Source: Paratractidigestivibacter faecalis (GTDB taxonomy: Bacteria > Actinomycetota > Coriobacteriia > Coriobacteriales > Atopobiaceae). Taken from it: a stretch of 64,000 nt of DNA. The notes beneath the pieces were generated by a model, which had not been told where the DNA came from, ran no database searches, and worked only from the letters and a program-made list of their open reading frames with translations. Positions 1 to 64,000 of this stretch are shown here, one piece after another. The position numbers and the translations under genes are program-made. The first letter of the stretch is position 1. Each line of letters opens with the position of its first letter. The stretch is taken from contig NZ_QSNG01000001.1 in assembly GCF_003416765.1 (NCBI RefSeq), forward strand, positions 1,266,742 to 1,330,741. The letters run 5' to 3'.

Positions 1-2
1 TG

Positions 3-665
3 CTGGACACCGAGCCCACCGACGGGCAGATTCAGGTGGCCCACAAGGGTCGCACCTGGTTCGAGGTCACCATGACCGGCGTCACCGCCCACGCGAGCCA
101 GCCCTGGAAGGGCGCCGACGCCGTGGCGGCCATGGCCGAGTGCGTGAGCTGCATCCGCCACGCCATCCAGGCCACGCCCGCCCATGAGGAGCTGGGCCGT
201 TCGACCGTCACGTTTGGCCAGATCCAGGGCGGCTACCGTCCCTACGTTGTGCCTGACGAGTGCCGCGTCTGGATTGACATGCGCCTGGTTCCACCCACCA
301 CCACCGAGGCGGCCACGCGCATGGTGGAGAAGGCCATTGCCTCGGCCGAGTCCGAGGTCCCCGGATGCCACGGCTCCTACGTCATCACCGGCGACCGCCC
401 GGCCATAGAGCGCGACCCCGGCTCCGGCCTGCTCGCCGCGCTGCGCGGCGCCTGCGAGGCCTGCAACACCCCCGCCGAGGTGGGCTTCTTCACCGGATAC
501 ACCGACACCGCCGTCATCGCGGGCACCTGTGCCAACCACAACTGCATGAGCTACGGCCCGGGCTCCCTGGCCCTGGCCCACAAGCCCGACGAGCACGTGC
601 CCCACGCCGACATCGAGCGCGTCGAGCGCGTCCTGACCGCGCTTCTTGACCGCGAGCTCTGGTAA
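3..665 (+). CDS. M20-family metallopeptidase, 3' part (5' end outside window)
   Basis: This reading frame is open from the first bases and ends with TAA, giving 220 residues of C-terminal sequence, so the true start lies upstream. It shows the M20 dimerisation ('lid') domain with the typical G-V-T-A-H-A-S segment, followed by the C-terminal part of the catalytic domain with AHKPDEHVP, where the family has a zinc-ligand histidine. The N-terminal HxD zinc motif is missing because of the window edge. Family members (ArgE/DapE/CPG2/aminoacylase type) hydrolyse an amide bond of N-acyl amino acids or peptides using two zinc ions. The substrate cannot be assigned. An insertion sequence begins 55 bp after the stop codon. 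Confidence 0.85.
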   Translation: MDTEPTDGQIQVAHKGRTWFEVTMTGVTAHASQPWKGADAVAAMAECVSCIRHAIQATPAHEELGRSTVTFGQIQGGYRPYVVPDECRVWIDMRLVPPTTTEAATRMVEKAIASAESEVPGCHGSYVITGDRPAIERDPGSGLLAALRGACEACNTPAEVGFFTGYTDTAVIAGTCANHNCMSYGPGSLALAHKPDEHVPHADIERVERVLTALLDRELW

Positions 666-757
666 CGGGGGGTTAAGGGGCAACTTCGGTCCCCAAATTG
701 GCTCGCCTCGTCAGCAATATGAACTGCACCCCAAAACTTGGACGGCTTAAATAAGAA

Positions 758-1669
758 CTACGCCGCAAGGGACTGTCTCCGGAACTCCTCCGGGGTCAGT
801 CCCTTCAGTTTAACCTGGCGCCTCCTCGTGTTCCAATGGACCACGAAGTCGTCGAGGTCCGCCTTGAAGGACTCGAAGTCCGGCCACGTCCTTCCACGGA
901 AGAACTCGTCCTTGATGTGGCCGAACACCTGCTCCGTCGCGCCGTTGTCGATGCAGTTGCCCTTCCGGGACATGCTCTGCACCACGCCGGCCTCCTCCAA
1001 CCGCCTGCACCAACCGGCCTGCTGGTACTGCCAGCCCATGTCCGAGTGCAGGATCGGCCTGGAGCCCTTGGGCTTCTTGGACACGAGCTGGTCGAGCAGC
1101 TCGTGCTGCTGAGCCATGTTGGGGTGCAGCGACGTGGACCAGGCGACGATCTCCTTGCTGCCGAAGTCGTAGACCGGCGCGAAGTAGGCCTTGCCCCAGG
1201 GCTGCTTGAACTCGGTGACGTCGGTGCCCATCTTTTCCCACGGCCCGTCGGCGGCGAAGTCCCTGCCGATGACGTTCTCGAAGGTCTTTCCGACCTTGCC
1301 CCTGTACGAGTTGTACCTGTGGTAGTCGGTCTCGCGGCGGATCCCGCAGCTGATGCCCATCTCGCGCATCATCTTCAGCGTCGTCTTGTAGGCTATGCGC
1401 ACGCCCTGCTCGGCGCGCAGGCACATGGCGATCTGCCTGTGGCCGCACCCGTTGGCGGTGCGCGAGAATATCTCGGCGGCGGCCTCCCAGAGCTCGGGCC
1501 TGGTGGGAGCCTTCGGGTGCGACAGCGCGTAGTAGTAGCTGGACCGGGCCATGCCGGCGCACTCCAGCAGGCGCCCCAGCCCGTGCCCCTCTTCGCGCAG
1601 GACCCTCACGGCCTCGACCTTCGCCCTGGTCAGAGCCCGTCCCTCTCGACCAGGGCACGCAATTTTTTT
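758..1669 (-). CDS. IS3 transposase OrfB (DDE integrase domain), made as a frameshift fusion
   Basis: OrfB carries the rve/DDE catalytic domain. Visible acidic residues are in TDVTEF, HSDMGWQY and GNCIDNGATEQ, the last aligning with the family's catalytic Glu segment. The frame stays open upstream beyond the A7 tract and has no convincing start or ribosome site, as expected when it is translated only as an OrfA-OrfB fusion by -1 frameshifting. The fused protein would cut and join the IS ends. A helical segment precedes the DDE core (REEGHGLGRLLECAGMARSS). The 3' end lies 38 bp inside the left end of the element. No inactivating change was seen. Confidence 0.9.
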   Translation of the reverse strand, partial: KKIACPGREGRALTRAKVEAVRVLREEGHGLGRLLECAGMARSSYYYALSHPKAPTRPELWEAAAEIFSRTANGCGHRQIAMCLRAEQGVRIAYKTTLKMMREMGISCGIRRETDYHRYNSYRGKVGKTFENVIGRDFAADGPWEKMGTDVTEFKQPWGKAYFAPVYDFGSKEIVAWSTSLHPNMAQQHELLDQLVSKKPKGSRPILHSDMGWQYQQAGWCRRLEEAGVVQSMSRKGNCIDNGATEQVFGHIKDEFFRGRTWPDFESFKADLDDFVVHWNTRRRQVKLKGLTPEEFRRQSLAA

Positions 1670-2121
1670 AGGTAGGCCACCTCGGTCTCGAGCCTTCGGC
1701 AGCGCTCCTCGAGCTCCTCCTCGCGGGTCCGCGGCCTCGCCTTGGAACCGCTCGGCCGGCCCTTGGGCCTCGGGCGCAGGGCCTCCGCGCCGCCCCGGCG
1801 GTATAGCGCGCACCACTTCTTGAGCGGCGACATCGACATTATGCCGAACGCCGCCATCGCCTCGGCCTTCGTCATGCCGCCGTCGACCACGGCGGAGGCT
1901 GCGGCGACCTTCTGCTCGTATGTGTACCTGGCCTGCTTGCCGTCCATGGATAGCAGCACCCCGCTTCCGAACGACCGGTATACGCAGAGCCATTGTCTCA
2001 CGGTTCCGCGCGGGACCGACAGCGCCTTCGCCGCAGACTTGTAGCCGTTGCCTCGCTCGAAGAGCCCGATCGCCGCCTTCCTGGCCTCGATGTCGTGCTT
2101 CACCCTCAAGTCGACACGCAT
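1630..2121 (-). CDS. IS3 transposase OrfA (DNA-binding subunit)
   Basis: This 163-residue protein has two helix-turn-helix segments (around YKSAAKALSVPRGTVRQW and MTKAEAMAAFGIMSMSPLKKW). A Glu/Leu-rich coiled coil (EELEERCRRLETEVAYLKKL) at the C-terminus is typical of IS3-group OrfA. It binds the IS ends and, through -1 frameshifting on seven As near its end, also forms the N-terminal half of the active OrfAB transposase. I chose the ATG at 2121; an upstream in-frame ATG at 2148 lies in the terminal repeat and is less likely. Confidence 0.88.
   Translation of the reverse strand: MRVDLRVKHDIEARKAAIGLFERGNGYKSAAKALSVPRGTVRQWLCVYRSFGSGVLLSMDGKQARYTYEQKVAAASAVVDGGMTKAEAMAAFGIMSMSPLKKWCALYRRGGAEALRPRPKGRPSGSKARPRTREEELEERCRRLETEVAYLKKLRALVERDGL
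1663..1669 (-). other. Programmed -1 frameshift site (A7) between orfA and orfB
   Basis: On the coding (minus) strand orfA reads CTA AAA AAA TTG. The heptamer A AAA AAA is a classical -1 slippery sequence. Slipping back one base continues as ATT GCG TGC in the orfB frame, which stays open through the DDE domain. This matches the mechanism known for IS3-family elements. Confidence 0.85.
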
Positions 2122-2202
2122 AAAAAGCCTCCCATTTCTCGTGTCCAAGAAATGGGAGGCAGTTCAATAAGCCTACGTTTGCGTCTTGTCGCGCAAAAGA
2201 AA

Positions 2203-2241
2203 ACGCCCCGGAACGAGGCATGGCAGCTCGTTCCGGGGCGT
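2203..2241 (-). terminator. Intrinsic terminator downstream of the molybdenum operon
   Basis: A perfect 15-bp stem (ACGCCCCGGAACGAG at 2203-2217 with 2227-2241) encloses a 9-nt loop. An A-rich stretch lies on the left, so the U-tract follows when transcribed on the minus strand. It would end transcripts leaving mog. It could also stop plus-strand read-through toward mog. Confidence 0.8.
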
Positions 2242-2344
2242 CTCCTGAGGGGTTGCTCGCAGGCCCATCATGCGGGGGCATGTAGTGGGGGGCTCAGACC
2301 CGGGCCCGCGGACACCTGGAGAAGGTCGACGTTCCATCAATCAA

Positions 2345-2382
2345 CCTAACTTGATGTTAGGCATTCAAACACAAAGTTTGAA
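2345..2382. other. Two small adjacent palindromes in the 2242-2468 gap
   Basis: CCTAAC-TTGAT-GTTAGG (2345-2361) is followed three bases later by TTCAAAC-ACAAA-GTTTGAA (2364-2382). Two GAACGGTA copies follow near 2394-2436. This AT-richer stretch could be an operator or the remnant of a promoter for something displaced by the IS. Nothing else was recognised in the 2242-2468 gap. Confidence 0.35.
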
Positions 2383-2468
2383 GTAGCAGGCGGTGAACGG
2401 TATCAATCGCTATGGGAACGGTACCACAACCATAGAATTCCGCAAGCGGAAAAAGCGTCTCCCCCGCG

Positions 2469-2984
2469 CTACACCCCCGCCGCGCAGTCGGCCTGCCCGC
2501 CTCGCAGGATGCGCAGGCCATGCGCGATGGGCCCGATGACCGCAGAGACGTTCTCCAGCGCGGCCTTGGGACTGCCGGGGAGGTTCACCACCAGCGTGCG
2601 GCCGCAGATGCCCGCTGCCTCGCGAGAGAGGCACGCACGGTCGGTAATCTGCATGCTCGCGGCTCTCATGGCCTCGGGAATGCCGGGCGCCATGCGCTCG
2701 CACACCGCGGCGGTGGCCTCCGGCGTGACGTCCCTCGGCGAGAAGCCCGTCCCGCCCGTGGTCAGCACCAGGGCGACGTCGGCCTCCGCGCAGGAGCGCA
2801 GCTCGCGCTCGATGTCCGTGCGCTCGTCGGGCACGATGGCCGTGCGGACCACGTCGTAGCCGCGCTCCACGAGCAGCGCCACCAGCGCGGGGCCGCTCGC
2901 GTCCTCGCGCTCGCCGGCCGCGCCGCGGTCGCTCACCGTGACGACGGCCGCCGTGTAGGCGACCTTCTGGGCGCTCTCAGTCAT
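2469..2984 (-). CDS. mog: MoaB/Mog-family molybdopterin adenylyltransferase
   Basis: The 171-residue protein is a single MoCF-binding domain: VTVSDRGAAGEREDASGP near the N-terminus, TTGGTGFSPRD in the middle (the family's substrate-loop signature) and NLPGSPKA. Mog-type enzymes adenylate molybdopterin before metal insertion by MoeA. The ATG at 2984 is preceded by AGGAGG four bases away; the frame extends upstream but without a better ribosome site. It is the last gene of the minus-strand molybdenum operon, 61 bp after the MoeA-like gene, with a palindromic repeat in the gap. Whether it works like MoaB or MogA cannot be told from sequence. Confidence 0.9.
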   Translation of the reverse strand: MTESAQKVAYTAAVVTVSDRGAAGEREDASGPALVALLVERGYDVVRTAIVPDERTDIERELRSCAEADVALVLTTGGTGFSPRDVTPEATAAVCERMAPGIPEAMRAASMQITDRACLSREAAGICGRTLVVNLPGSPKAALENVSAVIGPIAHGLRILRGGQADCAAGV

Positions 2985-3010
2985 ATGACCTCCTAGTTCG
3001 GAAAGCCGAC

Positions 3011-3045
3011 AAATGAGACAAGGGGACTGTCCCTTTGTCTCATTT
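3011..3045. repeat. GGGACAGTCCC-core palindromic repeat, copy 1
   Basis: AAATGAGACAAGGGGACT at the left and its near-exact complement ending TCTCATTT form a hairpin of about 17 bp with almost no loop. It lies between mog and the MoeA-like gene and directly abuts the latter's stop codon. It belongs to a family with copies at 4531, 6351, 7867 and 46501. Confidence 0.85.
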
Positions 3046-4095
3046 CTAGCGGCCGAAGGGGCAGTGCGGGAAGGTGCAGGGCTTGCAGCCCAGGCACAGG
3101 CCTCCCTCGCCCAGCTCGACGAAGTCGGCCTTGGCAAGCGGCACGCCCGCCGCGACGCGCGGAAGCACCAGGTCGAGCACCGTGGCCTTGTTGTACATGG
3201 CGCAGCCCGGCACGCCCAGCACGGGCACGCTCCGTGTGACGGTGCCGTCCGCGCCCGTCTCGTCGAAGTAGCCCACCAGCAGCATGGCGCCCGGCAGCAC
3301 GGGGCTTCCGTACGTCACGATGCGGGCGCCCGCGCGCTTGATGGCGCCCGGCGTGTTGTCGTCCGGGTCCACGCTCATGCCGCCCGTGCACACGACGACG
3401 TCGACGCCCTCGGCGCGCGCCCCGTCGATGGCGGCCACCACGGAGCCCATCTCGTCTCCCGGCGTGGCGCGATAGGTGACCTCGATGCCAAACGCCGCCA
3501 GCTTGGCCTCCATGACCGGCGTGAACGCGTCCTCGATGAGGCCGCTCGCCACCTCGGAGCCCGTCGCAACGACCGCCGCCGTCCGCGCCGAGAAGGGCCT
3601 GACCTCCAGGAGCTTCTCGCCTGCCGCGGCGGCCTCGGCAGCGGCCAGCACCTCCTCGCGCACCACCAGCGGAATCACGCGCGTACCCGCCAGGGCGTCG
3701 CCCTCGCGCACGGCGAAGCCGCCCTTGCGCGTGGCGACCATGACCTCGTCGGTGGCGTTGACGGCCCGCAGGCGCTCGGAGTTGACCAGCAGCACGCCGT
3801 CGCAGGCGGCGTTGATGCCAATCTTGCCCTCGGAGGGCTCGCCGGCGGCCACGCAGCCCGAGCCCAGGCAGAGCTCGGCCAGGCGGTGCGCGGCATCGTT
3901 CTCGTGCACCATGCCCGGCTCCATCTCCCACACGTAGAGGTTGACCTTGCCCATGCTGAGCAGCACGGGAACGTCCTCCTCGGTGACCACGTGGCCCTTC
4001 TTGAAGCGCGGGCCCTTGGACTTGCCCGCAATGATCTGGGTCATGTCCTGGCAGAGGATGTGGCCCACGGCCTCCTCGGTCTTGATGAGCTTCAT
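3046..4095 (-). CDS. MoeA-like molybdopterin-binding protein with Cys-rich tail
   Basis: The 349-residue protein has the MoCF-binding core seen in MoeA (ATGSEVASGLIEDAF, CTGGMSVDPDDNTPGAI, GVPGCAMYN). It lacks full-length MoeA architecture, being some 60 residues shorter. The C-terminus has clustered cysteines (CLGCKPCTFPHC), unusual for MoeA and suggesting metal or cluster binding. Homologues of this type accompany yqeB in selenium-dependent molybdenum hydroxylase loci, so a role in finishing the molybdenum cofactor is likely. The start ATG at 4095 is 3 bp after the moaC-MOSC stop, so they are translationally close. The exact reaction is not established from sequence. Confidence 0.8.
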   Translation of the reverse strand: MKLIKTEEAVGHILCQDMTQIIAGKSKGPRFKKGHVVTEEDVPVLLSMGKVNLYVWEMEPGMVHENDAAHRLAELCLGSGCVAAGEPSEGKIGINAACDGVLLVNSERLRAVNATDEVMVATRKGGFAVREGDALAGTRVIPLVVREEVLAAAEAAAAGEKLLEVRPFSARTAAVVATGSEVASGLIEDAFTPVMEAKLAAFGIEVTYRATPGDEMGSVVAAIDGARAEGVDVVVCTGGMSVDPDDNTPGAIKRAGARIVTYGSPVLPGAMLLVGYFDETGADGTVTRSVPVLGVPGCAMYNKATVLDLVLPRVAAGVPLAKADFVELGEGGLCLGCKPCTFPHCPFGR

Positions 4096-4098
4096 CTG

Positions 4099-5070
4099 CT
4101 ACCTCCTGATGCGGACGGGGTCGCCGGGGCGTACCGTGCCCCCGCGCGTGACCACGGCAAAGACGCCGTCGGTGGGCATGACGCACTTGCCCGTAATGCG
4201 ATGGATCTCGCAGTCGCTGTGGCACTTCTTGCCGATCTGCGTCATCGCGAGCTCACACTCCCCCACCTCGAGGACGGTGCCCACCGGCAGGTCCTTGAGG
4301 CTGAGCCCCCGCGTGAGGATGTTCTCGGCAAAGTCGCCGGCAGCAAGCTTGGGGAGAAGCTCACGCATCTCGTCGACGGACTCCTCGGGAAGCAGGCTCA
4401 CCATGCGGTGCCAGGCGCCGGCGTGCGCGTCGCCCGCGACGCCCAAGCCCACCTCGAGCCGGATGGACTCCTGCGGCACCTTGCGCGTGCCCTTCTTGGT
4501 GGAGATGCTCGTGGCGACCACGACGCCGTCGGAAGTTGACAAAGGGACAGTCCCTTTGTCAACTTCCGCCACCGAGCCTCGCACGAAGTGGCCCGACTTG
4601 CCGCCGGACTTCTCGAGCAGGCGCACGTCGGAGACGACCATGTCCCTCTGCACGGCCTTGAGCATGTCGTAGATGGTGAGACCCGCGACGGACGCCGCCG
4701 TCAGGGCCTCCATCTCCACGCCCGTCTGGCCGCAGCAGCGGCACTCGGCCTCGATGGCCACGCCGCAGGGCGCGTCAGACAGCTCGAAGCGCACGTCCAC
4801 GCCGGTGAGCTGGATGGGGTGGCACATGGGCACGAGCTCCCAGCAGCGCTTTGCCGCCATGATGCCCGCCACCTGCGCCACGGCGAGCACGTCGCCCTTC
4901 TTGCAGCCGCCCGTACGCACCAGCTCCAGCGTGGCCGGCTCCATGAGCACGAAGCCCGCGGCCCTCGCCACGCGCTGGGTCCTCTCCTTTGCCGAGACGT
5001 CCACCATGCGGGCGCGCCCCTGCTCGTTGATGTGCGTGAGGTCCTCTCCAGTTCCCACGTCATCCCCCAA
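4099..5070 (-). CDS. moaC: MoaC-MOSC fusion: cyclic pyranopterin monophosphate synthase with C-terminal MOSC domain
   Basis: Residues 1-168 are a full Moa[17 protein letters not shown] at the start, [43 protein letters not shown] and KSGGKSGHF. MoaC makes cyclic pyranopterin monophosphate from the MoaA product. From about residue 186 to 323 there is a MOSC domain ([33 protein letters not shown]), a fold that handles sulfur on Moco enzymes. The linker between the domains ([13 protein letters not shown]) is encoded by a perfect 37-nt palindrome of the dispersed repeat family. Start: TTG at 5070, or GTG at 5058 just after the moaA stop; the ATG at 5063 is out of frame. The fusion places two cofactor steps on one chain. 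Confidence 0.88.
4531..4567. repeat. GGGACAGTCCC-core palindromic repeat, copy 2, inside moaC-MOSC
   Basis: This is a perfect palindrome: arms of 18 bp (GGAAGTTGACAAAGGGAC) around a single central base. It is read in frame as the linker between the MoaC and MOSC domains without introducing a stop. The outer arm (GTTGAC) is shared with the copy in modC. Confidence 0.92.
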
Positions 5071-6007
5071 TCTCGTTCATGTCACGCGCGCTCTGGCTCG
5101 CGTGGTCTTGGTCCATGTGATGGTACGCCGGCTTGGCGGCTATGCCGCGCCTGAGCTCGGACAGAAGCGCCTCCCCGTGAAGGCCGCGCAGCGGGATCTC
5201 CGCCGCAGAGTGCAGGCACGGCTTGAGCCGGCCGTCCGCCGTGACGCGGATGCGGCTGCAACCGTCGCAGAAGCGGTGGCTCATGGGCCGGATGAGGCCC
5301 ACGTTGCCCGCCCAGCCGGGGGCGTGCCAGAGCTCGGCCACGCCGTCCCGGCGCAGCGGCTCAAGGCCCGGCACGGCCTCGAGCACCGTTTCTGCCGGAA
5401 TAAAGCGCGCCTTTGGCCAGCCGGCGCAGGGCCCCATGGGCATGAGCTCGATGAACCGCACGTCGATGGGCTCGGTGCGGGCCAGCTCTGCCAGGCGCGG
5501 CACGTCGGCGTCGTTGACGCCGCCCATGAGCACGCAGTTGACCTTGGTGTGCGAGAAGCCCGCGTCGCGGGCCGCCGCGAGGCCGGCCAGGGCGTCCTCA
5601 AGGCTTCCGCCGCGCGTGAGCTCGGCGTAGCGGGCGGCGTCAAGCGTGTCCAGGCTGACGTTCAGCCGGTCAAGCCCAGCGCGGTGCAGCTCGGCGGCCA
5701 CGGACGCCAGCAGCGTGGCGTTGGTGGTCATGGCCAGCTCCTCCACGCCCGGCACCGCGCGGATCATGCGCACCAGCTCGGGAAGGCCGCGGCGCACCAG
5801 GGGCTCGCCGCCGGTGAGGCGGACCTTGCGCACGCCCAGACGGGCGCAGGCGGCCACCACCTCGGTCAGCTCCTCGAAGGAGAGGATGTCCCTGTGGCCC
5901 AGCATGGGCACGCCGCCCGCCGGCATGCAGTACGTGCAGCGGCAGTTGCAGCGGTCCGTCACGGAGAGCCGCAGGTACTCTATGAGGCGCCCCTCCCCGT
6001 CTAGCAT
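5060..6007 (-). CDS. moaA: GTP 3',8-cyclase MoaA (radical SAM)
   Basis: The 315-residue protein has the radical-SAM CxxxCxxC (C20, C24, C27 in [10 protein letters not shown]) and a second C-terminal cluster motif (FCDGC...LKPCL). It ends in Gly-Gly (NEIGG), a tail known to matter in MoaA. It converts GTP to 3',8-cyclo-H2GTP, the first step of molybdopterin synthesis, and its partner MoaC follows directly. The ATG at 6007 overlaps the modC stop by 7 bp and the stop overlaps or abuts the moaC start, so the three genes are tightly coupled. Length and motifs are normal, so function is confident. Confidence 0.95.
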
Positions 6008-7131
6008 GCGCAGGCCGCCTTCCCATCGGAGAGTGGCATGACGTCGGCGGGGTCAATAGCCACGGTCAGGTGGTCGGGCTTGCCCAGCGCCGCCCACGCG
6101 TCCTTCTCGCACTCGTAGCGCAGAAGGCCGCCGCCGGGCGTCCGCAGCATGGCGATGGTGGAGAACGTGTTGTCTATGACGCGGTCCACCTCGCACGGAA
6201 TGAGGTTCTGGGCGGCTTCGGTCCCCGCGGGCTTCTCGCCTTTGCCCACCACGCGGAAGTAGTGCGCGCGAACGCCCACGTGCGAGAGGCCCTCGGGCAC
6301 CGGCAGGCTCGTTGCAAGCGTGACGCCCCAGTCCTCGCAGTCCAAAAGTTGACAAAGGATACGAAGGGACTGTCCCTTCGTATCATTTGTCACGTTTCGT
6401 CGGGCGCGGCTGACGTTCTTGCAGCCGCTGATGAGGGCCGCCGCCAGCGTGGAGGGCGTGGAGAAGAGCTCGCCCACGGTGAGCTTGGGCTCACTTTTGC
6501 CGGCGGAGACCACGCAGACCGTGTCGCACATGCGAAAGACCTCGTCGCGGTTGTGGCTCACGTAGACCGAGCCGCCGGGAAACTCGCGCAGCGTGTCGGT
6601 GAGCTCCAGCTCAAGCTGCCAGCGCAGGTACCCGTCGAGCGCCGAGAAGGGCTCGTCCAGAAGCAGCAGCTCGGGCTTGCTGGCCATGATGCGGGCCAGG
6701 GCGACGCGCTGCTGCTGGCCGCCGGAAAGCTGCGCCGGGCGCTTCCTCTGGAGGCCATCCAAGCGGAAGGCGCGGACCTGCTCGTCCATGCGGGCGGCAC
6801 GTTCCTCCTTGCTGGCGCCAAGGACACCCACGCCGACGTTCTGCTCGACGGTCATGTTGGGGAAGAGCGCGTAGTTCTGGAAGAGGTAGCCCACGCGGCG
6901 CTCCTGCGGTCGCAGGTTCACGCCAGCGGCCGAGTCAAAGAGCACGCGGTCGTTGAGGACGATGCGGCCCTCGTCGGGCGTGACGATGCCCGCGATGCAC
7001 TTGAGCGTCATGGACTTGCCGCAGCCCGAGGGACCCAGGAGCGCCAGCGTCTCGCGGGCGTCCGCCACCTCGAAGGAGACGTCAAGGTCAAAGCCGGCTA
7101 GGTGCCGGCGGATGTCTACGGAGAGGCTCAT
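6001..7131 (-). CDS. modC: Molybdate ABC transporter ATP-binding protein ModC
   Basis: The ATPase has Walker A (LGPSGCGKS), Q-loop (FQNYALFPN), signature ([15 protein letters not shown]), Walker B (LLLLDEPFSALD) and an H-loop (VSHNRDEV). A C-terminal regulatory part of about 140 residues follows. At its junction the stretch NVTNDTKGQSLRILCQLLD is encoded by a 41-nt copy of the dispersed palindromic repeat, in frame. The molybdate-binding TOBE region downstream of it is still recognisable but short. Start ATG 7131 overlaps the modB stop (ATGA). It powers molybdate import with ModA and ModB. Confidence 0.9.
   Translation of the reverse strand: MSLSVDIRRHLAGFDLDVSFEVADARETLALLGPSGCGKSMTLKCIAGIVTPDEGRIVLNDRVLFDSAAGVNLRPQERRVGYLFQNYALFPNMTVEQNVGVGVLGASKEERAARMDEQVRAFRLDGLQRKRPAQLSGGQQQRVALARIMASKPELLLLDEPFSALDGYLRWQLELELTDTLREFPGGSVYVSHNRDEVFRMCDTVCVVSAGKSEPKLTVGELFSTPSTLAAALISGCKNVSRARRNVTNDTKGQSLRILCQLLDCEDWGVTLATSLPVPEGLSHVGVRAHYFRVVGKGEKPAGTEAAQNLIPCEVDRVIDNTFSTIAMLRTPGGGLLRYECEKDAWAALGKPDHLTVAIDPADVMPLSDGKAACAC
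6351..6391. repeat. GGGACAGTCCC-core palindromic repeat, copy 3, inside modC
   Basis: Arms of 20 bp with one mismatch (GACAAAGGATACGAAGGGAC and its complement) surround one central base. It lies inside the modC reading frame between the ATPase domain and the C-terminal domain and adds no stop. Flanking AAAAGTT resembles the GTTGAC arm of copy 2. Confidence 0.88.
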
Positions 7132-7841
7132 CGGGCCCCACCCGCCCCTCTTACGCGCAGGGGCCTGGCGGCGCGGCGCACGTCGGCCTTGCTCCTCTGC
7201 TCGAACCAGTTCATGGCCAGCAGCACCACGGCGCTGACGGCCAGGTTCACCATGACCCACGCCAGGGCGCCGGCGTCGTCTCCGGTACGCCACAGCTGGT
7301 AGACCGTGGTGGAGACGGTGGCGGTGGAGCCGGGCGTGTAGCCGCAGATCATGGCCGTGGCGCCGTACTCGCCGAGGGCGCGCGCAAAGGCCAGCACCGC
7401 GCCGGCCACGATGCCCTGCTGGCAGTAGGGCATCTTGACGTGCCAGAAGATCCAGCGCTCGGAGCGGCCCAGCGTGCGGGCGGCGTCGGCCAGGTTCTCG
7501 TCAAAGGACTCGAAGGCGCCTCGGGCCGTGCGGTACATGAGCGGGAAGCTCACCACCACGGTGGCGAGGATGGCCGCGTACCAGACCATGGTGAGCTTGA
7601 CGCCAAGGGTCTGGAGCAGCCAGGCACCAACCACGCGCTTGGGGCCAAAGACCCTCAGCAGCAGGTAGCCCACTACGGTGGGCGGCAGCACCAGCGGCAG
7701 CGTCAGGACGACGTCGAGCGCGCCCTTGACCAGGCGCGGGGCGCGGGCCACCACGTTTGCCAGGAAGATGCCCAGGAAGTACACCACGACGGTGGACGCC
7801 GCCGCTATGCGCACCGAGTTGTAGAGGGGATACCAGTCCAT
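7128..7841 (-). CDS. modB: Molybdate ABC transporter permease ModB
   Basis: The 237-residue membrane protein has about five to six hydrophobic segments. The cytoplasmic EAA-type loop (DAARTLGRSERWIFWHVKMP) docks with ModC. The sequence GALDVVLTLPLVLPPTVVGYLLL and ALGEYGATAMICG are typical of ModB. It forms the molybdate channel in the membrane. It shares an ATGA overlap with modC and starts 115 bp after modA. That gap contains a palindromic repeat, perhaps lowering expression relative to the binding protein. Confidence 0.93.
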   Translation of the reverse strand: MDWYPLYNSVRIAAASTVVVYFLGIFLANVVARAPRLVKGALDVVLTLPLVLPPTVVGYLLLRVFGPKRVVGAWLLQTLGVKLTMVWYAAILATVVVSFPLMYRTARGAFESFDENLADAARTLGRSERWIFWHVKMPYCQQGIVAGAVLAFARALGEYGATAMICGYTPGSTATVSTTVYQLWRTGDDAGALAWVMVNLAVSAVVLLAMNWFEQRSKADVRRAARPLRVRGAGGAR

Positions 7842-7866
7842 GCGTTCTTCTCGCCATCAATCGACA

Positions 7867-7899
7867 AATGAGAAAAAGGGACAGTCCCTATTTCTCATT
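7867..7899. repeat. GGGACAGTCCC-core palindromic repeat, copy 4 (modB-modA gap)
   Basis: AATGAGAAAAAGGGAC and its complement (one mismatch) flank one central A. The hairpin lies between the modA stop and modB start and could act as an mRNA-stabilising structure or attenuator in the operon. Confidence 0.85.
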
Positions 7900-7956
7900 C
7901 CAGTTTTGATACGGGGCGGGAAGGGGCGCCGGGTCCCTCCCGCCCGAGTCCTGCTG

Positions 7957-8811
7957 CTAGTTGCTGGCCAGCGGGGTGAAGCCCACCTCGGAGAAGTCCG
8001 AGGAGGCCTCGTCGCCCCTGAGGAAGTCCAGGAAGGCGCGGGCGCCCTCGGGGTTGGGGGCAGCCTTGGTGGCCGCGGCCGGGTAGACCACGCGGCCGCA
8101 CATGTCCTTGGTGGCGGAGTCGACGACGGTCAGGCCGGCGGAATAGGCGTCGGTCTGGTAGATGACGCCACAGTCGGCGGAGCCGGCGGACACCTGGGAG
8201 GTGACCTCCTTGACGTTGGTGGCGTAGGTGATGACGCCCGCGGAGGCCAGGGACTCCTCGTCGAGGTTGTAGTAGGCAAGGATCTTCTGGGTGTACTGGC
8301 CCACAGGCACGTCGGAGTTGCCCATGACCATCAGGATGTCGCCGGCCTGCAGGCGGCTGGCCAGGTCGTCGAAGCTCTGGATGTTCTTGGGGTTGCCCTC
8401 GGGGACCGCGAGCGTGACCTTGTTCTCGAGGATGTCAAAGCGGGTGTCGTGGTCGATGAGGTCCAGGCCCTCGGTGTTGACGTCGGAGGCGGCCGTGATG
8501 TCCATCTGGTTCATCTGCTTCTGACCGGCGGAGATGAAGACGTCGCAGTCCGCGCCCTCTTGGATCTGGGTCTTGAGGGTGCCAGAGGAGTCATAGTTGA
8601 AGGAGAGCTCGTACTGGTCGTTGGCGGCGGCGAACTGGTCGCCGGCGCGGGTCAGGCTCTCGGTCATGGACGCGGCCGCAAAGACGACGATGGTGCTCTT
8701 CTTGGCGTTGTCCTTGCTGGCGGAGCCGTTGCCGCCGCAGGCCGCAAGGCCCAGGGCAGCCGCGGCAGCGGCGGTACCGCCCATGAACTGCCTTCTGCTC
8801 AGATAGGTCAT
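7957..8811 (-). CDS. modA: Molybdate-binding lipoprotein ModA
   Basis: The 284-residue protein starts with [22 protein letters not shown], a signal peptide with twin arginine and a lipobox cysteine. It continues with FAAASMTESL, the ModA ligand-loop signature, and ENKVTLAVP, GNSDVPVGQYT and YQTDAYSAG, which fit the type II periplasmic-binding fold. It captures molybdate or tungstate outside the cell for ModBC. ATG 8811 is preceded by AAGGAA. It follows xdhC by 81 bp in the same operon. Confidence 0.93.
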   Translation of the reverse strand: MTYLSRRQFMGGTAAAAAALGLAACGGNGSASKDNAKKSTIVVFAAASMTESLTRAGDQFAAANDQYELSFNYDSSGTLKTQIQEGADCDVFISAGQKQMNQMDITAASDVNTEGLDLIDHDTRFDILENKVTLAVPEGNPKNIQSFDDLASRLQAGDILMVMGNSDVPVGQYTQKILAYYNLDEESLASAGVITYATNVKEVTSQVSAGSADCGVIYQTDAYSAGLTVVDSATKDMCGRVVYPAAATKAAPNPEGARAFLDFLRGDEASSDFSEVGFTPLASN

Positions 8812-8892
8812 AGTGGTTCCTTTCTCTCCGCCCTGTCTCGGCCTACAACCTGGATCGTTGGCGCTTGTGAGCGTCTGCCCGGCGAGAAGTGC

Positions 8893-9915
8893 CTAGCGTC
8901 GCAGCTCCGCGCGGCAGCGGATGAGCTGCGCGGCGATGCTCACGGCAATCTCGGCCGGGGTGACGGCAAGGATGTCCTCGCCGATGGGGAGGTGCACGCT
9001 GGCGGCGAGGTCCGCCGGGACGCCCGCGGCCTCAAGGGCCTCGCGGACGAAGCCCGCCTTGCGGCGGCTACCGATGCAGCCCACGTAGGCCGGGCGGTGC
9101 GGCAGGACGTGCTCCAGCACGGCGGCGTCGCCCAGGTGACCGTGGGTGAGCACGACCACGTAGTCGCGGCTCGTGACGCGCACCAGGGAGTCAAGGTCCT
9201 CAAACGCGCCGCAGGTCACGGCCTCCGCCTGGGGGAAGAGCGCCGGGTCGCAGATGCCCGGGCGGTCGTCCATGACGTCCACGCGGAAGCCCACGGACGC
9301 AAGGACGGGCACCAGTGCCTGGCCCACGTGGCCGCCGCCGAAGACGTGGCAGATGGGCTCGGGGCCCACGGGCTCGACGTAGCGGCGGGCGGTCTCGTCC
9401 CAGGTGGGGACGTCGCAGGCGCGGCTCGGCGCGTCAGACTCGGCACGGAGACAGACGGAGGGAGACTGGGAGTCGCTCCAGTCCTCCTCCAGCCAGCCCA
9501 CGCCGCCGGAGGCCAGAAGCTCCGCCAGCTTGCAAACGAGCGGCAGCTCGGAGGGCATGACCAGGCGCACGGCCAGGAGGGCATCCCCGCCGCAGGCCAT
9601 GGCGTTCTTCTTGTGGGTCATCCACTCCAGCGAGGCCGCGGGGACCACGGCGGACGCGGGCTTCTCGCCTGCGGAGGCCGCCGCGGCAAGAAGCTCCGTG
9701 CTACGGCGCTGGGCGATGAGCTCGATGTTGCCGCCGCCCACGGTGCCCACCCAGGTACCGTCGGCCAGGCCGAGCATGCGGGCGCCCTCGTGGCGTGGCA
9801 TGGAGCCCCTGGTGGCAAGCAGGCTCGCCAGCGCGGCGGGGCGACCGGCCTCGAGCTCGGCCGTCAGCGCCTGGAGGAGCCGCTGGTCGCTGATGGTTCC
9901 GGCAACGTCGTTCAT
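8893..9915 (-). CDS. XdhC/CoxI-family molybdenum hydroxylase maturation protein
   Basis: The 340-residue protein has the XdhC_CoxI N-terminal domain (LLATRGSMPRHEGARML, GTVGGGNIEL) and a C-terminal Rossmann domain (HVFGGGHVGQALVPVL, DDRPGICDP, VVLTHGHLGD, IGSRRKAGF). XdhC proteins hold molybdenum cofactor, help its sulfuration and pass it to xanthine-dehydrogenase-type enzymes. The ATG at 9915 overlaps the yqeB stop by 4 bp (ATGA). The hydroxylase it serves is not in this window. No unusual changes were seen. Confidence 0.88.
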   Translation of the reverse strand: MNDVAGTISDQRLLQALTAELEAGRPAALASLLATRGSMPRHEGARMLGLADGTWVGTVGGGNIELIAQRRSTELLAAAASAGEKPASAVVPAASLEWMTHKKNAMACGGDALLAVRLVMPSELPLVCKLAELLASGGVGWLEEDWSDSQSPSVCLRAESDAPSRACDVPTWDETARRYVEPVGPEPICHVFGGGHVGQALVPVLASVGFRVDVMDDRPGICDPALFPQAEAVTCGAFEDLDSLVRVTSRDYVVVLTHGHLGDAAVLEHVLPHRPAYVGCIGSRRKAGFVREALEAAGVPADLAASVHLPIGEDILAVTPAEIAVSIAAQLIRCRAELRR

Positions 9916-10775
9916 GCGTAGCCTCCCACGATGCTGACGTCGGCCGCCTCTATGACGGCGTCGATGGCGGGCGCGGCGTCGTGCGTGCCCAGGAAGGCGG
10001 TGAGGTTGAGAATTGCCTCCAGGACGCCTCCGCCCACGGCCAGGGCCTTGTCGGAGGCCATGGTGATGTACTCCGGGTGGCAGCGCGGGTCCACGTCTCC
10101 GGACTTCATGCCGCGCGTGACGGACACGCCCTCCTGGAGCAGGCCGCGGACCACGCCGTCGATGGTTGCCACCATGGGCTGGCCCGCAACGGTGCCGCAG
10201 ACGGTGCCGGCCTTGACCTCGTCGCCGATCTCCACGCACGGGGTGAAGGTGCCGTCTGCCGGGGCGCGCAGGACGCGCTCGCCGGCGTAGCCGCCGATGA
10301 GGCCGGGAATGGCCGTGTTGGGCAGGGGCGAGCCGGTGTAGTAGACGCGGCCCAGGTAGTGGCCACGCATGGTCTCCACCGCGGCGTCCACGTCCACCTG
10401 GGCGGTGAAGCCCGGGCCCACGCCGATGACCACGGGGGCCATGCCGCGCGTGGTACCGAGGTTGCGCTTGGCCAGAATGGCGTCGACGACAACGTCAGGG
10501 TGCAGGTCGGAGACGCAGGAGGCCTCCGGGTCCGCCATGACGGCCACGCACGCGGACTGGGCGGCCAGGCGCGCGACCTCGGCGTCCTTGCACAGGACGC
10601 CGCGAACGCCCTCGATGGTGGTCTCGCCCAGGCGGATGGCCTCCGAGAAGCAGACGGTGCGCCTGATGGACGTGGGCTGCGCCAGGTCGCACATCACGAT
10701 CTGCATGCCGGCGCGGTAGAGCCTGAGTGCGATGCCGGTGGCAATGTCGCCGGCGCCGCGGATGACGACGAGCAT
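9912..10775 (-). CDS. yqeB: YqeB (EF2563-family) selenium-dependent molybdenum hydroxylase system protein
   Basis: The 287-residue protein begins VIRGAGDIATGIALRLYRAG, a nucleotide-binding Rossmann start. Its middle (GVGPGFTAQVDVDAAVETMRGH) and end (GMKSGDVDPR, EAILN) are characteristic of the YqeB/EF2563 family. This family is a comparative-genomics marker of molybdenum hydroxylases that also need labile selenium. It is the first gene of the minus-strand operon and faces yqeC, the other marker, across a 177-bp divergent promoter region. Its biochemical role is not settled. The pair implies that this organism makes a selenium-modified molybdenum hydroxylase. Confidence 0.9.
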   Translation of the reverse strand: MLVVIRGAGDIATGIALRLYRAGMQIVMCDLAQPTSIRRTVCFSEAIRLGETTIEGVRGVLCKDAEVARLAAQSACVAVMADPEASCVSDLHPDVVVDAILAKRNLGTTRGMAPVVIGVGPGFTAQVDVDAAVETMRGHYLGRVYYTGSPLPNTAIPGLIGGYAGERVLRAPADGTFTPCVEIGDEVKAGTVCGTVAGQPMVATIDGVVRGLLQEGVSVTRGMKSGDVDPRCHPEYITMASDKALAVGGGVLEAILNLTAFLGTHDAAPAIDAVIEAADVSIVGGYA

Positions 10776-10952
10776 TTCTTCCTCCCCTCGCCCGCAGGAG
10801 CCTCCGTTGCGCGGGCGTATTATCTTTCTGTAACTACGATAGCATATGCCCGTAGCTGCGTTATTTCTATATCACAGCAACGGTTACCTGCTATTTTACG
10901 GTATTTGAGACCAGAAACGCGTACCGTTTCTTACTTTTTGTTAGGTTTGCGA
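10776..10952. promoter_or_regulatory. Divergent yqeB/yqeC promoter region with a ModE-like site
   Basis: This AT-richer 177-bp region lies between the two divergent genes. At 10859-10882 there is a 24-bp imperfect dyad, CGTTAT...AACG, with the spacing of an E. coli ModE operator but a weak right half. ATTATC at 10819-10824 gives a GATAAT -10-like box for the yqeB operon. Both assignments are inferences; no ModE gene is in the window. Confidence 0.4.
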
Positions 10953-11642
10953 ATGAATTTGCATGAAGCACTGGAGATTCGGCCCGGCGTGACGTCCGTC
11001 ATCGGCAGCGGGGGCAAGTCCACGCTGCTCGCGAGACTTGCGGCGGAGCTTGCCGAGGGCGGGGCCACCGTGGCGCTGGCCACCACGACGCACTTCATGC
11101 CCTTCCCAGGCGTGGCCTGCGTGGCGGGCGGCTCCGCGGAGGAGGTCCGCCTGGCGCTGGCGGCGTCTGGTGTGGCCTGCGTGGCCGCTCCGGCAGGCGG
11201 GGCCGCCGGGGCGGCCGGCAAGCTCGGACCGGCGGCACTTGCCCCCGCCGAGCTGGCGCGCCTTGCGGACTACGTGCTGGTGGAGGCCGACGGCAGCAAG
11301 CGGCTGCCCCTCAAGGCGCACGCCGCCTGGGAGCCCGTGGTGCCCGAGGGGTCCACGCAATCGGTGCTAGTGGTGGGCGCAAGCGGCTTTGGCCGGCCGG
11401 TGCACGAGGCCGTCCACCGGCCGGAGCGGTTCTGCGAGCTCGCGGGCTGCTCGCCGGAAGACGACGCCACGCCCGAGGCCGTGGCGGCCGTCATCCGCGC
11501 GGAGGGCCTGGCCAGCCGCGTGGTGGTCAACCAGTGCGAGGGGGAAGGCGCCCTGGCGTGCGCGCGGCGGCTGGAGGCCCTTCTCGACGTGCCCGTGGCC
11601 GCCGGGAGCCTGCGCGAGGGGCACCTGGAGCGGCTGGGCTAG
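10953..11642 (+). CDS. yqeC: YqeC, selenium cofactor biosynthesis/selenium-dependent hydroxylase system protein
   Basis: The 229-residue protein has a P-loop-like start (VIGSGGKSTLLARLAAELA), ATTTHFMP, a VLVEADGSKRLPLKAHAAWEPVVP block and VVNQCEG, which together identify the YqeC family. It is probably a nucleotide-binding protein for the labile selenium cofactor; the reaction is unknown. ATG at 10953 was chosen because the long upstream open frame crosses the promoter region antisense to yqeB. It is divergent from the molybdenum operon, consistent with shared control. Confidence 0.87.
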   Translation: MNLHEALEIRPGVTSVIGSGGKSTLLARLAAELAEGGATVALATTTHFMPFPGVACVAGGSAEEVRLALAASGVACVAAPAGGAAGAAGKLGPAALAPAELARLADYVLVEADGSKRLPLKAHAAWEPVVPEGSTQSVLVVGASGFGRPVHEAVHRPERFCELAGCSPEDDATPEAVAAVIRAEGLASRVVVNQCEGEGALACARRLEALLDVPVAAGSLREGHLERLG

Positions 11643-11680
11643 GAGCAGGGCCCGTCTTTGCCGTCAGGTGCGAGCGGCGT

Positions 11681-12190
11681 CTACGCCACTGGACGGCCGT
11701 TTGGGTCTGGGGCATCGTCACCATCCGGCACCAGGAGCCGGTCCAGCTCGACGGCGTTGCCGTCGCCGTAGTCCAGAGAGAGCGAGCCCACGGAGGCCAC
11801 GTCGACGCCCGCGGGAGGCGTGAGGCGCCACTCGGTCCACGTCAGGTCCAGGGTGGTGACGCCGACGGACTCCAGCACCACCGTCAGGCGCGCGCCGTCC
11901 GTCTCGCTCGTCACGCTCTTGACCTGCGTCCCGGGGATGGAGCCGCCACCCAGGTGCAGCTGGACGAAGTCGCCGTTGGGCGCCCAGCCGTCCCCCGTCG
12001 CGGCCACCACGGAGCCGCCGGAGACCTCCATGCACAGAAGGGGCAGGTCGTCGTCCCGCTCAAAACCCCACTTGGCGGCCGGCTCCGCCTTGGCGCCACT
12101 CCCAGCAGAGCAGCCTGCAAGAGCGGCCGCCGCCATGGCCGCCCCCGCCAAAAAATCCCGTCGAGAAACGCACTTCTTGTCCGCGGCCAT
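11681..12190 (-). CDS. Predicted Tat-type lipoprotein of unknown function
   Basis: The 169-residue protein starts with SRRDFLAGAAMAAAALAGCS: twin arginine, a hydrophobic stretch and a lipobox cysteine, so it should be anchored outside the membrane. The rest is a beta-rich domain without a family I recognise (WAPNGDFVQLHLGG, LDLTWTEWRLTPPAG). It is convergent with yqeC (38 bp gap). Its location suggests but does not prove a link to the molybdenum enzyme locus. ATG 12190 is the only sensible start because it begins the signal peptide. Confidence 0.7.
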   Translation of the reverse strand: MAADKKCVSRRDFLAGAAMAAAALAGCSAGSGAKAEPAAKWGFERDDDLPLLCMEVSGGSVVAATGDGWAPNGDFVQLHLGGGSIPGTQVKSVTSETDGARLTVVLESVGVTTLDLTWTEWRLTPPAGVDVASVGSLSLDYGDGNAVELDRLLVPDGDDAPDPNGRPVA

Positions 12191-12274
12191 GATGCCTCCC
12201 GTCCTTCCGCGTCATACTTGGCAAGAGCGTACCCCACGAGGGGGCTCGCCAAGCGCCGTGCCAGGGGAGGTTCG

Positions 12275-12850
12275 ATGAGCGCGAGAGAAGGCATCGCCAG
12301 AGGCACGGGAGGCCGGCGGCCGCACCGCGTGGGGCTCGTCTGCCTGGACGCCGGCGAGAAGGGCGCGGCGCGCCTGCTGCTGGACGACCTCGCCGCTGCC
12401 ACGGATGCCTACGAGCGCCGCGCCGGCATGGGTGACGACGCGATTGAGCTCCTCGAGCTGGCAGGCGGCAGCGCCGCGGGCGTCGACGCGCTGGTGGTAG
12501 CGCTCAGCCGGGACGCCCCGCTTTGCGACCTGCCGCAGGACGCCCGGCCGGGGACGCCGGTCTACGCCCTCCTGACCTGCGACTCAGACGCCACCGGCCT
12601 TGAGGCCTGGTGCCGCCAGAACGGCCTTGCCTGGTCGGGCGCCCTGGTGGTCGAAAGAGCCAGGACGCTCCCGGCAACGTGGTCTTCTCCCCGCCTGGGC
12701 TGGCTGAGGCGACCGGTCTCCGAGGGCGTCGACGCCCTCGTGCTGGCGCTGCGCACCGGCAGCGACGCCGGCGTCATCCGCGTGCGCCAGAGCCTGGCCA
12801 GACGCGCATGGTCCGCGCTTCTGGCCAGGCTCTTCTCGGCGCGAGGTTAG
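12275..12850 (+). CDS. Protein of unknown function, possibly related to flavodoxin-fold oxidoreductases
   Basis: The 191-residue soluble protein starts at ATG 12275 with GGGGAGG seven bases upstream. The part VYALLTCDSDATGLEAWCRQNGLAWSGALVV followed by PRLGWLRRPVSEGVDALVLAL resembles the C-terminal half of NAD(P)H-dependent FMN-reductase-like proteins. The phosphate-binding loop expected at the N-terminus is not obvious. It is divergent from the lipoprotein gene and convergent with the small membrane protein gene. I do not assign a function. Confidence 0.6.
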   Translation: MSAREGIARGTGGRRPHRVGLVCLDAGEKGAARLLLDDLAAATDAYERRAGMGDDAIELLELAGGSAAGVDALVVALSRDAPLCDLPQDARPGTPVYALLTCDSDATGLEAWCRQNGLAWSGALVVERARTLPATWSSPRLGWLRRPVSEGVDALVLALRTGSDAGVIRVRQSLARRAWSALLARLFSARG

Positions 12851-12861
12851 CCCTGCCGCGC

Positions 12862-13137
12862 CTACTTTGAGTTGTCGGGGATGGCGCAGGCGATGAGGCC
12901 CAGCACCACGGGAGACGCGAAGAAGCCGATGAGGTAGAAGACCCAGCGCTTCTCCATGGCGTAGCCCTTCATCTCCATGATGTCCACCAGATAGCGGATG
13001 GCCAGCACGTAGGCCAGGATTCCCGCGACGGCAAAGGCCGCGACAAGAAGCCCCGCGATGCCGCCGCCCACGGCGGACCCGAGCGAGCCCAGAAGGCCGA
13101 GGATGCTCGTGCTGGACATGATGCTGACCGCGCTCAT
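12862..13137 (-). CDS. Small membrane protein, two transmembrane segments
   Basis: The 91-residue protein has a Gly-rich first membrane segment (AVGGGIAGLLVAAFAVAGILAYVLA, starting near residue 22) and a second near residue 65 (RWVFYLIGFFASPVVLGLIACA). No family was recognised. It lies downstream of flavodoxin on the same strand (97 bp gap) and could share its transcript. ATG 13137 is the only start before the first membrane segment with good coding character. Confidence 0.6.
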   Translation of the reverse strand: MSAVSIMSSTSILGLLGSLGSAVGGGIAGLLVAAFAVAGILAYVLAIRYLVDIMEMKGYAMEKRWVFYLIGFFASPVVLGLIACAIPDNSK

Positions 13138-13234
13138 GGTGCCTCCCTCTGACGTGCTGACGTTGTTGGGAGCCTACCCGGCGCGGCCGCGCACTACACC
13201 GACGCCCGTTGCCTAGCGAGAAGAGACCTCCCCC

Positions 13235-13663
13235 CTACGCCTCCGCCAGGGCGCGGCCGAGCGCCTGGCAGGCCTCGACGGCCTCATCGTCGGGCGCCTC
13301 GTTGGCGATGAGCGCGTCCACCACGGTGAGGCCGGCCGCCTCGGCGTCCTCCTTCCAGGCGTCCATCCACTCGCCGCCGCCCCAGCCGTAGCTGCCAAAG
13401 AGCGCGACGGGCCTTCCGGTCAGGACGGGCTTGCAGGCCTCCCAGACCGGCTCGAACTCGTCGGACTCCAGCTCCTCGGCGCCCATGGCCGGGCAGCCAA
13501 AGGCCAGCGCGTCAAAGCCGGCCACCTCGTCGGCCGAGAAGTCCGCGACGCCGATGGCGCGTGCCTCGGCGCCGGCTGCGGCCGCACCCTCCGCGACGGC
13601 GTTTGCCATGGCCTCGGTGTTGCCGGTGCCGGTCCAGTAGACCACTGCGACGTTCTTGCTCAT
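13235..13663 (-). CDS. Flavodoxin
   Basis: The 142-residue protein is a complete short-chain flavodoxin. VVYWTGTGNTEAMANAV is the FMN phosphate loop, GCPAMGAEEL the 50s loop and LFGSYGWGGGEWMDAW the 90s loop with the flavin-stacking aromatics. It carries single electrons and commonly replaces ferredoxin when iron is scarce. AGGAGG precedes ATG 13663. It follows the DUF3793 gene by 44 bp, and that gene starts beside a metal-box-like palindrome, so iron-limited co-expression is likely. Confidence 0.93.
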   Translation of the reverse strand: MSKNVAVVYWTGTGNTEAMANAVAEGAAAAGAEARAIGVADFSADEVAGFDALAFGCPAMGAEELESDEFEPVWEACKPVLTGRPVALFGSYGWGGGEWMDAWKEDAEAAGLTVVDALIANEAPDDEAVEACQALGRALAEA

Positions 13664-13707
13664 TTGATTCCTCCTAGTTCGATGTTTTCCATCCTTGGAA
13701 GGCGAGG

Positions 13708-14376
13708 CTAGGCCGCGCCCATCTCAAGCAGCTCCCTCACGCTCGTGCCCTGGGCGTAGCTCAGGCGGCACTCGCGCTCGCGGCGGGCGAGCTCGTCAAA
13801 GCGGCGGCGAGCGTTCTCCACGTTGCCGTAGCAGCGCCAGCGGCCGACGACCTTGGCCCCGCGCCCGCCGTCTGCCATGAATCCGCGCACGTCGTCGACG
13901 GGGTAGCCCAGCACCAGGCCCAACTCGTGGGGAAAGCTGGCCCGCCCGGCGTAGTAGGCGCGCAGGCGGCCGACGAGCTCGGCCATGAGCGCAGAGGCGT
14001 CCTCGGAGGGCAGCCCGACGGACTCCAGGAACACGCGATTCTGCGCGTCGGCAACGATCTTCTCCACCTGCGAGGGGCGCCAGGCAAGCAGCATGAGCCC
14101 GTCGGCATGGCGAGAAAGGCCCGCCAGACAGAGGCCGTAGCGGCGCGTGGAGGCGGCGTAGGTAGCAAGCAGCCGGGCGGAGAGGGCGCGCTTCTGACGG
14201 TGGTCCCCGCCCCTCCACGCGCGCGGCGTGAAGCCAAAGACGGCCGCTGGCTTGTGGCCCGAGATGACCAGCCCAGCCTGGCAGACGAGCGTCCGCACGA
14301 ACTCGGACTCCAGGCACTCCTCGATGGTCCGTGCCTCGCGCGGGTCTCCCATGCAGACGTCAAGCCCGTGTCCCAT
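13708..14376 (-). CDS. DUF3793-family protein
   Basis: The 222-residue soluble protein contains the family features GHKPAAVFGFTPRA in the first third and FPHELGLVLGYPVDDVRGF, then KVVGRWRCYGNVENA near the end. DUF3793 genes are often found next to flavodoxin, as here. The function is not known, but the context suggests adaptation to iron limitation. I chose ATG 14376 because GAGGAGG lies just upstream. The frame stays open further upstream, but that part overlaps the palindromic operator-like site at 14395-14410. Confidence 0.8.
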   Translation of the reverse strand: MGHGLDVCMGDPREARTIEECLESEFVRTLVCQAGLVISGHKPAAVFGFTPRAWRGGDHRQKRALSARLLATYAASTRRYGLCLAGLSRHADGLMLLAWRPSQVEKIVADAQNRVFLESVGLPSEDASALMAELVGRLRAYYAGRASFPHELGLVLGYPVDDVRGFMADGGRGAKVVGRWRCYGNVENARRRFDELARRERECRLSYAQGTSVRELLEMGAA

Positions 14377-14394
14377 GCCCCGTGGCCTCCTCTT

Positions 14395-14410
14395 GTTAGC
14401 CTTGGTTAAC
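14395..14410. promoter_or_regulatory. Metal-regulator-like box upstream of DUF3793-flavodoxin
   Basis: GTTAGCCTTGGTTAAC is an imperfect palindrome (GTTARCC-WW-GGYTAAC). It is 19 bp upstream of the start codon, with a second GGCTAAC half at 14437. Near-copies lie upstream of mntH, feoA, feoB and the FeoB-associated gene. A DtxR/MntR-family iron or manganese repressor is the likely ligand (inference; no such gene is in the window). Confidence 0.55.
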
Positions 14411-14490
14411 TCGTTGCGGTTGCTAAAGTACACCATGGCTAACTTATGTGCAAGGGGTGCCGGGCCGCCGAAGGGGCGTCGCTTGGGGAT

Positions 14491-14575
14491 TAGCGTACAT
14501 TTTGACGATGCGCCCATCTCGCCAACTGGGCAAACTCGGCGAGAAGGGCGTCCTGATTGTCAAAATGTACGCTAA
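14491..14575. repeat. TAGCGTACA-ended palindromic element, copy 1
   Basis: The 85-bp element has perfect 16-bp inverted ends (TAGCGTACATTTTGAC). Its inner arms carry CATCTCGCC and GGCGAGAAG around a loop AACTGGGCAAACTC. It lies between two divergent genes, so it is not simply their terminator. It is one of five related copies. Confidence 0.88.
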
Positions 14576-14633
14576 GGCGCGGCCCTCGCGGCCCCCGCGG
14601 CCCCGCGGCCCGCGCACCCCCACTCCCCCACGC

Positions 14634-14840
14634 AAAAAAGGCGCCGCCAGTCCTGGGAGGCTGGCGGCGCCGAGGCTTGCCACGTCGCAGTCCGGGGAGA
14701 GGGTCCGTCCCGCGCGAGGCGAAGTTAACATCATGATGCCCGGCGAGCTGGAGCCCACTTGAGGGGGTATGGGTTCCACCGGCGAGGCCCTTGACCTGAG
14801 GGGGTTGTCTCGGGCGCATCGTGTGCTGTTAGTAGAATAA
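14634..14840 (-). ncRNA. Candidate unannotated small RNA ending in a strong intrinsic terminator
   Basis: On the minus strand, a stem of 11 bp (GGCGCCGCCAG with CTGGCGGCGCC, 14640-14671) is followed by six Ts (14634-14639), a textbook terminator. No protein gene on the minus strand feeds it, because the region up to 14910 holds only the mntH leader on the other strand. A TATTCT -10-like box lies at 14834-14839. The intervening 160 nt is GC-rich and able to fold. It does not match the SRP RNA, tmRNA or RNase P signatures I know. The metal-box-like site at 14864-14879 lies just upstream of this putative transcript. Confidence 0.35.
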
Positions 14841-14863
14841 GTTCACCTGAGCTAACTTCTGTG

Positions 14864-14879
14864 GTAAACCTTGGCTAAC
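14864..14879. promoter_or_regulatory. Metal-regulator-like box in the mntH promoter
   Basis: GTAAACCTTGGCTAAC matches the GTTARCC-WW-GGYTAAC pattern at 15 of 16 positions. It sits immediately before a CATAAT -10-like box (14881-14886), where a repressor would block transcription of the transporter gene. A further half site, GCTAAC, is at 14851. Confidence 0.55.
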
Positions 14880-14910
14880 ACATAATGTCCACATTCAGCT
14901 AGGAATTACC

Positions 14911-16209
14911 ATGCGCACCAACAAAAGCACCGCGAGAAGGACCCCTCCCCACCTGGCAAAGCGCCTCATCGAGCGTTTTGGCGCAAAGCGAACCGGAGGC
15001 CACGGCGGCCTCGAGATCCTGCGTCACATCGGCCCCGGCCTGCTGGTTACCGTCGGCTTCATAGACCCGGGCAACTGGGCATCCAACATGGCCGCCGGCT
15101 CGCAGTTTGGCTACGCCCTGCTCTGGGTGGTCACCCTCTCCACCATCATGCTCATCGTCCTGCAGCACAACGCCGCTCACCTGGGCATCGTCACCGGAAC
15201 TTGCCTCGCGGAGGCCACGCGCGAGCACCTGCCGAGGCCGGCGGCCCTGCTCGTGCTGGGCAGCGCCTACCTAGCGACCGTCGCCACCGCCATGGCCGAG
15301 GTCCTGGGGGCGGCCATCGCGCTGCAGATGCTCCTTGGCCTGCCGCTGCGCGCGGGATGTGTCATTGTGGCCGCGGCGTCCCTGCTCATGCTGGCCACCA
15401 GCTCCTACAGGCGCATCGAGCGCTGGATCATAGCCTTCGTCTCGGTGGTGGGTCTCTCCTTCCTGGCGGAGCTCGCACTGGTGGACGTGAGCTGGCCCGC
15501 GGCGGCCACGGGCTGGGTCACGCCATCCCTGCCCGCAGGGTCGGTCGCCATCGTGACGAGCGTGCTCGGCGCCGTGGTAATGCCGCACAACCTGTTCCTG
15601 CACTCCGAGGTGGTGCAGTCCGTCCACTACGACCAGCAGGGAGACGACGTCATCGAGGAGCGCCTGCGCTTCGAGCTCTTTGACACGCTCTTCTCCATGG
15701 GCGTCGGCTGGGCCATCAACTCCGCAATGGTCATCCTGGCGGCGACCACCTTCTGGACGCGCGGCATTGCCGTAGACGACCTCGCCCTGGCGGCCTCCAC
15801 GCTCGAGCCCATCCTGGGCCCGGCTGCGCGCACGATCTTTGCCGTGGCGCTGCTGTTTGCCGGTCTCTCATCCAGCGTCACCGCGGGCATGGCGGCGGGC
15901 ACCATCAGCGCTGGCATGTTCGGCGAGGAGTACGACATCCACGACAGGCACTCGTCCGTCGGTGTGGCCGTGGCCTTCGTGGGCGCCGTGGCGGCGTGCC
16001 TTGCGGTGGAGGACGCCTTCAGCGGCCTGGTCTGGAGCCAGGCGCTCCTCTCGCTGCAGCTGCCCGTCACGGTCTTCGTCCAGATCTGGCTCACCAGCTC
16101 CCCCGCCGTCATGGGCCGCCATGCAAACTCCCGCCCGCTCAAGGCGGTCCTCGTGGCCATCGGCCTGACCGTCACCGTGCTTGACCTCGCGCTTCTCCTC
16201 GGCGCCTAG
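14911..16209 (+). CDS. mntH: NRAMP-family divalent metal transporter (MntH-like)
   Basis: The 432-residue membrane protein has about eleven transmembrane segments. The two NRAMP metal-binding motifs are present: DPGN in the first helix (VGFIDPGNWASN, near residue 52) and MPHN in the sixth (AVVMPHNLFLHS, near residue 225). It imports Mn2+ (and often Fe2+) with protons. The start ATG is preceded by AGCTAGGA. It has its own promoter with a metal-box-like palindrome and is followed by a strong hairpin, so it is monocistronic. Mn rather than Fe preference is the family default, not shown here. Confidence 0.93.
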   Translation: MRTNKSTARRTPPHLAKRLIERFGAKRTGGHGGLEILRHIGPGLLVTVGFIDPGNWASNMAAGSQFGYALLWVVTLSTIMLIVLQHNAAHLGIVTGTCLAEATREHLPRPAALLVLGSAYLATVATAMAEVLGAAIALQMLLGLPLRAGCVIVAAASLLMLATSSYRRIERWIIAFVSVVGLSFLAELALVDVSWPAAATGWVTPSLPAGSVAIVTSVLGAVVMPHNLFLHSEVVQSVHYDQQGDDVIEERLRFELFDTLFSMGVGWAINSAMVILAATTFWTRGIAVDDLALAASTLEPILGPAARTIFAVALLFAGLSSSVTAGMAAGTISAGMFGEEYDIHDRHSSVGVAVAFVGAVAACLAVEDAFSGLVWSQALLSLQLPVTVFVQIWLTSSPAVMGRHANSRPLKAVLVAIGLTVTVLDLALLLGA

Positions 16210-16216
16210 AGCCCAA

Positions 16217-16278
16217 TGACGCACTTCTCGCCAGGTCCCGCCGCACGTGCGGCAAGGGGCCTGGCGAGAAGTGCGTCA
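16217..16278. terminator. Long hairpin after mntH built from an inverted GGCGAGAAG pair
   Basis: Perfect 19-bp arms (TGACGCACTTCTCGCCAGG at 16217-16235 with 16260-16278) enclose an inner GCCGCACGTGCGGC palindrome. It starts 7 bp after the mntH stop. There is only a weak T-tract, so it may act as a terminator or RNA-stabilising structure. Confidence 0.65.
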
Positions 16279-16300
16279 ATCTTGAAATGCTTTGCGGAAT

Positions 16301-16340
16301 GCGCGGCACAGGCCCGCCTACCTGACCGCGACCTCCATGC
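16301..16340. repeat. Left copy of a 40-bp direct repeat flanking the AT-richer insertion
   Basis: This stretch matches 18202-18241 at 37 of 40 positions. The right copy is the real 3' end of the P-type ATPase gene; the left one is a detached fragment. The two bracket the peptidase/lipoprotein pair. Confidence 0.8.
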
Positions 16341-16349
16341 AACCACGCT

Positions 16350-16472
16350 CTACTCGATAGCGAGCGCTCTGTCGAATGCTTCGCGCATGAACTGGCTGCG
16401 CGTCTCCTTGAAGGCGATGGTCACCATCTCCTCGTCGCCGAAGGTTGGACGACCCAGCAGGCGATAGACCGC
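16350..16472 (-). pseudogene. 3' remnant of an unidentified gene
   Basis: A 40-codon open stretch on the minus strand ends in TAG and has high-GC codon use like the host genes, reading ...RPTFGDEEMVTIAFKETRSQ... and ending FDRALAIE. It has no start codon or ribosome site and stops at an upstream TGA, so it looks like the tail of a truncated gene. I do not recognise the family. It lies between the left repeat copy and the inserted peptidase gene, and was probably cut when the insertion arrived. Confidence 0.35.
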
Positions 16473-16589
16473 TCAAGGCGCTATTTGCGTCGCTTGCGGG
16501 ATTCACTCTCATCTTAATGATCGTTAAGGGAACCTTAGCAATAGGGGACCTCATTTAAGGAGGCTTGGCTATCACGAGAGGAGAATGTC

Positions 16590-17654
16590 ATGATTAGCAG
16601 AAGGACGTTTCTAGCTTCTTCGCTTATGGCCATCAGCGCTCTTGCAATGCCAAAGTCGGCTTTGGGCGACACCTTGGTTGCATCCGACGTCGAAAACAAA
16701 ATATCCTCTCTTGGTTCAACGTTAAGTGAAATCGAGGCCAACAAGTTTGGTGCAGGACTTGAGGACGTTGATTTCTCGTCCCTTTCAATCTGTCAGCCGA
16801 TCAGCTTCTATGAGGCAGCCAATGGGTCGATTAGGGAGATTGAGCCGCGATATCCAATTCTTGACCAGCATTCAGATATTAGAATGCTTGCGTACGATAT
16901 TGGCGCTGAATCTATGATCGTAACAACAGCTCTTGCCGGGCAAATTAATGATGCGGTCAAGAACGGAAATCAAATTGCCGTTGTATACGATTCAAATGGA
17001 TGCTACCTATTAAAAAGTAACGGCGATTTGATTAGAGTTGGTGAAAGCAGTTATACCGTTTCTACGAGAGATTCGCTTAAAGATGCTTCAACGATAAACA
17101 CCAGCAGTGCAGTGTTCTCGGAACTTGATGAGATTAATTCAATCAACGCGCTTGCCTCGTCCCTATCCCAGTCAACGCGCTCGACTATTCAGGTTGGTTA
17201 TGTAACACAAAACCCACCGTCAAATATCTGCTGGGCGGCGTGCGTTGCATCGATTGCAAACTATCGAAACGGAGGGAGCAGAACCGCAGTAAGCGTTGCT
17301 CGAGCTTATTATGGGTCTTCGTATAACAGGTCCCTGACAAATACACTGTTCCCGACGGTTCTCTCATCAAATGGAGTGAGCGGGTACACATATTATTCGT
17401 CTTGGCCGTCTGACAGCAAGATTAATAGCAATATTGATTCAGGATACCCCTTGGTTGGAATTCTATCTGTCAACGGAAACACGCAGTCGACGCATGCTGT
17501 CGTTGTAAGCGGCTGTACCCCATTTGTAAGCATCCTTGTCATGGATCCGGAATTCGGTTTCACAACGGCATCGAAACTAGGCTCCGCTTACGTTTATTCA
17601 AGTGGTTATTCCGGCGCAAGCCTGAAAACAATAAGTGCTGCTAGGAGATTGTAG
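16590..17654 (+). CDS. Secreted papain-like cysteine peptidase (C39-like fold)
   Basis: The 354-residue protein begins ISRRTFLASSLMAISALAMP, a twin-arginine-style signal peptide. About 180 residues of unassigned pro-region follow, then a papain-like domain. Q207/C214 lie in QNPPSNICWAACVAS, H302 in THAVVVSG and D319 in VMDPEFG, in the order and spacing of C39/AvrRpt2-type peptidases. It should act outside the cell. Codon use and base composition are clearly more AT-rich than the neighbours. GAGAGGAG precedes ATG 16590. The lipoprotein gene follows by 12 bp, so the two form a transferred two-gene unit. The substrate is unknown. Confidence 0.78.
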   Translation: MISRRTFLASSLMAISALAMPKSALGDTLVASDVENKISSLGSTLSEIEANKFGAGLEDVDFSSLSICQPISFYEAANGSIREIEPRYPILDQHSDIRMLAYDIGAESMIVTTALAGQINDAVKNGNQIAVVYDSNGCYLLKSNGDLIRVGESSYTVSTRDSLKDASTINTSSAVFSELDEINSINALASSLSQSTRSTIQVGYVTQNPPSNICWAACVASIANYRNGGSRTAVSVARAYYGSSYNRSLTNTLFPTVLSSNGVSGYTYYSSWPSDSKINSNIDSGYPLVGILSVNGNTQSTHAVVVSGCTPFVSILVMDPEFGFTTASKLGSAYVYSSGYSGASLKTISAARRL

Positions 17655-17666
17655 GAGCTAAAGAGC

Positions 17667-18143
17667 ATGATTAGCATCAGCAGAAGGCGCGCCATCTTAG
17701 CTGCTTCATTCCTTGCTCTAACCCTTTGTACCTCGTGCGGAAATGCCAGTGACGCCGTCGATGATTCCGATAAGGGTGGCAGCGGCGATCTCAAAGCAGC
17801 CAGAAAGCACGTTTCTGATGATAATGTAGTTGACGTATTTCTGTTCTCGCTTGATGGCCAATCTATTTCCGAGATTGATGCGGAAAACCTCCAAGAGACA
17901 ATCGAGGTCCTTTCCGACCTTGACTCAGAAACTTCAGAGGAACCCGCCGTCGTTTCCGACGGCGGGTCTTCTGGCGGGCGAGATTGCATGTTCTTTGTTG
18001 TGTTTGAATCATCGGAAACACTGACGGTTGGAACGGATGGATCTCGCGCTATATACGATTCCGTTTCATTTGAAAGCAGCTATGACGCGTGTCAGAGGAC
18101 TGACGATTTGTATTCCAGGCTCATAGAAACGACGTCGTTCTAG
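17667..18143 (+). CDS. Small lipoprotein paired with the cysteine peptidase
   Basis: The 158-residue protein starts ISISRRRAILAASFLALTLCTSC: basic start, hydrophobic core and lipobox, so it is a membrane-anchored lipoprotein. The mature part is acidic, with an Asp/Glu/Ser-rich middle (VLSDLDSETSEE) and two later cysteines (RDC, DAC). No family was recognised. It is 12 bp after the peptidase gene and shares its AT-rich composition, suggesting a partner, tether or inhibitor of that enzyme (inference). A GC-rich hairpin is embedded in frame at 17942-17967, encoding the PAVVSDGGSS stretch. Confidence 0.7.
   Translation: MISISRRRAILAASFLALTLCTSCGNASDAVDDSDKGGSGDLKAARKHVSDDNVVDVFLFSLDGQSISEIDAENLQETIEVLSDLDSETSEEPAVVSDGGSSGGRDCMFFVVFESSETLTVGTDGSRAIYDSVSFESSYDACQRTDDLYSRLIETTSF
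17942..17967. other. Terminator-like GC hairpin inside the lipoprotein gene
   Basis: ACCCGCCGTCG-TTTC-CGACGGCGGGT is a perfect 11-bp stem with a four-base loop followed by CTTCT. It is far more GC-rich than the surrounding gene and is read through in frame. Confidence 0.75.
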
Positions 18144-18201
18144 CTAGAGTCAATCCTAAAGCCAGTAGCTGTGATTCACTCCGTTCGGATTGTCAATCGC
18201 G

Positions 18202-18241
18202 GCGCGGCACAGGCTCGCCTAACTGAGCGCGACCTCCATGC
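18202..18241. repeat. Right copy of the 40-bp flanking direct repeat (ATPase 3' end)
   Basis: This covers the last codons and stop of the P-type ATPase gene on the minus strand, plus a few bases beyond. It matches 16301-16340 with three mismatches. Duplication of a gene's 3' end around an insert is the pattern left by site-specific or homologous integration. Confidence 0.8.
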
Positions 18242-20360
18242 GGCCGCGCTCCAGGCGAGGCCTGTCCAGAAGCGGGGTGGCGTTTCTGGCGGCGATGCAC
18301 AGGGTGGAGACGTTGTGCAAGTAGGCGGCCGTGGTGATGGGGATGGCGCTTGCCACGCCCAGGCCGATGAGCAGCGAGTTGAAACCCACGATGAAGCGGT
18401 AGTCCGCGTGGATGCGCCCCATGAGGCGGCTCGCCAGCTCGCGCATGGTGACCAGGGACTCCAGCGAGGAGTCGTGCACCAGGACGTCGGCCACCGCGCG
18501 GGCGATGTCGCTTGCGTCGGACATGGCAACGCTGACGTCGGCGGTGGCCAGCGCCGGCGAGTCGTTGATGCCGTCGCCCACCATGACCACGGTGTGGCCG
18601 GCCTCGCGAAGCGCCGCCACGTGGGCGGCCTTGTCCTCGGGGAGCACCTGGGCAAAGTAGCCGTCCAGCCCGAGCTCGCCCGCCACGTGGGCGGCGCAGC
18701 GCTCGGAGTCCCCCGTGATCATAACCAGGTTGGAGAGGCCCTGGCGGCGCAGGCGCGCCAGCACTGCGGCGGCCTCCGCGCGAGGCGGGTCGCTCACGCA
18801 GATGGCGCCCACGAGCTGGCGCTCGCGCGCGATGTAGATGACCGAGCTCGCCGGGGCCTCGCGCTCCATGAGCTCGTCCAGGCCCTCGGGCTTCTCCACG
18901 CCCTCGTCCTCAAAGAGGAAGTGCGCGCTGCCGATGCAGACCTCGCGGCCGCCCACGCGGGTGGAGATGCCGTGGGCCACCACGTACTGCACCTCGGCGT
19001 GCAGCTCGTCGTCGTGGACGAGGCCGCGGCGCTCGGCCTCCGCCACAATGGCGCGGGCCATGCTGTGCGGGAAGTGCTCCTCGATGCAGGCGGCCAGGCG
19101 CAGCACGTCCTCCTCGGAGGCCTCAGTGAACGAGACGATGCGGCTCACGGCGGGCGTGGCGTTGGTCAGCGTGCCGGTCTTGTCGAAGACCACGGTGTCG
19201 GCCGCAGCCAGGGCCTCCAGGTACTTGCCGCCGCGCACGGTCACGCCGGCGCGCACGGCCTCGTCCATGGCGCTCATCACGGCGATGGGCGTCGAGAGCT
19301 TGATGGCGCACGAATAGTCCACCATGAGGACGGCCATTGCCTTGTTGATGTTGCGCGTCACGGCGAGGATGCCAAAGAACGCCAGGAAGCTGTACGGCAC
19401 GATGGCGTCTGCCAGGCGCTCCGCGCGGCTCTGGGCGCCCGCCTTGAGCTCGCTGGAATGCTCGACCATGTCCACGATGCCGTCTATGCGAGAGGCCCCC
19501 GGAGGCGCCGTGACGCTCACCTTGAGGTCGCCGCTCTCAAGCGCGGTGCCCGCGTAGACGGTGGCGCCGGGCTCCTTGCGCACCAGCGCGGCCTCGCCCG
19601 TCATGGAGGACTCGTCTATCTCGCCGGCGCCCTCCACCACGGTGCCGTCAACCGGAAGGACGCTGCCCGCGCCCAGGTGGAGCACCATGCCGCGGGTGAC
19701 GTCCTCGGTGCGCACGCGCACGTCCTGGCCGTCCACCACGGCCCACACGCTCTCCGCGCGCACCACCATGCCCTCACGCAGCGCCAGGTGGGCGCGGCTC
19801 TGCACGTGCTCCTCCATGAGGGCGGAGAGCTGCAGCAGGAAGGTGATGGTGCCCGCCTCGGCAAAGCTGCCGCGGGCGATGGAGGTGGCAATGGCCGTGG
19901 CGTCCAGTACCTCCACGGTGACCTCGCCGGCAAGCAGGTGCCGCAGGCCCTCGGCCACAAACCCCACGGCGCGCACGCAGGTCAGCGCCGCGCGAACCGG
20001 GGCGGGCAGAAGGACGCGCTTTGCCGCGCGCCACAGCACGAGGCGCGTGGCCTCCACCTGGAAGCGGTTGTTCTCCAGGCAGATCTCCAGCGCGCCCTCG
20101 CGCGTGCCCAGGCCAGGCTCGGCCGCCGCGGGCAGGCGCAGCGGGTCAAGCCCGCGCACGGCGACCAGGACGGCCTCGCGGCACGCAGGCTCAAACGTCA
20201 GCAGTATGGAGCCGTTGGCAGCGTGGACCTCGGCAGTGCGCACGCCGTCTGCGGCCATGAGGGCGTAGGACACGCCGCGCGCCTCCTCGTCGGTGAAGAG
20301 ACGCGCGCCGCACCTCAGGCGGAGCCTTCCGGGAAGCTCCGAGACAATCCTGAAGACCAT
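18219..20360 (-). CDS. P1B-type heavy-metal-transporting ATPase (metal uncertain)
   Basis: The 713-residue protein has an N-terminal HMA-like fold without CxxC (RIVSELPGRLRLRCGARLF). An actuator TGEA loop (DESSMTGEAALV) and the phosphorylation site DKTGTLT near residue 392 follow, with HFPHSMARAI (the HP motif) and GDGINDSPAL. The membrane motif is DYSCAIKLSTPIA near residue 348 instead of CPC, which sets it apart from Cu+ and Zn2+/Cd2+ pumps. It resembles exporters for other ions such as Mn or Fe (inference). ATG 20360 is 3 bp after the DUF6110-type gene, forming a two-gene operon. Its 3' end is duplicated at 16301-16340. Confidence 0.88.
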   Translation of the reverse strand: MVFRIVSELPGRLRLRCGARLFTDEEARGVSYALMAADGVRTAEVHAANGSILLTFEPACREAVLVAVRGLDPLRLPAAAEPGLGTREGALEICLENNRFQVEATRLVLWRAAKRVLLPAPVRAALTCVRAVGFVAEGLRHLLAGEVTVEVLDATAIATSIARGSFAEAGTITFLLQLSALMEEHVQSRAHLALREGMVVRAESVWAVVDGQDVRVRTEDVTRGMVLHLGAGSVLPVDGTVVEGAGEIDESSMTGEAALVRKEPGATVYAGTALESGDLKVSVTAPPGASRIDGIVDMVEHSSELKAGAQSRAERLADAIVPYSFLAFFGILAVTRNINKAMAVLMVDYSCAIKLSTPIAVMSAMDEAVRAGVTVRGGKYLEALAAADTVVFDKTGTLTNATPAVSRIVSFTEASEEDVLRLAACIEEHFPHSMARAIVAEAERRGLVHDDELHAEVQYVVAHGISTRVGGREVCIGSAHFLFEDEGVEKPEGLDELMEREAPASSVIYIARERQLVGAICVSDPPRAEAAAVLARLRRQGLSNLVMITGDSERCAAHVAGELGLDGYFAQVLPEDKAAHVAALREAGHTVVMVGDGINDSPALATADVSVAMSDASDIARAVADVLVHDSSLESLVTMRELASRLMGRIHADYRFIVGFNSLLIGLGVASAIPITTAAYLHNVSTLCIAARNATPLLDRPRLERGRMEVALS

Positions 20361-20363
20361 TGG

Positions 20364-20666
20364 CTAGGCCTCGGCGCCCTCGGCGTCGACCTCGGCGGTG
20401 ACCTCGGCGCGGATGTCGCCCTCGAGGGCGGCCAGGCGAGCGGCCACGGCGGCGTCGATCTTGGCCTGGCGGCGGGCCTCGGCGGTGGCGTCGTTGGCGT
20501 CGTCGACGATGGACTGGGTCTCGGCGGCAACGGCGTCGGTGACCTTGATGCCGGCGGTGGTCACGGCGACGGCGGCCTTGTGGAGCAGGCCGGAGTTGGC
20601 AAGGCCGGCCACGGCACCCGCGGCGGCGGCACCGGCAACGGCAAACCAAGCGTGATTGACCTTCAT
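20364..20666 (-). CDS. DUF6110-like small protein co-transcribed with the metal ATPase
   Basis: The 100-residue protein has one N-terminal hydrophobic segment (WFAVAGAAAAGAVAGLANSG) followed by an Ala/Glu-rich helical, probably coiled-coil tail ending in an acidic stretch. Proteins of this kind frequently precede heavy-metal P-type ATPases lacking the CPC motif. It may assist assembly or metal delivery, but no activity is known to me. It starts at ATG 20666 and is separated from the ATPase by only three bases. Confidence 0.7.
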   Translation of the reverse strand: MKVNHAWFAVAGAAAAGAVAGLANSGLLHKAAVAVTTAGIKVTDAVAAETQSIVDDANDATAEARRQAKIDAAVAARLAALEGDIRAEVTAEVDAEGAEA

Positions 20667-20739
20667 TACGTTCTCCCTTCGTCAGGCGAGAAGCGCGTGC
20701 CTCTCGCCGCCCTTATGCTTTGCTTACCGGAGCATATGG

Positions 20740-20755
20740 AGGAGCCATAGCTAAC
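20740..20755. promoter_or_regulatory. Weak metal-box-like site upstream of the ATPase operon
   Basis: On the minus strand GTTAGCTATGGCTCCT matches the GTTARCC-WW-GGYTAAC pattern at about 12 of 16 positions. It lies about 75 bp upstream of the DUF6110-like start. The weak match makes this tentative. Confidence 0.3.
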
Positions 20756-20833
20756 TTCAACGCAACTCGCCGCAGCTCAAGCAAGTCGTCACAGTTGTGA
20801 CCCGCCCGGACGGCAATGCTCCAATCGGACGCA

Positions 20834-21742
20834 TCAGCCCGCCTCGGCAAGCTCCGGCGCCGCCGTGGCGGCAGACGTCAGCGCGGCCCTTCTCCAGGCC
20901 GAGGGCGTGGCGCCCATGCAGGCGCTGAAGGCCTGCGCGAACTTTGACGCGTTGCTGTAGCCCACGGCCCGCGCCACGTCCGAGATGCTGCCGGAACCAA
21001 CGCGCAGCAGGTCAGCGGCCCTGAGCATGCGGAAGCGCCGGTACCACTCGTGCACCGGCATGCCATACTCCGCGCGGAAGGACTCCTTGAGCACCGTGGG
21101 CGAGGTCTGGCAACGCCGCGCAAGCTCCCCGATGGTGAGGGGACTCTCCACGTTCTGCCTCATGAGGGCCCGTGCGCAACGGGCTATCTCCGCACGCGTG
21201 GCCGGGCCGCACTGGGGCCGCGGGCTCTGCCGGCGGGCCTCGCAGAGGCAGCGCAGGGCCTCCACGCAGCGCAGCTTGAGCGCAGCCACGCCCTCCCCGC
21301 GCACGCCCACCGCCAGGTCCATGAAGGCCCGGGAGACGGGCGTGCCGGCGGCGTCGAGCGTGGGCCCGGCCGCCACGGCGGCGCGCACCAGCTCGGCCAG
21401 GTCCACGTCAAAGCCGGCAAGCGTGGCGGCGGCCCCCGGGGCCACGGCGTCCGGGCTGGCCAGAAGGGCCACGCCCTGGAAGGGGTCCTCCTGCGAGCGG
21501 ACGCGGCACTTCTCGCTGGGAGCCGGAGCCACAAGGGAGAGGACCGCGCCGCACGTGAGGTCGGTGCCCAAGGCCTCGACCACCGCACGGCCACGTACGC
21601 AGCAGGCGGCCACGAGCGCGCCCTGCGGCCCGCACAGGAGCGACTCCAGGTCGGATGCATTGACCTCGGCCAGCCGCACGCCCGGCATCAGCAACACCCC
21701 TGGCAGGGCCGTCGCCGTACGGGTCCTCTGGTCGTGCGTCAT
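20834..21742 (-). CDS. AraC-family transcriptional regulator
   Basis: The 302-residue protein has a C-terminal AraC DNA-binding domain with two helix-turn-helix units: TIGELARRCQTSPTVLKESF and SISDVARAVGYSNASKFAQAF, then ACMGATPSAWRR. The N-terminal about 190 residues are an unassigned sensor domain rich in Ala and Cys. The target and inducer are unknown. It sits between the metal ATPase operon and feoB, so a metal or stress role is possible but unproven. ATG 21742 has AGGGAGG upstream; the frame extends a little further without a ribosome site. Confidence 0.87.
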   Translation of the reverse strand: MTHDQRTRTATALPGVLLMPGVRLAEVNASDLESLLCGPQGALVAACCVRGRAVVEALGTDLTCGAVLSLVAPAPSEKCRVRSQEDPFQGVALLASPDAVAPGAAATLAGFDVDLAELVRAAVAAGPTLDAAGTPVSRAFMDLAVGVRGEGVAALKLRCVEALRCLCEARRQSPRPQCGPATRAEIARCARALMRQNVESPLTIGELARRCQTSPTVLKESFRAEYGMPVHEWYRRFRMLRAADLLRVGSGSISDVARAVGYSNASKFAQAFSACMGATPSAWRRAALTSAATAAPELAEAG

Positions 21743-21966
21743 GAAGGCCTCCCTTGCTGGCATTCGCGGGTCTTGTCCACCGGGCTTGCTCACCGGTCTT
21801 ATCCGTGTAAAAAGATTGATGTTGCCTTCAGCTCCGTTCCTACATGTGGTAGGCAGTTCAAAGACGTACGCAAACTGTGGTGGTGCGCACTCACCACCCC
21901 GTCAAAGGGCATCAAACTTTTAACGCGGATAACGCGCGGGCGAGAAGAGCCTCCCGCCCAAAGGCA

Positions 21967-22006
21967 GGCGCGCCGCCGACGCACGCATCGGCGTCGGCGG
22001 CGCGCC
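21967..22006 (-). terminator. Strong hairpin downstream of feoB
   Basis: A 16-bp perfect stem (GGCGCGCCGCCGACGC with its complement) and 8-nt loop starts 22 bp after the feoB stop. A T-poor tail (TGCCTTTGGG on the minus strand) makes it an imperfect intrinsic terminator. A GGCGAGAAG copy lies at 21939. Upstream toward the AraC gene the gap shows nothing further. Confidence 0.7.
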
Positions 22007-22027
22007 AAGGTACCGAGGGGACTCGCG

Positions 22028-24721
22028 CTACGCGACGGTCTCGGTGAGGTCGGACAGGATCTTGTCGTCCTTCTTGTCCCACTTGGGGGTCGGACGGAAG
22101 AGCTGGAAGAGCATTGCGGCCAGCAGCACGAAGGCCACGACGGTCCAGAAGCCAAAGTTGCCCAGGACGAAGAGCTCCCAGAGCTGGTTGATGATCAGGC
22201 CGACGCACCAGCCGAAGATGCACTGGTAGCCGATGGCAAACCAGAACCACTTGGTATCGTCCATCTGGCGACGGATGGTGCCCATGGCCGCAAAGCACGG
22301 GGCGTCGAGCATGTTGAAGGCCACGAAGGCGCACATGGCGCCGGCGTGCAGCACGCCCTGCGGGTCGGTGAACATGCCCGCGAAGCCCTGCCACATGGAG
22401 ACGGAGTTCTCGGTGGCCTCGCCCAGGCCGTAGAGGGCGCCGAAGGTGGAGACCAGGTTCTCCTTGGCGATGAGGGCGGAGATGGACGCAGCGGTGGCCT
22501 GCCAGGTGTCAGCACCCAGCGGGGCAAAGATGATGCCGAGGAAGCCGCCGATGGCCGCGAGCAGCGAGTAGTCCATGAAGTCGTCGCCAGCGCCCTCCAT
22601 GCCGGAGAGGAAGCCGAAGGTGCCGTTGCCGCCGTCCCAGCTGGCGAAGCCGAAGTTGGAGAGGAACCACACCACGACGGCCGCGGCGAAGATGATCGTG
22701 CCGGCCTTCTTGATGTAGGCGGAGACGCGCTCCCAGACGTGCAGCCACCAGGACTTGATGGTCGGGAAGTGGTAGTTGGGCAGCTCCATCACGAAGGGAG
22801 CGGGCTCGCCCTGGAAGGGCTTGGTCTTCTTGAGCATGATGGCCGAGACGATGATGGCCGCGATGCCCATGAAGTAGAACATGGGGGCAACCCACCAGGC
22901 GTCGGAGCCGCCGATGAGGACGCCCATGACCAGGGCGATGATCGGGGTCTTGGCGCCGCAGGGGATCATAGTGGTGAGCATGGCCGTCATGCGACGGTCC
23001 TTCTCGTTCTCGATGGTCTTGGTGGCAAGGACACCCGGGACGCCGCAGCCGGAGCTGATGAGCATCGGGATGAAGGACTTGCCGGACAGGCCGAAGCGAC
23101 GGAAGACGCGGTCCATGACGAAGGCGACGCGGGACATGTAGCCGCAGTCCTCAAGGAAGCAGAGAAGCACGAAGAGGACGAACATCTGCGGGATGAAGCC
23201 CAGGACGGAGCCCACGCCGCCGATGATGCCGTCGACCACGAGGGAGGTCACGACGTCAGAGGCGCCGGCGTCCTCGAGCCAGCCGGAGACGGCGTTGGGG
23301 ATGGAGTCCACGAAGCCGTCGTAGTCGGACGCGTCGGGCTCCTCGAGGCTGCCCTCGACGGCGGCCACGAAGGCGTCGGAGTCAACGGAGTCGATGACCT
23401 CGAGCTGCTGGCCAGGCTCCAGGACGGGCTCGCCGTCGCCGTCGACGTTAGTCACGACGACGTTGTTGCCCTTCTCGTCGGTCTCGGTGAGCAGGTAGTT
23501 GCCGTCCTCGTCGTGCACGGGCACATCGGTGGCGACGACATCGGCGTCCTTGGCCTCGTCGGCAAAGGCCTTGACGGTGGCCATGGCCTCGGCGTCGTCG
23601 GCGTCCTCGGAGAGGGTGGCCACGGCGTCGGAGACGTCGGTGGTGTCAAGACCGGCCTCGTCGGCCGCGGCGATGAAGCCGTCCACCTGGTCGGCGTAGT
23701 TGTTGGAGGCCCATTCCTCGGTGTCGGCCTCGTACTGCTCCTGGGAGGCGCCGTTCAGGAAGAAGCCGTCGCCAAAGAGGTTTTCGTTGACCCAGTCGGT
23801 GGCGGCGGTGCCCACGGTGGAGATGGAGATGTAGTAGACCAGCACCATGACCACGACGAAGATCGGGAGGCCGAGGATTCGGTTGGTCACGATCTTGTCG
23901 ATCTTCTCGGACGTGGTGAGCTTCTTGGGGGCCTTCTTGACGCAGGCCTCCATGGTCTGGGCGATCCAGTCATAGCGGTCGGAGGTGATGATGGACTCGG
24001 AGTCGTCGTCGCGAGCCTCCTCGACGGCCTTGATGACGGGCTCGATGGCGCGCAGCTGCTCGGCAGTGAGGCGCAGCGGGGCGATGGCCTCGGCGTCGCG
24101 CTCGAAGACCTTGACGGAGTACCAGCGGCTGAGCTGCTCGTCACACTGGCCGGAGATGGCCTCGGCGATTCTTGACAGCGCGTCCTCGACCTCAGGCGAG
24201 AAGCACTTGGCGCCCGTGGTGGGAACGCCCCTCTTGCCGGCCTCGACGGCCTCCTTCACCAGCGCGTCCACGTTGGTGTTGTGCAGGGCGGAGACCTCCA
24301 GGACCGGGCAGCCGAGGCGCTCGGCCAGGGCGGCGGTGTCGACGACGTCGCCGCGCTCCTTCAGCAGGTCGCACATGTTGAGGCCCACGACGACGGGACG
24401 GCCGGCCTCGAGCAGCTGCGTGGTCAGGTAGAGGTTGCGCTCCAGGTTGGTCACGTCCACGAGGTCGATCAGGGCGTCGGGGCGCTCGTTGACCACGTAG
24501 TCGCGGGAGACGACCTCCTCGGGAGTGTACGGGGAGAGGGAGTAGATGCCGGGGAGGTCGACGAAGGTGACGTCCTTGTCGGCGCGCCACGTGGCCTGCT
24601 TCTTCTCGACGGTGACGCCGGGCCAGTTGCCAACATAGCCGTTCGAGCCGGTCAGCTCGTTGAAGAGCGTGGTCTTGCCGCAGTTGGGGTTGCCGGCCAG
24701 ACCGATGAACGTGTTTGCCAT
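22028..24721 (-). CDS. feoB: Ferrous iron transporter FeoB with a large acidic insert
   Basis: The 897-residue protein starts with the FeoB G-domain (GNPNCGKTTLFN, DLPGIYSLSPYT, LNMCD) and helical spacer. The transmembrane Gate motifs follow (SSGCGVPGVLATKTIE, IPCGAKTPIIALV, MFYFMG). Between about residues 320 and 480, just after the first membrane helix, is an Asp/Glu/Ala-rich insert (SQEQYEADTEEW, SEDADDAEAM, EDGNYLLTETDEKG) that ordinary FeoB proteins do not have. It should face the outside. The protein imports Fe2+. ATG 24721 follows GAAAGG. It lies downstream of two feoA genes, with a metal-box-like site in the gap. Confidence 0.94.
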   Translation of the reverse strand: MANTFIGLAGNPNCGKTTLFNELTGSNGYVGNWPGVTVEKKQATWRADKDVTFVDLPGIYSLSPYTPEEVVSRDYVVNERPDALIDLVDVTNLERNLYLTTQLLEAGRPVVVGLNMCDLLKERGDVVDTAALAERLGCPVLEVSALHNTNVDALVKEAVEAGKRGVPTTGAKCFSPEVEDALSRIAEAISGQCDEQLSRWYSVKVFERDAEAIAPLRLTAEQLRAIEPVIKAVEEARDDDSESIITSDRYDWIAQTMEACVKKAPKKLTTSEKIDKIVTNRILGLPIFVVVMVLVYYISISTVGTAATDWVNENLFGDGFFLNGASQEQYEADTEEWASNNYADQVDGFIAAADEAGLDTTDVSDAVATLSEDADDAEAMATVKAFADEAKDADVVATDVPVHDEDGNYLLTETDEKGNNVVVTNVDGDGEPVLEPGQQLEVIDSVDSDAFVAAVEGSLEEPDASDYDGFVDSIPNAVSGWLEDAGASDVVTSLVVDGIIGGVGSVLGFIPQMFVLFVLLCFLEDCGYMSRVAFVMDRVFRRFGLSGKSFIPMLISSGCGVPGVLATKTIENEKDRRMTAMLTTMIPCGAKTPIIALVMGVLIGGSDAWWVAPMFYFMGIAAIIVSAIMLKKTKPFQGEPAPFVMELPNYHFPTIKSWWLHVWERVSAYIKKAGTIIFAAAVVVWFLSNFGFASWDGGNGTFGFLSGMEGAGDDFMDYSLLAAIGGFLGIIFAPLGADTWQATAASISALIAKENLVSTFGALYGLGEATENSVSMWQGFAGMFTDPQGVLHAGAMCAFVAFNMLDAPCFAAMGTIRRQMDDTKWFWFAIGYQCIFGWCVGLIINQLWELFVLGNFGFWTVVAFVLLAAMLFQLFRPTPKWDKKDDKILSDLTETVA

Positions 24722-24794
24722 TCCTTGCCTTTCTTGATCGCGCTCCTTGGGGCTGCGCGCGTGCCGCTCATATGCCACCGCGTGGGTCCCAATA

Positions 24795-24810
24795 GTTAGA
24801 TGAAGGTAAC
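24795..24810. promoter_or_regulatory. Metal-box-like site between feoA and feoB
   Basis: GTTAGATGAAGGTAAC keeps the outer halves of the GTTARCC-WW-GGYTAAC pattern but has an altered centre. It is 74 bp upstream of the feoB start. Confidence 0.4.
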
Positions 24811-24856
24811 TCACTCGCCCTTAAAAACGGGGCTCGCGAACCTCGCAGGCCCCGAT

Positions 24857-25096
24857 CTACTCGCCGGTCCTGACGTCGGTGACCTCGACGTTTGCCGCCT
24901 CGTCACGACGGATGGAGAGCTCGTAGCCGCGGACGGTGAGCTCGATGGGGTCACCGAGCGGGGCGACCTTCTTCACGTAGACGTGGGTGCCCTTGGTAAG
25001 GCCCATGTCCATGATGCGGCGCTTGAGGGCGCCCGTGCCGTTGAGCCGGGCGACGGTCGCGCTCTCCCCCACCTTCACGTCCTTCAGAGTTGCCAT
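24857..25096 (-). CDS. feoA: FeoA-domain protein
   Basis: The 79-residue protein is a complete FeoA SH3-like domain: LKDVKVGESATVARLNG, LKRRIMDMGLTKGTHVYVKKVAPLGDP and ELTVRGYELSIRRDEAANV. It binds the cytoplasmic side of FeoB and is needed for Fe2+ uptake. ATG 25096 has AAGGGA upstream, with a GGCGAGAAG copy overlapping the leader (25108-25116). It is the middle gene of feoA-feoA-feoB. Confidence 0.93.
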   Translation of the reverse strand: MATLKDVKVGESATVARLNGTGALKRRIMDMGLTKGTHVYVKKVAPLGDPIELTVRGYELSIRRDEAANVEVTDVRTGE

Positions 25097-25205
25097 CAGA
25101 TCCCTTTCTTCTCGCCGGCGTCGTCGTGCCGGCAACCTGCATGAGCGCGAGGGCCCTGCGGCTCCCGCGCTGAACGACCCGCCGCGGCCGCGGCGAAGTT
25201 GAACC

Positions 25206-25502
25206 CTAGAGGGTGACCATGACGTGGGACGACATGGTGCGGTTGAGCGCCAGGCGGGCGCCCTTGACGCTGACGATGCAGTCGCCGTTGACGCGCGAGA
25301 TGACCTTGACCTCGGCGCCCTCCACAAAGCCGAGCTCCGCGAGGTGCTGGCGCAGCTCCGCGCCGCCGCGGATCTTGGAGACGCGGGCGACCTCGTCCTC
25401 GCCCACCATGCCGAGCGGAAGCTGGCCGCCCACGTGGGCGGGAGCCTGAGCGGACGCGGTCTGCGCGCCAAGGCCCTGCAGGGCCGCTGCCTCAGATGCC
25501 AT
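25206..25502 (-). CDS. feoA: Second FeoA-domain protein with N-terminal extension
   Basis: The 98-residue protein carries a FeoA domain (ELRQHLAELGFVEGAEVKVISRVNGDCIVSV, then GARLALNRTMSSHVMV) preceded by about 35 residues rich in Ala and Gly. Paired FeoA genes before feoB are common; the two may interact with different parts of FeoB. It is the first gene of the feo operon: a promoter and metal-box-like sequences lie directly upstream. ATG 25502 is the only plausible start. Confidence 0.92.
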   Translation of the reverse strand: MASEAAALQGLGAQTASAQAPAHVGGQLPLGMVGEDEVARVSKIRGGAELRQHLAELGFVEGAEVKVISRVNGDCIVSVKGARLALNRTMSSHVMVTL

Positions 25503-25589
25503 TGCTGCCTCCTCCGTTGCCGCCTGGCGGCAGTTTTGAGCCGTCCGCCGGCCATAAGTTGCTGCCTGTTAACTTGTAAGCCGCCAAGT

Positions 25590-25652
25590 AAGATACGACT
25601 AACTCCAAACGGACGCAATAGTTAACCTACGTTTCAGTCAACTTTGCCTAAC
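25590..25652 (-). promoter_or_regulatory. feo operon promoter with metal-box-like operator
   Basis: On the minus strand TTGCGT (25613-25618), a 17-bp spacer and TATCTT (25590-25595) form a reasonable promoter. GTTAACC overlaps the upstream edge (25621) and GTCAACTTTGCCTAAC (25637-25652) matches the metal-box pattern at 13 of 16 positions. Repression by an iron-bound DtxR-type protein is the simplest reading. Confidence 0.5.
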
Positions 25653-25680
25653 TTTTTTGTGCGGCGAGCCGCGACATGAC

Positions 25681-25844
25681 TTGAGCCACGTATTGCGGGT
25701 TTTGGCACGGCTTGGCGCGCCGGGTGCCGCCTTGAGCCACAAAAAGCGGGGTTTGGCACGCCAAACCGTGCCAAACCCCGCAATCCGTGGCTCACCAGCA
25801 AGAAATGCCCTTCTCGCCTGCCAAACCCCACAATCTGTGGCGCA
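25681..25844. repeat. Four-unit '2+2' repeat cluster (GAGCCAC...GGGGTTTGGCACG)
   Basis: Two units in one orientation (from 25681 and 25732, ~51-bp period) are followed by two in the opposite orientation (ending near 25794 and 25844, ~50-bp period). The unit is close to TGAGCCAC-N5-GCGGGGTTTGGCACG. The inner pair makes a long hairpin centred near 25763. This cluster fills most of the gap between the feo promoter and the Cys-rich gene. Confidence 0.8.
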
Positions 25845-25862
25845 GCGTCGGGCGAGAAGGGC
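25807..25862 (-). terminator. Inverted GGCGAGAAG pair after the Cys-rich gene
   Basis: Perfect 12-bp arms (GCCCTTCTCGCC at 25807-25818 with 25851-25862) lie 10 bp beyond the stop of the Cys-rich gene. They enclose the fourth repeat unit. It probably ends that transcript. Confidence 0.55.
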
Positions 25863-25871
25863 TTTGCCCCG

Positions 25872-26045
25872 CTACTTTGCGGCGGCCTTTGCGACGGCCT
25901 TGGTCGGGCGGCCCTTTGCGTCCAGGAGCGAGCGCTGCTGGGGAATGGCCGCGTAGCGCGGGCACATGATGACCTCGACAGCAGTGGTCTGCTTGCACTT
26001 GCACTGGCAGCTCTCGCACAGGTGGTTCACTTGCTCGTCCGCCAT
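25872..26045 (-). CDS. 57-residue Cys-rich protein
   Basis: ATG 26045 is preceded by GAAGGGAGGG. The protein has five cysteines in the first half (CESCQCKCKQ, then VIMCPR) and a basic Ala/Lys tail (TKAVAKAAAK). The CxxCxCxC arrangement could bind zinc, iron or copper. It lacks a signal peptide or membrane segment. It is too short for most gene finders, but the ribosome site, stop and downstream hairpin support it. No family was recognised. It lies between the feo operon and tRNA-Thr. Confidence 0.6.
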   Translation of the reverse strand: MADEQVNHLCESCQCKCKQTTAVEVIMCPRYAAIPQQRSLLDAKGRPTKAVAKAAAK

Positions 26046-26126
26046 GGACCCTCCCTTCGGTATGCTTGACCGGGGCGTTCAAAAAACAAGCCCGAAGACC
26101 TAGGGCCCTCGGACTCGAGAATTCAG

Positions 26127-26202
26127 TGGAGCCGGCAATCGGACTCGAACCGATGACCCCCGCTTTACGAGAGCGGTGCTCTACCAACTGAGCTATGCCG
26201 GC
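26127..26202 (-). tRNA. tRNA-Thr (anticodon CGU)
   Basis: The 76-nt cloverleaf is read on the minus strand. The acceptor stem GCCGGCA pairs with TGCCGGC. The D-loop has AGCTCAGTTGGTAGAGC, the anticodon loop CTCGTAA gives CGU, and the T-arm has GGTTCGAGTCC. The CCA end is encoded. Confidence 0.97.
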
Positions 26203-26312
26203 GTGCGGCTTTTAACATTACAGAAAGTCGCACGGAGTTTCAAGTGCGTTTTTCTTGGCTCGGGTATGACGTGGGGATGCCGTGGCGTGCCGTTCTCGCC
26301 GTCCTTCCCAAT

Positions 26313-26392
26313 ACCGTACAAAATAACGAAAGGCCCTTCTCGCCAACTGGGCAAACGTGGCGAGAAGGGCCTTTCGTTCATCTAAATGCACA
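26313..26392. repeat. TAGCGTACA-type palindromic element, copy 2 (degenerate ends)
   Basis: The element has CCGTACAAAATAACG on the left and TCTAAATGCAC on the right. The inner arms (AAAGGCCCTTCTCGCC and its complement) are perfect around an AACTGGGCAAACGT loop. The rest of the 26203-26445 gap holds another GGCGAGAAG copy at 26411 and nothing else recognised. Confidence 0.8.
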
Positions 26393-26445
26393 CTCCGCGG
26401 CCCAAGGCCCGGCGAGAAGTGCCCGGCGCTCCGAGCCACCCTCCC

Positions 26446-27636
26446 CTACAGCATGCGCAGCACGCCGCGGACCAGGCGCTCGAAGTCCTCGGAGTGGGCC
26501 TCGGCGGCGGCGCGGACGCTCTCGTGCGTGACGTCGGCGGCGCCGGACTCGTTGGCGGCAAGCGTCAGGCCCAGGACGTTCATGTCGAGCGCCTTGGCCA
26601 TGATGACCTCGCACACCGTGGACATGCCCACGTAGGAGACGCCCAGCGTGCGCAGGGCGGCAACCTCGGCCGGGGTCTCAAAGCAGGGGCCCAGCACGCC
26701 GGCGTAGACGCCCTCCTCAACGGCAATGCCCAGGTCGTCGGCCACGCCGCGGGCAACGGTGCGCAGGTAGGGCGAGTAGGCGTCGTTCATGTCGACGAAC
26801 GGGGTCTCCACGTCGCGCAGCTCCTCCCACTCGGCAAGGGGGTTCCTGCCGGTGAGGTTGATCTGGTCGGTCAGGATGCCCAGGCCCGTGTGCGCGCAGC
26901 CCGGCACGGCGCCCGTGGCGCACGCGAAGATGATGTCGCGGCAGCCCAGACGGTGGGCGTGACGCACCAGCGCGGTGACCTCGGCGGCACTGAAGCCCTG
27001 GTAGAGGTGGATGCGACCCGGGTAGACCACCACCGGCACGTCGTCGATGGTGCCAACGGTTGCCTCGAAGACGTGGCCGCTCACGGGGTTTGCCGCGGCC
27101 GGGAAGCCCTCGATGTCGTGGTAGTCAATGCGCCGCACGGGCTTGACCAGGCTTCCCAGGTGCCCCAGGCCCGTCCCCAGGACGATGGCGACGGGATTCT
27201 CCACAGACGGCTTGCAGGCCTTGACGACGTCCTCGGTGACCACGCAGATCCCCTCCTTCTTGAGCCGGGCGGCAAGCGTGCCGTCCCCGGCGGTGAGCGT
27301 ACCGGAATAGGTCCCATCGTAGATGAGATTCACCCCACATGACGGGCTCTTTGCCTTGAGTACGGCCAACGAGACCCGTGAGCGTAGCACGCGGTCCCGG
27401 CACGCGTCGGAGCCCCGCGCAAACTCGGCCGTCACGTCCCGCCCGTCGGACAGAAAGACGCGTCCCTCTCGCTGCTCCGCGGGAGGCCTCGGTACGGGAA
27501 GCCCCGCGGCCCCTTCGGGGCACACGGGGCATACGTCGACCTTTCCCGCGAGGGACATGACCTCGGGCACCGGCTTGGACCCGCCGTCGTAGCGGACGGG
27601 CTGACCCAGCAGGCACCGGCTTATGGCCACCCTCAT
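26446..27636 (-). CDS. DUF523-purine nucleoside phosphorylase fusion
   Basis: Residues 1-130 are a DUF523 domain: SRCLLGQPVRYDGG, CPVCPEGAAGLPVPRPP and LKAKSPSCG, with its conserved cysteines. From about residue 145 there is a full trimeric-type purine nucleoside phosphorylase: VLGTGLGHLG, YPGRIHLYQGFSA (phosphate/purine loop), GPCFETPAEVAALR and YVGMSTVCEVIMAKALDM. The second half splits purine nucleosides with phosphate for salvage. The first half has no firm function. The fusion suggests the DUF523 part works on a related substrate. ATG 27636 is 12 bp after the preceding gene's stop, so they overlap in transcription. Confidence 0.88.
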   Translation of the reverse strand: MRVAISRCLLGQPVRYDGGSKPVPEVMSLAGKVDVCPVCPEGAAGLPVPRPPAEQREGRVFLSDGRDVTAEFARGSDACRDRVLRSRVSLAVLKAKSPSCGVNLIYDGTYSGTLTAGDGTLAARLKKEGICVVTEDVVKACKPSVENPVAIVLGTGLGHLGSLVKPVRRIDYHDIEGFPAAANPVSGHVFEATVGTIDDVPVVVYPGRIHLYQGFSAAEVTALVRHAHRLGCRDIIFACATGAVPGCAHTGLGILTDQINLTGRNPLAEWEELRDVETPFVDMNDAYSPYLRTVARGVADDLGIAVEEGVYAGVLGPCFETPAEVAALRTLGVSYVGMSTVCEVIMAKALDMNVLGLTLAANESGAADVTHESVRAAAEAHSEDFERLVRGVLRML

Positions 27637-27648
27637 CGCAAGCGCCTC

Positions 27649-28596
27649 CTAGACGGCCAGCGAGCCGAGCTGAATGCTGGCGTTGGACAGCAGCGAGTTC
27701 ACGTACGTGGTCCACTGGCTGTTGTAGTCGCTGTAGGCCGTGCTGTATTTGCTGTAGGCAACGTAGTAGGCAGCCTGAGCGGCGGCGTAGGTTGCGGAGT
27801 CGTTGGAGATCTCGTAGCTGGAGAGGGCGTTGTAGTAGTCGCCGTCGGTACGGGCCCAGGTGTTGTTGGCGGAGTCCCACTCGTCGCCGGCAAGGCCGAT
27901 GATGTAGCTGGCGTAGTCGGCCGTGGGGGTGTCCTGCTGGCCCTCGGCGGGCTCGGTGGGCTTGGTGGGCTGCTCGGGCAGGGTGGCCGTGACCACGGAG
28001 TCGCGCAGCTTGGACATCATGCAGGAGTCGGAGATGGTCTGCTTGGCCGTGTCCTCGTCGATGCCGTACTTGCTGGCGATGGTGGCGTAGTCGTCGGTCT
28101 GGAACATCTGGTTGGCGTAGGCGGAGAGGTCATCGTCGGTGACGGAGATGCCCTGGTCCTTGGCCGCCTGCAGCACGATGGCGTTGCGGGCGTAGGAGAC
28201 CACGTCGTCGGCTACGGGCACGTTGTAGGTGCCGTCGCTGTTGGCGGCGGAGTCAACGCTCTTGCTCTGGGAGATCACCTGGCGGGCCGTCACGTCGACG
28301 GTCTTGCCGTTGTAGGTGTAGGTGGCAATGGTGCTGTCGAGCTGGTCGCCCGTGAGCGTGGTCTTGCCGGAAAGCGAGATGGAGCTGCCGCCGCCCAGCA
28401 GGAAGTGGCCGCACAGGACGCCCACGACCAGCGCCGCCACGGCGATGGCCACCCACGCGGGGGTGGGAAGCGCGGCGTCGGCGCCCTTGTGCGCGGCGTC
28501 GGCCTTGGGGGCCTGGCTGGCCTTGGCGCCCTTCTCGGCCTTTGCCTCAGCGGCCACGGGCGCCACCTCGGTCTTCTCGTCGTTCTTGTCTGCCAT
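27649..28596 (-). CDS. Membrane-anchored SurA/PrsA-N-like protein
   Basis: The 315-residue protein starts with a 45-residue Lys/Ala-rich cytoplasmic part, then one membrane anchor (WVAIAVAALVVGVLCGHFLL). The extracellular domain (RNAIVLQAAKDQGISVTDDDLSAY, IASKYGIDEDTAKQTISDSC) resembles the SurA N-terminal chaperone helices. No parvulin-type isomerase domain follows; instead the C-terminus is rich in Tyr/Ser/Ala. A role in handling exported proteins is possible. It precedes the DUF523-PNP gene closely. ATG 28596 has AGAGGTG upstream. Confidence 0.65.
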   Translation of the reverse strand: MADKNDEKTEVAPVAAEAKAEKGAKASQAPKADAAHKGADAALPTPAWVAIAVAALVVGVLCGHFLLGGGSSISLSGKTTLTGDQLDSTIATYTYNGKTVDVTARQVISQSKSVDSAANSDGTYNVPVADDVVSYARNAIVLQAAKDQGISVTDDDLSAYANQMFQTDDYATIASKYGIDEDTAKQTISDSCMMSKLRDSVVTATLPEQPTKPTEPAEGQQDTPTADYASYIIGLAGDEWDSANNTWARTDGDYYNALSSYEISNDSATYAAAQAAYYVAYSKYSTAYSDYNSQWTTYVNSLLSNASIQLGSLAV

Positions 28597-28658
28597 AGAA
28601 TCACCTCTCGTTGTGGGCGCACGGACGCCCTGGGTCAGGTTCCAAATGCAAAATGCTA

Positions 28659-28684
28659 CCGCCCCCGCGAGGCTGCGGGGGCGG
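28659..28684 (-). terminator. GC hairpin between the HEAT-like gene and the membrane-anchored protein gene
   Basis: CCGCCCCCGC and its complement form a 10-bp stem with a 6-nt loop, followed on the minus strand by TAGCATTTTGC. It lies 33 bp beyond the HEAT-like gene stop. Confidence 0.6.
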
Positions 28685-28716
28685 CGTCAAAGGACTCCCT
28701 CAGAGAGCGCAGAAAC

Positions 28717-29298
28717 CTATTCGCAAGCTTGAATGATCTGCGCCGAGAAGCTCTTGACGTAGCTCGCGCCGTTCTCGGCGTCGAACTTCAGGCGCTCCGC
28801 CAGGGCCGCCTTGGTGGCCGCGGAGGCAGCGCCCTGCACGAAGGCCAGGAGGGCGACGAGCATGTCGCGGTACTCGGGGTCGCCGTGGTAGCACTGGATG
28901 GCCTCGTCCAGAAGCGGCCAGACCTGGTCGGAGCGCTCCTCGGAGGTGGCGCCAAAGCGGCAGAGGAAGACGAAGCCGGCCAGGCGCACGGGGGCGGAGT
29001 CCTCGTCAAAGAGGCCGGTCTCGGCCGCCTCGAAGGCGGGGGCGACCTCGTCGGCGTGCTCGTCCACCAGGGCGGTCAGCGCGTCCAGGACCTCCCAGCG
29101 CGTCTGCGCCTCGGGACGCTCGAGGGCGTCCATCAGGGAGCCGACGAAGGGCGTGACCATGCTGGCGTCTGTGTGCGCGACGGTGGCGATCTTGTGGGCC
29201 ACCTCCTGGCGGCGACGGCGGCTGGAGCCCGCGAGCTCCTCCACGAGAATGCGCATCTGCGCGAGCCTTGCCTCCTGGTCGTTGGCGGAGTTTGCCAT
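28717..29298 (-). CDS. HEAT-repeat-like helical protein
   Basis: The 193-residue protein is all alpha-helical with repeated helix pairs (SRRRRQEVAHKIATVAHTD, TRWEVLDALTALVDEHADEV, APVRLAGFVFLCRFG, YRDMLVALLAFVQGAAS), as in HEAT-type scaffolds. No catalytic motif was seen. It probably binds another protein. It stands alone with a hairpin downstream. ATG 29298 is the clear start. Confidence 0.65.
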   Translation of the reverse strand: MANSANDQEARLAQMRILVEELAGSSRRRRQEVAHKIATVAHTDASMVTPFVGSLMDALERPEAQTRWEVLDALTALVDEHADEVAPAFEAAETGLFDEDSAPVRLAGFVFLCRFGATSEERSDQVWPLLDEAIQCYHGDPEYRDMLVALLAFVQGAASAATKAALAERLKFDAENGASYVKSFSAQIIQACE

Positions 29299-29418
29299 GT
29301 TGCGATTCCTCTCTGTCTTGCGTCCGCGCGGGCCCTGGCAAGAACGCGCCAGAGGCCCGCGATGAGTTACCCGATTGGTGCCGCCGGCCCCGTGCCCGGC
29401 GCGGCGAGAAACCCGTCC

Positions 29419-29865
29419 CTACTTGCGCGGGCTGCCCTGCCCCTTTGAGGCCGGCCCGTCCTGCTGCACGCTGATGAACTCGGGCTCCGGCGTGCCGTCC
29501 CTGCGCGCGCGGCGAACGGCCTCGGCGCGCTTTCCGTCCTTGGCGCGCCTCAGCTGGTCCTTGTTGGCGCGGAAGGTCTTGTCGACGAACTTCCACGGGC
29601 CCACGGACTCGCCGAAGCCCAGCTTGAGGCCGGCGACGGCACCGGCCATGAGGCCGATGACCAGGCCCATGAGCACGGAGAGCCCCGTCACCAGGACCAC
29701 GCTGGAGGCAAGCGCGCCCACCAGGAGCACGCCGGCGTTGGCGAGCCCGTACTCGCGCTTGGTGACGCAGCGGCGAGAAAGCTCGTCTCCCAGGCCCACG
29801 CCCGACACGATGCCAAACAGGAAGAGCACGAGCGCCATGACGGCTACGGCAAAGCCGGCGTCCAC
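29419..29865 (-). CDS. Membrane protein with charged C-terminal tail, unknown function
   Basis: The 148-residue protein has three hydrophobic segments (around residues 5-25, 43-62 and 65-85), followed by a basic, Arg/Lys-rich cytoplasmic tail. No family was recognised. GTG 29865 begins 3 bp after the dehydrogenase stop, so it is probably translated from the same mRNA; ATG 29838 is an alternative start that keeps the first membrane segment. Confidence 0.6.
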   Translation of the reverse strand: MDAGFAVAVMALVLFLFGIVSGVGLGDELSRRCVTKREYGLANAGVLLVGALASSVVLVTGLSVLMGLVIGLMAGAVAGLKLGFGESVGPWKFVDKTFRANKDQLRRAKDGKRAEAVRRARRDGTPEPEFISVQQDGPASKGQGSPRK

Positions 29866-29868
29866 GCG

Positions 29869-30921
29869 CTACGCCTCCTCGTGGTGGTGGCAGCAGCCGC
29901 CCTCGCCGTGGCCGTGGCCCTCGCCGTGGCCTCCGCAGCAGCCGCCCTCGCCGTGCTCGTGGCCGCAGCCGCAGCCGTCGCCGGCGCCGTAGTCCTCGGG
30001 GTTGAGCAGCGACCAGTCAAGGCCGGCCGCGGCGCCTGTGGCCTCGTCGGAGTAGAGCAGCGAGAGGGCCTGGGTGCCCATGCGGGAGCCGCCAATCTGG
30101 CAGAGCATGTCAAACAGGGTGAAGGCGGTCTCCGCACCCGGCATGGCCACGTCCAGGTCCTCGGCGCGCTGGAGCGCCAGGGCGATGTCCTTGCGCAGGT
30201 GCTCCACCATGAAGCCGGGCTTGTAGTCGCCGTCCAGGGCCTTGGGGGCAAGCGCCTTGGAGGCGCCGGAGCCACCCGTGCCGTTGGCCATGAGCTCGAG
30301 CACCTGGCGCTGGTCGATGCCGGCCTGCTCGGCCAGGGCAAGCGCGTCGGCGTAGCCCACCATGCAGGAGGCCAGGCTCACCTGGTTGCAGAGCTTGGCC
30401 GTCTGGCCGCCGCCCGGCTGGTCGAAGTACATGACCTTTGCCGAGAAGGTCTCCAGGATGGGCAGCACGGGGGCCGTCTCCTCCTCGGTGGCGCCCACGA
30501 TGAGCGTGAGGGTGCCGTCCTCGGCGCCCTTCTGGCCACCGGTGACCGGGCAGTCGAAGGCGTGCTTGTCCTCGACCTCGGCGGCGTCGTGGATGTCGCG
30601 GGCGAGCTGCGGGGAGCTCGTGGTGAGGTCGATGAGCCAGGCGCCGCGCTTGGCCACGCGGATGAGTCCGTCGGTGGACAGGTAGACGTCCTCGACGTCG
30701 GTGGGATAGCCCACCATGGTGAAGACGACGTCGGCGTCCTTGGCGGCCTCGGCGGGGGTGTCCGCCCACTTGGCGCCGCGAGCCAGAAGGCCCTCGGCCT
30801 TGGCCTTGGTGCGGTTGGTCACCGTGACGTCGTAGCCGGCGTCCAGGATGTGGCCCGCGATGGCCGAGCCCATGATGCCGGTGCCGACGAAGGCGATCTT
30901 GCTGTGGGAGTTGACGGGCAT
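29869..30921 (-). CDS. 3-hydroxyisobutyrate dehydrogenase-family NAD(P)-dependent reductase with His/Cys tail
   Basis: The N-terminal Rossmann domain (VGTGIMGSAIAGHILDAGYDVTVTNRT) and FDCPVTGGQKGAEDG, GQTAKLCNQ (catalytic Lys region) and a helical C-terminal domain identify the beta-hydroxyacid dehydrogenase family, which includes tartronate semialdehyde reductases. The natural family ends near residue 310. Here about 35 extra residues follow, almost all Gly, His, Cys and Glu (GCGCGHEHG, GGCCGGHGEG, CCHHHEEA). That tail is a strong metal-chelating sequence. ATG 30921 was chosen for its AAAGGA site; an upstream ATG at 30951 is in frame but weaker. The exact substrate is unknown. Confidence 0.83.
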   Translation of the reverse strand: MPVNSHSKIAFVGTGIMGSAIAGHILDAGYDVTVTNRTKAKAEGLLARGAKWADTPAEAAKDADVVFTMVGYPTDVEDVYLSTDGLIRVAKRGAWLIDLTTSSPQLARDIHDAAEVEDKHAFDCPVTGGQKGAEDGTLTLIVGATEEETAPVLPILETFSAKVMYFDQPGGGQTAKLCNQVSLASCMVGYADALALAEQAGIDQRQVLELMANGTGGSGASKALAPKALDGDYKPGFMVEHLRKDIALALQRAEDLDVAMPGAETAFTLFDMLCQIGGSRMGTQALSLLYSDEATGAAAGLDWSLLNPEDYGAGDGCGCGHEHGEGGCCGGHGEGHGHGEGGCCHHHEEA

Positions 30922-30989
30922 AGAGGTCCTTTCTTCATGCGGCATGCCGCCCCGGCAGGCGTCGGGGCGGCATGTTCTCTTCTGTGCTT

Positions 30990-32048
30990 CTAGTTGGCGG
31001 ACTCGTCCCTCTTGCCGCGCACCCTGCGGGCGATGCGGTCCGTGAAGGAGAGGCTCTCGCGGCGGTCCTTGCCCCAGAAGACAAGGGCGACCATGCCGGG
31101 GCCCACGTGGGCGCCGATGACCGGCGAGACGGAGCTGTAGATCACGGGGACGTCCGCGCAGCCGGGCTCCTTGCGGAGCTGGTCGACAAGCCACTTGGCG
31201 TCCTTCTCGGCGTCTGCGGAGACCACGCCGATGGGAAGGGGCGTGCCGCCGAGGTCTTCCTCGGAGAGGTGGTTGGCCTTGAAGTCCGCCAGGATGGCGC
31301 GCAGGGCCTTCTTGCGGCCGCGGCACATGCCGCGCAGCGTGAGGGCGCCGTTGAGGTCGTAGGAGAGCTCGGGCTTGATGTCCAGCTTGCCGCCGACGGT
31401 GGCCGCCGCGGGCGGGATGCGGCCGCCGCGGGCCAGGGCGTCAAAGGAGTCCAGGGTGAAGTAGCCCTGGATGTAGTAGCGGGCCTCCTCGACCCACTCC
31501 ACCAGCTCCTTTGCGGAAAGGCCGTTGCCGGCCTGGTGGACGGCCTCAATGGCAAGGAGCTCTGCCGCCGCGGAGGGGCAGAGGTTGTCCACCACGTAGA
31601 GCTCGAAGTCTGGGTACTTCTCGCGGATCATGTCGGCGGCCTGGCGGGCGGCGTCCACGGAGGACGAGAGGCCGCGCGTGAAGGCCAGGTAGACGGTGGG
31701 CGCGCCCTTCTGGGCCGCGCGCTCGAAGACCTCCAGGTAGTGGCCGGGGGTCACGGCGGCGGTGGTGGCCACCTCGCCGGCGCGCATGCGCTCGTAGAAG
31801 TCGTGCGGGCTCATGGACTTCCAGAAGTCATCGGCGTGCTCCTGGCCGCCCATGACAAACGAGAAGCTCACGACCTCCACGCCGAGGGCCTCCACGACCT
31901 CCGGCGCAAAGTCCGCGCACGAGTCCACAATGATGTTGACGTTTGCCTTGTTGTGATAAGCGCGGCCCAGGCGCGCAGCCTCCTGCGACGCCTGGGCGTT
32001 GGCGTTCTCTTCTGTCTTGGTCAGATCCTCGGACAAGGATTCTCCCAA
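30990..32048 (-). CDS. DegV-family fatty-acid-binding protein
   Basis: After a 35-residue acidic leader the protein shows the DegV fold: NIIVDSCADFAPEVVEALG, YLAFTRGLSSSVDAAR, YVVDNLCPSAAAEL, LDSFDALARGGRIPPAAA and GAHVGPGMVALVFWG at the end. DegV proteins bind a fatty acid; as FakB they present it to the kinase FakA. The TTG at 32048 abuts the hpf stop, and a second TTG at 32036 has a better ribosome site (GGGAG). Translation is probably coupled to hpf. Confidence 0.88.
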   Translation of the reverse strand: MGESLSEDLTKTEENANAQASQEAARLGRAYHNKANVNIIVDSCADFAPEVVEALGVEVVSFSFVMGGQEHADDFWKSMSPHDFYERMRAGEVATTAAVTPGHYLEVFERAAQKGAPTVYLAFTRGLSSSVDAARQAADMIREKYPDFELYVVDNLCPSAAAELLAIEAVHQAGNGLSAKELVEWVEEARYYIQGYFTLDSFDALARGGRIPPAAATVGGKLDIKPELSYDLNGALTLRGMCRGRKKALRAILADFKANHLSEEDLGGTPLPIGVVSADAEKDAKWLVDQLRKEPGCADVPVIYSSVSPVIGAHVGPGMVALVFWGKDRRESLSFTDRIARRVRGKRDESAN

Positions 32049-32633
32049 CTACTCGTTCTCTTCGATCCTAGGCTTAATAATGCCATACCCACCGTTTTTG
32101 CGGTGGTAGATGACGTTGGTGAGGCCCGTCGTGGCGTTGATGAACACAAAGAAGTCATGCCCGAGCAGGTCAGTCTGGACGAGCGCCTCCTCCTCCGTCA
32201 TGGGCTTGAGGTCGATGTACTTCTCGCGGACGAGCTGGTCGTCCTCCTCCTCGGGAGCGGACTCGATGAGGCTGGCGAGGTCCTCCCCGGTTGCGGCGGG
32301 GACGGGGGCCGCCTGGGCACGCTGACGGCGGTCGATGACGCGGGTCTTGTACTTGCGCAGCTGGCGGGTGACCTTCTCGGCGGCCTCGTCGATGGCGGCG
32401 TACATGTCGTCGGAGGTGGCCACGACGCGGACCACGTTGTCGCGGACGAAGACGGTGACCTCGCAGGCCTTGCGCTCGGGGTTGGACGGGTTCTTGTCCA
32501 CGCGCAGGACGACGTCGCAGCTCATGGGCTTGATGTCAAATACCTTGAGGGCTCCCCCGACCTTGGCCTCGACGTGATCGCGCAGGGCGTCGGAAACGCT
32601 GACCTTGCGGCCGGAGATCTTGATGTCCACCAT
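32049..32633 (-). CDS. hpf: Long-form ribosome hibernation promoting factor (HPF/RaiA)
   Basis: The 194-residue protein has the N-terminal S30AE/RaiA domain (DIKISGRKVSVSDALRDHVEAKV, VRVVATSDDMYAAIDEAAEKVTRQLRKYK). A variable linker and the C-terminal dimerisation domain of long HPF (IDLKPMTEEEALVQTDLLGHDFFVF, GLTNVIYHRKNGGYGIIKP) follow. It pairs 70S ribosomes into inactive 100S dimers in stationary phase. ATG 32633 has TAGGAGG upstream. The degV gene follows directly. A structured RNA candidate and comFC lie further upstream, an arrangement known for raiA loci. Confidence 0.94.
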   Translation of the reverse strand: MVDIKISGRKVSVSDALRDHVEAKVGGALKVFDIKPMSCDVVLRVDKNPSNPERKACEVTVFVRDNVVRVVATSDDMYAAIDEAAEKVTRQLRKYKTRVIDRRQRAQAAPVPAATGEDLASLIESAPEEEDDQLVREKYIDLKPMTEEEALVQTDLLGHDFFVFINATTGLTNVIYHRKNGGYGIIKPRIEENE

Positions 32634-32709
32634 AGATGCCTCCTAAAAACGGTTGCAGATCGCGAACCCGCGGCTGCCAAGGCGGGCGCCGCGTACCTCT
32701 CTCTTACCC

Positions 32710-32738
32710 AAAAAGGGCGCCCGCCGGCGTCGGGCGCC
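32710..32738 (-). terminator. Intrinsic terminator after the solute-binding protein gene
   Basis: GGCGCCCG and CGGGCGCC form an 8-bp stem with a short loop, followed on the minus strand by CTTTTT. It lies 68 bp beyond the stop of the binding-protein gene, upstream of hpf. Confidence 0.75.
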
Positions 32739-32805
32739 TGGCGGGCGGCGGCCGAGCGGGGCGTATTGCTCGGCGGACGGGTCTTTTGGCAACGCGCGTC
32801 TGCGG

Positions 32806-33798
32806 CTACGCGGCGTCCGTGGAGGTGGAGGCGGTCCCAGCCTCGGTGCCGGCGTCCGCGTCGGCCTCTGCGTCAGCGTCGGCCTGATCGTCCGCGTTGG
32901 CGTCGGCCTGCTGGATGCCGTCGATGACCGAGGTGGTGTCAAGGCGAGACATGCCTCCCACCCAGCGGCCGCGCAAGACGTCCAGGACGCCGTTGGAGGA
33001 GATCACGTCCATGCCCTCAAGCACCTTGGAGAAGAGCGTGTTGTTCTCGGCCTTGACGCCCACGCCCAGGTAGGCGGGCTGGGCGAGCGTGCCGACGCAG
33101 GAGATGCCGTCGTAGACCGCGGCGAGGTAGCCGCCGGGGTAGGCGCCGCACAGCACGTAGTCGACCGTACCGGCCTCAAGGGCGGCAAAGGCCTCGTTGA
33201 GGTTGGTGAAGTCCTGCTCGGCGGCCTGTGTGCCGGCGCTCGCCAGAGCGCGCTGGGAGACGGAGCCCGCCTGGACGCCCACGGTCTTGCCGGCAAGGTC
33301 GGCCGCCGTGGCCTTGGTGCCCGAGGAGGCACGCGAGAAGAGCGCCATGGCGTCCTCGGCGTAGGAGCCCGCCACGGCGGTGTCCGCGTCGTCGCCGGCG
33401 CGAACGCCCATGACCACGTCGCAGGCATCGTAGGCGTCGGAGAGCCCGGTCACGGAGACAAACGCGCAGTCCACGCCCAGCTCGTCGGCCAGGGCGTAGG
33501 CCACGTCGACGTCGAGGCCCTCGTCGGCCGAGGAGAGCAGCAGCGGCGCGGACTCGGAGGAGAGCAGGCCCACCGTGAGAGTGCCGGCCGTGTGAAGCTC
33601 GTCTGCCGTGAGGGTGGTGGAGCGGGCCGCGCGGGCTGCTGCCTTGGCCTCGGCCACCGAGGTGCCGTTGCCCATGAGGGCGTCGAGGTCTACGGGGCCG
33701 AGCGAGCAGGCGGGAAGCGCCGCGAGCGAGACCGCGCACGCGAGGGCAAGCGCCCCGCGGCGCAGGTTGGTCCTTTGGGTTTGGGTTGAGGCGCGCAT
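32806..33798 (-). CDS. Solute-binding lipoprotein (SBP family 3-like)
   Basis: The 330-residue protein starts with a lipoprotein signal (LRRGALALACAVSLAALPAC). It continues as a family-3 binding protein (LTVGLLSSESAPLLL, GLDVDVAYALADELGVDCAFV, LAGKTVGVQAGSVSQRAL, FAALEAGTVDYVLCGAYPGGYLAA). It ends in a low-complexity Asp/Ala/Thr tail. Such proteins deliver amino acids to ABC importers, but no permease is next to it. The ligand-binding domain seems shortened. ATG 33798 was chosen for its signal peptide and nearby GAAGGACGG. Confidence 0.75.
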   Translation of the reverse strand: MRASTQTQRTNLRRGALALACAVSLAALPACSLGPVDLDALMGNGTSVAEAKAAARAARSTTLTADELHTAGTLTVGLLSSESAPLLLSSADEGLDVDVAYALADELGVDCAFVSVTGLSDAYDACDVVMGVRAGDDADTAVAGSYAEDAMALFSRASSGTKATAADLAGKTVGVQAGSVSQRALASAGTQAAEQDFTNLNEAFAALEAGTVDYVLCGAYPGGYLAAVYDGISCVGTLAQPAYLGVGVKAENNTLFSKVLEGMDVISSNGVLDVLRGRWVGGMSRLDTTSVIDGIQQADANADDQADADAEADADAGTEAGTASTSTDAA

Positions 33799-33924
33799 GG
33801 GTGTCTTCCGTCCTTCTCGCCAGCTGATGGTATGGGTGGGGCGCATGGTGCGGCCACTCTGTGCAAAGCAGGTGTTCCGCCCGGCTGACCTGGTCTTTGA
33901 CCCCACACTCGCGCACCGGGGCCT

Positions 33925-34140
33925 TCGCCGTGGGCGCCGCGGCGCCCTTGACTTGCAACCCTCTCGCCCGCGGGACCGTATGTCCCTTGAGTATTACGGA
34001 CGGTGCGACTTACTTCTAGGACGAACCATGATCGTCCGGGCGCGCACGCCCGGGCTTACGTGGATCCCTTTGGCCTCGTCTACCTTGGACTGGGGACGGA
34101 CTGATGCCGCCCCGCAACCACAGACCCAGGCGGAACCTCC
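33925..34140 (-). ncRNA. Candidate structured RNA, possibly the raiA motif
   Basis: The 33799-34195 gap on the minus strand is about 400 bp without a gene but with many pairing segments: CTGGGGA/TCCCCAG, CCGCC/GGCGG, CCGGGCG/CGCCCGG, GGACGA/TCGTCC and GGGCGC/GCGCCC. A TATACT -10-like box lies at 34143-34148. It sits downstream of comFC and upstream of hpf/raiA. The published raiA RNA motif of Firmicutes and Actinobacteria is found in this neighbourhood and has a similar length. Without a covariance search the identity remains an inference. Confidence 0.45.
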
Positions 34141-34195
34141 CCAGTATACCCGCCCAACACCCGTCAATGGCACCTGACAATGGGGACGCTGTTAG

Positions 34196-34927
34196 TTACC
34201 AGACGCGGGCGAGGGCGCAGGCGGTGGGAGGGCAGGCGCCGCGGGACAGAAGGGCGCGGGAGGCCTCGCGGATGGTGGAGCCGGTGGTGACCACGTCGTC
34301 CAGGAGCAGCAGCCTCATGCCGCTGACGTCGTCGGCCACCTCGACGGTGCCAGCCAGGTTGGCGGCGCGCTCGGCCTGGCCAAGCTCGCGCTGGTCACGC
34401 GCCCGTCGGCGCACCAGGACGTCGGCCAGCGGCAGCCCCGTGAGCCGGCAGAGCTCGCGCGCGACGAGCTCCATGTGGTCAAACCCGCGTCGCGCAAAGG
34501 CCGCGGCCGTGGCCGGCACAAAGCAGACGGCGTCCACCTCGCCGGCGTCATAGCGGGGCCGGCCGTCCGCCGCGGGCCAGGCGGTGGCCTCCTCCAGCGC
34601 GCAGAGCATGGCGGCCGCCATGACCGGCGCCAGTCGAAGCTCGTGGTAGTCCTTCATCGCGGGGACGAGCCGCCGCACCGGCCCCAGAAAGCCCAGCGCG
34701 CAGACGCAGGCGCGCGTCTCCCAGGGCTCGGAGCACTCGGTGCAGGTGAGGCCGCCGTGCGGGGCGCCACAGTTGGGGCACGCCAGCTCCTGGCGGACCC
34801 ACGGCAGCGCGGCCAGGCACTCGTCGCACAGGAGGGCCCCGGGCTCGTCGCAGCCCACGCAGCGCGTGGGGGCAACCAGCTCAAGAGCCTCGTCCATGAC
34901 GGCTGAGAGCACCCCTCTACCCGGCAC
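34196..34927 (-). CDS. comFC: ComFC-family phosphoribosyltransferase-like competence protein
   Basis: The 243-residue protein opens with a zinc-finger-like part (CVGCDEPGALLCDECL, CPNCGAPHGGLTCTEC). It then has the ComF core FLGPVRRLVPAMKDYHEL, FARRGFDHMELVARELC and a PRTase-type LLLLDDVVTTGSTIREASRAL. ComFC is needed for DNA uptake or recombination of incoming DNA in competent bacteria; the chemistry is unknown. GTG 34927 follows GGGGAGG; ATG 34897 is an alternative. Its presence is relevant to the uptake-sequence-like motif in this window. Confidence 0.88.
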   Translation of the reverse strand: MPGRGVLSAVMDEALELVAPTRCVGCDEPGALLCDECLAALPWVRQELACPNCGAPHGGLTCTECSEPWETRACVCALGFLGPVRRLVPAMKDYHELRLAPVMAAAMLCALEEATAWPAADGRPRYDAGEVDAVCFVPATAAAFARRGFDHMELVARELCRLTGLPLADVLVRRRARDQRELGQAERAANLAGTVEVADDVSGMRLLLLDDVVTTGSTIREASRALLSRGACPPTACALARVW

Positions 34928-34965
34928 GGCCCTCCCCTCTCACAAAAGGTTGGAGAAGAATAGCA

Positions 34966-34997
34966 CGGCGGCGAGAAGAGCGCTCTTCTCGCCGCCG
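34966..34997. terminator. Loopless palindrome between aspS and comFC
   Basis: CGGCGGCGAGAAGAGC is followed directly by its exact complement (16+16 bp). It contains an inverted GGCGAGAAG pair. It lies 52 bp after the aspS stop and likely ends that transcript. Confidence 0.65.
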
Positions 34998-35049
34998 GTT
35001 GCGTCAAAGCCATGTGATCCCTCTGGCCCATCCAGCCGGGCCCCTGGCG

Positions 35050-36816
35050 TTAGAGCAGGCGCAGGGAGACCTCCTTGAGCTGCTTCACGCTCACCTCGGA
35101 GGGGGCGGCGGACATGAGGTCGCTGCCGCTGGAGGTCTTGGGGAAGGCCATGACCTCGCGGATGGAGTCGGAGCCGGTGAGCAGCATGCACACGCGGTCC
35201 AGGCCCAGGGCAAAGCCGCCCATGGGAGGCGCACCAAACTTGAGGGCGTCCATCAGGAAGCCGAACTGCTCCTGCGCGCGCTCCTCGGTGAAGCCCAGGA
35301 GCTTGAGCATGGCCATCTGCATGTCGGCGTTGTGGATGCGCATGCCGCCACCGCCGGCCTCGTAGCCGTCCATGACGAAGTCGTAGGTGAAGCTGCCCGC
35401 GGCCAGCGGGTCGGCCTCGATCTTGGCCACATCGGACTCGGTGGGCAGGGTGAAGGGCTGGTGCTCGGCCGCATAGGCCTTGCGGTCCTCGTCCCAGTGG
35501 AAGAGCGGGAAGTTGACCACCCAGAGGAAGTCGTGGCCCTCGCGGGGGACGTCCAGGGCGTCGGCCATGTGGCAGCGCATACCGCCCAGAATCTCGTCGG
35601 CCTTCAGGCGGCTCTCCACGGCAAACATCACGAGGTCGCCGGGCTCGACGTCCATCTCGGCGCGAAGGGCGGCCATTTCCTCGTCAGAGAAGAACTTGAC
35701 GATGGGGCTGGTCACGGAGCCGTCCGGACGGAAGGCGATATAGGCCAGGCCCTTGGCGCCAAAGCCGGTGGCGACGTCTGCCAGCTTGTCGATCTGGGCG
35801 CGCGGCCAGGCGCCGGCGCCCTTGGCGTTGATGGCCTTGACGAAGGTCTTGTCGTCGGCCGCGGCGGAGGCAAACAGCTTGAAGCTGGAGTTGGCAAAGA
35901 TCGGCGTGACGTCGTGCAGCTCCATGCCGTAGCGGGTGTCGGGCTTGTCGACGCCGTAGGTGTCCATGGCGTCCCAGTAGTTGATGCGGCGCAGCGGGGT
36001 GGGCATCTCCACGCCCATCTGGCCGAAGGCGTCGCTCAGGACCTCCTCCAGCTCGCCCATGACGTCGTCCTGCTCGACAAAGGACATCTCGATGTCCACC
36101 TGGGTGAACTCGGGCTGGCGGTCGGCGCGCAGGTCCTCGTCGCGGAAGCACTTGGCAACCTGGTAGTAGCGCTCGACGCCGCCCACCATGAGGAGCTGCT
36201 TGAGCAGCTGCGGGGACTGCGGCAGGGCGTAGAAGTGGCCTGGCTGGGTGCGGGAGGGCACCAGGAAGTCACGCGCGCCCTCGGGCGTGGACTTGAAGAG
36301 GGCCGGGGTCTCCACCTCGGTGAACTCGCGGTTGTGGAGCGCCTGGCGGATGGCGAAGGTGAAGTCGGAGCGCAGCTTGAGGTTGGCCGCCATCTTGGGC
36401 CTGCGGATGTCGAGGTAGCGGTAGCGAAGGCGCACGTCCTCGGAGCAGTCGATGTGGTCCTCGATCTGGAAGGGCGGGGTCACGGAGGTGTTAAGCACCT
36501 CGAGCTCGCTCACCAGGACCTCGATGCGGCCGGTGGCCAGCTTCTCGTTGTCCTGGCCCTCGGGACGCTCGCGCACGGTGCCGGTGACTTTGATGGGCCA
36601 CTCGGAGCGGATGGTCTCGGCGGCGTGGAAGGCGGTGCCGCCGGAGTGCTCGGGGTCAAAGGAGACCTGCGTCACACCTGCGCGGTCGCGCAGGTCGACG
36701 AAGATCAGGCCGCCGTGGTCGCGGCGGTGCCAGACCCAGCCGGTGAGCGTGACGGTCTGGCCGATGTTCTCGGCGCGCAACTCGCCACAGGTGTGGGTGT
36801 GCATGGAGTGAGCCAT
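35050..36816 (-). CDS. aspS: Aspartyl-tRNA synthetase
   Basis: The 588-residue class II synthetase has an OB-fold anticodon-binding domain (TVTLTGWVWHRRDHGGLIFVDLRD). Motif 2 (YYQVAKCFRDEDLRADRQPEFTQVD) and motif 3 (GGFALGLDRVCMLL) are clear, and a bacterial GAD insert lies between. It charges tRNA-Asp with aspartate; whether it discriminates tRNA-Asn cannot be judged here. ATG 36816 aligns with the family start (MAHSMHTHTCGELRAENIG), so the longer upstream frame is ignored. Confidence 0.97.
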   Translation of the reverse strand: MAHSMHTHTCGELRAENIGQTVTLTGWVWHRRDHGGLIFVDLRDRAGVTQVSFDPEHSGGTAFHAAETIRSEWPIKVTGTVRERPEGQDNEKLATGRIEVLVSELEVLNTSVTPPFQIEDHIDCSEDVRLRYRYLDIRRPKMAANLKLRSDFTFAIRQALHNREFTEVETPALFKSTPEGARDFLVPSRTQPGHFYALPQSPQLLKQLLMVGGVERYYQVAKCFRDEDLRADRQPEFTQVDIEMSFVEQDDVMGELEEVLSDAFGQMGVEMPTPLRRINYWDAMDTYGVDKPDTRYGMELHDVTPIFANSSFKLFASAAADDKTFVKAINAKGAGAWPRAQIDKLADVATGFGAKGLAYIAFRPDGSVTSPIVKFFSDEEMAALRAEMDVEPGDLVMFAVESRLKADEILGGMRCHMADALDVPREGHDFLWVVNFPLFHWDEDRKAYAAEHQPFTLPTESDVAKIEADPLAAGSFTYDFVMDGYEAGGGGMRIHNADMQMAMLKLLGFTEERAQEQFGFLMDALKFGAPPMGGFALGLDRVCMLLTGSDSIREVMAFPKTSSGSDLMSAAPSEVSVKQLKEVSLRLL

Positions 36817-37058
36817 TCGAGTTCCTCTCGTCTCTTCCGCCCCGTGTCGGTGCGGGCGGATTCCCAGCAGACGGCGACGAGGCGTAGACTGCGCAGCGTC
36901 GCACGTAATTCGCAACTCTACCACGCGCCCCGCCCTCCCACGTCGGGAAGGGCCGCGGGAAAGCAGACGTTAACGTAGGGACGAGGTGCTACGCGGCGCG
37001 CTCTTCTCGCCAGGTGCTAGGCTGGGGACGCACGAAGGAGCACCGAGGGGAGTTACCC

Positions 37059-37712
37059 ATGTACAAGACCGTTGTCTTTGACCTTGACGGAACCCTTTTG
37101 GACACGTTGGAGGACCTCTACCTGTCCGTCAACCACGCGCTGGAGGCCTACGGCCTTCCCGGGCGTAGCCGTGACGAGGTGCGCCTTGCCACGGGTAACG
37201 GCATCGTGCTGCTCATCAAGAGGAGCGTCCCCGCGGATTGCCCCGACGAGCTGCGCGAGGAGGTCTTCAAGACGTTCAAGGAGCACTACGGCGCCCACTC
37301 AATGGACCACACGGCCCCCTACGCCGGCATGCCCGAGCTGGTTGCGGCCCTGCGCGAGGCCGGGGCGCACGTAGCCGTGGTCTCCAACAAGGCCGACTTT
37401 GCCGTCCAGACCATCATCCGCGCCACCTTCCCGGACGCCTTCGACTGCGTCATGGGAGAGAATGAGGCCGCGGGCATCCCCAAGAAGCCCGCCCGTCCCA
37501 TGGTGGATGCCGCGCTTGAGGCAATGGGAGGCAGGTCAGGAGCGGTGGCCTACGTGGGCGACTCCGAGGTTGACGTGGCGACGGCCGCAAACGCCGACTG
37601 CGACTGCGTGGCCTGCTCTTGGGGCTTCCGGAGCCGCGAGGCCCTTGTGGAGGTCGGTGCCCCGCTCATCGTGGACACCCCGTCCGAGCTGCAGCGCGTT
37701 CTTCTTTCCTGA
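37059..37712 (+). CDS. HAD-superfamily hydrolase, phosphoglycolate-phosphatase-like
   Basis: The 217-residue protein has all HAD motifs: FDLDGTLLDTLEDL (nucleophile Asp), VVSNK (motif II), KPARPMV (Lys) and VGDSEVDVATAANA (acidic motif IV). The cap domain is the small helical type. Such enzymes remove phosphate from phosphoglycolate, sugar phosphates or nucleotides; the substrate is open. ATG 37059 is downstream of GAGGGGAG. A GGCGAGAAG copy (37718) begins 6 bp after its stop codon. Confidence 0.88.
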   Translation: MYKTVVFDLDGTLLDTLEDLYLSVNHALEAYGLPGRSRDEVRLATGNGIVLLIKRSVPADCPDELREEVFKTFKEHYGAHSMDHTAPYAGMPELVAALREAGAHVAVVSNKADFAVQTIIRATFPDAFDCVMGENEAAGIPKKPARPMVDAALEAMGGRSGAVAYVGDSEVDVATAANADCDCVACSWGFRSREALVEVGAPLIVDTPSELQRVLLS

Positions 37713-37831
37713 CCCTCGGCGAGAAGATGCAGCCGCTCGCCTAACATTTTCGGCCGGCCGGCGCCGCCGGTGCGCGGGCGGGCTATAGTCATCCCCAACA
37801 CCGGCAAGGTCGCTCAACGAAGGGAGCCACC

Positions 37832-38137
37832 ATGGGTAAGAAGGCTGCTGAGGCACTCGACATCAATTACGACGAGCTCGCCGAATACCTGCACTGCAAT
37901 CACTCGGTGTACATGAAGCTTGACTCCTCCATCTATTACCTCACGGACGTCAACTACGAGTCCTGGCGCGCCCAGGACACCAGCCGCATCAACGACAAGG
38001 GCCACTTCACTGACTGCAGCGAGCTCGTTCCCACCGTGGACGAGTTCCTCTCCCTGCCCTTCGTCAACGGCAAGACCGTGAAGGACGTCTTTGACCACGC
38101 CACGTTCTACGCCTCCATCAAGGGAGAGAAGCAGTAG
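37832..38137 (+). CDS. Conserved small protein of unknown function
   Basis: The 101-residue acidic soluble protein (DINYDELAEYLHCNHSVYMK, SIYYLTDVNYESWRAQDT, LVPTVDEFLSLPFVNGKTVKDVF) has no motif I recognise. GAAGGGAG precedes ATG 37832 and a clear terminator follows, so it is a single-gene unit. The high Tyr/Asp content and lack of a signal indicate a cytoplasmic protein. Confidence 0.7.
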   Translation: MGKKAAEALDINYDELAEYLHCNHSVYMKLDSSIYYLTDVNYESWRAQDTSRINDKGHFTDCSELVPTVDEFLSLPFVNGKTVKDVFDHATFYASIKGEKQ

Positions 38138-38168
38138 AGGCGCACCCAACAGCGCGCATGCAGCACAA

Positions 38169-38201
38169 AAGCGGCCGGTACCCAAGGGGTTCCGGTCGCT
38201 T
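38169..38201 (+). terminator. Intrinsic terminator after the small conserved gene
   Basis: AAGCGGCCGG pairs with CCGGTCGCTT, extended inside by ACCC/GGGT, and is followed by CTTCGTTTC. It lies 32 bp after the stop codon. Confidence 0.75.
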
Positions 38202-38322
38202 CTTCGTTTCATGGGCTATGATTGGTCGTGCGTCAGCCCTCCTGGGAAAGTGGGCTGCGGAGAGGACGGGCCGCCAGGCAGGGGTGCCAGGCGGCCCTTG
38301 TGTTTCTCGCCGCCAGGGCTCC

Positions 38323-38889
38323 CTAGCGCCGGACCACCAGGAGCGGGTCGCCGAGCTTGACGAGGGGACGGCCGCCCAGGAGGGTGTTGGAGTCTCCCAC
38401 GTGCTCGATCTTCTGGAAGGCGTCGGGGTTGGAGACCACGCAGGCCACCACGTCCTCGTGCCCCGCCGCGGCAATGGCGTCACGGTCAAAGGAGATGAGG
38501 GGCTGGCCGGCCTTGACCTCATCGTTTGCCTCAACGTAGCGGGTGAAGCCCTTGCCGTCCATGTCCACGGTGCCAATGCCGATGTGGATGAGCACCTCGA
38601 CGCCGTCCGCCGTGGAGATGCCGATGGCGTGGTTGGTCACCGTGGTGGCGCCAATGCGTCCGTTCACGGGCGAGTACAGCACGCCGTTGCCCACCGGCAC
38701 GATGCCGTAGCCGTCGCCCAGAAGGCCGGCGGAGAGCACCTCGTCGTTGACCTCCTTGAGGCTGACCAGCACGCCGGAGACCGGCGCGTAGACCACGTCG
38801 TCCCTCGTGGCAAAGGTCGCCGAGACGGGCGCCTGCCCGTCGCCCGACCCCGTGGAGAACGCGCTCTTGATCTTGTCCAGCAGTCCCAT
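38323..38889 (-). CDS. PTS glucose-type EIIA component
   Basis: The 188-residue protein is a stand-alone EIIA-Glc/Crr-type domain: VYAPVSGVLVSLKEVNDEVLS, MGLLDKIKS at the start and VEVLIHIGIGTVDMDGKGF, where the second histidine of the pair (LIHIGI) is the phospho-acceptor. It receives phosphate from HPr and passes it to sugar EIIB domains. No other PTS gene is in the window. ATG 38889 follows AGGGAGG. Between it and copA (38890-39058) only a GGCGAGAAG copy at 39001 was noted. Confidence 0.92.
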   Translation of the reverse strand: MGLLDKIKSAFSTGSGDGQAPVSATFATRDDVVYAPVSGVLVSLKEVNDEVLSAGLLGDGYGIVPVGNGVLYSPVNGRIGATTVTNHAIGISTADGVEVLIHIGIGTVDMDGKGFTRYVEANDEVKAGQPLISFDRDAIAAAGHEDVVACVVSNPDAFQKIEHVGDSNTLLGGRPLVKLGDPLLVVRR

Positions 38890-39058
38890 GTTGAAACCTC
38901 CCTGGCTAGTGATGGAACGTTCTTCCCCCAACGGCCATTCTCCCCAGCCTGTCAACAAAACGTTCGCAAACTTCGGCTCATGGCACAAAGATGCGGGGCC
39001 GGCGAGAAGCGCGTGGCCCTCGTCGGCCCAACTGGTATCAATCGCCTGCAACCAGGCG

Positions 39059-41656
39059 CTAGGCCACGCTTGCCTCGTAGCCGGCGCCCTTGACGGCGGC
39101 GATGAGCGCCTCGTCAGTCACGCCCTCGGCGCAGGCCGCCGTGGCGGTGCCGGCGTCCAGGTCGACGGTGACCTCGCCGACGCCCTCCACGCCCTCCAGC
39201 GCGGCCTTGACGTGGGCCACGCAGTGCTGGCACATCATGCCCTCGACGTTGAGCTTCTTCTCCATGGTGGTTCTCCCCTCTGGTTGGGTTGCGGCCTCGG
39301 TCCCAGCCTCGGCCCCTGTCTCGGTCACGGTCACGGCTGGGGCCGCGGCCGGTGTTGCCTCTCTCCCCCTGCGCTCGGACGGCTTCCAGGTGCGCAGGCG
39401 CAGCGCGTTGCCCACCACGAAGACCGACGAGAAGCCCATGGCCGCCGCGCCGATCATGGGGTTGAGCGTGATGCCCCAGGGCACCAGCACGCCGGCAGCC
39501 ACCGGGATGCAGATGGAGTTGTAGAACAGCGCCCAGAACAGGTTCTGGCGGATGTTTCTCATGGTGGCGCGCGAAAGCTCCATTGCCAGAGCGACGTCGG
39601 CCGGGTCGGAGCGCATGAGCACCACGTCGGCGGAGCCTATGGCCACGTCCGTACCAGCGCCGATGGCAATGCCCACGTCGGCGCGGGCCAGGGCCGGCGC
39701 GTCGTTGATGCCGTCGCCCACCATGGCCACGCGGTGGCCGGCGCGCTGCAGCTCGCGGACACGCAGCTCCTTCTGGCTGGGCAGCACTCCGGCCACGACC
39801 TCGTCGACGCCAACCTTGCGGGCCACGGCCTCGGCCGTGAGGCGCGCGTCTCCGGTGAGCAGCAGCGTCTTGGCACCCAGGGCGCGCAGGCGGGAGACGG
39901 CCTCAGCGCTCGTGGGCTTCACGGGGTCCGCCACCGCCACCAGGCCGAGCACGCGGCCGTCCGCGGCAAAGAAGAGCGGGGTCTTTGCCTCGGCCGCCAG
40001 GGCGTCCGCGCGCTGGGCAAAGGAGCCCAGGTCGACGCCGTTCCTCTCCATGAGGCGGGCGTTTCCGGCAAGCACGCGCCTGCCGTCAACCGTGCCCGCA
40101 AGGCCGCCACCGGCCACCTGTTCGAAGCCCTCGACGCGAGCGTCCCCATCCGCGCTGGGGCAGACCTCGTCGGCATAGGCGCAGACGGCCTCGGCAAGCG
40201 GGTGCTCGCTCTTACGCTCCAGGGCGGCCGCCACGCGCACGAGCTCGGCCTGGCTGACGCCGGCCGCAAGCTCCACGTCGGTCACGCGGGGCCTTCCGGC
40301 CGTGACGGTACCGGTCTTGTCCAGCACCACATAGTCCACGGAGCACGCGGTCTCCAGCGCCTCGGCGGACTTGATGAGCACGCCGTTTGCCGCGCCGCGG
40401 CCGGTGCCCACCATGATGGCCGTGGGCGTGGCCAGGCCCAGCGCGCAGGGGCAGCTTATGACCAGAATTGATATGGCGTGGTTGAGGGCCGTGGCAAAGT
40501 CGGCCGAGATGGCCATCCACGCCAAGAAGGCCACGGCGGCGATGGCCATGACCGCCGGCACAAAGACGCCGGCGATCCTGTCGGCCATGCGCTCGATGGG
40601 GGCCTTGGAGCTTGTGGCCTCGTCCACCAGGCGAATGATGCCGGCGAGGGTGGTATCCTCCCCCACCGCCGTGGCCTCCACGACAATCCAGCCGCGGCCA
40701 CTCACGGTAGCGGCGGTCACGCGGTCGCCCACGCCCTTCTCCACGGGGACGGGCTCTCCGGTGATGGCGGACTCGTCGATGGAGGCGCTGCCCTCGAGCA
40801 CCACGCCGTCCACCGGCACGGACTCGCCGGCGCGAACGATGACGCGCTCACCGGCGCGAACGTCCTCGGTGGGCACACTCACCTCGGCGCCGTCGCGCAC
40901 CACGGTGGCCGTCTTGGGCGCCAGGTCCATGAGCGCGGCTATGGCGTCGGTGGTCTTGCCCTTGGCGCGGGCCTCGAAGTACTTGCCCAGGTCGATGAGG
41001 GCCAAGATCATACCCGCCGAGTCCAGGTAAATGCCGTGCATGGCCTCGTGGGCGGCCGTCATGTCCATGGCGCCGAAGGCCCAGGCCATGCGGTAGAGGG
41101 ACACCACGCTGTAGGCAAAGGAGGCAGCCGAGCCCAGCGCGATGAGTGAGTCCATGTTGGGCGCGCGGTGCCAGAGCGTCTTGAAGCCGGTCACAAAGTA
41201 GTGGCGATTGACCAACAGGATGGGAACGCAGAGCAGAAGCTGCGTCAGCGCCGCGGCCATCATGTTCTCCATGCCGTCCAGGCCCGGCACCTCCGGCCAG
41301 CCAAACATAGGACCCATGGCCACGTAGAAGAGCGGCACGCTGAAGGCGAGAGACACCACCAGCTGACGGAACTTCTCGTCCGCGGCCTTGCGTGCGAGGT
41401 CGCCGGGGGCGGGGGTGGCGGCGCTCGCACCGCCGCGTCCGGCCGCGTTGCGGCGCAGCGCCCCGTAGCCGGCGTCCTCTATGGCGGCCACCACCGCGGC
41501 GGCCGTGGCGTCCGTGCCGTCAAAGTCCAGCTCCATCGAGTTCTTGAGCAGGTTGACGCTGGCCTCGGTGACGCCCGGCACGCCGGACGCCGCCTTCTGC
41601 ACACGCGCCGAGCATGCCGCGCAGGTCATGCCCTGAATGTCAAAGGTCTCCTTCAA
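39059..41656 (-). CDS. copA: Cu+-exporting P1B ATPase with an extra C-terminal copper-binding domain
   Basis: The 865-residue protein has an N-terminal HMA domain ([12 protein letters not shown]), TGEP, the CPC metal site ([12 protein letters not shown], near residue 405), DKTGT near 447, SEHPLAEA and [10 protein letters not shown]. After the pump core and an Ala/Thr-rich linker there is a second HMA domain ([12 protein letters not shown], near 805). This domain looks like a fused CopZ chaperone, unusual because the metal-binding domains of CopA proteins are normally N-terminal. It exports Cu+. It follows csoR by 11 bp, with a copper-type operator upstream. Confidence 0.94.
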
Positions 41657-41667
41657 CAGAGGTCACC

Positions 41668-42006
41668 TCACATGAACTTCTTGAAGAGGCCCATGACCTC
41701 GTCCACGACCTCGGTGTCGCCGGCCTGGACGCGCTCCACCACGCAGGTCTCGAGGTGGTCCTGCATGACCTCGCGCGAGACCGCCTTGACCGCGCTCTCC
41801 ACGGCCGCCAGCTGGGTGAGGACGTCTCCGCAGTAGCGGTCCTCCTCCACCATGGTCTTGATGCCGTTGAGCTGGCCTATCGCGCGGTTGAGCCGGCGCG
41901 TCACGTCTGCCTTGAGCTGCTCTGAGCGCGGCGTGTGCTTCTGGGCCCCGCAGTGGCAGCAGCGCTGCTCTGCAGGTTTCTGGACGTTCTGGCCGTCTTG
42001 GGACAT
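41668..42006 (-). CDS. csoR: CsoR-family copper-sensing repressor
   Basis: The 112-residue helical protein contains the DUF156/CsoR core: LNRAIGQLNGIKTMVEEDRYCGDVLTQ and AVSREVMQDHLETCVV, giving the Cys-His-Cys copper site (C in YCGD, H and C in DHLETC). It has an extra N-terminal CCHCGAQKH cluster that may also bind metal. CsoR leaves DNA when it binds Cu+, turning on copA. ATG 42006 matches a GGAGACACC site. The operator palindromes at 42031-42079 overlap its own promoter. Confidence 0.94.
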   Translation of the reverse strand: MSQDGQNVQKPAEQRCCHCGAQKHTPRSEQLKADVTRRLNRAIGQLNGIKTMVEEDRYCGDVLTQLAAVESAVKAVSREVMQDHLETCVVERVQAGDTEVVDEVMGLFKKFM

Positions 42007-42030
42007 GGTGTCTCCTCGTTGCTTGCCCCA

Positions 42031-42086
42031 TACCCCCATGGGGTACTTGACAAGCCGAGACTATACCCCTTGGGGGTATCTGTCAA
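42031..42086 (-). promoter_or_regulatory. CsoR operators in the csoR-copA promoter
   Basis: Two GC palindromes lie side by side: TACCCCCATGGGGTA (42031-42045) and ATACCCCTTGGGGGTAT (42063-42079). Both have the TACCCC/GGGGTA half sites known for CsoR. The second covers the gap between TTGACA (-35, 42081-42086) and TATAGT (-10, 42060-42065), so bound CsoR would block the promoter. Confidence 0.85.
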
Positions 42087-42095
42087 GCAAAGGCT

Positions 42096-42119
42096 CCGGC
42101 GAGAAGGACTTCTCGCCGG
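42096..42119 (-). terminator. Hairpin from an inverted GGCGAGAAG pair after DUF2130
   Basis: CCGGCGAGAAG, a 2-nt loop and CTTCTCGCCGG form a compact 11-bp hairpin 7 bp after the DUF2130 gene stop. It likely separates that transcript from the csoR promoter. Confidence 0.65.
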
Positions 42120-42125
42120 CAGGCC

Positions 42126-43595
42126 CTACTCCACCTCGTCGGGCTCCACGGGGTCGTCGGCCGCCACGGCATCGACGCCCGTAACGTCCTCCCCCGCCTC
42201 AAGGCCGCGGGCCTCGCGCTCTGCCGCGGCCTCGGCGAACTTTGCCTTCATCGTGGGGTTCTTCCAGGTGAGCTTGCGGATGGTCAGGCCCTCGGCCTTG
42301 TCGTTGGCAATGCGCAGCTGGCGCTCGGACGAGAGGAGGTTCTCCTTGACCTTGTTGAGGTGGTCGATGGTCTTGTCGATCTCCTCAATGGCCGTGCCGA
42401 ACTTCTTGCTTGCGGTCTCGTAGTTCTTGCCGAACTTGGCCTTAAAGTCCTCGAGCGCATCCTCAAAGCCCGTGATGTCAATGTTTTGCTGGCGGATCTC
42501 CTCCAGCTCGCGGCGGGCCTCCACGGCGTTTCTGCCGGCGTTGCGCAAAAGCGAGATGAGCGGCAGAAAGAACTGCGGGCGGATGACGTACATCTTGGGG
42601 TACAGGTACGAGACGTCCACGATGCCCGCATTGTACAGCTCGCTGTCGGGCTCCAGCGTGGAGACGAGCACGGCGTACTCGCAGCCCTTGTCGCGGCGGT
42701 CCTTGTCGAGCTTCTTGAGGTGGTCCTCGTTCCTCTTGCGATTGGTGGAGTTGTCATCCTCGTTCTTCATGTCGAACATGATGGAGACCACCTCCACGCC
42801 GGAGTCGTCCAGCTCGCGGAAGACGTAGTCGCCCTTGGTGCCGTCCACCACGTCGTTGTCCTTGTGGAACTCCGCCTTGGGGAAGGCCATCATGCGCACG
42901 CGGTTGAACTCCATCTCGCAGTGCTGCTCGAGGGTCTCTCCGATGAGCTTTACCGAGAGGCGGCTGCGCTGGTTGCGTAGGCGCTCGATCTCGTCCTCCT
43001 TGTCGCGGATGGCCTGGTCCTTGTAGCCGAGCTTCTCGGTCATCTCCTGGCGGAGCTGCGCCTCCACCTGGTCGCGCTCGAGCTGGGCGGCCGTGACCTG
43101 GCCCTCGAGGGCCACGATCTTCTCTCCCTGCTCGCTGGTGGCCTCGCGCACCGCAAGGGCCTTCTCGCTTGCAAATGCCTGCTGGGCCGCCTTGGCCTGC
43201 GCCTCCAGCTCGGCGATGCGCTGCCTGCTCTGGGCCAGGTCGCGGTCGCGGGCGGCGAGCTTGGCGTCGGCCTCGCGCTGGGCGCTCAGGCGCGCCACGT
43301 CAACGGCACTCTTGCCCTGCTCGACCTCAGAACGTAGCTTGGCAATGAGCGCGTCCTTCTCGGCAAGCTGGCCCTGGAGGCTCGCGCGAGCGTTGCTGAG
43401 CTGCTGCTGGGCCCTCACGTTGGCCTGCGCCACGGCGGCCTCGACGGCACTTGCCTGGCCCTGGCGCACCAGCTCGACGCGCTCGGCGATGTCCCTCTCA
43501 AACTCCGCGTCGCGCACCTGCTTGACTATCTGGGCGTACTCGGTCTCGTCGACGGTGAACGCCTCGCCACAGTGCGGGCACCTGATCTCAGCCAT
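42126..43595 (-). CDS. DUF2130-family coiled-coil protein
   Basis: The 489-residue protein starts with a [12 protein letters not shown] zinc-ribbon-like end. A long coiled coil of about 200 residues ([38 protein letters not shown]) follows. The DUF2130 domain comes next ([55 protein letters not shown]), then a second helical tail. The DUF2130 core resembles restriction-type folds, but no nuclease activity is established. Function unknown. ATG 43595 is the clear start. Confidence 0.85.
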
Positions 43596-43694
43596 GGCAA
43601 CCTCCCGTTTGGATTCCAGTCACCCCTAGCCTACACGCCCCACCGGACATTAATTGCGGACAAGGGCGACCTTCCCCGCGAACCCGCCCGGCGC

Positions 43695-43777
43695 AGTGTA
43701 CAAAATAACAATCAGAAGGCCCCTCTCGCCGCGTTTGTCCAGTTGGCGAGAAGGGCCCTTCATCTAAATGTACGCTA
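43695..43777. repeat. TAGCGTACA-type palindromic element, copy 3
   Basis: The outer ends AGTGTACAAAATAAC and TAAATGTACGCTA bracket CCTCTCGCC...GGCGAGAAGGGCC arms. The loop sequence is inverted relative to the other copies (GCGTTTGTCCAGTT). It lies between the SDR stop and the DUF2130 start. Confidence 0.85.
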
Positions 43778-43809
43778 ACCAGCCAAGCGGGCAGGTTGTC
43801 TTCGACGTC

Positions 43810-44634
43810 CTAGCGACCGGAGGTGGTGCCACCGTCGATGGAGAGGCACTCGCCGGTGATCTCGCGGGCAAAGTCGGACGCCATGAAGACCGTGGCCCAG
43901 GCGATGTCCTCTGCCTGCTGCGCGTGGCCCATGGGAATCATGCTCTTGACGGAGGCGTTCCACAGCTCCTCGCGCTGCTCGGGCGTGGTGGTGTTCTTGA
44001 CGTCCGGGTTCCACTCGTTGGCCATGCCGTCCAAGATCTCCTCCCACATGGCGGTGCGGATAATGCCCGGCAGGATGGAGTTGACGCGCACGCCGTAGGG
44101 GGCGGCCATCTTGGCGGCGGACTGGGTGAGCGAGGTCACCGCGGCCTTGGAGGCGGAGTAGGCCTGCAGCATGTTCATGCCGTCGCGGCCGGCGATGGAG
44201 CTGACCGTGATAAAGTTGCCGGACTTCTGGCCCTCCAGGACCTTGAGTCCGTGCTTGAGCATGTTGACGGTGCCGCCCACGTTGATGCTGAAGAGGCGCT
44301 CGACCTCCTCGGACTTGATGTACATGAGGTCCTGCAGGCAGATGACGCCCGCGGCGTTGACGATGACGTCGAGCTTGCCGCCGCCAAACTCCACAGCGTC
44401 GGCGATGAGCTTCTCGACATCCTCCTCGACGGCCACGTCGCACTTGGTGAAGCCGGCGCGCACGCCCATGGCCTCGAGCTCGGCGACGGTCTCCTCGCCC
44501 TGCTCGACCTTGCGGTTGCCCAGGTAGACGTTGGCGCCGCAGCCGGCAAACTGGAGCGCCATCTCCTTGCCCAGGCCGCGGCCCGCGCCGGTGATAAGGA
44601 CGGTCTTGCCAGTGAAGTCAATGTTCATTGCCAT
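43810..44634 (-). CDS. Short-chain dehydrogenase/reductase
   Basis: The 274-residue classical SDR has the cofactor motif ITGAGRGLGKEMAL, NAAG (VNAAGVICLQD), catalytic Ser in ITVSSIAG and YSASK (Y-x-x-x-K), and ends with a GGTTSGR segment. It reduces or oxidises an alcohol/keto group with NAD(P)H. The residue after strand 2 is Asn-Arg (LGNRK), favouring NADP. The substrate is unknown. ATG 44634 follows GAGGA. Confidence 0.9.
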   Translation of the reverse strand: MAMNIDFTGKTVLITGAGRGLGKEMALQFAGCGANVYLGNRKVEQGEETVAELEAMGVRAGFTKCDVAVEEDVEKLIADAVEFGGGKLDVIVNAAGVICLQDLMYIKSEEVERLFSINVGGTVNMLKHGLKVLEGQKSGNFITVSSIAGRDGMNMLQAYSASKAAVTSLTQSAAKMAAPYGVRVNSILPGIIRTAMWEEILDGMANEWNPDVKNTTTPEQREELWNASVKSMIPMGHAQQAEDIAWATVFMASDFAREITGECLSIDGGTTSGR

Positions 44635-44808
44635 GCTAGTCCTCCAATGGGAGCGGCCCGGGAAGCCCCCGCCTCCCGCTCGGCCAAGGCCAAACCTAGA
44701 CCCTTGAGGCCACTCCAAGGCAACCCGCGTCTACGCCAGCGGATGGGGCGGGTCCGCCAGCGGTAGTGAGAAGGTTCCCAGTGCAAACGGGGTGTCTCTC
44801 GCGCTGCA

Positions 44809-44892
44809 TAGTGTACATAAAGACAAAAGGCCCTTCTCGCCAACTGGGAAAACGCGGCGAGAAGGGCCTTTCGATTGTCAAAATGTACGCTA
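44809..44892. repeat. TAGCGTACA-type palindromic element, copy 4
   Basis: TAGTGTACATAAAGAC and GTCAAAATGTACGCTA are the outer ends. AAAGGCCCTTCTCGCC and its complement form perfect inner arms around AACTGGGAAAACGC. It sits between htrA and the SDR gene. Its 3' half is nearly identical to that of copy 1. Confidence 0.88.
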
Positions 44893-44905
44893 TTGCAACG
44901 ATGCC

Positions 44906-46330
44906 CTAGCGCTGGCGCTGGTTGTAGCCGTAGCCCTCCTGCTGTTGCTGCAGCCACTGCTGGAACTGTTGGAGCAGCTGGGAGTTGTCCTGGCCGGTTC
45001 CGTTGCCGGTTCCGTTTCCGTTGGTGTAGGAGTTGATGTCGCTCACCGGCTGGTTGTTGGCCTCCTCCTGCTGCCTCTGGAGCTCCTCGTCGGAGCCCAG
45101 GGTGACGTCGAAGGTCTTCTGGTCGTTGCCGCGCATGACCGTGACCTGGACCGTCTCGCCGATGCTGTGGGAGCGCACGGCCAGGATGGCGCCGTCGGCG
45201 GACGTGATCTGCGTGCCGCCGATGCCCACGATGATGTCGCCCTTCTGGATGCCGGCCTCGTCAGCGGGGCTGCCGTCGGTGACCTCTGCCACGTAGGCGC
45301 CCTGGCTCACGGAGAGCTTGTTGGCCTTGGCGTTCTGGGCGTTGACCGTCTGCATGGACAGGCCGATGTAGGCGTGGGTGACCTGCTCGCCGTTCACAAT
45401 CTTCTGGGCCACGTCGACGGCGTAGTTGCCCGGGATGGCAAAGCCAATGCCGGCGAAGCTCTCCGTGTCGGAGGAGTAGAGCGTGCAGATGCCCACGAGC
45501 TGGCCCTTGTCGTTGACCAGGGCGCCGCCGGAGTTGCCGGGGTTGATGGCCGCATCCACCTGGATGAGGTTGGTGTAGAGCGTGTTGCCCGAGCTGGACT
45601 GCATGAGCTCATTGCGCGTCAGGGCAGAGACGATGCCCTGCGAGACGGACCGCTCGAGGCCAAACGGGCTGCCCACGGTCATGACCCAGTCGCCCACCTG
45701 CAGGGCGGAGGAGTCGCCCACCTCGATGGGCGTGACGGAGTCTCCCTGGAGGTCCGCCTTGACCACGGCGAGGTCGCTGGAGCTGTCCGTGCCCACAAGC
45801 TCGGCGTCGTAGCTCTTGCCGTTGATGGTCACGGTGATGCTGTCGGCGTCCTCGATGACGTGGTTGTTGGTGATGATGTTGCCGTCGGTGTCCAGCACCA
45901 CGCCGGAGCCCAGGCCCTCGCCCGAATCATAGGTGCAGGAGACCGTGGCCACGGACGGCAGCGACTTGGCGGCCACCGCCGTTGCGGTGGAGGTGTCGTT
46001 GTCGGAAGGGTTGATGGTGATGGACTGGCTGGAGCCCGTGGTGAAGGTTGCGCTCGTCTTGCCGATGACGCCCGTGCCCAAAAGCACGCCCGTCAGCGCC
46101 GCCGCGCCCACGACGCCGCCGGCAACGCCCAGGAGCGCGGCCCTGACGCCGGGATGGTGGCGACGGGGCTCCTTGGAGCTGGGGGTCCCGCTGGCAGAAG
46201 GGGCAGCCTCGGATGCCTGGAGCGCCACGCGGGTGCCGCCGAGCTCCTCGGGCATGGGAGGCCTCTTCTGCGTGGGCTGCGCGCCCTCGTCGCCAGGCTG
46301 CTGGTTCATGCCATTGTGGTTCTCGTCCAT
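44906..46330 (-). CDS. htrA: HtrA/DegP-like membrane-anchored serine protease
   Basis: The 474-residue protein has a 60-residue cytoplasmic Pro/Gln-rich tail and one membrane helix (GVAGGVVGAAALTGVLLG). The trypsin-like domain with catalytic His (NNHVIEDA), Asp (SSSDLAVVKAD) and Ser (NPGNSGGALV) follows, near residues 154, 184 and 265. One PDZ domain (GAYVAEVTDGSPADEAGIQKGDIIVGIGG) and a Gln/Asn-rich end complete it. It degrades misfolded exported proteins at the outer face of the membrane. ATG 46330 is followed directly by the acidic cytoplasmic part. Confidence 0.94.
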   Translation of the reverse strand: MDENHNGMNQQPGDEGAQPTQKRPPMPEELGGTRVALQASEAAPSASGTPSSKEPRRHHPGVRAALLGVAGGVVGAAALTGVLLGTGVIGKTSATFTTGSSQSITINPSDNDTSTATAVAAKSLPSVATVSCTYDSGEGLGSGVVLDTDGNIITNNHVIEDADSITVTINGKSYDAELVGTDSSSDLAVVKADLQGDSVTPIEVGDSSALQVGDWVMTVGSPFGLERSVSQGIVSALTRNELMQSSSGNTLYTNLIQVDAAINPGNSGGALVNDKGQLVGICTLYSSDTESFAGIGFAIPGNYAVDVAQKIVNGEQVTHAYIGLSMQTVNAQNAKANKLSVSQGAYVAEVTDGSPADEAGIQKGDIIVGIGGTQITSADGAILAVRSHSIGETVQVTVMRGNDQKTFDVTLGSDEELQRQQEEANNQPVSDINSYTNGNGTGNGTGQDNSQLLQQFQQWLQQQQEGYGYNQRQR

Positions 46331-46468
46331 GGTGCATCCCTCTCTCTGGCGCGCGCCCGCCCGGGCGCCGCGCCGCCTTGTTTCATGAACGAATGTACCC
46401 CACGGGCAGGGGGCGTTTCTCGCCAACGCGCAATGCCACGCCGCTGGCACGACCCTTTTTGCTACCTG

Positions 46469-46497
46469 AAAAAGGCCGCCCCCCGGCGGAGGCGGCC
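46469..46497 (-). terminator. Intrinsic terminator after the response-regulator gene
   Basis: GGCCGCC-N10-GGCGGCC is flanked by AAAAA on the left, giving five Ts after the hairpin on the minus strand. It is 52 bp beyond the response-regulator stop. Confidence 0.75.
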
Positions 46498-46500
46498 ACG

Positions 46501-46535
46501 AATGAGAAAAAGGGCCTGTCCCCTTTTCTCCTATT
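46501..46535. repeat. GGGACAGTCCC-type palindromic repeat, copy 5 (degenerate)
   Basis: AATGAGAAAAAGGG and CCCCTTTTCTCCTATT surround a GCCTGT centre, so the core is altered but the family is clear. It lies just beyond the stop of the response regulator gene. Confidence 0.7.
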
Positions 46536-46548
46536 TAGCGAGAAGTGC

Positions 46549-47223
46549 CTAGATGCGGAAGAGGTATCCCACGCCGCGGATGGTGACGATGTGGCTTGCC
46601 ACCTGCGGACCCACCTTGGAGCGCACTCGCCTGATGTGGACGTCCACGGTGCGGGTGCCGCCGCAGTACTCAAAGCCCCAGACGCGGTGCAGCAGCGTCT
46701 CGCGCGAGTAGGCGCGGGAGGGGTGCGTGGCCAGGAAGGAGAGAAGCGAGTACTCCATGAGGGTGAGGTCAACGGGCTTCTCGTCGATGTAGACCTGGTA
46801 GGTGGCCAGGTTGATGGTCATGTTGTCCACGGTGACGATGTCTGCCGGGGCGCTCTCCTCGCCAGGCCACAGAAGCAGCGTGCAGCGGACCTCGAGCTCG
46901 GCCGCGCCAGCGGTGGAGAGGATGAAGTCGTTCTTGCCCTGCATGGGCATGTGGAGCGTGGCCAGCTTGTCCGGGTCCTGGACAAAGAGCATGGGGATGA
47001 AGCCGTTCTCGGCCACGAAGGAGTCCACAGCGTTGAGGGTGTCCTGGCTCATGCCCTCCCCGTCCAGGATGACAAGGTCGAACTCGTGGCCGGAGGAGAT
47101 GGCCTGCGGGAAGGTCTCCTCGTTGGCAAGCGCGATGGAGACGTCGACGGCATGCGACAGCTCGCGCATGCGGTCGTGCAATCTGGTGGTGGCTGAGACA
47201 AGCAGGATGTTCTTGTGATGCAC
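46549..47223 (-). CDS. OmpR-type winged-helix response regulator with atypical receiver
   Basis: The C-terminal about 95 residues are a classic OmpR/PhoB DNA-binding domain (DLTLMEYSLLSFLATHPSRAYSRETLLHRVWG and RTVDVHIRRVRSKVG, RGVGYLFRI). The N-terminal receiver-like domain keeps a candidate Asp (LVILDGEG). The first strand reads NILLVSATTRL where functional receivers have two acidic residues, so phosphorylation may be lost or unusual. No histidine kinase is adjacent. GTG 47223 was chosen for AGGGGG upstream. It may be an orphan regulator. Confidence 0.85.
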   Translation of the reverse strand: MHHKNILLVSATTRLHDRMRELSHAVDVSIALANEETFPQAISSGHEFDLVILDGEGMSQDTLNAVDSFVAENGFIPMLFVQDPDKLATLHMPMQGKNDFILSTAGAAELEVRCTLLLWPGEESAPADIVTVDNMTINLATYQVYIDEKPVDLTLMEYSLLSFLATHPSRAYSRETLLHRVWGFEYCGGTRTVDVHIRRVRSKVGPQVASHIVTIRGVGYLFRI

Positions 47224-47302
47224 CCTCGGGCCCCCTGTGCTATGCGGACATATATTTTTCAGAAGACTACCACACGCATGGCGCGGCTCGCGCCACCGCC
47301 AC

Positions 47303-47347
47303 AAAAAAACAAATGCGCCCCAGCTCAGAGCGTGAGCCGGAGCGCAT
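47303..47347 (-). terminator. Intrinsic terminator after the glnQ-like gene
   Basis: ATGCGC...AGCTCA pairs with TGAGC...GCGCAT (47313-47347). Seven As to the left (47303-47309) give a T-run on the minus strand. Confidence 0.75.
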
Positions 47348-47425
47348 CCTGTCGATTTTGCGACACAAACGTGCGAGCGGGCGCGCTTCTCGCCTGCGCT
47401 CCCGCCCGCGCGAGGGGCGCAGGCG

Positions 47426-48289
47426 CTACTTGATGGAGCCGAGAAACTCCGCCGTGCGGGCGTTCTTGGGGCGGTCGAAGACGTCCTCGGGAAGGCCCTG
47501 CTCCACGACGACGCCCTCCTCCATGAAGACCACGCGGTCGGCCACGTCGCGGGCAAAGCCCATCTCGTGCGTGACGACGATCATGGTCATGCCGGAGTTC
47601 TCCGCGAGGTCGCGCATGACGTCCAGGACGCCGCGCACGAGCTCTGGGTCAAGCGCGGAGGTGGGCTCGTCAAAGAGAAGCACGTTCGGGTGCATGGCCA
47701 CGGCTCGGGCAATGGCCACGCGCTGCTGCTGGCCGCCGGAGAGCTGGGCGGGCTTGAAGTCTGCGCGGTCGGCCAGGCCCACGGCGGTGAGCTGCTTCAT
47801 GGCCTCGGCCTCGGCCTCCTCCTTGCTCTTCTTGAGCACCTTGGTCTGGCCGATCATGACGTTCTGCTTGGCCGTGAGGTGCGGGAAGAGGTTGAAGCCC
47901 TGGAAGACCATGCCCACGTCGCGGCGGAGCTTGTTGACGTCGGCGTTGCTCTTGCCGGTGATCTCCTGGTCCTCGATGAGGATGTGGCCGGCCGTGGGCG
48001 TCTCAAGCAGGTTGATGCAGCGCAGCATGGTGGACTTGCCGGAGCCGGACGGGCCCAGCACGACGACGACCTCGCCGGGCCAGACGTTGATGTTGACGTC
48101 CTTCAGGACCTGCGTGGCGTCAAAGCTCTTGTTGAGGTGCTCGATGCGCACGATGGGGTGCTCGCCGGGCGTGAAGTGGTGGCGCGTCAGGCCCTGGTCG
48201 GCGTCCCAGGCAATGCGGGCGGCCTCCTCGGCGGGAAGCGCGGGCGGCACCTGTACGGCAGGCGCGTGCGAGAGAATCTTACTGGACAT
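47426..48289 (-). CDS. glnQ: Polar amino-acid ABC transporter ATP-binding protein (GlnQ-like)
   Basis: The 287-residue protein has a 45-residue N-terminal extension, then Walker A ([10 protein letters not shown]), Q-loop ([12 protein letters not shown]), signature ([17 protein letters not shown]), Walker B ([15 protein letters not shown]) and H-loop ([15 protein letters not shown]), all typical of the polar amino-acid class. It overlaps the permease gene by 11 bp. Together with two binding proteins upstream it forms an amino-acid importer, with glutamine or a related acid the likely substrate (the nearby glutamine-synthetase-like gene is suggestive). Confidence 0.93.
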
Positions 48290-49610
48290 CGGCGGCCTCC
48301 TTCAGCTGGGCCTTGGCCTTGGGCCTGGGACCCTCGCCGCGCTCGGAGCGGGCAATGCGGTTCTCGACGATGCTGACGACCTTGATCAGCGGCAGGGTGA
48401 CGATGAGGTAGAAGATGCCGGCGGCCACGTACGGGGTGATGTTGCCGGACACCGTGGTGAGGTTCTTGGAGAACATCATGAGCTCCATGACGCCCACGGA
48501 GGAAAGCAGCGAGGTGTCCTTGAAGGAGGTGATGAAGTCGCTGGTCACGGTGGGGATCACGCGACGCACGGTCTGCGGCAGGATGATGGTGAACATGGTC
48601 TGGACGTAGCTCATGCCCAAAGAGCTCGCGGCCTCGTACTGGCCCTGCGGGATGGACTGGATGCCCGCGCGGAAGATCTCGGCCAGGTAGGCGGAGGAGT
48701 TGACGGCCATGACGATAATGCCCAGCAGGTTGTTGTCAATGTTGATGCCAACCATGGGCAGGCCGAAGAACATGATGTAGATCTGCAGGAAGAGCGGGGT
48801 GCCGCGCAGGATGTTGATGTAGACCACGGCGATGGCGCGCAGCAGGCGGTGCTTGGAGATCTTGAGCAGCGAGAAGAGCAGGCCGAGCGCGATGGCAAAC
48901 GGGTACGCCGCGATGACGATGCCCAGGCACAGAAGCCAGCCGGGGAACAGCGACGAGAAGGACGTGACCAAAAGCTGCGGCTTGAAGAACATGCCGAGGA
49001 ACTGGTTGGAGTTCCACGCCTCCACCCACGCCTGGTTGTCGAGCCAGTTGACGATGGATTGCAGCGGCGTGTTGGCGATGACCGTGATGGCGGGAGACGC
49101 CGCGAGCTGGTGGCTTGCGCCGTCGTCGGTGGTGTAGGAGCCGGTGACCTGGTAGTCTCCGCCCTCGCCGGGGAACTGCATGTCGGTGACCTCGAGGCGC
49201 AGGAGCGACCCCTCGGGGATGCTCGTGGCAAAGCTCACGGCGATGCTCTGGCCGGAGGGGGCGGCGGTGCCGTCGACGTTCACGCGGTTGAGGCCCTCGA
49301 GCACGGTGATGCGCGTGGTGGAGCCGTCAAAGGTCGCGCCCTCGGGCAGCTGCAGGGTCACGGACGAGACGTCCTCGCCGGACTCGACCGTTCCCTCCCA
49401 GGTAAGGCGCGTGTTCATAGCGCCGATGACGCCAGAGCCGCCGTCCTCGTTGGGCTTGGCGGTGGCCTTCTCGGTGGTCATGGCAAGCGCTGCCTGCGGG
49501 GTGGCCAGGGCCACGCCGCAAGACGCCACGAGCACCGCGGCAAACAGGGCCGCCAGCGCGTGCGCCAGACCGCCTCTCTTGCTCGGGAGCTGCATCTTCT
49601 CTCCATTCAT
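48279..49610 (-). CDS. Amino-acid ABC transporter permease with N-terminal extracellular domain
   Basis: The last about 240 residues are a GlnP/HisM-type permease: [40 protein letters not shown] and the EAA loop [22 protein letters not shown]. Before it come a signal-like helix ([18 protein letters not shown]) and about 140 residues of a beta-rich domain ([33 protein letters not shown]) that should face outside. Permeases of this class usually lack such a domain; it could dock one of the binding lipoproteins. ATG 49610 with GGAGAAG upstream is preferred. Confidence 0.87.
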
Positions 49611-49693
49611 AAGCCGTGGGCGGGACCCCTCTGAGGAAGGGCCCCGCCATCTTTCCTACCTGCTGAAACGCTGAGATTGAGCCTTGTGGCGGC

Positions 49694-50533
49694 CTAGATC
49701 TCGGAGCCGAACCACTTGGTCTCGATCTCCTTCATGGTGCCGTCGGACTTCATGTCCTCCAGGGCCTTGTTGACGGCCTGGGTGAGCTCGGGGTTGTCCT
49801 TGGAGACGGCGATGCCGTACTGCTCGCCGGTCGGAATCTCCTTGACGATCTGGAGGTCGGAGAAGGACTGGGCCAGCATGTAGGAGGCAACGGGGAGGTC
49901 GACGACCATGGCCTGGTAGAGGCCGGTCTGGACGCCGGTGAGGGCGGCGGTCACGTCGTCGACGGGCACGCGGACGGCGTCGGGGAGGTTCTCGCCGATC
50001 CACTCGTCGCCGGTGGTGCCGCCCTGGCAGACGACCTGCTTGGAGGCGTCGTTCAGGGTCTCCTCGGTCTCGGAGGAACCCTTGGCCACGACGATGGCCT
50101 GGTTGGAGTCAAGGTAGGGCTCGGAGAAGTCGACGGACTCCATGCGCTCGTCGGTGATGGTGATGGCGGCGATGGAGACGTCGGCCTTGCCGCCCTGCTT
50201 GATGATGGGCACCAGGGTGTCGAACTTCTGGTTGGGCAGGTAGGAGGCGGTGAGGCCCATCTTCTCGGCGACGGCGTTGATGACGTCGACGTCAAAGCCC
50301 ACGGGCTCGCCGGTCTTCTCGTCCATGTACTCGAAGGGGGCAAAGCCCAGCTCGGCGACGACGGTGAGCTTGCCGTCCTCGATGAGGGTCATGCCCTTCT
50401 TCTCGTCAGACTTGGCGTCGGAGGAGGAGTCGGTGCTGGTGGCGTTGGAGTTGCCGCAACCGGCAAGCACGGCGCCGGCGGCGACGGTGCCAAAGACGGC
50501 CAGGAACTCGCGACGGTTCATGTTCATCTGCAT
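49694..50533 (-). CDS. Amino-acid-binding lipoprotein (SBP family 3), paralogue 1
   Basis: The 279-residue protein starts MNRREFLAVFGTVAAGAVLAGC (lipoprotein signal). It has the family-3 binding fold: LTVVAELGFAPFEYMDEKTG, GFDVDVINAVAEKMGLTASYL, AITITDERMESVDFSEPY and PTGEQYGIAVSKDNPELTQAVNKAL. It delivers a polar amino acid to the permease downstream. It is about half identical by eye to the next gene, so the pair arose by duplication. ATG 50533 was chosen; M5 is an alternative. Confidence 0.92.
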   Translation of the reverse strand: MQMNMNRREFLAVFGTVAAGAVLAGCGNSNATSTDSSSDAKSDEKKGMTLIEDGKLTVVAELGFAPFEYMDEKTGEPVGFDVDVINAVAEKMGLTASYLPNQKFDTLVPIIKQGGKADVSIAAITITDERMESVDFSEPYLDSNQAIVVAKGSSETEETLNDASKQVVCQGGTTGDEWIGENLPDAVRVPVDDVTAALTGVQTGLYQAMVVDLPVASYMLAQSFSDLQIVKEIPTGEQYGIAVSKDNPELTQAVNKALEDMKSDGTMKEIETKWFGSEI

Positions 50534-50620
50534 GGTGGGTCCTTTCCCAGGGATGGCTAGGGCATCTGCCCGGTCACTGAAATGCAGGCGAGAAGCGCGC
50601 CTCTTGCCTGCAAAGGGTTG

Positions 50621-51457
50621 CTACATTGCGGAGCCGAACCACTTGACCTCGAGGCTCTCGATGGTGCCGTCGTCCTTGAGGGCGGCGAGCGCCTCGTTGA
50701 TGGCGGAGGTGAGGCCGGCGTTGGACTTGGAGACCACGATGCCGTACTGCTCGCCAGTCGGGATCTCGATGACCACATGACAGTCGGTGAAGGAGTTGTT
50801 GCAGAGGTACTTCATGACGGGCAGGTCAGCGGAGGCGGCGGCGTAGATGCCGGTGGAGACGCCGGTCACGGCCTGGACGGGGTCGTCCAGGGAGACGATG
50901 GTGGCCTTGGGCAGGTTCTCCTGGGCCCAGGCCTCACCGGTGGTGCCGGACTGGCAGGCGATCTTCACGCCATCGGCGTTCAAGGCCTCGGCCGTGGTCT
51001 TGTCGGAGTCGGCCTTGACGACGACGCCCTGGTTGGAGTCGATGTAGGGGTCGGTGAAGTCGATCTCCTGCTTGCGCTCGTCGGTGATGGTGAAGTTGGA
51101 GACGCCGCAGTCAGCCTTGCCGCCCTGCTTGATGAGCGGGATGATGCTGTCGAACTTCATGGCCGGCAGGTACTCGCAGGTGAGGCCCATCTTTGCCGCG
51201 ACGGCGTCCATGAGATCGACCTCAAAGCCCACGGCGGTGGTGCCATCCATGTAGTCGAACGGCGGATTGGCCAGGTCAGAGGCAACGATGATCTTGCCGT
51301 CCTGAACCAGGGTGTAGCTGGCGGCGTTTGCGGAGTCGGTGCTGGCGGCAGCACCTGCACCAGAGTTGCCGCCGCAGCCTGCGAGCACGGCTGCGCCAGC
51401 CGCAGCTCCAAGGCCAAGGATGAAGTTGCAGCGGTCAAGCGTCTTGTTGAGGTTCAT
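50621..51457 (-). CDS. Amino-acid-binding lipoprotein (SBP family 3), paralogue 2
   Basis: The 278-residue protein has a lipoprotein signal (FILGLGAAAGAAVLAGCGG) and the same binding fold as its neighbour (IIVASDLANPPFDYMDGT, GFEVDLMDAVAAKMGLTCEYLPAMKFD, SNFTITDERKQEIDFTDPYIDSN, PTGEQYGIVVSKSN). It lacks the twin arginines of paralogue 1. Two receptors for one permease suggest a broadened substrate range. It is the first gene of the transporter operon; ATG 51457 has AAGGGAA upstream. Confidence 0.92.
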   Translation of the reverse strand: MNLNKTLDRCNFILGLGAAAGAAVLAGCGGNSGAGAAASTDSANAASYTLVQDGKIIVASDLANPPFDYMDGTTAVGFEVDLMDAVAAKMGLTCEYLPAMKFDSIIPLIKQGGKADCGVSNFTITDERKQEIDFTDPYIDSNQGVVVKADSDKTTAEALNADGVKIACQSGTTGEAWAQENLPKATIVSLDDPVQAVTGVSTGIYAAASADLPVMKYLCNNSFTDCHVVIEIPTGEQYGIVVSKSNAGLTSAINEALAALKDDGTIESLEVKWFGSAM

Positions 51458-51784
51458 GCTGGGATTCCCTTCCCAAAAAAGCTTTGGCGCGCGGTCACGC
51501 CCTTTCCCGACGGAAGGCACGAGGTCTTCCCCGTGTCAGGGCTTGCGCCCCGTCCGTCGCCTGTCTGACCAGTTTGCGCCAGCTTTCTTTCAGCCTCGGC
51601 ACATCCAGGCTTTCTTTACACGATTGACATACTGGATGCTCATTTTTGCATGATAACTAATATTTGCAGCCAATTTGCTAGTTTTGATGCATATTGAGAC
51701 ACGTATGGCCAGATGGAGTCACATCAATATGCATACGCATAGAGGCTACATGCAGCACCTCAAGACTCTCCAGCGGAGTTCTGC

Positions 51785-52007
51785 TGCACAGAACTGCCCT
51801 TCGTGTGAGTGATTTCCAAAAAGTTGTGCAGAAGTGCGCTTCGTGCGAGTGGCTTTCCGGCCAATTTGGCCCAATCGGCGCCGGTCGCGTGAAGAAACCC
51901 CAGTTAGCAAATGGCCGATACTCGCGAGGGCCCAAAAACAGGCTCACACGAAGGTTACTTCTGCACAGAGTTTTCCAAATCGCTCACACCAAGGTGACTT
52001 CTGCGCA
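51785..52007. repeat. Four-unit '2+2' repeat cluster (TGTGCAGAAGT...TTCGTGTGAG)
   Basis: Two units in one orientation (51785 and 51825, exact 40-bp period) face two in the other (complement starts at 51967 and 52007, also 40 bp apart), separated by about 75 bp. The unit is near TGTGCAGAAGT-N3-CTTCGTGTGAG followed by YGATTT. The cluster fills the second half of the 630-bp gap between glutamine-synthetase-like and binding-protein genes. The first half (51458-51780) is AT-richer, with nothing recognised. Confidence 0.82.
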
Positions 52008-52087
52008 AATACGCAAGGGCGGCACCTCGGCAGACCAGCCGGGGCGCCGCCCTCGTGGTTCTCAGGCCCGATTACGGGCGCGCGGGC

Positions 52088-53428
52088 CTAGAAGCCGCCG
52101 TAGTAGCGCTTGCGCTCCCAGTCAGTGACCGCGGTGCAGTAGTCGTTCCACTCGTGCTTCTTCTCCTGCACCAGGTAGTCAAAGATGTGGTCGCCCAGGA
52201 CCTCGCGCATGAGCTCGGACTCCTCGAAGTTCTGGATGGCCTCACCCAGGGTGCGCGGCAGACGCCTGATGCCCTTGGCCTCGAGCTCCTTCTGGCTGAG
52301 GAGGAAGGTGTCGCGCGCGGACTCCTCGGGCAGGGGCAGCTCCTCCTCGATGCCCTTGAGACCGGCGGCGATGGTGGCGGCCAGCGCCAGGTACGGGTTG
52401 GCGGTGGGGTCGGGGCTGCGCAGCTCGATGCGGGTGGAGACGTGCTTGCCCGGCTTGTGGGCCGGGATGCGCACCAGGGCCGAGCGGTTCTTGCGGCCCC
52501 ACGTGGCGTAGTTGGGGACCTCGCCCGTGGAGATAAAGCGCTTGTAGGAGTTGACGGTGGGGTTGGTCACCAGCGTGAACTCCGGCGCGTACTTGAGGAT
52601 GCCGGCCACGTAGTGCTGGGCCAGGTCGGAGAGGTGCGCCACATGGTAGTCCTTGGGGGCCCAGAAGAGGTTCTCGCCCTCGTGGCTGAAGAGGGACTGG
52701 TACAGGAACATGGCGCTGCCCGGCTGGCCCGCAACGGGCTTGGGCATGAAGGAGGCGTACATGCCCTGCTGGGCGGCCAGCTGCTTGATGACCAGGCGCG
52801 CGGTCACGATGTTGTCGGCGCAGCTCACGGCCTCGGTGAAGCGCAGCTCGACGCCGTTTTGGGACGGGCCCGCGGCGTGGTAGGAGTACTGCACCGGGAT
52901 GGACATCTTCTCGAGCATCAGCGTGGTCTGGCGACGCAGGTCGTTTGCGTTGTCCATGGGCGTGAGGTCAAAGTAGCCCGCATCGTCCTTGGGTCTGAGC
53001 TCGTGCTGGCTGTCGGAGTAGAAGTACTCGATCTTGGGTCCCACGTTGGGGATGTAGCCCATCTTGTCTGCCTTGGTGAAGACCTTGAGCAGGCAGTTGC
53101 GCGGGTCTCCGTCAAACGGCTCGCGGGAGGGCGTGTAGACGTCGCAGAAGACGCGCGCCACACCGGACTCGGTCGGGCGCCACGGCAGAAGCGTAAAGGT
53201 GTCGGGGTCCGGGAAAGCCAGCATGTCGGACTCCTCCAGCGACACGAAGCCGTCGATGGAGGAGCCGTCAAAGCCGATGCCCTCCTCAAAGGCCTCTTCG
53301 AGCTCCTCCGGGGAGATGGCAAAGGACTTGAGGTTGCCCAGGACGTCGGTGAACCAAAGGCGGACAAAGCGGATGTCTCGCTCCTCGACGGTGCGAAGAA
53401 CGAAGTCGATGTCCTTCTCGCTGCTCAT
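52088..53428 (-). CDS. Glutamine-synthetase type I homologue lacking most metal ligands
   Basis: The 446-residue protein aligns end to end with GlnA: IGFDGSSIDGF, YFDLTPMD, FMPKPVAGQPGSAM, TNPTVNSYKRF and RSPDPTANPYLALA. However, GPExEFF has become GPKIEYF (Lys132), HHEVAPGQHEID has become YHAAGPSQNGVEL (Ala185, Gly192) and the GSGMH histidine is Phe241. Four of the six glutamates/histidines that hold the two catalytic metals in glutamine synthetase are therefore gone; only E134 and E335 remain. It may be a regulatory or differently active relative rather than a true synthetase. A nitrogen-type site lies upstream (53491-53506). Confidence 0.85.
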   Translation of the reverse strand: MSSEKDIDFVLRTVEERDIRFVRLWFTDVLGNLKSFAISPEELEEAFEEGIGFDGSSIDGFVSLEESDMLAFPDPDTFTLLPWRPTESGVARVFCDVYTPSREPFDGDPRNCLLKVFTKADKMGYIPNVGPKIEYFYSDSQHELRPKDDAGYFDLTPMDNANDLRRQTTLMLEKMSIPVQYSYHAAGPSQNGVELRFTEAVSCADNIVTARLVIKQLAAQQGMYASFMPKPVAGQPGSAMFLYQSLFSHEGENLFWAPKDYHVAHLSDLAQHYVAGILKYAPEFTLVTNPTVNSYKRFISTGEVPNYATWGRKNRSALVRIPAHKPGKHVSTRIELRSPDPTANPYLALAATIAAGLKGIEEELPLPEESARDTFLLSQKELEAKGIRRLPRTLGEAIQNFEESELMREVLGDHIFDYLVQEKKHEWNDYCTAVTDWERKRYYGGF

Positions 53429-53490
53429 GCAGACTCCTTCCAGGGGTCGGCGGGGAAATTCTTCAATCCGGGCTAGGTTCCCACAAACGT

Positions 53491-53506
53491 GTTACGCACG
53501 TGTTTC
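53491..53506 (-). promoter_or_regulatory. GlnR-like half-box upstream of the glutamine-synthetase-like gene
   Basis: Minus strand: GAAAC-N6-GTAAC, the core of the actinobacterial GlnR consensus, 63 bp before the start codon. Only part of the full consensus is present, so this is tentative. The rest of the 53429-53595 gap shows nothing else. Confidence 0.3.
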
Positions 53507-53595
53507 ACCCCGCCGGACGCCCGCTCACCTCACAGAATCCGCCGCCTGTCGCCCGCCGTCGCCCAGCAGGCAAGAGACGCCTCCCGCCGCGGCCC

Positions 53596-53808
53596 CTACC
53601 GCTGGCAGTCGCAGGACTTGGCGCGCGCCAGGGCTCGGTCGGCATCGGCAAGCATGCGCTTTGCCGCCGAGCAGTCGCCCTTGCCGTGGGCCGAGCAGCC
53701 CCCGCCGCACTCGGAGCAGCCGCTCTTCTGGCTCTTGCCGAGGTAGCGGATGCATGCCACAAATGCCGCCACGACGGCGACCACGATGATGACGTCCACG
53801 GGGCTCAT
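53596..53808 (-). CDS. FeoB-associated Cys-rich membrane protein
   Basis: The 70-residue protein has one N-terminal membrane segment (DVIIVVAVVAAFVACIRYL) and a short Cys-rich tail (CSECGGGCSAHGKGDC, CDCQR). This matches the small FeoB-associated family usually encoded beside feoB; here it lies about 29 kb away on the chromosome. The cysteines may carry iron at the membrane. A metal-box-like palindrome upstream (53877-53892) supports iron control. ATG 53808 follows GGGGGGTCCC. Confidence 0.8.
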   Translation of the reverse strand: MSPVDVIIVVAVVAAFVACIRYLGKSQKSGCSECGGGCSAHGKGDCSAAKRMLADADRALARAKSCDCQR

Positions 53809-53876
53809 GGGACCCCCCTTTCCGGCCGCTTGGCGGCCATGCCGCCTGGAATCAATCCCAGGCGAGAAAAACGTTA

Positions 53877-53892
53877 GTTAGCCTAGGGCAAC
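53877..53892. promoter_or_regulatory. Metal-box-like site upstream of the FeoB-associated gene
   Basis: GTTAGCCTAGGGCAAC matches the GTTARCC-WW-GGYTAAC pattern at 14 of 16 positions, 69 bp before the start. A GGCGAGAAA copy adjoins it. It also lies 80 bp upstream of gpmA on the other strand. Confidence 0.5.
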
Positions 53893-53971
53893 TATACCCA
53901 ACTGCGGCATACTATATGGTTGGCGACCGAAGGTCGCATGCAATGTTCGCGTAAATCCTAGGAGGAAACGC

Positions 53972-54733
53972 ATGGCAGAAGACACGATGAAGCTCGTCCT
54001 TATCCGTCACGGCGAGTCCGAGTGGAACAAGCTCAACCTGTTCACCGGCTGGACCGACGTCGAGCTGTCCGAGACTGGCGAGAAGGAGGCTGCCGCCGGC
54101 GGCCGTGCCCTCAAGGAGGCCGGCTTCGACTTCGACATCTGCTACACCTCCCGCCTGAAGCGCGCCATCCACACCCTGAACTTCGTGCTCAAGGAGATGG
54201 ACCGCGAGTGGCTGCCCGTCGTCAAGAGCTGGAAGCTCAACGAGCGCCACTACGGCGCCCTGCAGGGCCTGAACAAGGCCGACGCCGCCGCCGAGCACGG
54301 CGACGAGCAGGTCAAGATCTGGCGCCGCTCCTTTGACATCTGCCCGCCCGAGCTGGAGCCCGGCGACGAGCGCGACCCGCACACCCAGGAGCAGTACCGT
54401 GACGTCGCTCCCGACCAGCTCCCCTACACCGAGTGCCTGAAGGACACCATCGCCCGCGCCTGGCCGTTCTTCGAGGATGAGATCCGCCCGCAGATGCTCG
54501 CCGGCAAGCGCGTCCTCATCGCCGCCCACGGCAACTCCCTGCGCTCCCTGGTCATGAAGTTCGAGAAGATGACCCCCGAGCAGATCCTCGAGGTCAACAT
54601 CCCGACCGGCGTGCCCCTGGTCTACACCTTCGACCGCGACTTCAACGTCGTCGACAAGCAGTACATCGGTGACCCGGAGACCATCGCCGCCAAGATCAAC
54701 GCTGTCGCCAACCAGGGCAAGGCCAAGAAGTAG
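53972..54733 (+). CDS. gpmA: 2,3-bisphosphoglycerate-dependent phosphoglycerate mutase
   Basis: The 253-residue protein has the phospho-histidine motif [19 protein letters not shown], the family loop [18 protein letters not shown] and [11 protein letters not shown] (second catalytic His). It interconverts 3- and 2-phosphoglycerate in glycolysis. AGGAGGAAAC precedes ATG 53972. Its codon bias is strong, as for a highly expressed gene. A very long hairpin terminator follows at 54757. Confidence 0.96.
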
Positions 54734-54756
54734 CGTAGAGCCAACAGCAAGGTGAG

Positions 54757-54824
54757 GGCCCCCGCCCTTCTCGCAAAGCTACGCGCCTTTGGCGCAAAGA
54801 GCTTTGCTGAGAAGGGCGGGGGCC
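54757..54824 (+). terminator. Extended hairpin downstream of gpmA
   Basis: GGCCCCCGCCCTTCTC (54757-54772) pairs with 54809-54824, and the interior adds GCAAAGCT/AGCTTTGC. A second, smaller hairpin with T-rich tail (AGGCCC-AAG-GGGCCT, 54884-54898) follows before the mrp gene. Together they should end the gpmA transcript. Confidence 0.8.
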
Positions 54825-55017
54825 TTGCTGTAGGACGCCGACTTCCAACGACCAAAGAACAAAGCACAAAGAGCTTCGCCGGGAGGCCCAAGGGGCCTTT
54901 CTTGTGGAAAGGGGGCGCCCGATGGCCAACTCGGACGGGGACGTGGGCCTTGGGTAGAATGGATGGTTACGACTGACGTGCGCGGGCGAGAAGACCGTGC
55001 CAGAGATTGGAGCGTTG

Positions 55018-55911
55018 ATGGACGAGCAGGAGAAGGATCGCATCCGCGAGGAGTTCGAGGCCTCGCGCAGCAAGGGGGCCGAGCAGCAGCAGGCACAGCA
55101 GGCGCAGGCTCCCCAGCAGGAGGGGCCGGCCGAGGGCTGCGTGATCAAGAACGTCATTGGCGTGGTCTCCGGCAAGGGTGGCGTCGGAAAGTCCCTGGTC
55201 ACGGGCATCCTCGCGCGCGAGCTCTCCCGTCGCGGCGCCAAGGTGGGCATCCTGGACGCAGACGTCACCGGCCCGTCCATCCCCAAGATGTTCGGCATGT
55301 CCGGCTGTCACGCCTACGCGCAGGACAACCTGCTCGTGCCGCTTGAGACCAAGGGCGGCATCAAGGTCATGAGCGCCAACCTCGTGCTCGATAACGAGGA
55401 CGACCCGGTGCTCTGGCGCGGCCCCGTGGTGGCCGGCGCCATCAAGCAGTTCTGGGGCCAGTGCGCCTGGGGCGAGCTTGACTACCTGCTGGTGGACATG
55501 CCTCCGGGAACCTCCGACGTGGCGCTCACCGTCTTCCAGAGCCTGCCCGTGGAGGGCGTCGTCATCGTGAGCTCGCCGCAGGACCTGGTCCAGATGGTGG
55601 TGGGCAAGGCCGTCAAGATGGCCAACATGATGGACGTCCCGGTGCTGGGCCTGGTGGAGAACATGGCCTACGTCACCTGCCCCCACTGCGAAGAGAAGAT
55701 CTTCCCCTACGGCCCCAGCCGCCTTCAGGAGACGGCCGACCACTTTGACCTGGTTGCCCTGGGCCAGCTGCCCATTGACCCGGCCCTGGCCGCGGCCTGC
55801 GACGCCGGCAGCTTTGAGCAGAGCGTGCCCGACGGCCTGCTTCCCGAGGCCGTCCAGACCGTCATCCAGGTGGCCGAGCTCACCGCGGCGCTCGCCGGAA
55901 GGGACGCCTAG
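55018..55911 (+). CDS. mrp: Mrp/NBP35-family P-loop ATPase (iron-sulfur cluster carrier)
   Basis: The 297-residue protein has a Gln/Ala-rich N-terminus, then the deviant Walker A (VVSGKGGVGKSLVT), ILDADVTGPSIPKMFG, LLVDMPPGTSD and CPHC near the C-terminus (MAYVTCPHCEEKIF), the cysteines that hold a bridging cluster. It assembles or transfers Fe-S clusters. ATG 55018 has TTGGAG upstream and was chosen over the in-frame GTG 54997. The downstream flavoprotein gene starts 4 bp after its stop. Confidence 0.93.
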   Translation: MDEQEKDRIREEFEASRSKGAEQQQAQQAQAPQQEGPAEGCVIKNVIGVVSGKGGVGKSLVTGILARELSRRGAKVGILDADVTGPSIPKMFGMSGCHAYAQDNLLVPLETKGGIKVMSANLVLDNEDDPVLWRGPVVAGAIKQFWGQCAWGELDYLLVDMPPGTSDVALTVFQSLPVEGVVIVSSPQDLVQMVVGKAVKMANMMDVPVLGLVENMAYVTCPHCEEKIFPYGPSRLQETADHFDLVALGQLPIDPALAAACDAGSFEQSVPDGLLPEAVQTVIQVAELTAALAGRDA

Positions 55912-55915
55912 GCGC

Positions 55916-57172
55916 ATGGCCGCCCGCACGCGCGCAAAGAAGCCGTCCCGCGCCGAGCTGCGCGAGCGCGCCCTCGCAGCCGCCTCGGCCGTCGGGGTGC
56001 CCGCCGCCTGCGACGTGGTGGTCGCGGGCGGCGGCGCCTCGGGCCTGGTGGCGGCCATCGCGGCCGCGGAGGCCGGCGCCCGCACGTGCGTGCTCGAGCA
56101 GGACCTGGAGTGCGGCCGGAAGATCCTGGCAACGGGAAACGGCCGCTGCAACTTTGCCAACGAGGACCTTGACCCCGCACGCTACAGAAACGGCGCGTTT
56201 GTCGCCAAGGTTGCGGGTGCCCGGTGGCTGGAGGAGGTCCTGGGGTTCTTTGCCGCGTCAGGCCTGGCCTGGGCCTCGGAGGAGGGCAGGCTCTACCCGC
56301 TCTCTCGCCAGGCGGCCTCCGTCAGGAACGTCCTTCTGGGCCGCGCCCGCCGTGCCGGCGTGACGCTCGCCCCCGCCCGCAAGGTCACGTCCGTGGCACC
56401 CGCGGCCGGCGGCTGGAAGGTCTCCTTCTCCCCCGCCGCACCAGGCGAGAAGGGCGCCCCGCAGGCAGGAGGCATCACCGCCAGGGCCGTCGTGATGGCC
56501 GCCGGCGGCGGCTCCGAGCTCGCCCGCGGGCTGGGCCTGCCGGCCGTGGCCGAGGGGCCCGTGCTCTGCGCCCTGGCGTGCGAGCCCGAGAACAACAGCC
56601 TTGAGCTGGCCCTCGTTGACGGCAGGCGCGCCCACGCGCACGTGCGGCTGCTCCGCGGCGGCCGCAAGCTCTGGGCGGAAGACGGCGAGGTGCTCTTTCG
56701 CCCGTGGGGACTCTCCGGCATCTGCGTCTTCGACCTCTCCCGCCGTGCGGAGGCGGGCGACGCCATCTCCCTCGACCTCACGTGCGGCATGGCGGACGCC
56801 CAGCTTGAGGCGGCAGCCGCCACGGGCACGGCGGACGGCGTGCTTGACCCGCAGGTGGCCGCGGCGCTGGGGGCCGCCGGCGGCAACCCCGCGTCCGCCT
56901 TTGCCGCGCTGCGTCAGGCCCGTAGCCTGCGCTTCCTCGTGACCGACCGCGCCGAGACGGAGCGCGCCCAGGTCACGCGGGGAGGTCTGGACGTGACGGG
57001 CTTCTTCCCAGAGACGCTTGAATGCGCCACGCTGCCCGGGCTCTTTGCCTGCGGCGAGGCGCTTGACGTGGACGCGGACTGCGGCGGCTTCAACCTCGCG
57101 TGGGCATGGAGGAGCGGCCAGGTGGCCGGCGCCTCCGCGGCCGCGCTCGCACTCTCACAGAACAGGAAGTGA
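55916..57172 (+). CDS. BaiN/RdsA (HI0933-like) FAD-dependent oxidoreductase
   Basis: The 418-residue protein has a dinucleotide-binding start (VVVAGGGASGLVAAIAAAEAG), the family signature GRKILATGNGRCNFAN, MAAGGGSELARGLG and a C-terminal FAD motif (GEALDVDADCGGFNLAWAWRSG). Members bind FAD and reduce unsaturated or bile-acid-like compounds; the substrate is not known here. ATG 55916 was chosen because it lies just after the mrp stop. The next flavoprotein follows in 5 bp, so mrp and both oxidoreductases form one operon. Confidence 0.9.
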   Translation: MAARTRAKKPSRAELRERALAAASAVGVPAACDVVVAGGGASGLVAAIAAAEAGARTCVLEQDLECGRKILATGNGRCNFANEDLDPARYRNGAFVAKVAGARWLEEVLGFFAASGLAWASEEGRLYPLSRQAASVRNVLLGRARRAGVTLAPARKVTSVAPAAGGWKVSFSPAAPGEKGAPQAGGITARAVVMAAGGGSELARGLGLPAVAEGPVLCALACEPENNSLELALVDGRRAHAHVRLLRGGRKLWAEDGEVLFRPWGLSGICVFDLSRRAEAGDAISLDLTCGMADAQLEAAAATGTADGVLDPQVAAALGAAGGNPASAFAALRQARSLRFLVTDRAETERAQVTRGGLDVTGFFPETLECATLPGLFACGEALDVDADCGGFNLAWAWRSGQVAGASAAALALSQNRK

Positions 57173-57177
57173 CCACG

Positions 57178-58857
57178 ATGCTCGAGGTCTCAGGCATAAG
57201 GATCCACCTCACGCAGCTCGACGGAGGCGACGAGCGCGAGCTCGCCCTCTGCAAAAAGGCGCTCGCCAAGAAGCTGCGCATCAATGCGTCGCAGCTCAGA
57301 GGCATCGAGCGTCGCCGTCGCTCCATCGACGCGCGCAAGAAGGCCGACATCGTGCTCACCTTCACCCTGCGCGCGGAGCTCGCGGGCGGCCCCTCCCAGG
57401 AGGCGGCCGTCCTCTCCAAGCTGACCCGCGCCCACGCCGAGAAGGGCGTCCGCGTGGTGGGCGAGGAGCCCTTCGGCTGGCCTGACGCCGCCGTGGCGCC
57501 CGACGCGCGTCCCGTTGTGGTGGGAGCCGGCTGCGCGGGCCTCTCCTGCGCGCTCTCCCTTGCGAGAGCGGGCCTTTCTCCCCTGCTCGTGGAGCGCGGG
57601 GACGACGCCGCCCGCCGCAGCAGGGTGGTAGAGGCGCACAACGCCACCGGCGAGCTGGACGTGGAGAGCAACATCCAGTACGGCGTGGGCGGCGCGGGCA
57701 CGTTCTCTGACGGCAAGCTGCAGACCGGCACCAAGAGCCCGGCCCACCGCCTCATCCTGGAGACCTTCGTGGAGGCCGGCGCCCAGCCGCAGATCCTGTG
57801 GGACGCAAAGCCCCACGTGGGAAGCGACGTGCTGCCGCGCGTGGTGACCAACATCGTGCGCATGATCGAGGAGGCCGGCGGTGAGGTGCGCTGCCGCTGC
57901 CGCATGAGCGACCTGGACGTCACCGGCGGCCGCGTGCGGTCCGTGACGCTGACCCAAACGGCCGCCGACGGCTCCCAGACCGAGGAGCGCGTGGCCGCGA
58001 GCTGCGTCGTCCTTGCCTGCGGCCACTCCGCGCGCGACGTCTTTGAGCTGCTGCGCGAGCACGACGTGCCCATGGAGCGCAAGACGTTTGCCATGGGCGT
58101 GCGCATCGAGCACCTGCAGGCGGACATCGACCGCGCCCTCTACGGTCCCGCCGCCGGCAGCCCAGCCCTGGGCGCGGCCCCGTACAAGCTCTCGTGCCAC
58201 CTGCCGAGCGGCCGCTCCGCGTTCAGCTTCTGCATGTGTCCCGGCGGCTACGTGGTCTCCGCCGCCAGCGAGCGCGGCGGAGTTGTCACAAACGGCATGA
58301 GCCTCTCGGACCGCGCGGGCGCAAACGCCAACTCCGGCCTTCTGGCCAACGTCTTCCCGGACGACCTGCCGGGCGACGACGTCCTCGCCGGCGTCGAGCT
58401 GCAGCGCCGCTGCGAGAGGGCGGCCTTTGCGGCCGGCGGCGGCGCCTACGTCGCGCCCGCCCAGCTGGTGGGAGACTTCCTCGCGGGCACGCCCTCCTCG
58501 GCCGGCGGCCGCGTGGCGCCCACCTACCCCAGGGGCGTTGCCTGGGGCTCTGTTGAGAAGTGCCTGCCGGACTACATCGTGGGCACGCTGCGGGACGCCC
58601 TGCCCCGCATGGGCCGCCAGCTCCACGGCTTTGACGTGGCTGACGCCGTGCTCACGGGCGTGGAGACCCGCTCCAGCTCACCGGTGCGCGTCACGCGCGG
58701 CGCGGACGGCCAGAGCGTGGGCGTGGCCGGCCTCTGGCCCGTCGGCGAGGGCGCGGGCTACGCGGGCGGCATCATGAGCGCCGCCACCGACGGCATCATG
58801 GCCGCCAGGAAGGTGGTCGAGGCGTTGGGCGGCGGGGCGGCTGACCCGGCCGAATAG
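57178..58857 (+). CDS. FAD-dependent oxidoreductase with N-terminal extension
   Basis: The 559-residue protein opens with about 100 residues of a small alpha/beta domain (IRIHLTQLDGGDERELALCKKAL). An FAD Rossmann motif (VVVGAGCAGLSCALSLARAG), VLACGHSARDVFELL, CHLPSGRSAFSFCMCPGGYVV and a closing GEGAGYAGGIMSAATDG follow. It belongs to the large FAD-dependent dehydrogenase group whose substrates are mostly undefined. ATG 57178 was chosen for position and AGGAAG upstream. Its TAG stop is the first three bases of a palindromic element. Confidence 0.87.
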   Translation: MLEVSGIRIHLTQLDGGDERELALCKKALAKKLRINASQLRGIERRRRSIDARKKADIVLTFTLRAELAGGPSQEAAVLSKLTRAHAEKGVRVVGEEPFGWPDAAVAPDARPVVVGAGCAGLSCALSLARAGLSPLLVERGDDAARRSRVVEAHNATGELDVESNIQYGVGGAGTFSDGKLQTGTKSPAHRLILETFVEAGAQPQILWDAKPHVGSDVLPRVVTNIVRMIEEAGGEVRCRCRMSDLDVTGGRVRSVTLTQTAADGSQTEERVAASCVVLACGHSARDVFELLREHDVPMERKTFAMGVRIEHLQADIDRALYGPAAGSPALGAAPYKLSCHLPSGRSAFSFCMCPGGYVVSAASERGGVVTNGMSLSDRAGANANSGLLANVFPDDLPGDDVLAGVELQRRCERAAFAAGGGAYVAPAQLVGDFLAGTPSSAGGRVAPTYPRGVAWGSVEKCLPDYIVGTLRDALPRMGRQLHGFDVADAVLTGVETRSSSPVRVTRGADGQSVGVAGLWPVGEGAGYAGGIMSAATDGIMAARKVVEALGGGAADPAE

Positions 58858-58938
58858 CGTACAAAATAACGACCGGAGGCCCTTCTCGCCTGGCGTTTTG
58901 CCTGTTGAGAAGGCCTCTCTTTGTGATTATGTACGCTA
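58855..58938. repeat. TAGCGTACA-type palindromic element, copy 5
   Basis: TAGCGTACAAAATAACG on the left and ATGTACGCTA on the right enclose GGAGGCCCTTCTCGCC arms with a diverged right half (TGAGAAGGCCTCT). The element supplies the stop codon of the upstream oxidoreductase. It lies between convergent genes, where a bidirectional terminator would fit. Confidence 0.82.
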
Positions 58939-58977
58939 TTGCCGGGCGGGACGAGGCACGCAAGCCCGACTGGCCCG

Positions 58978-59448
58978 CTACTCGTCGTCCGGGAGGTACT
59001 TGGCGAACGGGCCCTTCTTGGTGGGGTCGACCTCGGCCAGGCCCAGGGCGTACAGGAAGCCCAGGATCACGATGACCGCCGGCGCCGCCATACCCAGGTA
59101 GACCACGATGACCACCGGAGCGGTGAGCCCGACGCCAAAGAGTATGGGCACCGGGGAGAGCACCAGCACGGCCAGGAAGAGCACCGAGATCACGCGCAGC
59201 GCGTTGCGGGCACCGCGGCCGAGCTTGATCTTCTTGAGCCCGACAAAGAGCAGCCCCAGCAGGGCACCAACGGCAAAGAGGATGACGGGGCCAGACTCGA
59301 TGGCCATCACCTGCAGGAAGGCGGACCCCATCACGGCGTAGTAGGTGTCGATGACCTCGCCGGAGCGGTACCAGACCTGGAAGGCAACGCAGCCCGCGAG
59401 CAGGATTGCCCAGACCACGGCGTTGGCGATAAGGACGTTCTTCTTCAT
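58978..59448 (-). CDS. Membrane protein with four transmembrane segments, unknown function
   Basis: The 156-residue protein has hydrophobic segments near residues 5-24, 45-70, 85-105 and 110-135, and an acidic end (KKGPFAKYLPDDE). No family was recognised. ATG 59448 has GGGGAGAAACCC upstream; an upstream extension of the frame is not supported. It is divergent from the hemolysin III gene. Confidence 0.7.
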   Translation of the reverse strand: MKKNVLIANAVVWAILLAGCVAFQVWYRSGEVIDTYYAVMGSAFLQVMAIESGPVILFAVGALLGLLFVGLKKIKLGRGARNALRVISVLFLAVLVLSPVPILFGVGLTAPVVIVVYLGMAAPAVIVILGFLYALGLAEVDPTKKGPFAKYLPDDE

Positions 59449-59557
59449 TGGGTTTCTCCCCTGGTTTGGTGGGGTATGCTCGTATGAGCTCCTATATGTT
59501 CGTCGGTCTAGTATACCCGCAGGCGCCAGACGCCCGCAGAGTGGAGGGGAGGGCACC

Positions 59558-60214
59558 GTGGCAGCAAGTACAAGGCAGACGCAGCGCTCCTATAGCGTGG
59601 GAGAAGAGATTGCTAACTCCGTGAGCCACGGCGTGGGTGCGCTTCTCTCCATTGCGGCGCTGGTGCTGCTCATCGTGCGCGCCGTGAGCCACGGCGGCGG
59701 CGTGCGCCTTGCGGCGGCGCTGCTCATGGGCATCGGGCTCATCGTGGAGTACCTCTTCTCGACGCTCTACCACGCCATTGCGCCCGCAGGCGCCAAGCGC
59801 GTCTTCCGCGTGCTGGACCACTGCGGCATCTACCTGCTCATAGCCGGCAGCTACGCGCCGTTTGCGCTGGTCGCGCTGGCCGACTACGACGGCCTGCGGC
59901 TGGGCATCGTGGTCTGGGCCATCGCCCTGGTGGGCATCGTGGCCGAGTGCCTGATGCGCGAGCGCCAGCCCAAGTGGCTGAGCGCCCTCATCTACGTGCT
60001 GCTGGGCTGGGCGGTCATCTTCCGCGTGGGCACCCTCTGGCAGGTCCTGCCCTCCCCCGCCTTCTGGCTCCTTGTGGCAGGCGGCCTCTCCTACACCGTG
60101 GGAGCGCTCTTCTACCTGCCCAAGCACGTGCCCTACCTGCACTTTGTCTTCCACCTCTTCACCCTGACCGGCAGCGTCTGCATCACCCTCTCCGCCCTGC
60201 TCTTCGTGCTGTAG
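59558..60214 (+). CDS. Hemolysin III/PAQR-family membrane protein
   Basis: The 218-residue protein has seven hydrophobic segments and the family His/Asp pattern: IANSVSHGVGALL, STLYHAI, DHCGIYLLIAGSYAPF and LHFVFHLFTLTG. These residues bind zinc in PAQR relatives. Despite the name, haemolytic activity is rarely shown; a lipid-related membrane role is more usual. GTG 59558 follows GGAGGGGAGGG and is the best start. The toxin-antitoxin promoter lies directly downstream. Confidence 0.9.
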   Translation: MAASTRQTQRSYSVGEEIANSVSHGVGALLSIAALVLLIVRAVSHGGGVRLAAALLMGIGLIVEYLFSTLYHAIAPAGAKRVFRVLDHCGIYLLIAGSYAPFALVALADYDGLRLGIVVWAIALVGIVAECLMRERQPKWLSALIYVLLGWAVIFRVGTLWQVLPSPAFWLLVAGGLSYTVGALFYLPKHVPYLHFVFHLFTLTGSVCITLSALLFVL

Positions 60215-60220
60215 GAAGCC

Positions 60221-60249
60221 TTGAGAAACGCGCGGGTTCCGGCTACCAT
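60221..60249 (+). promoter_or_regulatory. Promoter of the type III toxin-antitoxin locus
   Basis: TTGAGA (60221-60226), exactly 17 bp spacer and TACCAT (60244-60249) precede the RNA repeats. The promoter starts 6 bp after the hemolysin III stop. Confidence 0.6.
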
Positions 60250-60255
60250 GTGTCT

Positions 60256-60396
60256 CAGAGGCATATCTCGGCCTTAAGCGAGAGAGTTATCAGCGGGCTT
60301 CTCTTGGCCCCAATCAAGAGAGTTACAAGCGAGTGTTTCGCCACTCTGAGCGCGAGCCTAACTGAGGGAGCGGTCCATTCCGCTCCCTCTCTTTTT
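60256..60396 (+). ncRNA. Putative ToxI-like antitoxin RNA with tandem repeats and terminator
   Basis: Between promoter and toxin gene lie about three tandem repeats of 34-37 nt. They start near 60266 (TCTCGGCCTTAAGCGAGAGA), 60300 (TCTCTTGGCCCCAATCAAGA) and 60337 (TCGCCACTCTGAGCGCGAGC). Each carries a short self-complementary TCTC...GAGA part and then an AGTTA-N-CAGCG-like part. A strong terminator ends the RNA. This order (repeats, terminator, toxin) is the defining layout of ToxIN/AbiQ type III systems, in which repeat RNAs bind and block the toxin. The third repeat is diverged. Confidence 0.72.
60364..60396 (+). terminator. Intrinsic terminator between antitoxin RNA and toxin gene
   Basis: GAGGGAGCGG-TCCATT-CCGCTCCCTC is a perfect 10-bp stem followed by TCTTTTT. 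Partial read-through at such a site sets the RNA-to-toxin ratio in type III systems. Confidence 0.9.
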
Positions 60397-60411
60397 ACCT
60401 AGGGAGGATAC

Positions 60412-60911
60412 ATGGCCGGTCTGTCGTTCTACACCGTTGACGAGCGCTACATCGACTATTTGGCGCCATACGCGCCCCACCTGTTCCATAACGCCAAGAA
60501 GGGGCAGGGTCACTCCCGCAAGTACATCGGCATCGTATTCGAGGTCAACGGGTTTGAGTACTTTACTCCCCTGTCATCGTTCAAGGAGAAGCACCGCAGG
60601 ATGAAGAACGGCTTGGACTTCATCAAGGTTGGTGACTATGCGGTCATTAACCTGAACTGCATGTTTCCCGTTGCGACGGACACCTACCAAAGAGTCGACT
60701 TCTCTGCGGTCCAGGACAAGCGCTACCGGGCTTGCTCCAAGCCGAGTACAGGATCATCAAGCAATTGGAGGGTCGCATCCGCAAGAACGCGTCGACCCTG
60801 TACAACCACAAGGCAAATAACGGAGACTCGACGCCGCTCTCTGCCCGATGCAACGATTTTCCCCTCTTGGAAAGAGCCTGCCAAGGCTTCCGCTATCCAA
60901 CGCACGGCTGA
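60412..60911 (+). pseudogene. ToxN/AbiQ-family endoribonuclease toxin, frameshifted near codon 107
   Basis: The first 107 codons match the ToxN/AbiQ fold: LSFYTVDERYIDYL, RKYIGIVFEVNGFEYFTPLSS, KHRRMKNGLDF and YAVINLNCMFPV. At about 60730 the frame breaks. Reading one base back gives ALLQAEYRIIKQLEGRIRKN, then NASTLYNHK, CNDFPLLERACQGF and a TGA at 60909, about 166 residues in all, the normal length. In the original frame the sequence turns into Arg/Thr-rich nonsense running into ppc. A one-base loss is the simplest cause; a sequencing error or programmed slip is possible. AGGGAGG precedes ATG 60412. An intact toxin would cut RNA until bound by the repeat RNA. Confidence 0.82.
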
Positions 60912-60934
60912 GGCGACGCCTCGTCAGAAAAACC

Positions 60935-60973
60935 GACCTGGGTATCCGGCGAGGAATACCCAGGTCACTTTTT
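60935..60973. terminator. Bidirectional terminator between toxN and ppc
   Basis: GACCTGGGTAT and its exact complement form an 11-bp stem with a 10-nt loop. Five As lie on the left and five Ts on the right, so it works for both convergent genes. Confidence 0.85.
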
Positions 60974-61006
60974 GGCAGCAGTCGAGAAGCGCGCTTCTCG
61001 CCTGGA

Positions 61007-63814
61007 TCACCCGGTGTTCTGCAGGCCGGCGGCAACGCCGGAGACGGTGCAGAGGATGAGGTAGATGAAGCGCTCGCGCTCCTCGGGCGTGAGCTTGTCG
61101 CCCTTGGTGCGCAGGGTCTTCAGGGCTTGCGCCTGCGTCACGGACAGGACGTTAACAAACGGCAGGCGCATGCGGATGACCGGGCCCAGGACGCGGCGGT
61201 TCTGCAGCGGCCACTCGTCGCCCACGATGGCCAGGACCCACTTGCGGGTGAGCTCCATCTCGTCCAGGACCTTGCTCGAGAGGTCCTCGCAGCCGCCCAG
61301 CTGCAGGTAGAGCCTGCCGATGCGCTCGTCGGTCTTGGAGATGGACATCTCGATGTTGTCGATGAACGTGGTGAACAGCGGCCACTCCGCGTAGGCGCGG
61401 CGCAGCTTGTCCAGGTCGCCCAGGCGCTCGCAGGCGGTGCCCAGGCCGTACCAGGCGGCCAGGTTGATGCGCGCCTGGCTCCAGGAGAAAATCCACGGGA
61501 TGGTGCGCAGGTCGTCGAGGGACTTGGCGCCCAGGCCGCGCTTGGCCGGGCGGCTGCCGATGGGCATGAGGCCGATCTCAGTCAGCGGCGTGACGGTGGA
61601 GAACCACTCGGCAAAGCCCTCGGTGTTGAGAAGGTCGAGGTAGCGCTCGCGGGAGTACTTGTCCAGGGCCGCGGCCATGTCGGCGTACTTGGCCGTGGAC
61701 TCGGTGTTGACCCACTCGATGGACGGTGCCGACTGCAGCAGCGTGGCCCCGGCGACAGACTCCACGTGACGGCGGGCCAGCGTGGGGTCTCCGTAGCGGG
61801 CAAAGATGACCTCGCCCTGCTCGGTGAGCTTGAAGCGGCAGTTGACCGAGCCCTTGGGCTGCGAGAGAACGGCGCGGTTTGCCGGGCCGCCACCGCGGCC
61901 GACGGCACCGCCTCGGCCGTGCATGAGGATGAGGTCGACGTTGTTCTCCTCGGCCCACTGGGCAATGGCGGCCTGCGTGGCGTGCAGGACCAGCGTGGCG
62001 CTGGTGGGACCGGCGTCCTTGGAGGAGTCTGAGTAGCCGAGCATGACCTCCAGGCGGCGGCCCGTCTGGGCCATGCGGCGCTGGACCTCGGGGAGCTTGA
62101 TCATCTCGTCAAGGGTCTTGACGGCGTTCTCCAGGTCCTCCACCTGCTCGAAGAGCGGGATGACGTCGAGCACGGGCACGTCAGCCTCGTGCGCGAAGGC
62201 AAGGTGGGCAAGCTCGTAGACGTCGGCGACGTTCCGGGCGCTCTTGGTGAAGGAGATGATGTAGCGGCGGGCCGCCGCAACGCCGTTCTTGCGCTGAATC
62301 TGGCCGATGGCGCGGAAGGTGTCCAGCACCTCGCGGGTCATGGGCGCAAGCTCGCCGCGCTCGCCCCAGCGGCCGTGCTCGCGGATGTCGGCGAGGGCGC
62401 GGGAGTGGACCAGGGAGTGCTGGCGGAACTCCATCTCCACCATGTGGAAGCCGAAGGTCTGGGCCTGCCAGATGAGCTTCTGGATGGGGCCGTAGGCCGT
62501 GCGGGCAGCGCCCGCCTTGGCAAGCGACAGCTGGACGCAGCGCAGGTCGGAGATGAAGTCCTCGGCGCTGGCGTACATGATGTCGGCGGTGCGCACGATG
62601 GTGGCACGCAGGCGCTCGGCAATGACCAGCATGCAGGCGCGGTGGAGCTCCGAGGCCGAGATGCCGATGGCACGGGCCGTGATGGCCTCGCTCATCTCGC
62701 GCTGGTGGTTCCAGAGGTTGACCAGCTGGTCGGAGGGGGGCGTGGAGGCCACGTCCAGCGTCAGGTTGCGGCCGATGAAGTGCGTGGCGTCGGCCAGCGT
62801 CTCCAGCATGTGGACGCGGAACTTCTCGGCCACCTGGCGGCTCACCTTTGCGGTTACGTTGGGGTTGCCGTCGCGGTCGGAGCCGATCCAGCTGCCCGGG
62901 TGGAAGAACGCGGGGCAGACGGGCGGCACGGTGCCGGCCTTCTCGCCGAGCTCCCAGTCGTCAAAGCGGCGGTAGACCTGGGGCACCATCTGGAAGAGGG
63001 TGCGGTCGAAGATGTCGATGACGGTGTCGGCCTCCTCGACGGGGGTCGGCTTCTTGTGGGCGATGGGAGAGGTGCGCACCAGGGCGTCAATCTCCTGCAG
63101 GAGCTGGCGCTCGTTCTCGGCCAGGGCGATGCCGCCCAGCTCGGAGCGCTGCTGCAGCAGGCCGGAGATGCGGCGGATCTTGCCCTCGACGGCCTTGCGG
63201 CGGGCCTCGGTGGGGTGGGCGGTGAAGACCGGGTGGAACTCGAGGCGGTTGAGAAGGGCCATGGCCTTACCGCGGCCACACTCGTCCACGAGCTGGCGGT
63301 AGGCCACCGTGATGTCGTTGATGGGGTCGGCCTCGGCCGTGGTGGGCACGGTGCGCTCGCGCAGGCGCAGGGACTCGTCGCGGTAGTTCTCCTCGCAGAT
63401 GTTGGCGAGGTGGAAGTAGGCCACGAAGGCGCGCATCAGCATGGTGGCATGGGCCTCGTCCAGACCGTCGATGACGCGCTCCAGGTCGGCAAAGGCCTCG
63501 GTCGCCTCCTCGGTGGCGCCGTCCTCGTCGTAGCTCGCCTTGATGGCGTCGTCCAGAAGGACGTCAAAGGTGGCGCGCATCTCGGGATCGCTCTCCTCGA
63601 GGACCTTGCGCACCAGGCGCAGGAAGAGCGCCATGTTGTCGCGGATGGACTCCGGAACGTCCACGGCGGAGAGCGTGGCCTTGGCGGCCGTCTCCTCGAC
63701 GAGGGCGCTCGCGGGCAGCGCGCTCTTCTCGACCTCGGGCGTCGAGGCGGGGGCGACTGCGGGGGCAGCCGCGAACGCTAGGCTCGGGTCCTTCTGTGCT
63801 TGCTTGTCAGCCAA
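61007..63814 (-). CDS. ppc: Phosphoenolpyruvate carboxylase
   Basis: The 935-residue protein contains the catalytic motifs FTAHPTEARR (His), GSWIGSDRDGNPNV, LMLGYSDSSKDAG (written VMLGYSDSSKDAG here), HGRGGAVGRGGGP and the C-terminal QNTG. It makes oxaloacetate from PEP and bicarbonate, feeding aspartate and the TCA branch. The N-terminal 50 residues are an Ala/Pro-rich extension. ATG 63814 is the natural start. It is convergent with the toxin locus. Confidence 0.97.
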   Translation of the reverse strand: MADKQAQKDPSLAFAAAPAVAPASTPEVEKSALPASALVEETAAKATLSAVDVPESIRDNMALFLRLVRKVLEESDPEMRATFDVLLDDAIKASYDEDGATEEATEAFADLERVIDGLDEAHATMLMRAFVAYFHLANICEENYRDESLRLRERTVPTTAEADPINDITVAYRQLVDECGRGKAMALLNRLEFHPVFTAHPTEARRKAVEGKIRRISGLLQQRSELGGIALAENERQLLQEIDALVRTSPIAHKKPTPVEEADTVIDIFDRTLFQMVPQVYRRFDDWELGEKAGTVPPVCPAFFHPGSWIGSDRDGNPNVTAKVSRQVAEKFRVHMLETLADATHFIGRNLTLDVASTPPSDQLVNLWNHQREMSEAITARAIGISASELHRACMLVIAERLRATIVRTADIMYASAEDFISDLRCVQLSLAKAGAARTAYGPIQKLIWQAQTFGFHMVEMEFRQHSLVHSRALADIREHGRWGERGELAPMTREVLDTFRAIGQIQRKNGVAAARRYIISFTKSARNVADVYELAHLAFAHEADVPVLDVIPLFEQVEDLENAVKTLDEMIKLPEVQRRMAQTGRRLEVMLGYSDSSKDAGPTSATLVLHATQAAIAQWAEENNVDLILMHGRGGAVGRGGGPANRAVLSQPKGSVNCRFKLTEQGEVIFARYGDPTLARRHVESVAGATLLQSAPSIEWVNTESTAKYADMAAALDKYSRERYLDLLNTEGFAEWFSTVTPLTEIGLMPIGSRPAKRGLGAKSLDDLRTIPWIFSWSQARINLAAWYGLGTACERLGDLDKLRRAYAEWPLFTTFIDNIEMSISKTDERIGRLYLQLGGCEDLSSKVLDEMELTRKWVLAIVGDEWPLQNRRVLGPVIRMRLPFVNVLSVTQAQALKTLRTKGDKLTPEERERFIYLILCTVSGVAAGLQNTG

Positions 63815-64000
63815 CGTGTCTCCTTGCGACAGGCCGCCTTGGGGCGGCGTCCGACCAACCTTACACTACGATACCCGCCCGCGGCCCCCAAGGCGCTGCT
63901 CGCCGTATGGCGAAACTGATTGTTCACGCGCAGAAGCTACCGTTTGCCGGCGCAAACCGACCTCTGGTCTACAATCAGGTGACCAAGTCGTTAAATCAGG
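63815..64000. other. Intergenic region upstream of ppc
   Basis: No gene was seen. GGCCGCCTTGGGGCGGC (63831-63847) can form a small hairpin in the ppc leader. A TACAAT -10-like box (63970-63975) on the plus strand may belong to a gene beyond the window. Confidence 0.4.

Follow-up and report, generated by a model that had tools for sequence, protein, structure and literature searches.

The 64,000-nucleotide stretch of Paratractidigestivibacter faecalis DNA analyzed here (the window) contains a gap on the minus strand between comFC and the next gene, and raises the questions of what occupies the gap and why a binding-protein gene stands between it and hpf. A first-pass annotation had proposed a structured RNA, possibly the raiA motif, with an extra binding-protein gene inserted between it and hpf. 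The gap holds a raiA (ModT) RNA, the host being one of the Coriobacteriia. A cmscan search against Rfam matches family RF03072 from end to end (model positions 1–209 of 209) with 145.7 bits against a gathering threshold of 101.3 (E 4e-36), as the proposed identity predicted, and the source genome has a single copy (Table 1). The proposed span (33925–34140) does hold the RNA but stops 49 nt short of its 3′ end and so loses the 3′ strand of helix P1. The structured and non-coding character of the gap is real: the RNA together with its P1 extension (34137–33873) folds at −125.9 kcal/mol compared with a mean of −111.5 kcal/mol for 200 dinucleotide shuffles (z −3.14), one of which (1/200) folds as well. 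Across 85 loci the median identity to the window reaches 73.5% within raiA but falls to 53.3% on its upstream and 48.2% on its downstream side. Elsewhere in the window an aspS RNA (RF02930; 79.8 bits versus 42.5) is located ahead of aspS (36823–36902, minus strand).

Table 1. Features of the raiA locus in window coordinates; zf_Tbcl-type genes are given in the coordinates of their own clostridial loci.
Feature	Coordinates	Strand	Evidence
hpf/raiA protein gene, long form with C-terminal domain	32049–32633	−	PF02482 and PF16321 over cut-off; TIGR00741
Terminator-like hairpin with T tail, SBP1–hpf interval	32706–32738	−	Consensus scan only
SBP1, lipoprotein with solute-binding-protein fold	32806–33798	−	Pfam, profile, AlphaFold2, Foldseek
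raiA RNA (Rfam RF03072, ModT), full length	33876–34134	−	Covariance model
pk1 3′ half, pk-loop, TTCGTCC	34019–34025	−	Partner of 34075–34081
pk1 5′ half, P3 loop, AGACGAG	34075–34081	−	Pairs with 34019–34025
Optional helix P2 of raiA	34092–34114	−	21-nt insert relative to Rfam model; hairpin when folded
−10 box TATACT of putative raiA promoter	34143–34148	−	Direct reading and alignment with relatives
comFC	34196–34927	−	Pfam Pribosyltran and DZR_2 over cut-off; TIGR00201 and NF008616 below cut-off
zf_Tbcl-type gene, L329	3553–3831		Pfam
zf_Tbcl-type gene, L331	4228–4509		Pfam
zf_Tbcl-type gene, L330	1788–2066		

The window RNA has a longer P6 than the Rfam model in addition to the optional helix P2, and a P2 hairpin of at least four pairs is present in 74 of the 80 Coriobacteriia sequences from which the stretch could be cut out. 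Six of the seven pk1 pairs form in the window, where the first position is a mismatched A–C. Class-wide, 492 of 553 cells pair in the 79 of 87 Coriobacteriia sequences caught by the search pattern (eight were left out, and two earlier patterns catching 52/87 and 45/87 were replaced), whereas 1000 partner shuffles average 429.5 and never exceed 446. Compensatory changes in relatives, which the first-pass annotation had suggested looking for, are found here: C–G/T–A at pair 4 and C–G/A–T at pair 6, and both partners change at pairs 3, 4 and 6. The first pk1 pair is A–C in 54 of the 79 class sequences and A–U in 92 of 102 others, a set in which most clostridial genomes are present twice as short and long loci.

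raiA is present in 136 of 140 genomes of the window's family and in 284 of 296 genomes of the class sample (263 of the 268 of good quality). Elsewhere it is patchy, with 137 of 396 genomes in a phylum sample and 35 of 196 in a Clostridia sample. Three genomes (G076, G239 and G291) have two raiA matches each; those of G076 (C56) are equal-scoring copies ~55 kb apart in opposite orientation and are perhaps an assembly duplication.

Pfam and TIGR matches place comFC and hpf where they had been annotated. comFC ends 61 nt upstream of raiA, the SBP1 start codon is 77 nt past the RNA 3′ end, and hpf comes second downstream, with SBP1 first. The extra binding-protein gene is genuine, but its insertion in the source genome is ruled out by a class-wide survey of gene order using the window's proteins and profiles built from these: an orthologue in the same orientation comes immediately behind raiA in 124 of 129 Coriobacteriia loci. 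The largest component is a non-random set of 81 loci (the window plus 80 hand-picked to spread over genera, from source loci that favor high-scoring raiA matches), in which SBP1 follows raiA in 77 by tblastn and 78 by plus-strand ORF search; two further sets give 6/6 and 40/42, the latter searched on the plus strand only. In other Actinomycetota hpf is found within 600 nt behind raiA in 35 of 49 loci, and an SBP in none. Because SBP1 is class-wide, yet hpf usually directly follows raiA in other Actinomycetota, insertion of an SBP between raiA and hpf, if there was one, would have happened at the base of the class.

The order in basal class members is comFC, raiA, SBP1, SBP2, permease, ATPase and hpf, and basal examples score well over the Pfam cut-offs for SBP_bac_3, BPD_transp_1 and ABC_tran; the nearest NCBIfam model for the ATPase is GlnQ, below cut-off. 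SBP1 stands alone between raiA and hpf in the window's family and in one more family of the same order, and a third family, in which most loci have comFC reversed and hpf is nowhere near, keeps the raiA–SBP1 pair. The basal arrangement with a whole amino-acid importer appears to be the older, of which the window's family kept only SBP1. Two ordinary SBP_bac_3 genes are present in tandem elsewhere in the window (49706–51292, minus strand; contig 1316447–1318033).

Among Clostridia, hpf is next within 600 nt in 13 of 27 loci (31 minus four whose 3′ end was not found, which reappear as L348, L358, L359 and L360 in the gene-order survey). Three of 34 clostridial loci (L329, L330 and L357) have raiA, a small zf_Tbcl-type protein and then an SBP. 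The two of them that extend far enough continue with permease and ATPase, after which L329 has hpf. Orthology of these SBPs with SBP1 is unsupported, since they fall outside the SBP1 clade in the tree described below. A zf profile match to a small zf_Tbcl-type gene ~37–120 nt behind raiA occurs in 12 of the 34 clostridial loci.

Among 16 class genomes without a raiA match, SBP1 was not seen without raiA: four (G045, G223, G225 and G263) have an SBP1-like match, and these candidates were rejected as all four lie at assembly breaks, including a partial raiA at a contig edge (L407), an N joint beside SBP1 (L409) and contig starts (G223 and G225). The G225 match is only about 60 residues long. Matches in the well-covered raiA-less genomes G336, G354 and G188 score 111–130 bits, in the range of ordinary SBPs. 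Conversely, raiA is kept without SBP1 in five of the 129 loci (G025, G026, G027, G114 and G120, representing two genera), so raiA does not need SBP1.

SBP1 is related to the amino-acid-binding proteins by both family profile and fold. The window protein scores 24.9 bits against Pfam SBP_bac_3, just below the cut-off of 26.4, and basal SBP1 proteins are above it. Compared with solved amino-acid-binding proteins, the SBP1 profile is best matched by AncQR (4zv1; E 1.7e-52), and the AlphaFold2 model (pLDDT 87.7, pTM 0.77) finds Thermotoga maritima ArgBP (6svf; E 1.6e-16) as its best Foldseek match. The lipobox cysteine is invariant in 50/50 SBP1 proteins. A quick maximum-likelihood tree with 85 rows places every one of the 46 SBP1 rows that it includes (of 83 extracted) on one side of a branch with SH-aLRT 100; the other 39 rows comprise 15 SBP2, two clostridial SBPs, 21 unlinked SBPs drawn from ten genomes and one additional row.

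The ligand pocket of SBP1 differs from that of its relatives. In glutamine-binding protein, an arginine grips the carboxylate of the amino acid. The corresponding column is arginine in 15/15 SBP2 and 25/27 unlinked or clostridial SBPs, but in only 2/50 SBP1 proteins, and the window SBP1 has no arginine there. Because the carboxylate arginine is lost, SBP1 probably binds no ordinary amino acid in the ordinary way.

The −10-like box noted in the first-pass annotation aligns with those of relatives and is the −10 box of a putative raiA promoter. All 86 class loci have a best match to TATAAT of 4–6 of 6 positions, and the consensus over them is TGnTATAAT (first T 99%, second A 97%, last T 100%), with the TG extension in 73/86 and a distance of 7–11 nt from the box to the RNA start in 79/86. 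Scores of 5 or 6 of 6 are reached in 62 of the 86 promoter windows, compared with fewer than 2% of random 22-mers from the same loci. Alignment of the 86 loci on the best −10 hexamer reveals no conserved −35. The window has GG instead of TG at the extension position, and a consensus sigma-70 scan of this stretch finds no −35/−10 pair and no −35 at normal spacing.

The interval between the RNA end and the SBP1 start codon is short, with a median of ~35 nt; 75 of 78 loci have 7–103 nt, mostly 26–80 nt, and the three outliers (187, 402 and 750 nt) probably result from automatic start choice. None of the 78 intervals contains a terminator-like site, and such a site is located within 160 nt past the SBP1 stop in 6/78 relatives. 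T-runs (at least six T in 8 nt) behind the RNA occur in 20/49 loci of other Actinomycetota versus 3/81 of the class. At least four T in the 6 nt directly behind P1 are present in all five loci without SBP1 versus 19 of 124 with it, a hint, from two genera only, that without SBP1 the RNA is as if back to ending there.

We think it probable that raiA is expressed from its own promoter and read through into SBP1 as one transcript, with the RNA acting in trans as in Clostridia. Transcription would start at the −10 promoter just upstream of raiA and, with no terminator to stop it, continue into SBP1, such that raiA would form the 5′ part of the SBP1 transcript. We infer a single transcript because in most loci a promoter would not fit into a gap of ~35 nt. 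SBP1, a predicted solute-binding-fold lipoprotein with a changed ligand pocket, would be made from this transcript, through read-through or once a cut at the foot of P1 has freed it. By analogy with Clostridia, raiA itself would be a very stable folded RNA whose trans action bears on the transition from growth into stationary phase. Several points stand against this account: SBP1 may have a promoter of its own within raiA or the gap, above all in the window with its 77 nt, neither a TG extension nor a normally spaced −35 accompanies the window's −10 box, the five loci with raiA alone dispense with SBP1 altogether, and the trans role is established in Clostridia only.

A credible possibility, if not a probable one, is that SBP1 merely uses the strong promoter of raiA without functional coupling, an explanation that overlaps the preferred one, which leaves coupling open. 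The promoter of an abundant RNA would hold the pair together, and other genes (hpf and those of the zf_Tbcl proteins) are found behind raiA in other lineages; against this, one orthologous SBP family has been kept class-wide while the importer genes, comFC orientation and hpf changed.

It is unlikely that raiA in the Coriobacteriia is mainly a cis-acting leader, either riboswitch-like or a processing element, that sets SBP1 expression, which would make the Rfam label "Cis-reg; riboswitch" literally right. The geometry is that of a leader, as raiA and SBP1 share a strand wherever SBP1 is found, the start codon lies 26–60 nt after P1 in most loci, the arrangement is kept even with comFC turned round or hpf gone, and SBP1 in raiA-less genomes occurs only at assembly breaks. 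However, no riboswitch expression platform, whether terminator or hidden Shine-Dalgarno sequence, was found in the 78 gaps and 75 loci searched; across the latter the mean unpaired probability of the Shine-Dalgarno sequence is 0.45 versus 0.41 with shuffled tails, with no sign of its being hidden. The five loci that retain raiA alone and this lack of a platform make a purely cis role less likely, and in two Clostridia a raiA deletion is reported to be rescued by a copy supplied in trans (PMC11706538).

It is similarly doubtful that raiA and SBP1 constitute one dedicated module in which a trans-acting RNA and a lipoprotein with a repurposed pocket are made from one transcript, with SBP1 as a cell-surface sensor or effector feeding or reading the raiA pathway; if true, SBP1 would be the first protein partner of that pathway within reach of genetics. 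A minimal probability remains for an unrecognised coding region, for which a 189-aa plus-strand reading frame (33608–34177) spans the raiA stretch in the list of open reading frames, and it is refuted by the covariance match and by RNA lengths of 220–318 nt among 87 loci that fall in all three remainders modulo 3, long antisense frames being common in high-GC DNA.

The preferred reading, own promoter with read-through into SBP1, can be set against what is published on raiA. The description of the motif as being of unknown function is partly outdated, for phenotype and structure though not for molecular mechanism, since published work on clostridial raiA includes deletion phenotypes and cryo-EM structures (PMC11706538, PMC11751092). 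The Clostridioides difficile RNA is described as trans-acting, stable and expressed in exponential phase (PMC11706538), and the solved Clostridium acetobutylicum fold has pk1 at its core (PMC11751092, PMC12286853). PMC11706538, citing Soares 2024, reports comFC upstream of 74% of raiA members and a raiA/hpf gene near 66%, and in the ModT paper gene neighbourhood is judged a poor guide to raiA. That judgement seems not to hold in the Coriobacteriia, where the lipoprotein gene stayed as importer genes, comFC and hpf were lost or moved, and the pairing may help to explain the role of a poorly understood RNA. In a class where raiA is nearly universal, this conserved pairing leaves just one gene for deletion and one junction for mapping.

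The neighbor gene is itself not news, because a review mentions that raiA is often upstream of periplasmic-binding-protein genes (PMC11477304). The raiA–SBP linkage is already known in outline, and the class-wide leader-like geometry and the altered SBP1 are added detail. No description of the class-wide single orthologue, short leader or lost arginine was found in a literature search that says little on this point, the primary gene-context papers (Soares 2024 PNAS, Weinberg 2017) lying outside its coverage.

The closest known systems are the raiA/ModT RNAs of C. acetobutylicum and C. difficile, which the window RNA resembles in its full model match, pk1, comFC upstream and its own promoter motif at the RNA start. 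It differs from them in having no terminator behind the RNA and the SBP1 gene directly downstream. It also has P2, which the C. difficile RNA lacks according to PMC11706538, and the place of P2 is a 2-nt linker in the clostridial loci caught by the pk1 pattern. The kind of neighbor is the same as in the review, which describes a raiA that frequently lies hundreds of nucleotides away from the following ORF and in some cases is inverted (PMC11477304), whereas the Coriobacteriia gap to SBP1 is mostly 26–80 nt and never inverted where SBP1 is found. Finally, SBP1 shares the fold and profile of the family 3 SBPs (SBP_bac_3; ArgBP 6svf, AncQR 4zv1), but mostly lacks their carboxylate arginine and, in the window's family, has no permease or ATPase beside it.

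Follow-up and report, generated by a model that had tools for sequence, protein, structure and literature searches.

Mirrored two-plus-two repeat arrays with a helically phased core in Paratractidigestivibacter faecalis and its relatives, candidate sites for a folded nucleoprotein complex

The window (the whole 64,000-nucleotide stretch of DNA that was analysed) carries a repeat array that is one of 25 in its genome and has counterparts of the same layout, built from other sequences, in related species and genera. On balance, these arrays are probably dispersed, vertically inherited chromosomal assembly sites for a putative folded nucleoprotein complex. A putative sequence-specific protein would bind four polar, bipartite units, two in tandem on each arm, and a second contact would be made by a putative core-binding factor at a central core motif. 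The intervening DNA would bend, and the rotational register of both arms and the core would be fixed. About 25 such sites, scattered in intergenic DNA, would be passed on vertically, while the unit sequence would drift in concert with the co-evolving putative binding protein. The arrays look like docking sites because their parts are spaced in whole helical turns and their places are kept across related species, and polar tandem units that are mirrored around a phased core and drift only in concert point to a multi-subunit DNA-folding complex. From patterns in the DNA alone, we infer protein binding to the arrays, folding of the DNA by protein, and a role in chromosome organisation as opposed to the control of neighbouring genes.

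An earlier note on this DNA had described two tandem copies facing two inverted copies with an exact 40-bp period. That layout stands, as positions 51785-52007 hold four units of about 25 bp, with a step of exactly 40 bp within each pair (Table 1). The unit it gave, TGTGCAGAAGT...TTCGTGTGAG, was also right; what it overlooked was the 93-bp centre with its conserved core, whose distance is 51 bp to the left arm and 42 bp to the right one. When up to three mismatches are allowed, the unit pattern has just these four matches in the 64-kb window, compared to 0 expected from dinucleotide shuffles. The order of the surrounding features is glnA, then a G+C-rich hairpin, and then the array. A terminator-like hairpin was considered as a general neighbour of the arrays and rejected, being seen outside some arrays only.

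Table 1. Features of the window, in window coordinates
Feature	Position	Strand	Remarks
Unit 1 (outer left)	51785-51809	+	TGCACAGAACTGCCCTTCGTGTGAG
Unit 2 (inner left)	51825-51849	+	TGTGCAGAAGTGCGCTTCGTGCGAG; starts 40 bp after unit 1
Spacer separating the inner units	51850-51942		93 bp, one of the observed length classes
Core motif in the spacer	51892-51905	+	AAGAAACCCCAGTT; CAG at 51901-51903
Unit 3 (inner right)	51943-51967	-	TGTGCAGAAGTAACCTTCGTGTGAG
Unit 4 (outer right)	51983-52007	-	TGCGCAGAAGTCACCTTGGTGTGAG; 40 bp from unit 3
G+C-rich hairpin	52013-52056	-	Adjoins unit 4 on the outside; probably the glnA terminator
glnA, glutamine synthetase	52088-53428	-	3' end 80 bp from the array
ABC-type solute-binding protein gene	50621-51457	-	Start 327 bp beyond the array
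Second 2+2 repeat cluster	25682-25844		28-bp units, 50/51-bp period, 6-nt inner gap, no core
raiA RNA	33876-34134	-	Rfam
aspS RNA	36823-36902	-	Rfam

A genome-wide search, which had been proposed as a check, found 84 unit matches, compared to 0 for a reversed-pattern control. These group into 25 clusters, all with the 2+2 layout (two of them, L045 and L053, have one decayed unit each). The logo built from 50 outer and 50 inner units reads TGYGCAGAAGTNNCCTTSGTGYGAGYNNTTTY and has a sharp outer edge. The unit is polar and bipartite, made up of TGYGCAGAA plus CCTTSGTGYGAG, and pairing within the unit is not kept, as variation at positions 9 and 17 is not matched by their partners, which are fixed. 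The arrays are mostly intergenic, and many of them sit just past the 3' ends of genes. A crude ORF caller places 7 between convergent genes, 14 between co-directional genes, and 4 between divergent ones, and 4 of the 25 overlap the ends of ORF calls. Housekeeping genes of diverse kinds adjoin them, for instance ligA, a dnaX-like gene, a UvrD-type helicase gene, dnaK, argG, and glnA, and since these have no common theme, no regulon is visible. Nucleoid-occlusion sites of the Noc/SlmA type would be expected to be missing around the terminus; here, the largest array-free gap includes the expected terminus in two genomes, with moderate significance only (G000, p=0.007; G111, p=0.08). Given the dispersion, the absence of a regulon, and this gap in two genomes, chromosome organisation would be a first guess at the cellular role. 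Genes for DUF1275 proteins are found beside two of the 25 arrays (L044:4309-4935 and L048:4345-5031). On contig C1 of G000, arrays also occur in near pairs about 6-14 kb apart, a few of them with a clear likeness (L044/L045 and L046/L047), as if copied locally (1837-1870, 1550-1560, and 1604-1611 kb).

The spacing of the parts follows the DNA helix. Spacers between inner units measure 92-93, 102-104, 113, 123-125, 134, or 143 bp, and in the window's genome their lengths fit a lattice of about 10.25 bp (R=0.97, n=25). The two 143-bp spacers (L180 and L184) belong to elements with only three recognised units, in which the inner right unit may be an outer one and the spacer would then be 103 bp. 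The core motif, G-C-R-A-A-A-N-C-S-CAG-K-T, could be placed in 67 of the 67 spacers studied, and the C and G of its CAG are kept in 67 of 67. Its distance to one arm is 40-41, 50-51, or 60-62 bp (once 91 bp) and to the other arm 41-42, 52-53, 63, or 73 bp (once 92 bp), the values of 91 and 92 deriving from the three-unit cases L180 and L184; the best-fit periods of these distances are 10.1-10.4 bp. The core was placed by an iterated profile whose starting anchors were accepted solely at such left distances, and the left distances therefore carry some selection. Spacer lengths and an unfiltered listing give the same helical steps as the filtered distances. A one-sided step of 10 bp can even be seen between orthologues, with 51+42 bp at L204 and L208 and 51+52 bp at L192, in spacers that align poorly there. 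The counts per spacing class are not independent, because the elements share descent; so many distance classes on one lattice are nevertheless hard to explain without a rotational constraint. Protein-binding arrays, paired small RNAs, and remnants of a transposing unit had been the three guesses of the earlier note, and the first is the best supported, the core-arm distances falling in helical steps.

The arrays also keep their places. In the Olsenella genomes, 12 of the 14 loci of G113 match loci of G111, and all 10 loci of G107 match loci of G113, with flanking DNA at about 70-94% identity. Across nine orthologous triples from these three genomes, the half-sites are 91% and 96% identical and the core motif 84%, compared to 63% for the unit centre and 58% for the linkers, and linker length is 17 nt in 54 of 54 linkers. 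Two loci are common to the window's genome and Olsenella, at ligA (L032) and at a SpoU methylase gene (L042). The glnA array is not positionally equivalent; the Olsenella array is on the 5' side of glnA, unlike the one in the window.

The ligA locus illustrates how the units change. In eight species of the genus Olsenella, a 2+2 array lies about 110 bp upstream of ligA, and its units end in GTGTGATG, GTGATGAA, GTGATGGA, or GTGTAGCG. Overall agreement between these units is 79% within one array and 64% between species; for the 3' 8 nt, the corresponding identities are 70% and 34%. For several of these species, a single orientation serves to align the spacers, with a similar core, which suggests that the units changed in place. 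Other species have, at this site, a similar core flanked by different arms, or have nothing there. Upstream of ligA in G109 and G106 (L274 and L273, respectively), the two tandem sites of each arm differ from one another, and the core between the arms is of the same kind (CCTGCGGAAAC).

Beyond these loci, the layout recurs with other unit sequences. The unit of the window (up to three mismatches) has no match in 139 other genomes of the family, and its exact pattern has none among named genomes. An arm profile does pick up diverged relatives elsewhere in the family, in other genera, and several of these face each other in pairs at a distance of about 180 bp; among 395 genomes of the order, its matches at E 0.001 or better fall in four genera of the family only. 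An architecture scan of 309 kb from a genome of the same genus (G057) revealed arrays whose unit is TGCAAGGTTTTGGCCTTCGTGCGACG and whose core is CCCAGTTGAG. A variant unit, TGCAAAACNNNCNCTCGTGTGAT, is present in the Olsenella genomes G107, G111, and G113, again 2+2 with a 40-bp period. Among named genomes, the exact Olsenella variant pattern matches Olsenella uli An820 and an uncultured Olsenella; it also has isolated single matches in various unrelated genomes, apparently by chance. The suggestion in the earlier note of a class of elements defined by architecture is borne out by this recurrence in other species and genera. The absence elsewhere and the want of conservation that it had named as grounds against the idea did not occur, with conservation compared between species, not strains. 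At several loci of G041 (L140), there are longer arrays, in which many tandem units like CAGAATGCGCCTTTTCGTGAG face many inverted ones; these are maybe an expanded form of the 2+2 array.

One could go further and propose that the Olsenella family has an undescribed system for chromosome organisation, or for nucleoid occlusion or segregation, in which a fast-evolving DNA-binding protein and a core-binding factor would fold about 25 of these scattered, phased 2+2 sites and the sequence recognised in about 100 units would shift in concert during species divergence. This wider proposal is offered tentatively, as a possibility and not as the expected outcome. No binding protein for the array units was found, which counts against the nucleoprotein reading. 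A ParB paralogue besides ParB, of the Noc type, was sought, and none is common to all genomes tested: G113 has one ParB match only, G000 a second just over the cut-off (29 bits), and G111 a second at 84 bits. A literature search, with most subscription papers outside its scope, found no description of such arrays. If the nucleoprotein reading is true, the arrays would be a kind of bacterial chromosomal element characterised by its geometry and not by its sequence, and served by a putative trans-acting protein. The co-evolving pairs of protein and site would form a natural series, and the folding or marking of chromosomes in Coriobacteria would become open to tests.

Parts of this design are familiar from other systems. 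In E. coli, the BIME and RIB (RIP) elements are inverted REPs around an IHF site, and gyrase as well as IHF binds to elements of the REP/BIME/RIB group. Like BIME and RIB elements, the arrays are repeated (25 copies), dispersed, and extragenic, often near gene 3' ends, with inverted arms around a central site; the BIME/RIB central site is for an architectural protein, whereas the protein at the array core is putative. Unlike the palindromic REPs, the array units are polar, each arm holds a tandem pair with an exact 40-bp period, the arm-core distances run in helical steps, and from species to species the unit sequence shifts in a concerted way. Rotational register matters in the plasmid P1 parS (ParB boxes around IHF), lambda attP (arm and core sites), and the Gal repressosome. 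The arrays resemble these in having arm sites plus a centre in rotational register, but they are present as 25 dispersed chromosomal copies, unlike these single plasmid, phage, or operon sites. Protein-binding roles have been described for E. coli BIMEs (PMC2817692).

The alternative that survives best, though it appears unlikely, is that the arrays are persistent, slowly copying, non-autonomous mobile elements of a REPIN-like kind; a transposase would bind two sites per end and synapse the ends over the short spacer, and the helical steps would reflect synapsis. Element boundaries are sharp in pairwise matches, unit families differ between genera, and the outer ends of the arrays read TG...CA, the type also found at IS21-family ends. 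Copies within 10 kb share little but the element, and the near pairs L044/L045 (83% similar) and L046/L047 (80%) have so little in common beyond the element ends that discrete copying in the past is suggested; such copying may have been rare. REPIN populations, which consist of inverted short units in intergenic places, are described as lasting millions of years with long vertical persistence (PMC8049555), and the array units are likewise inverted, intergenic, and vertically persistent. Unlike the 1+1 arrangement of REPINs, though, the arrays are 2+2 with a conserved core and phase, each arm is a pair of polar tandem units and not a single palindromic REP, and the Y1/RAYT genes (1-2 Y1_Tnp genes per genome) are flanked by an array unit at 0 of 6 loci. 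The Y1_Tnp copy of G057 is flanked by another repeat family.

IS21-family ends offer another parallel, having two IstA sites per end and a tetramer that joins both ends (PMC10122671). The arrays share the two repeats at each end, but a search for IstB in the genome gave no match over the cut-off, and the conserved core, the orthologous positions, and the lack of target duplications are unlike IS21. As for the duplication looked for in a MITE, none of at least 5 bp was found at any of the 25 arrays, and shorter flanking matches are rare. No autonomous copy with these arms was found in the sampled DNA (arms up to 8 kb apart), and the long-term orthologous positions with units changing in place also argue against mobility. 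Remnants of a transposing unit, as earlier suggested, are thus unsupported as stated, given the missing target duplications and the conserved positions. Even under the mobile-element reading, the arrays would form a persistent element family, moved by a putative mobiliser. Two insertion sequences of the IS3 type are found at distances of 80-450 bp from five arrays (L031, L053, L037, L038, and L054), with their own ends outside the arrays; perhaps such elements favour intergenic places of this kind, and the loci, fetched around arrays, are a biased sample.

The remaining alternatives are weaker. A recombination site or invertible switch, in which a recombinase works on fimS- or attP-like arms and core, is improbable. 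An arm, a core, and a second arm in helical register do resemble integrase attachment sites, and the ligA spacer is inverted between G111 and G113 (alignment score 45.6 inverted vs 6.5), so the array arms can recombine. However, orientation is kept in 28 of 31 orthologous comparisons, which makes a switch unlikely; the ligA locus is the only clear inversion among the 31 pairs, and the other two comparisons both come from one weakly aligned locus. There are no array matches in viral contigs, and a viral origin of the arrays was likewise rejected. Slightly less probable still is that the arrays are operators of a regulon, at which a regulator would loop the DNA and control adjacent promoters. 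Control by tandem operators and phased loops is known, as in Gal-type systems, and in several species the ligA site is about 110 bp upstream of the gene, but the 7 of 25 arrays between convergent genes, the many just past gene 3' ends, and the lack of a common theme among neighbours speak against it. A transcribed long RNA hairpin, acting as a bidirectional terminator or small RNA, is very improbable, for although the window copy folds with a z of -6.7, as any inverted repeat would, the left and right linkers of one element resemble each other no more than those of different elements do (likeness 0.43 and 0.40, respectively; 728 of 5000 permutations as good), so arm base pairing is not maintained, the array matches no Rfam family over the gathering score, and the core-arm distances follow the DNA helix. 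The paired small RNAs of the earlier note, lacking linker covariation and an Rfam family, find no support. The arrays L051 and L052 have identical linkers.

Kinship had also been proposed between the array and the second cluster, at 25.7 kb of the window. The 2+2 order is indeed common to both, but the geometry differs in the inner gap, the period, and the absence of a core (Table 1). Units like those of this cluster occur at about 436, 620, 1661, and 1668 kb of the window's genome. It is probably a hairpin-type repeat, of another kind than the array at 51785-52007, and its likeness is to the hairpin-type repeats seen in G057, among which one family lies on both sides of a RAYT gene. In that genome (L300), the repeat TGACCGTTTTGGGGACGTTGGTTGCAG flanks a Y1/RAYT transposase gene at about 970-1010 and 2140-2205. 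The same repeat forms nested hairpin arrays with a 35-bp period in L104, and it looks like a REPIN family of Coriobacteria.
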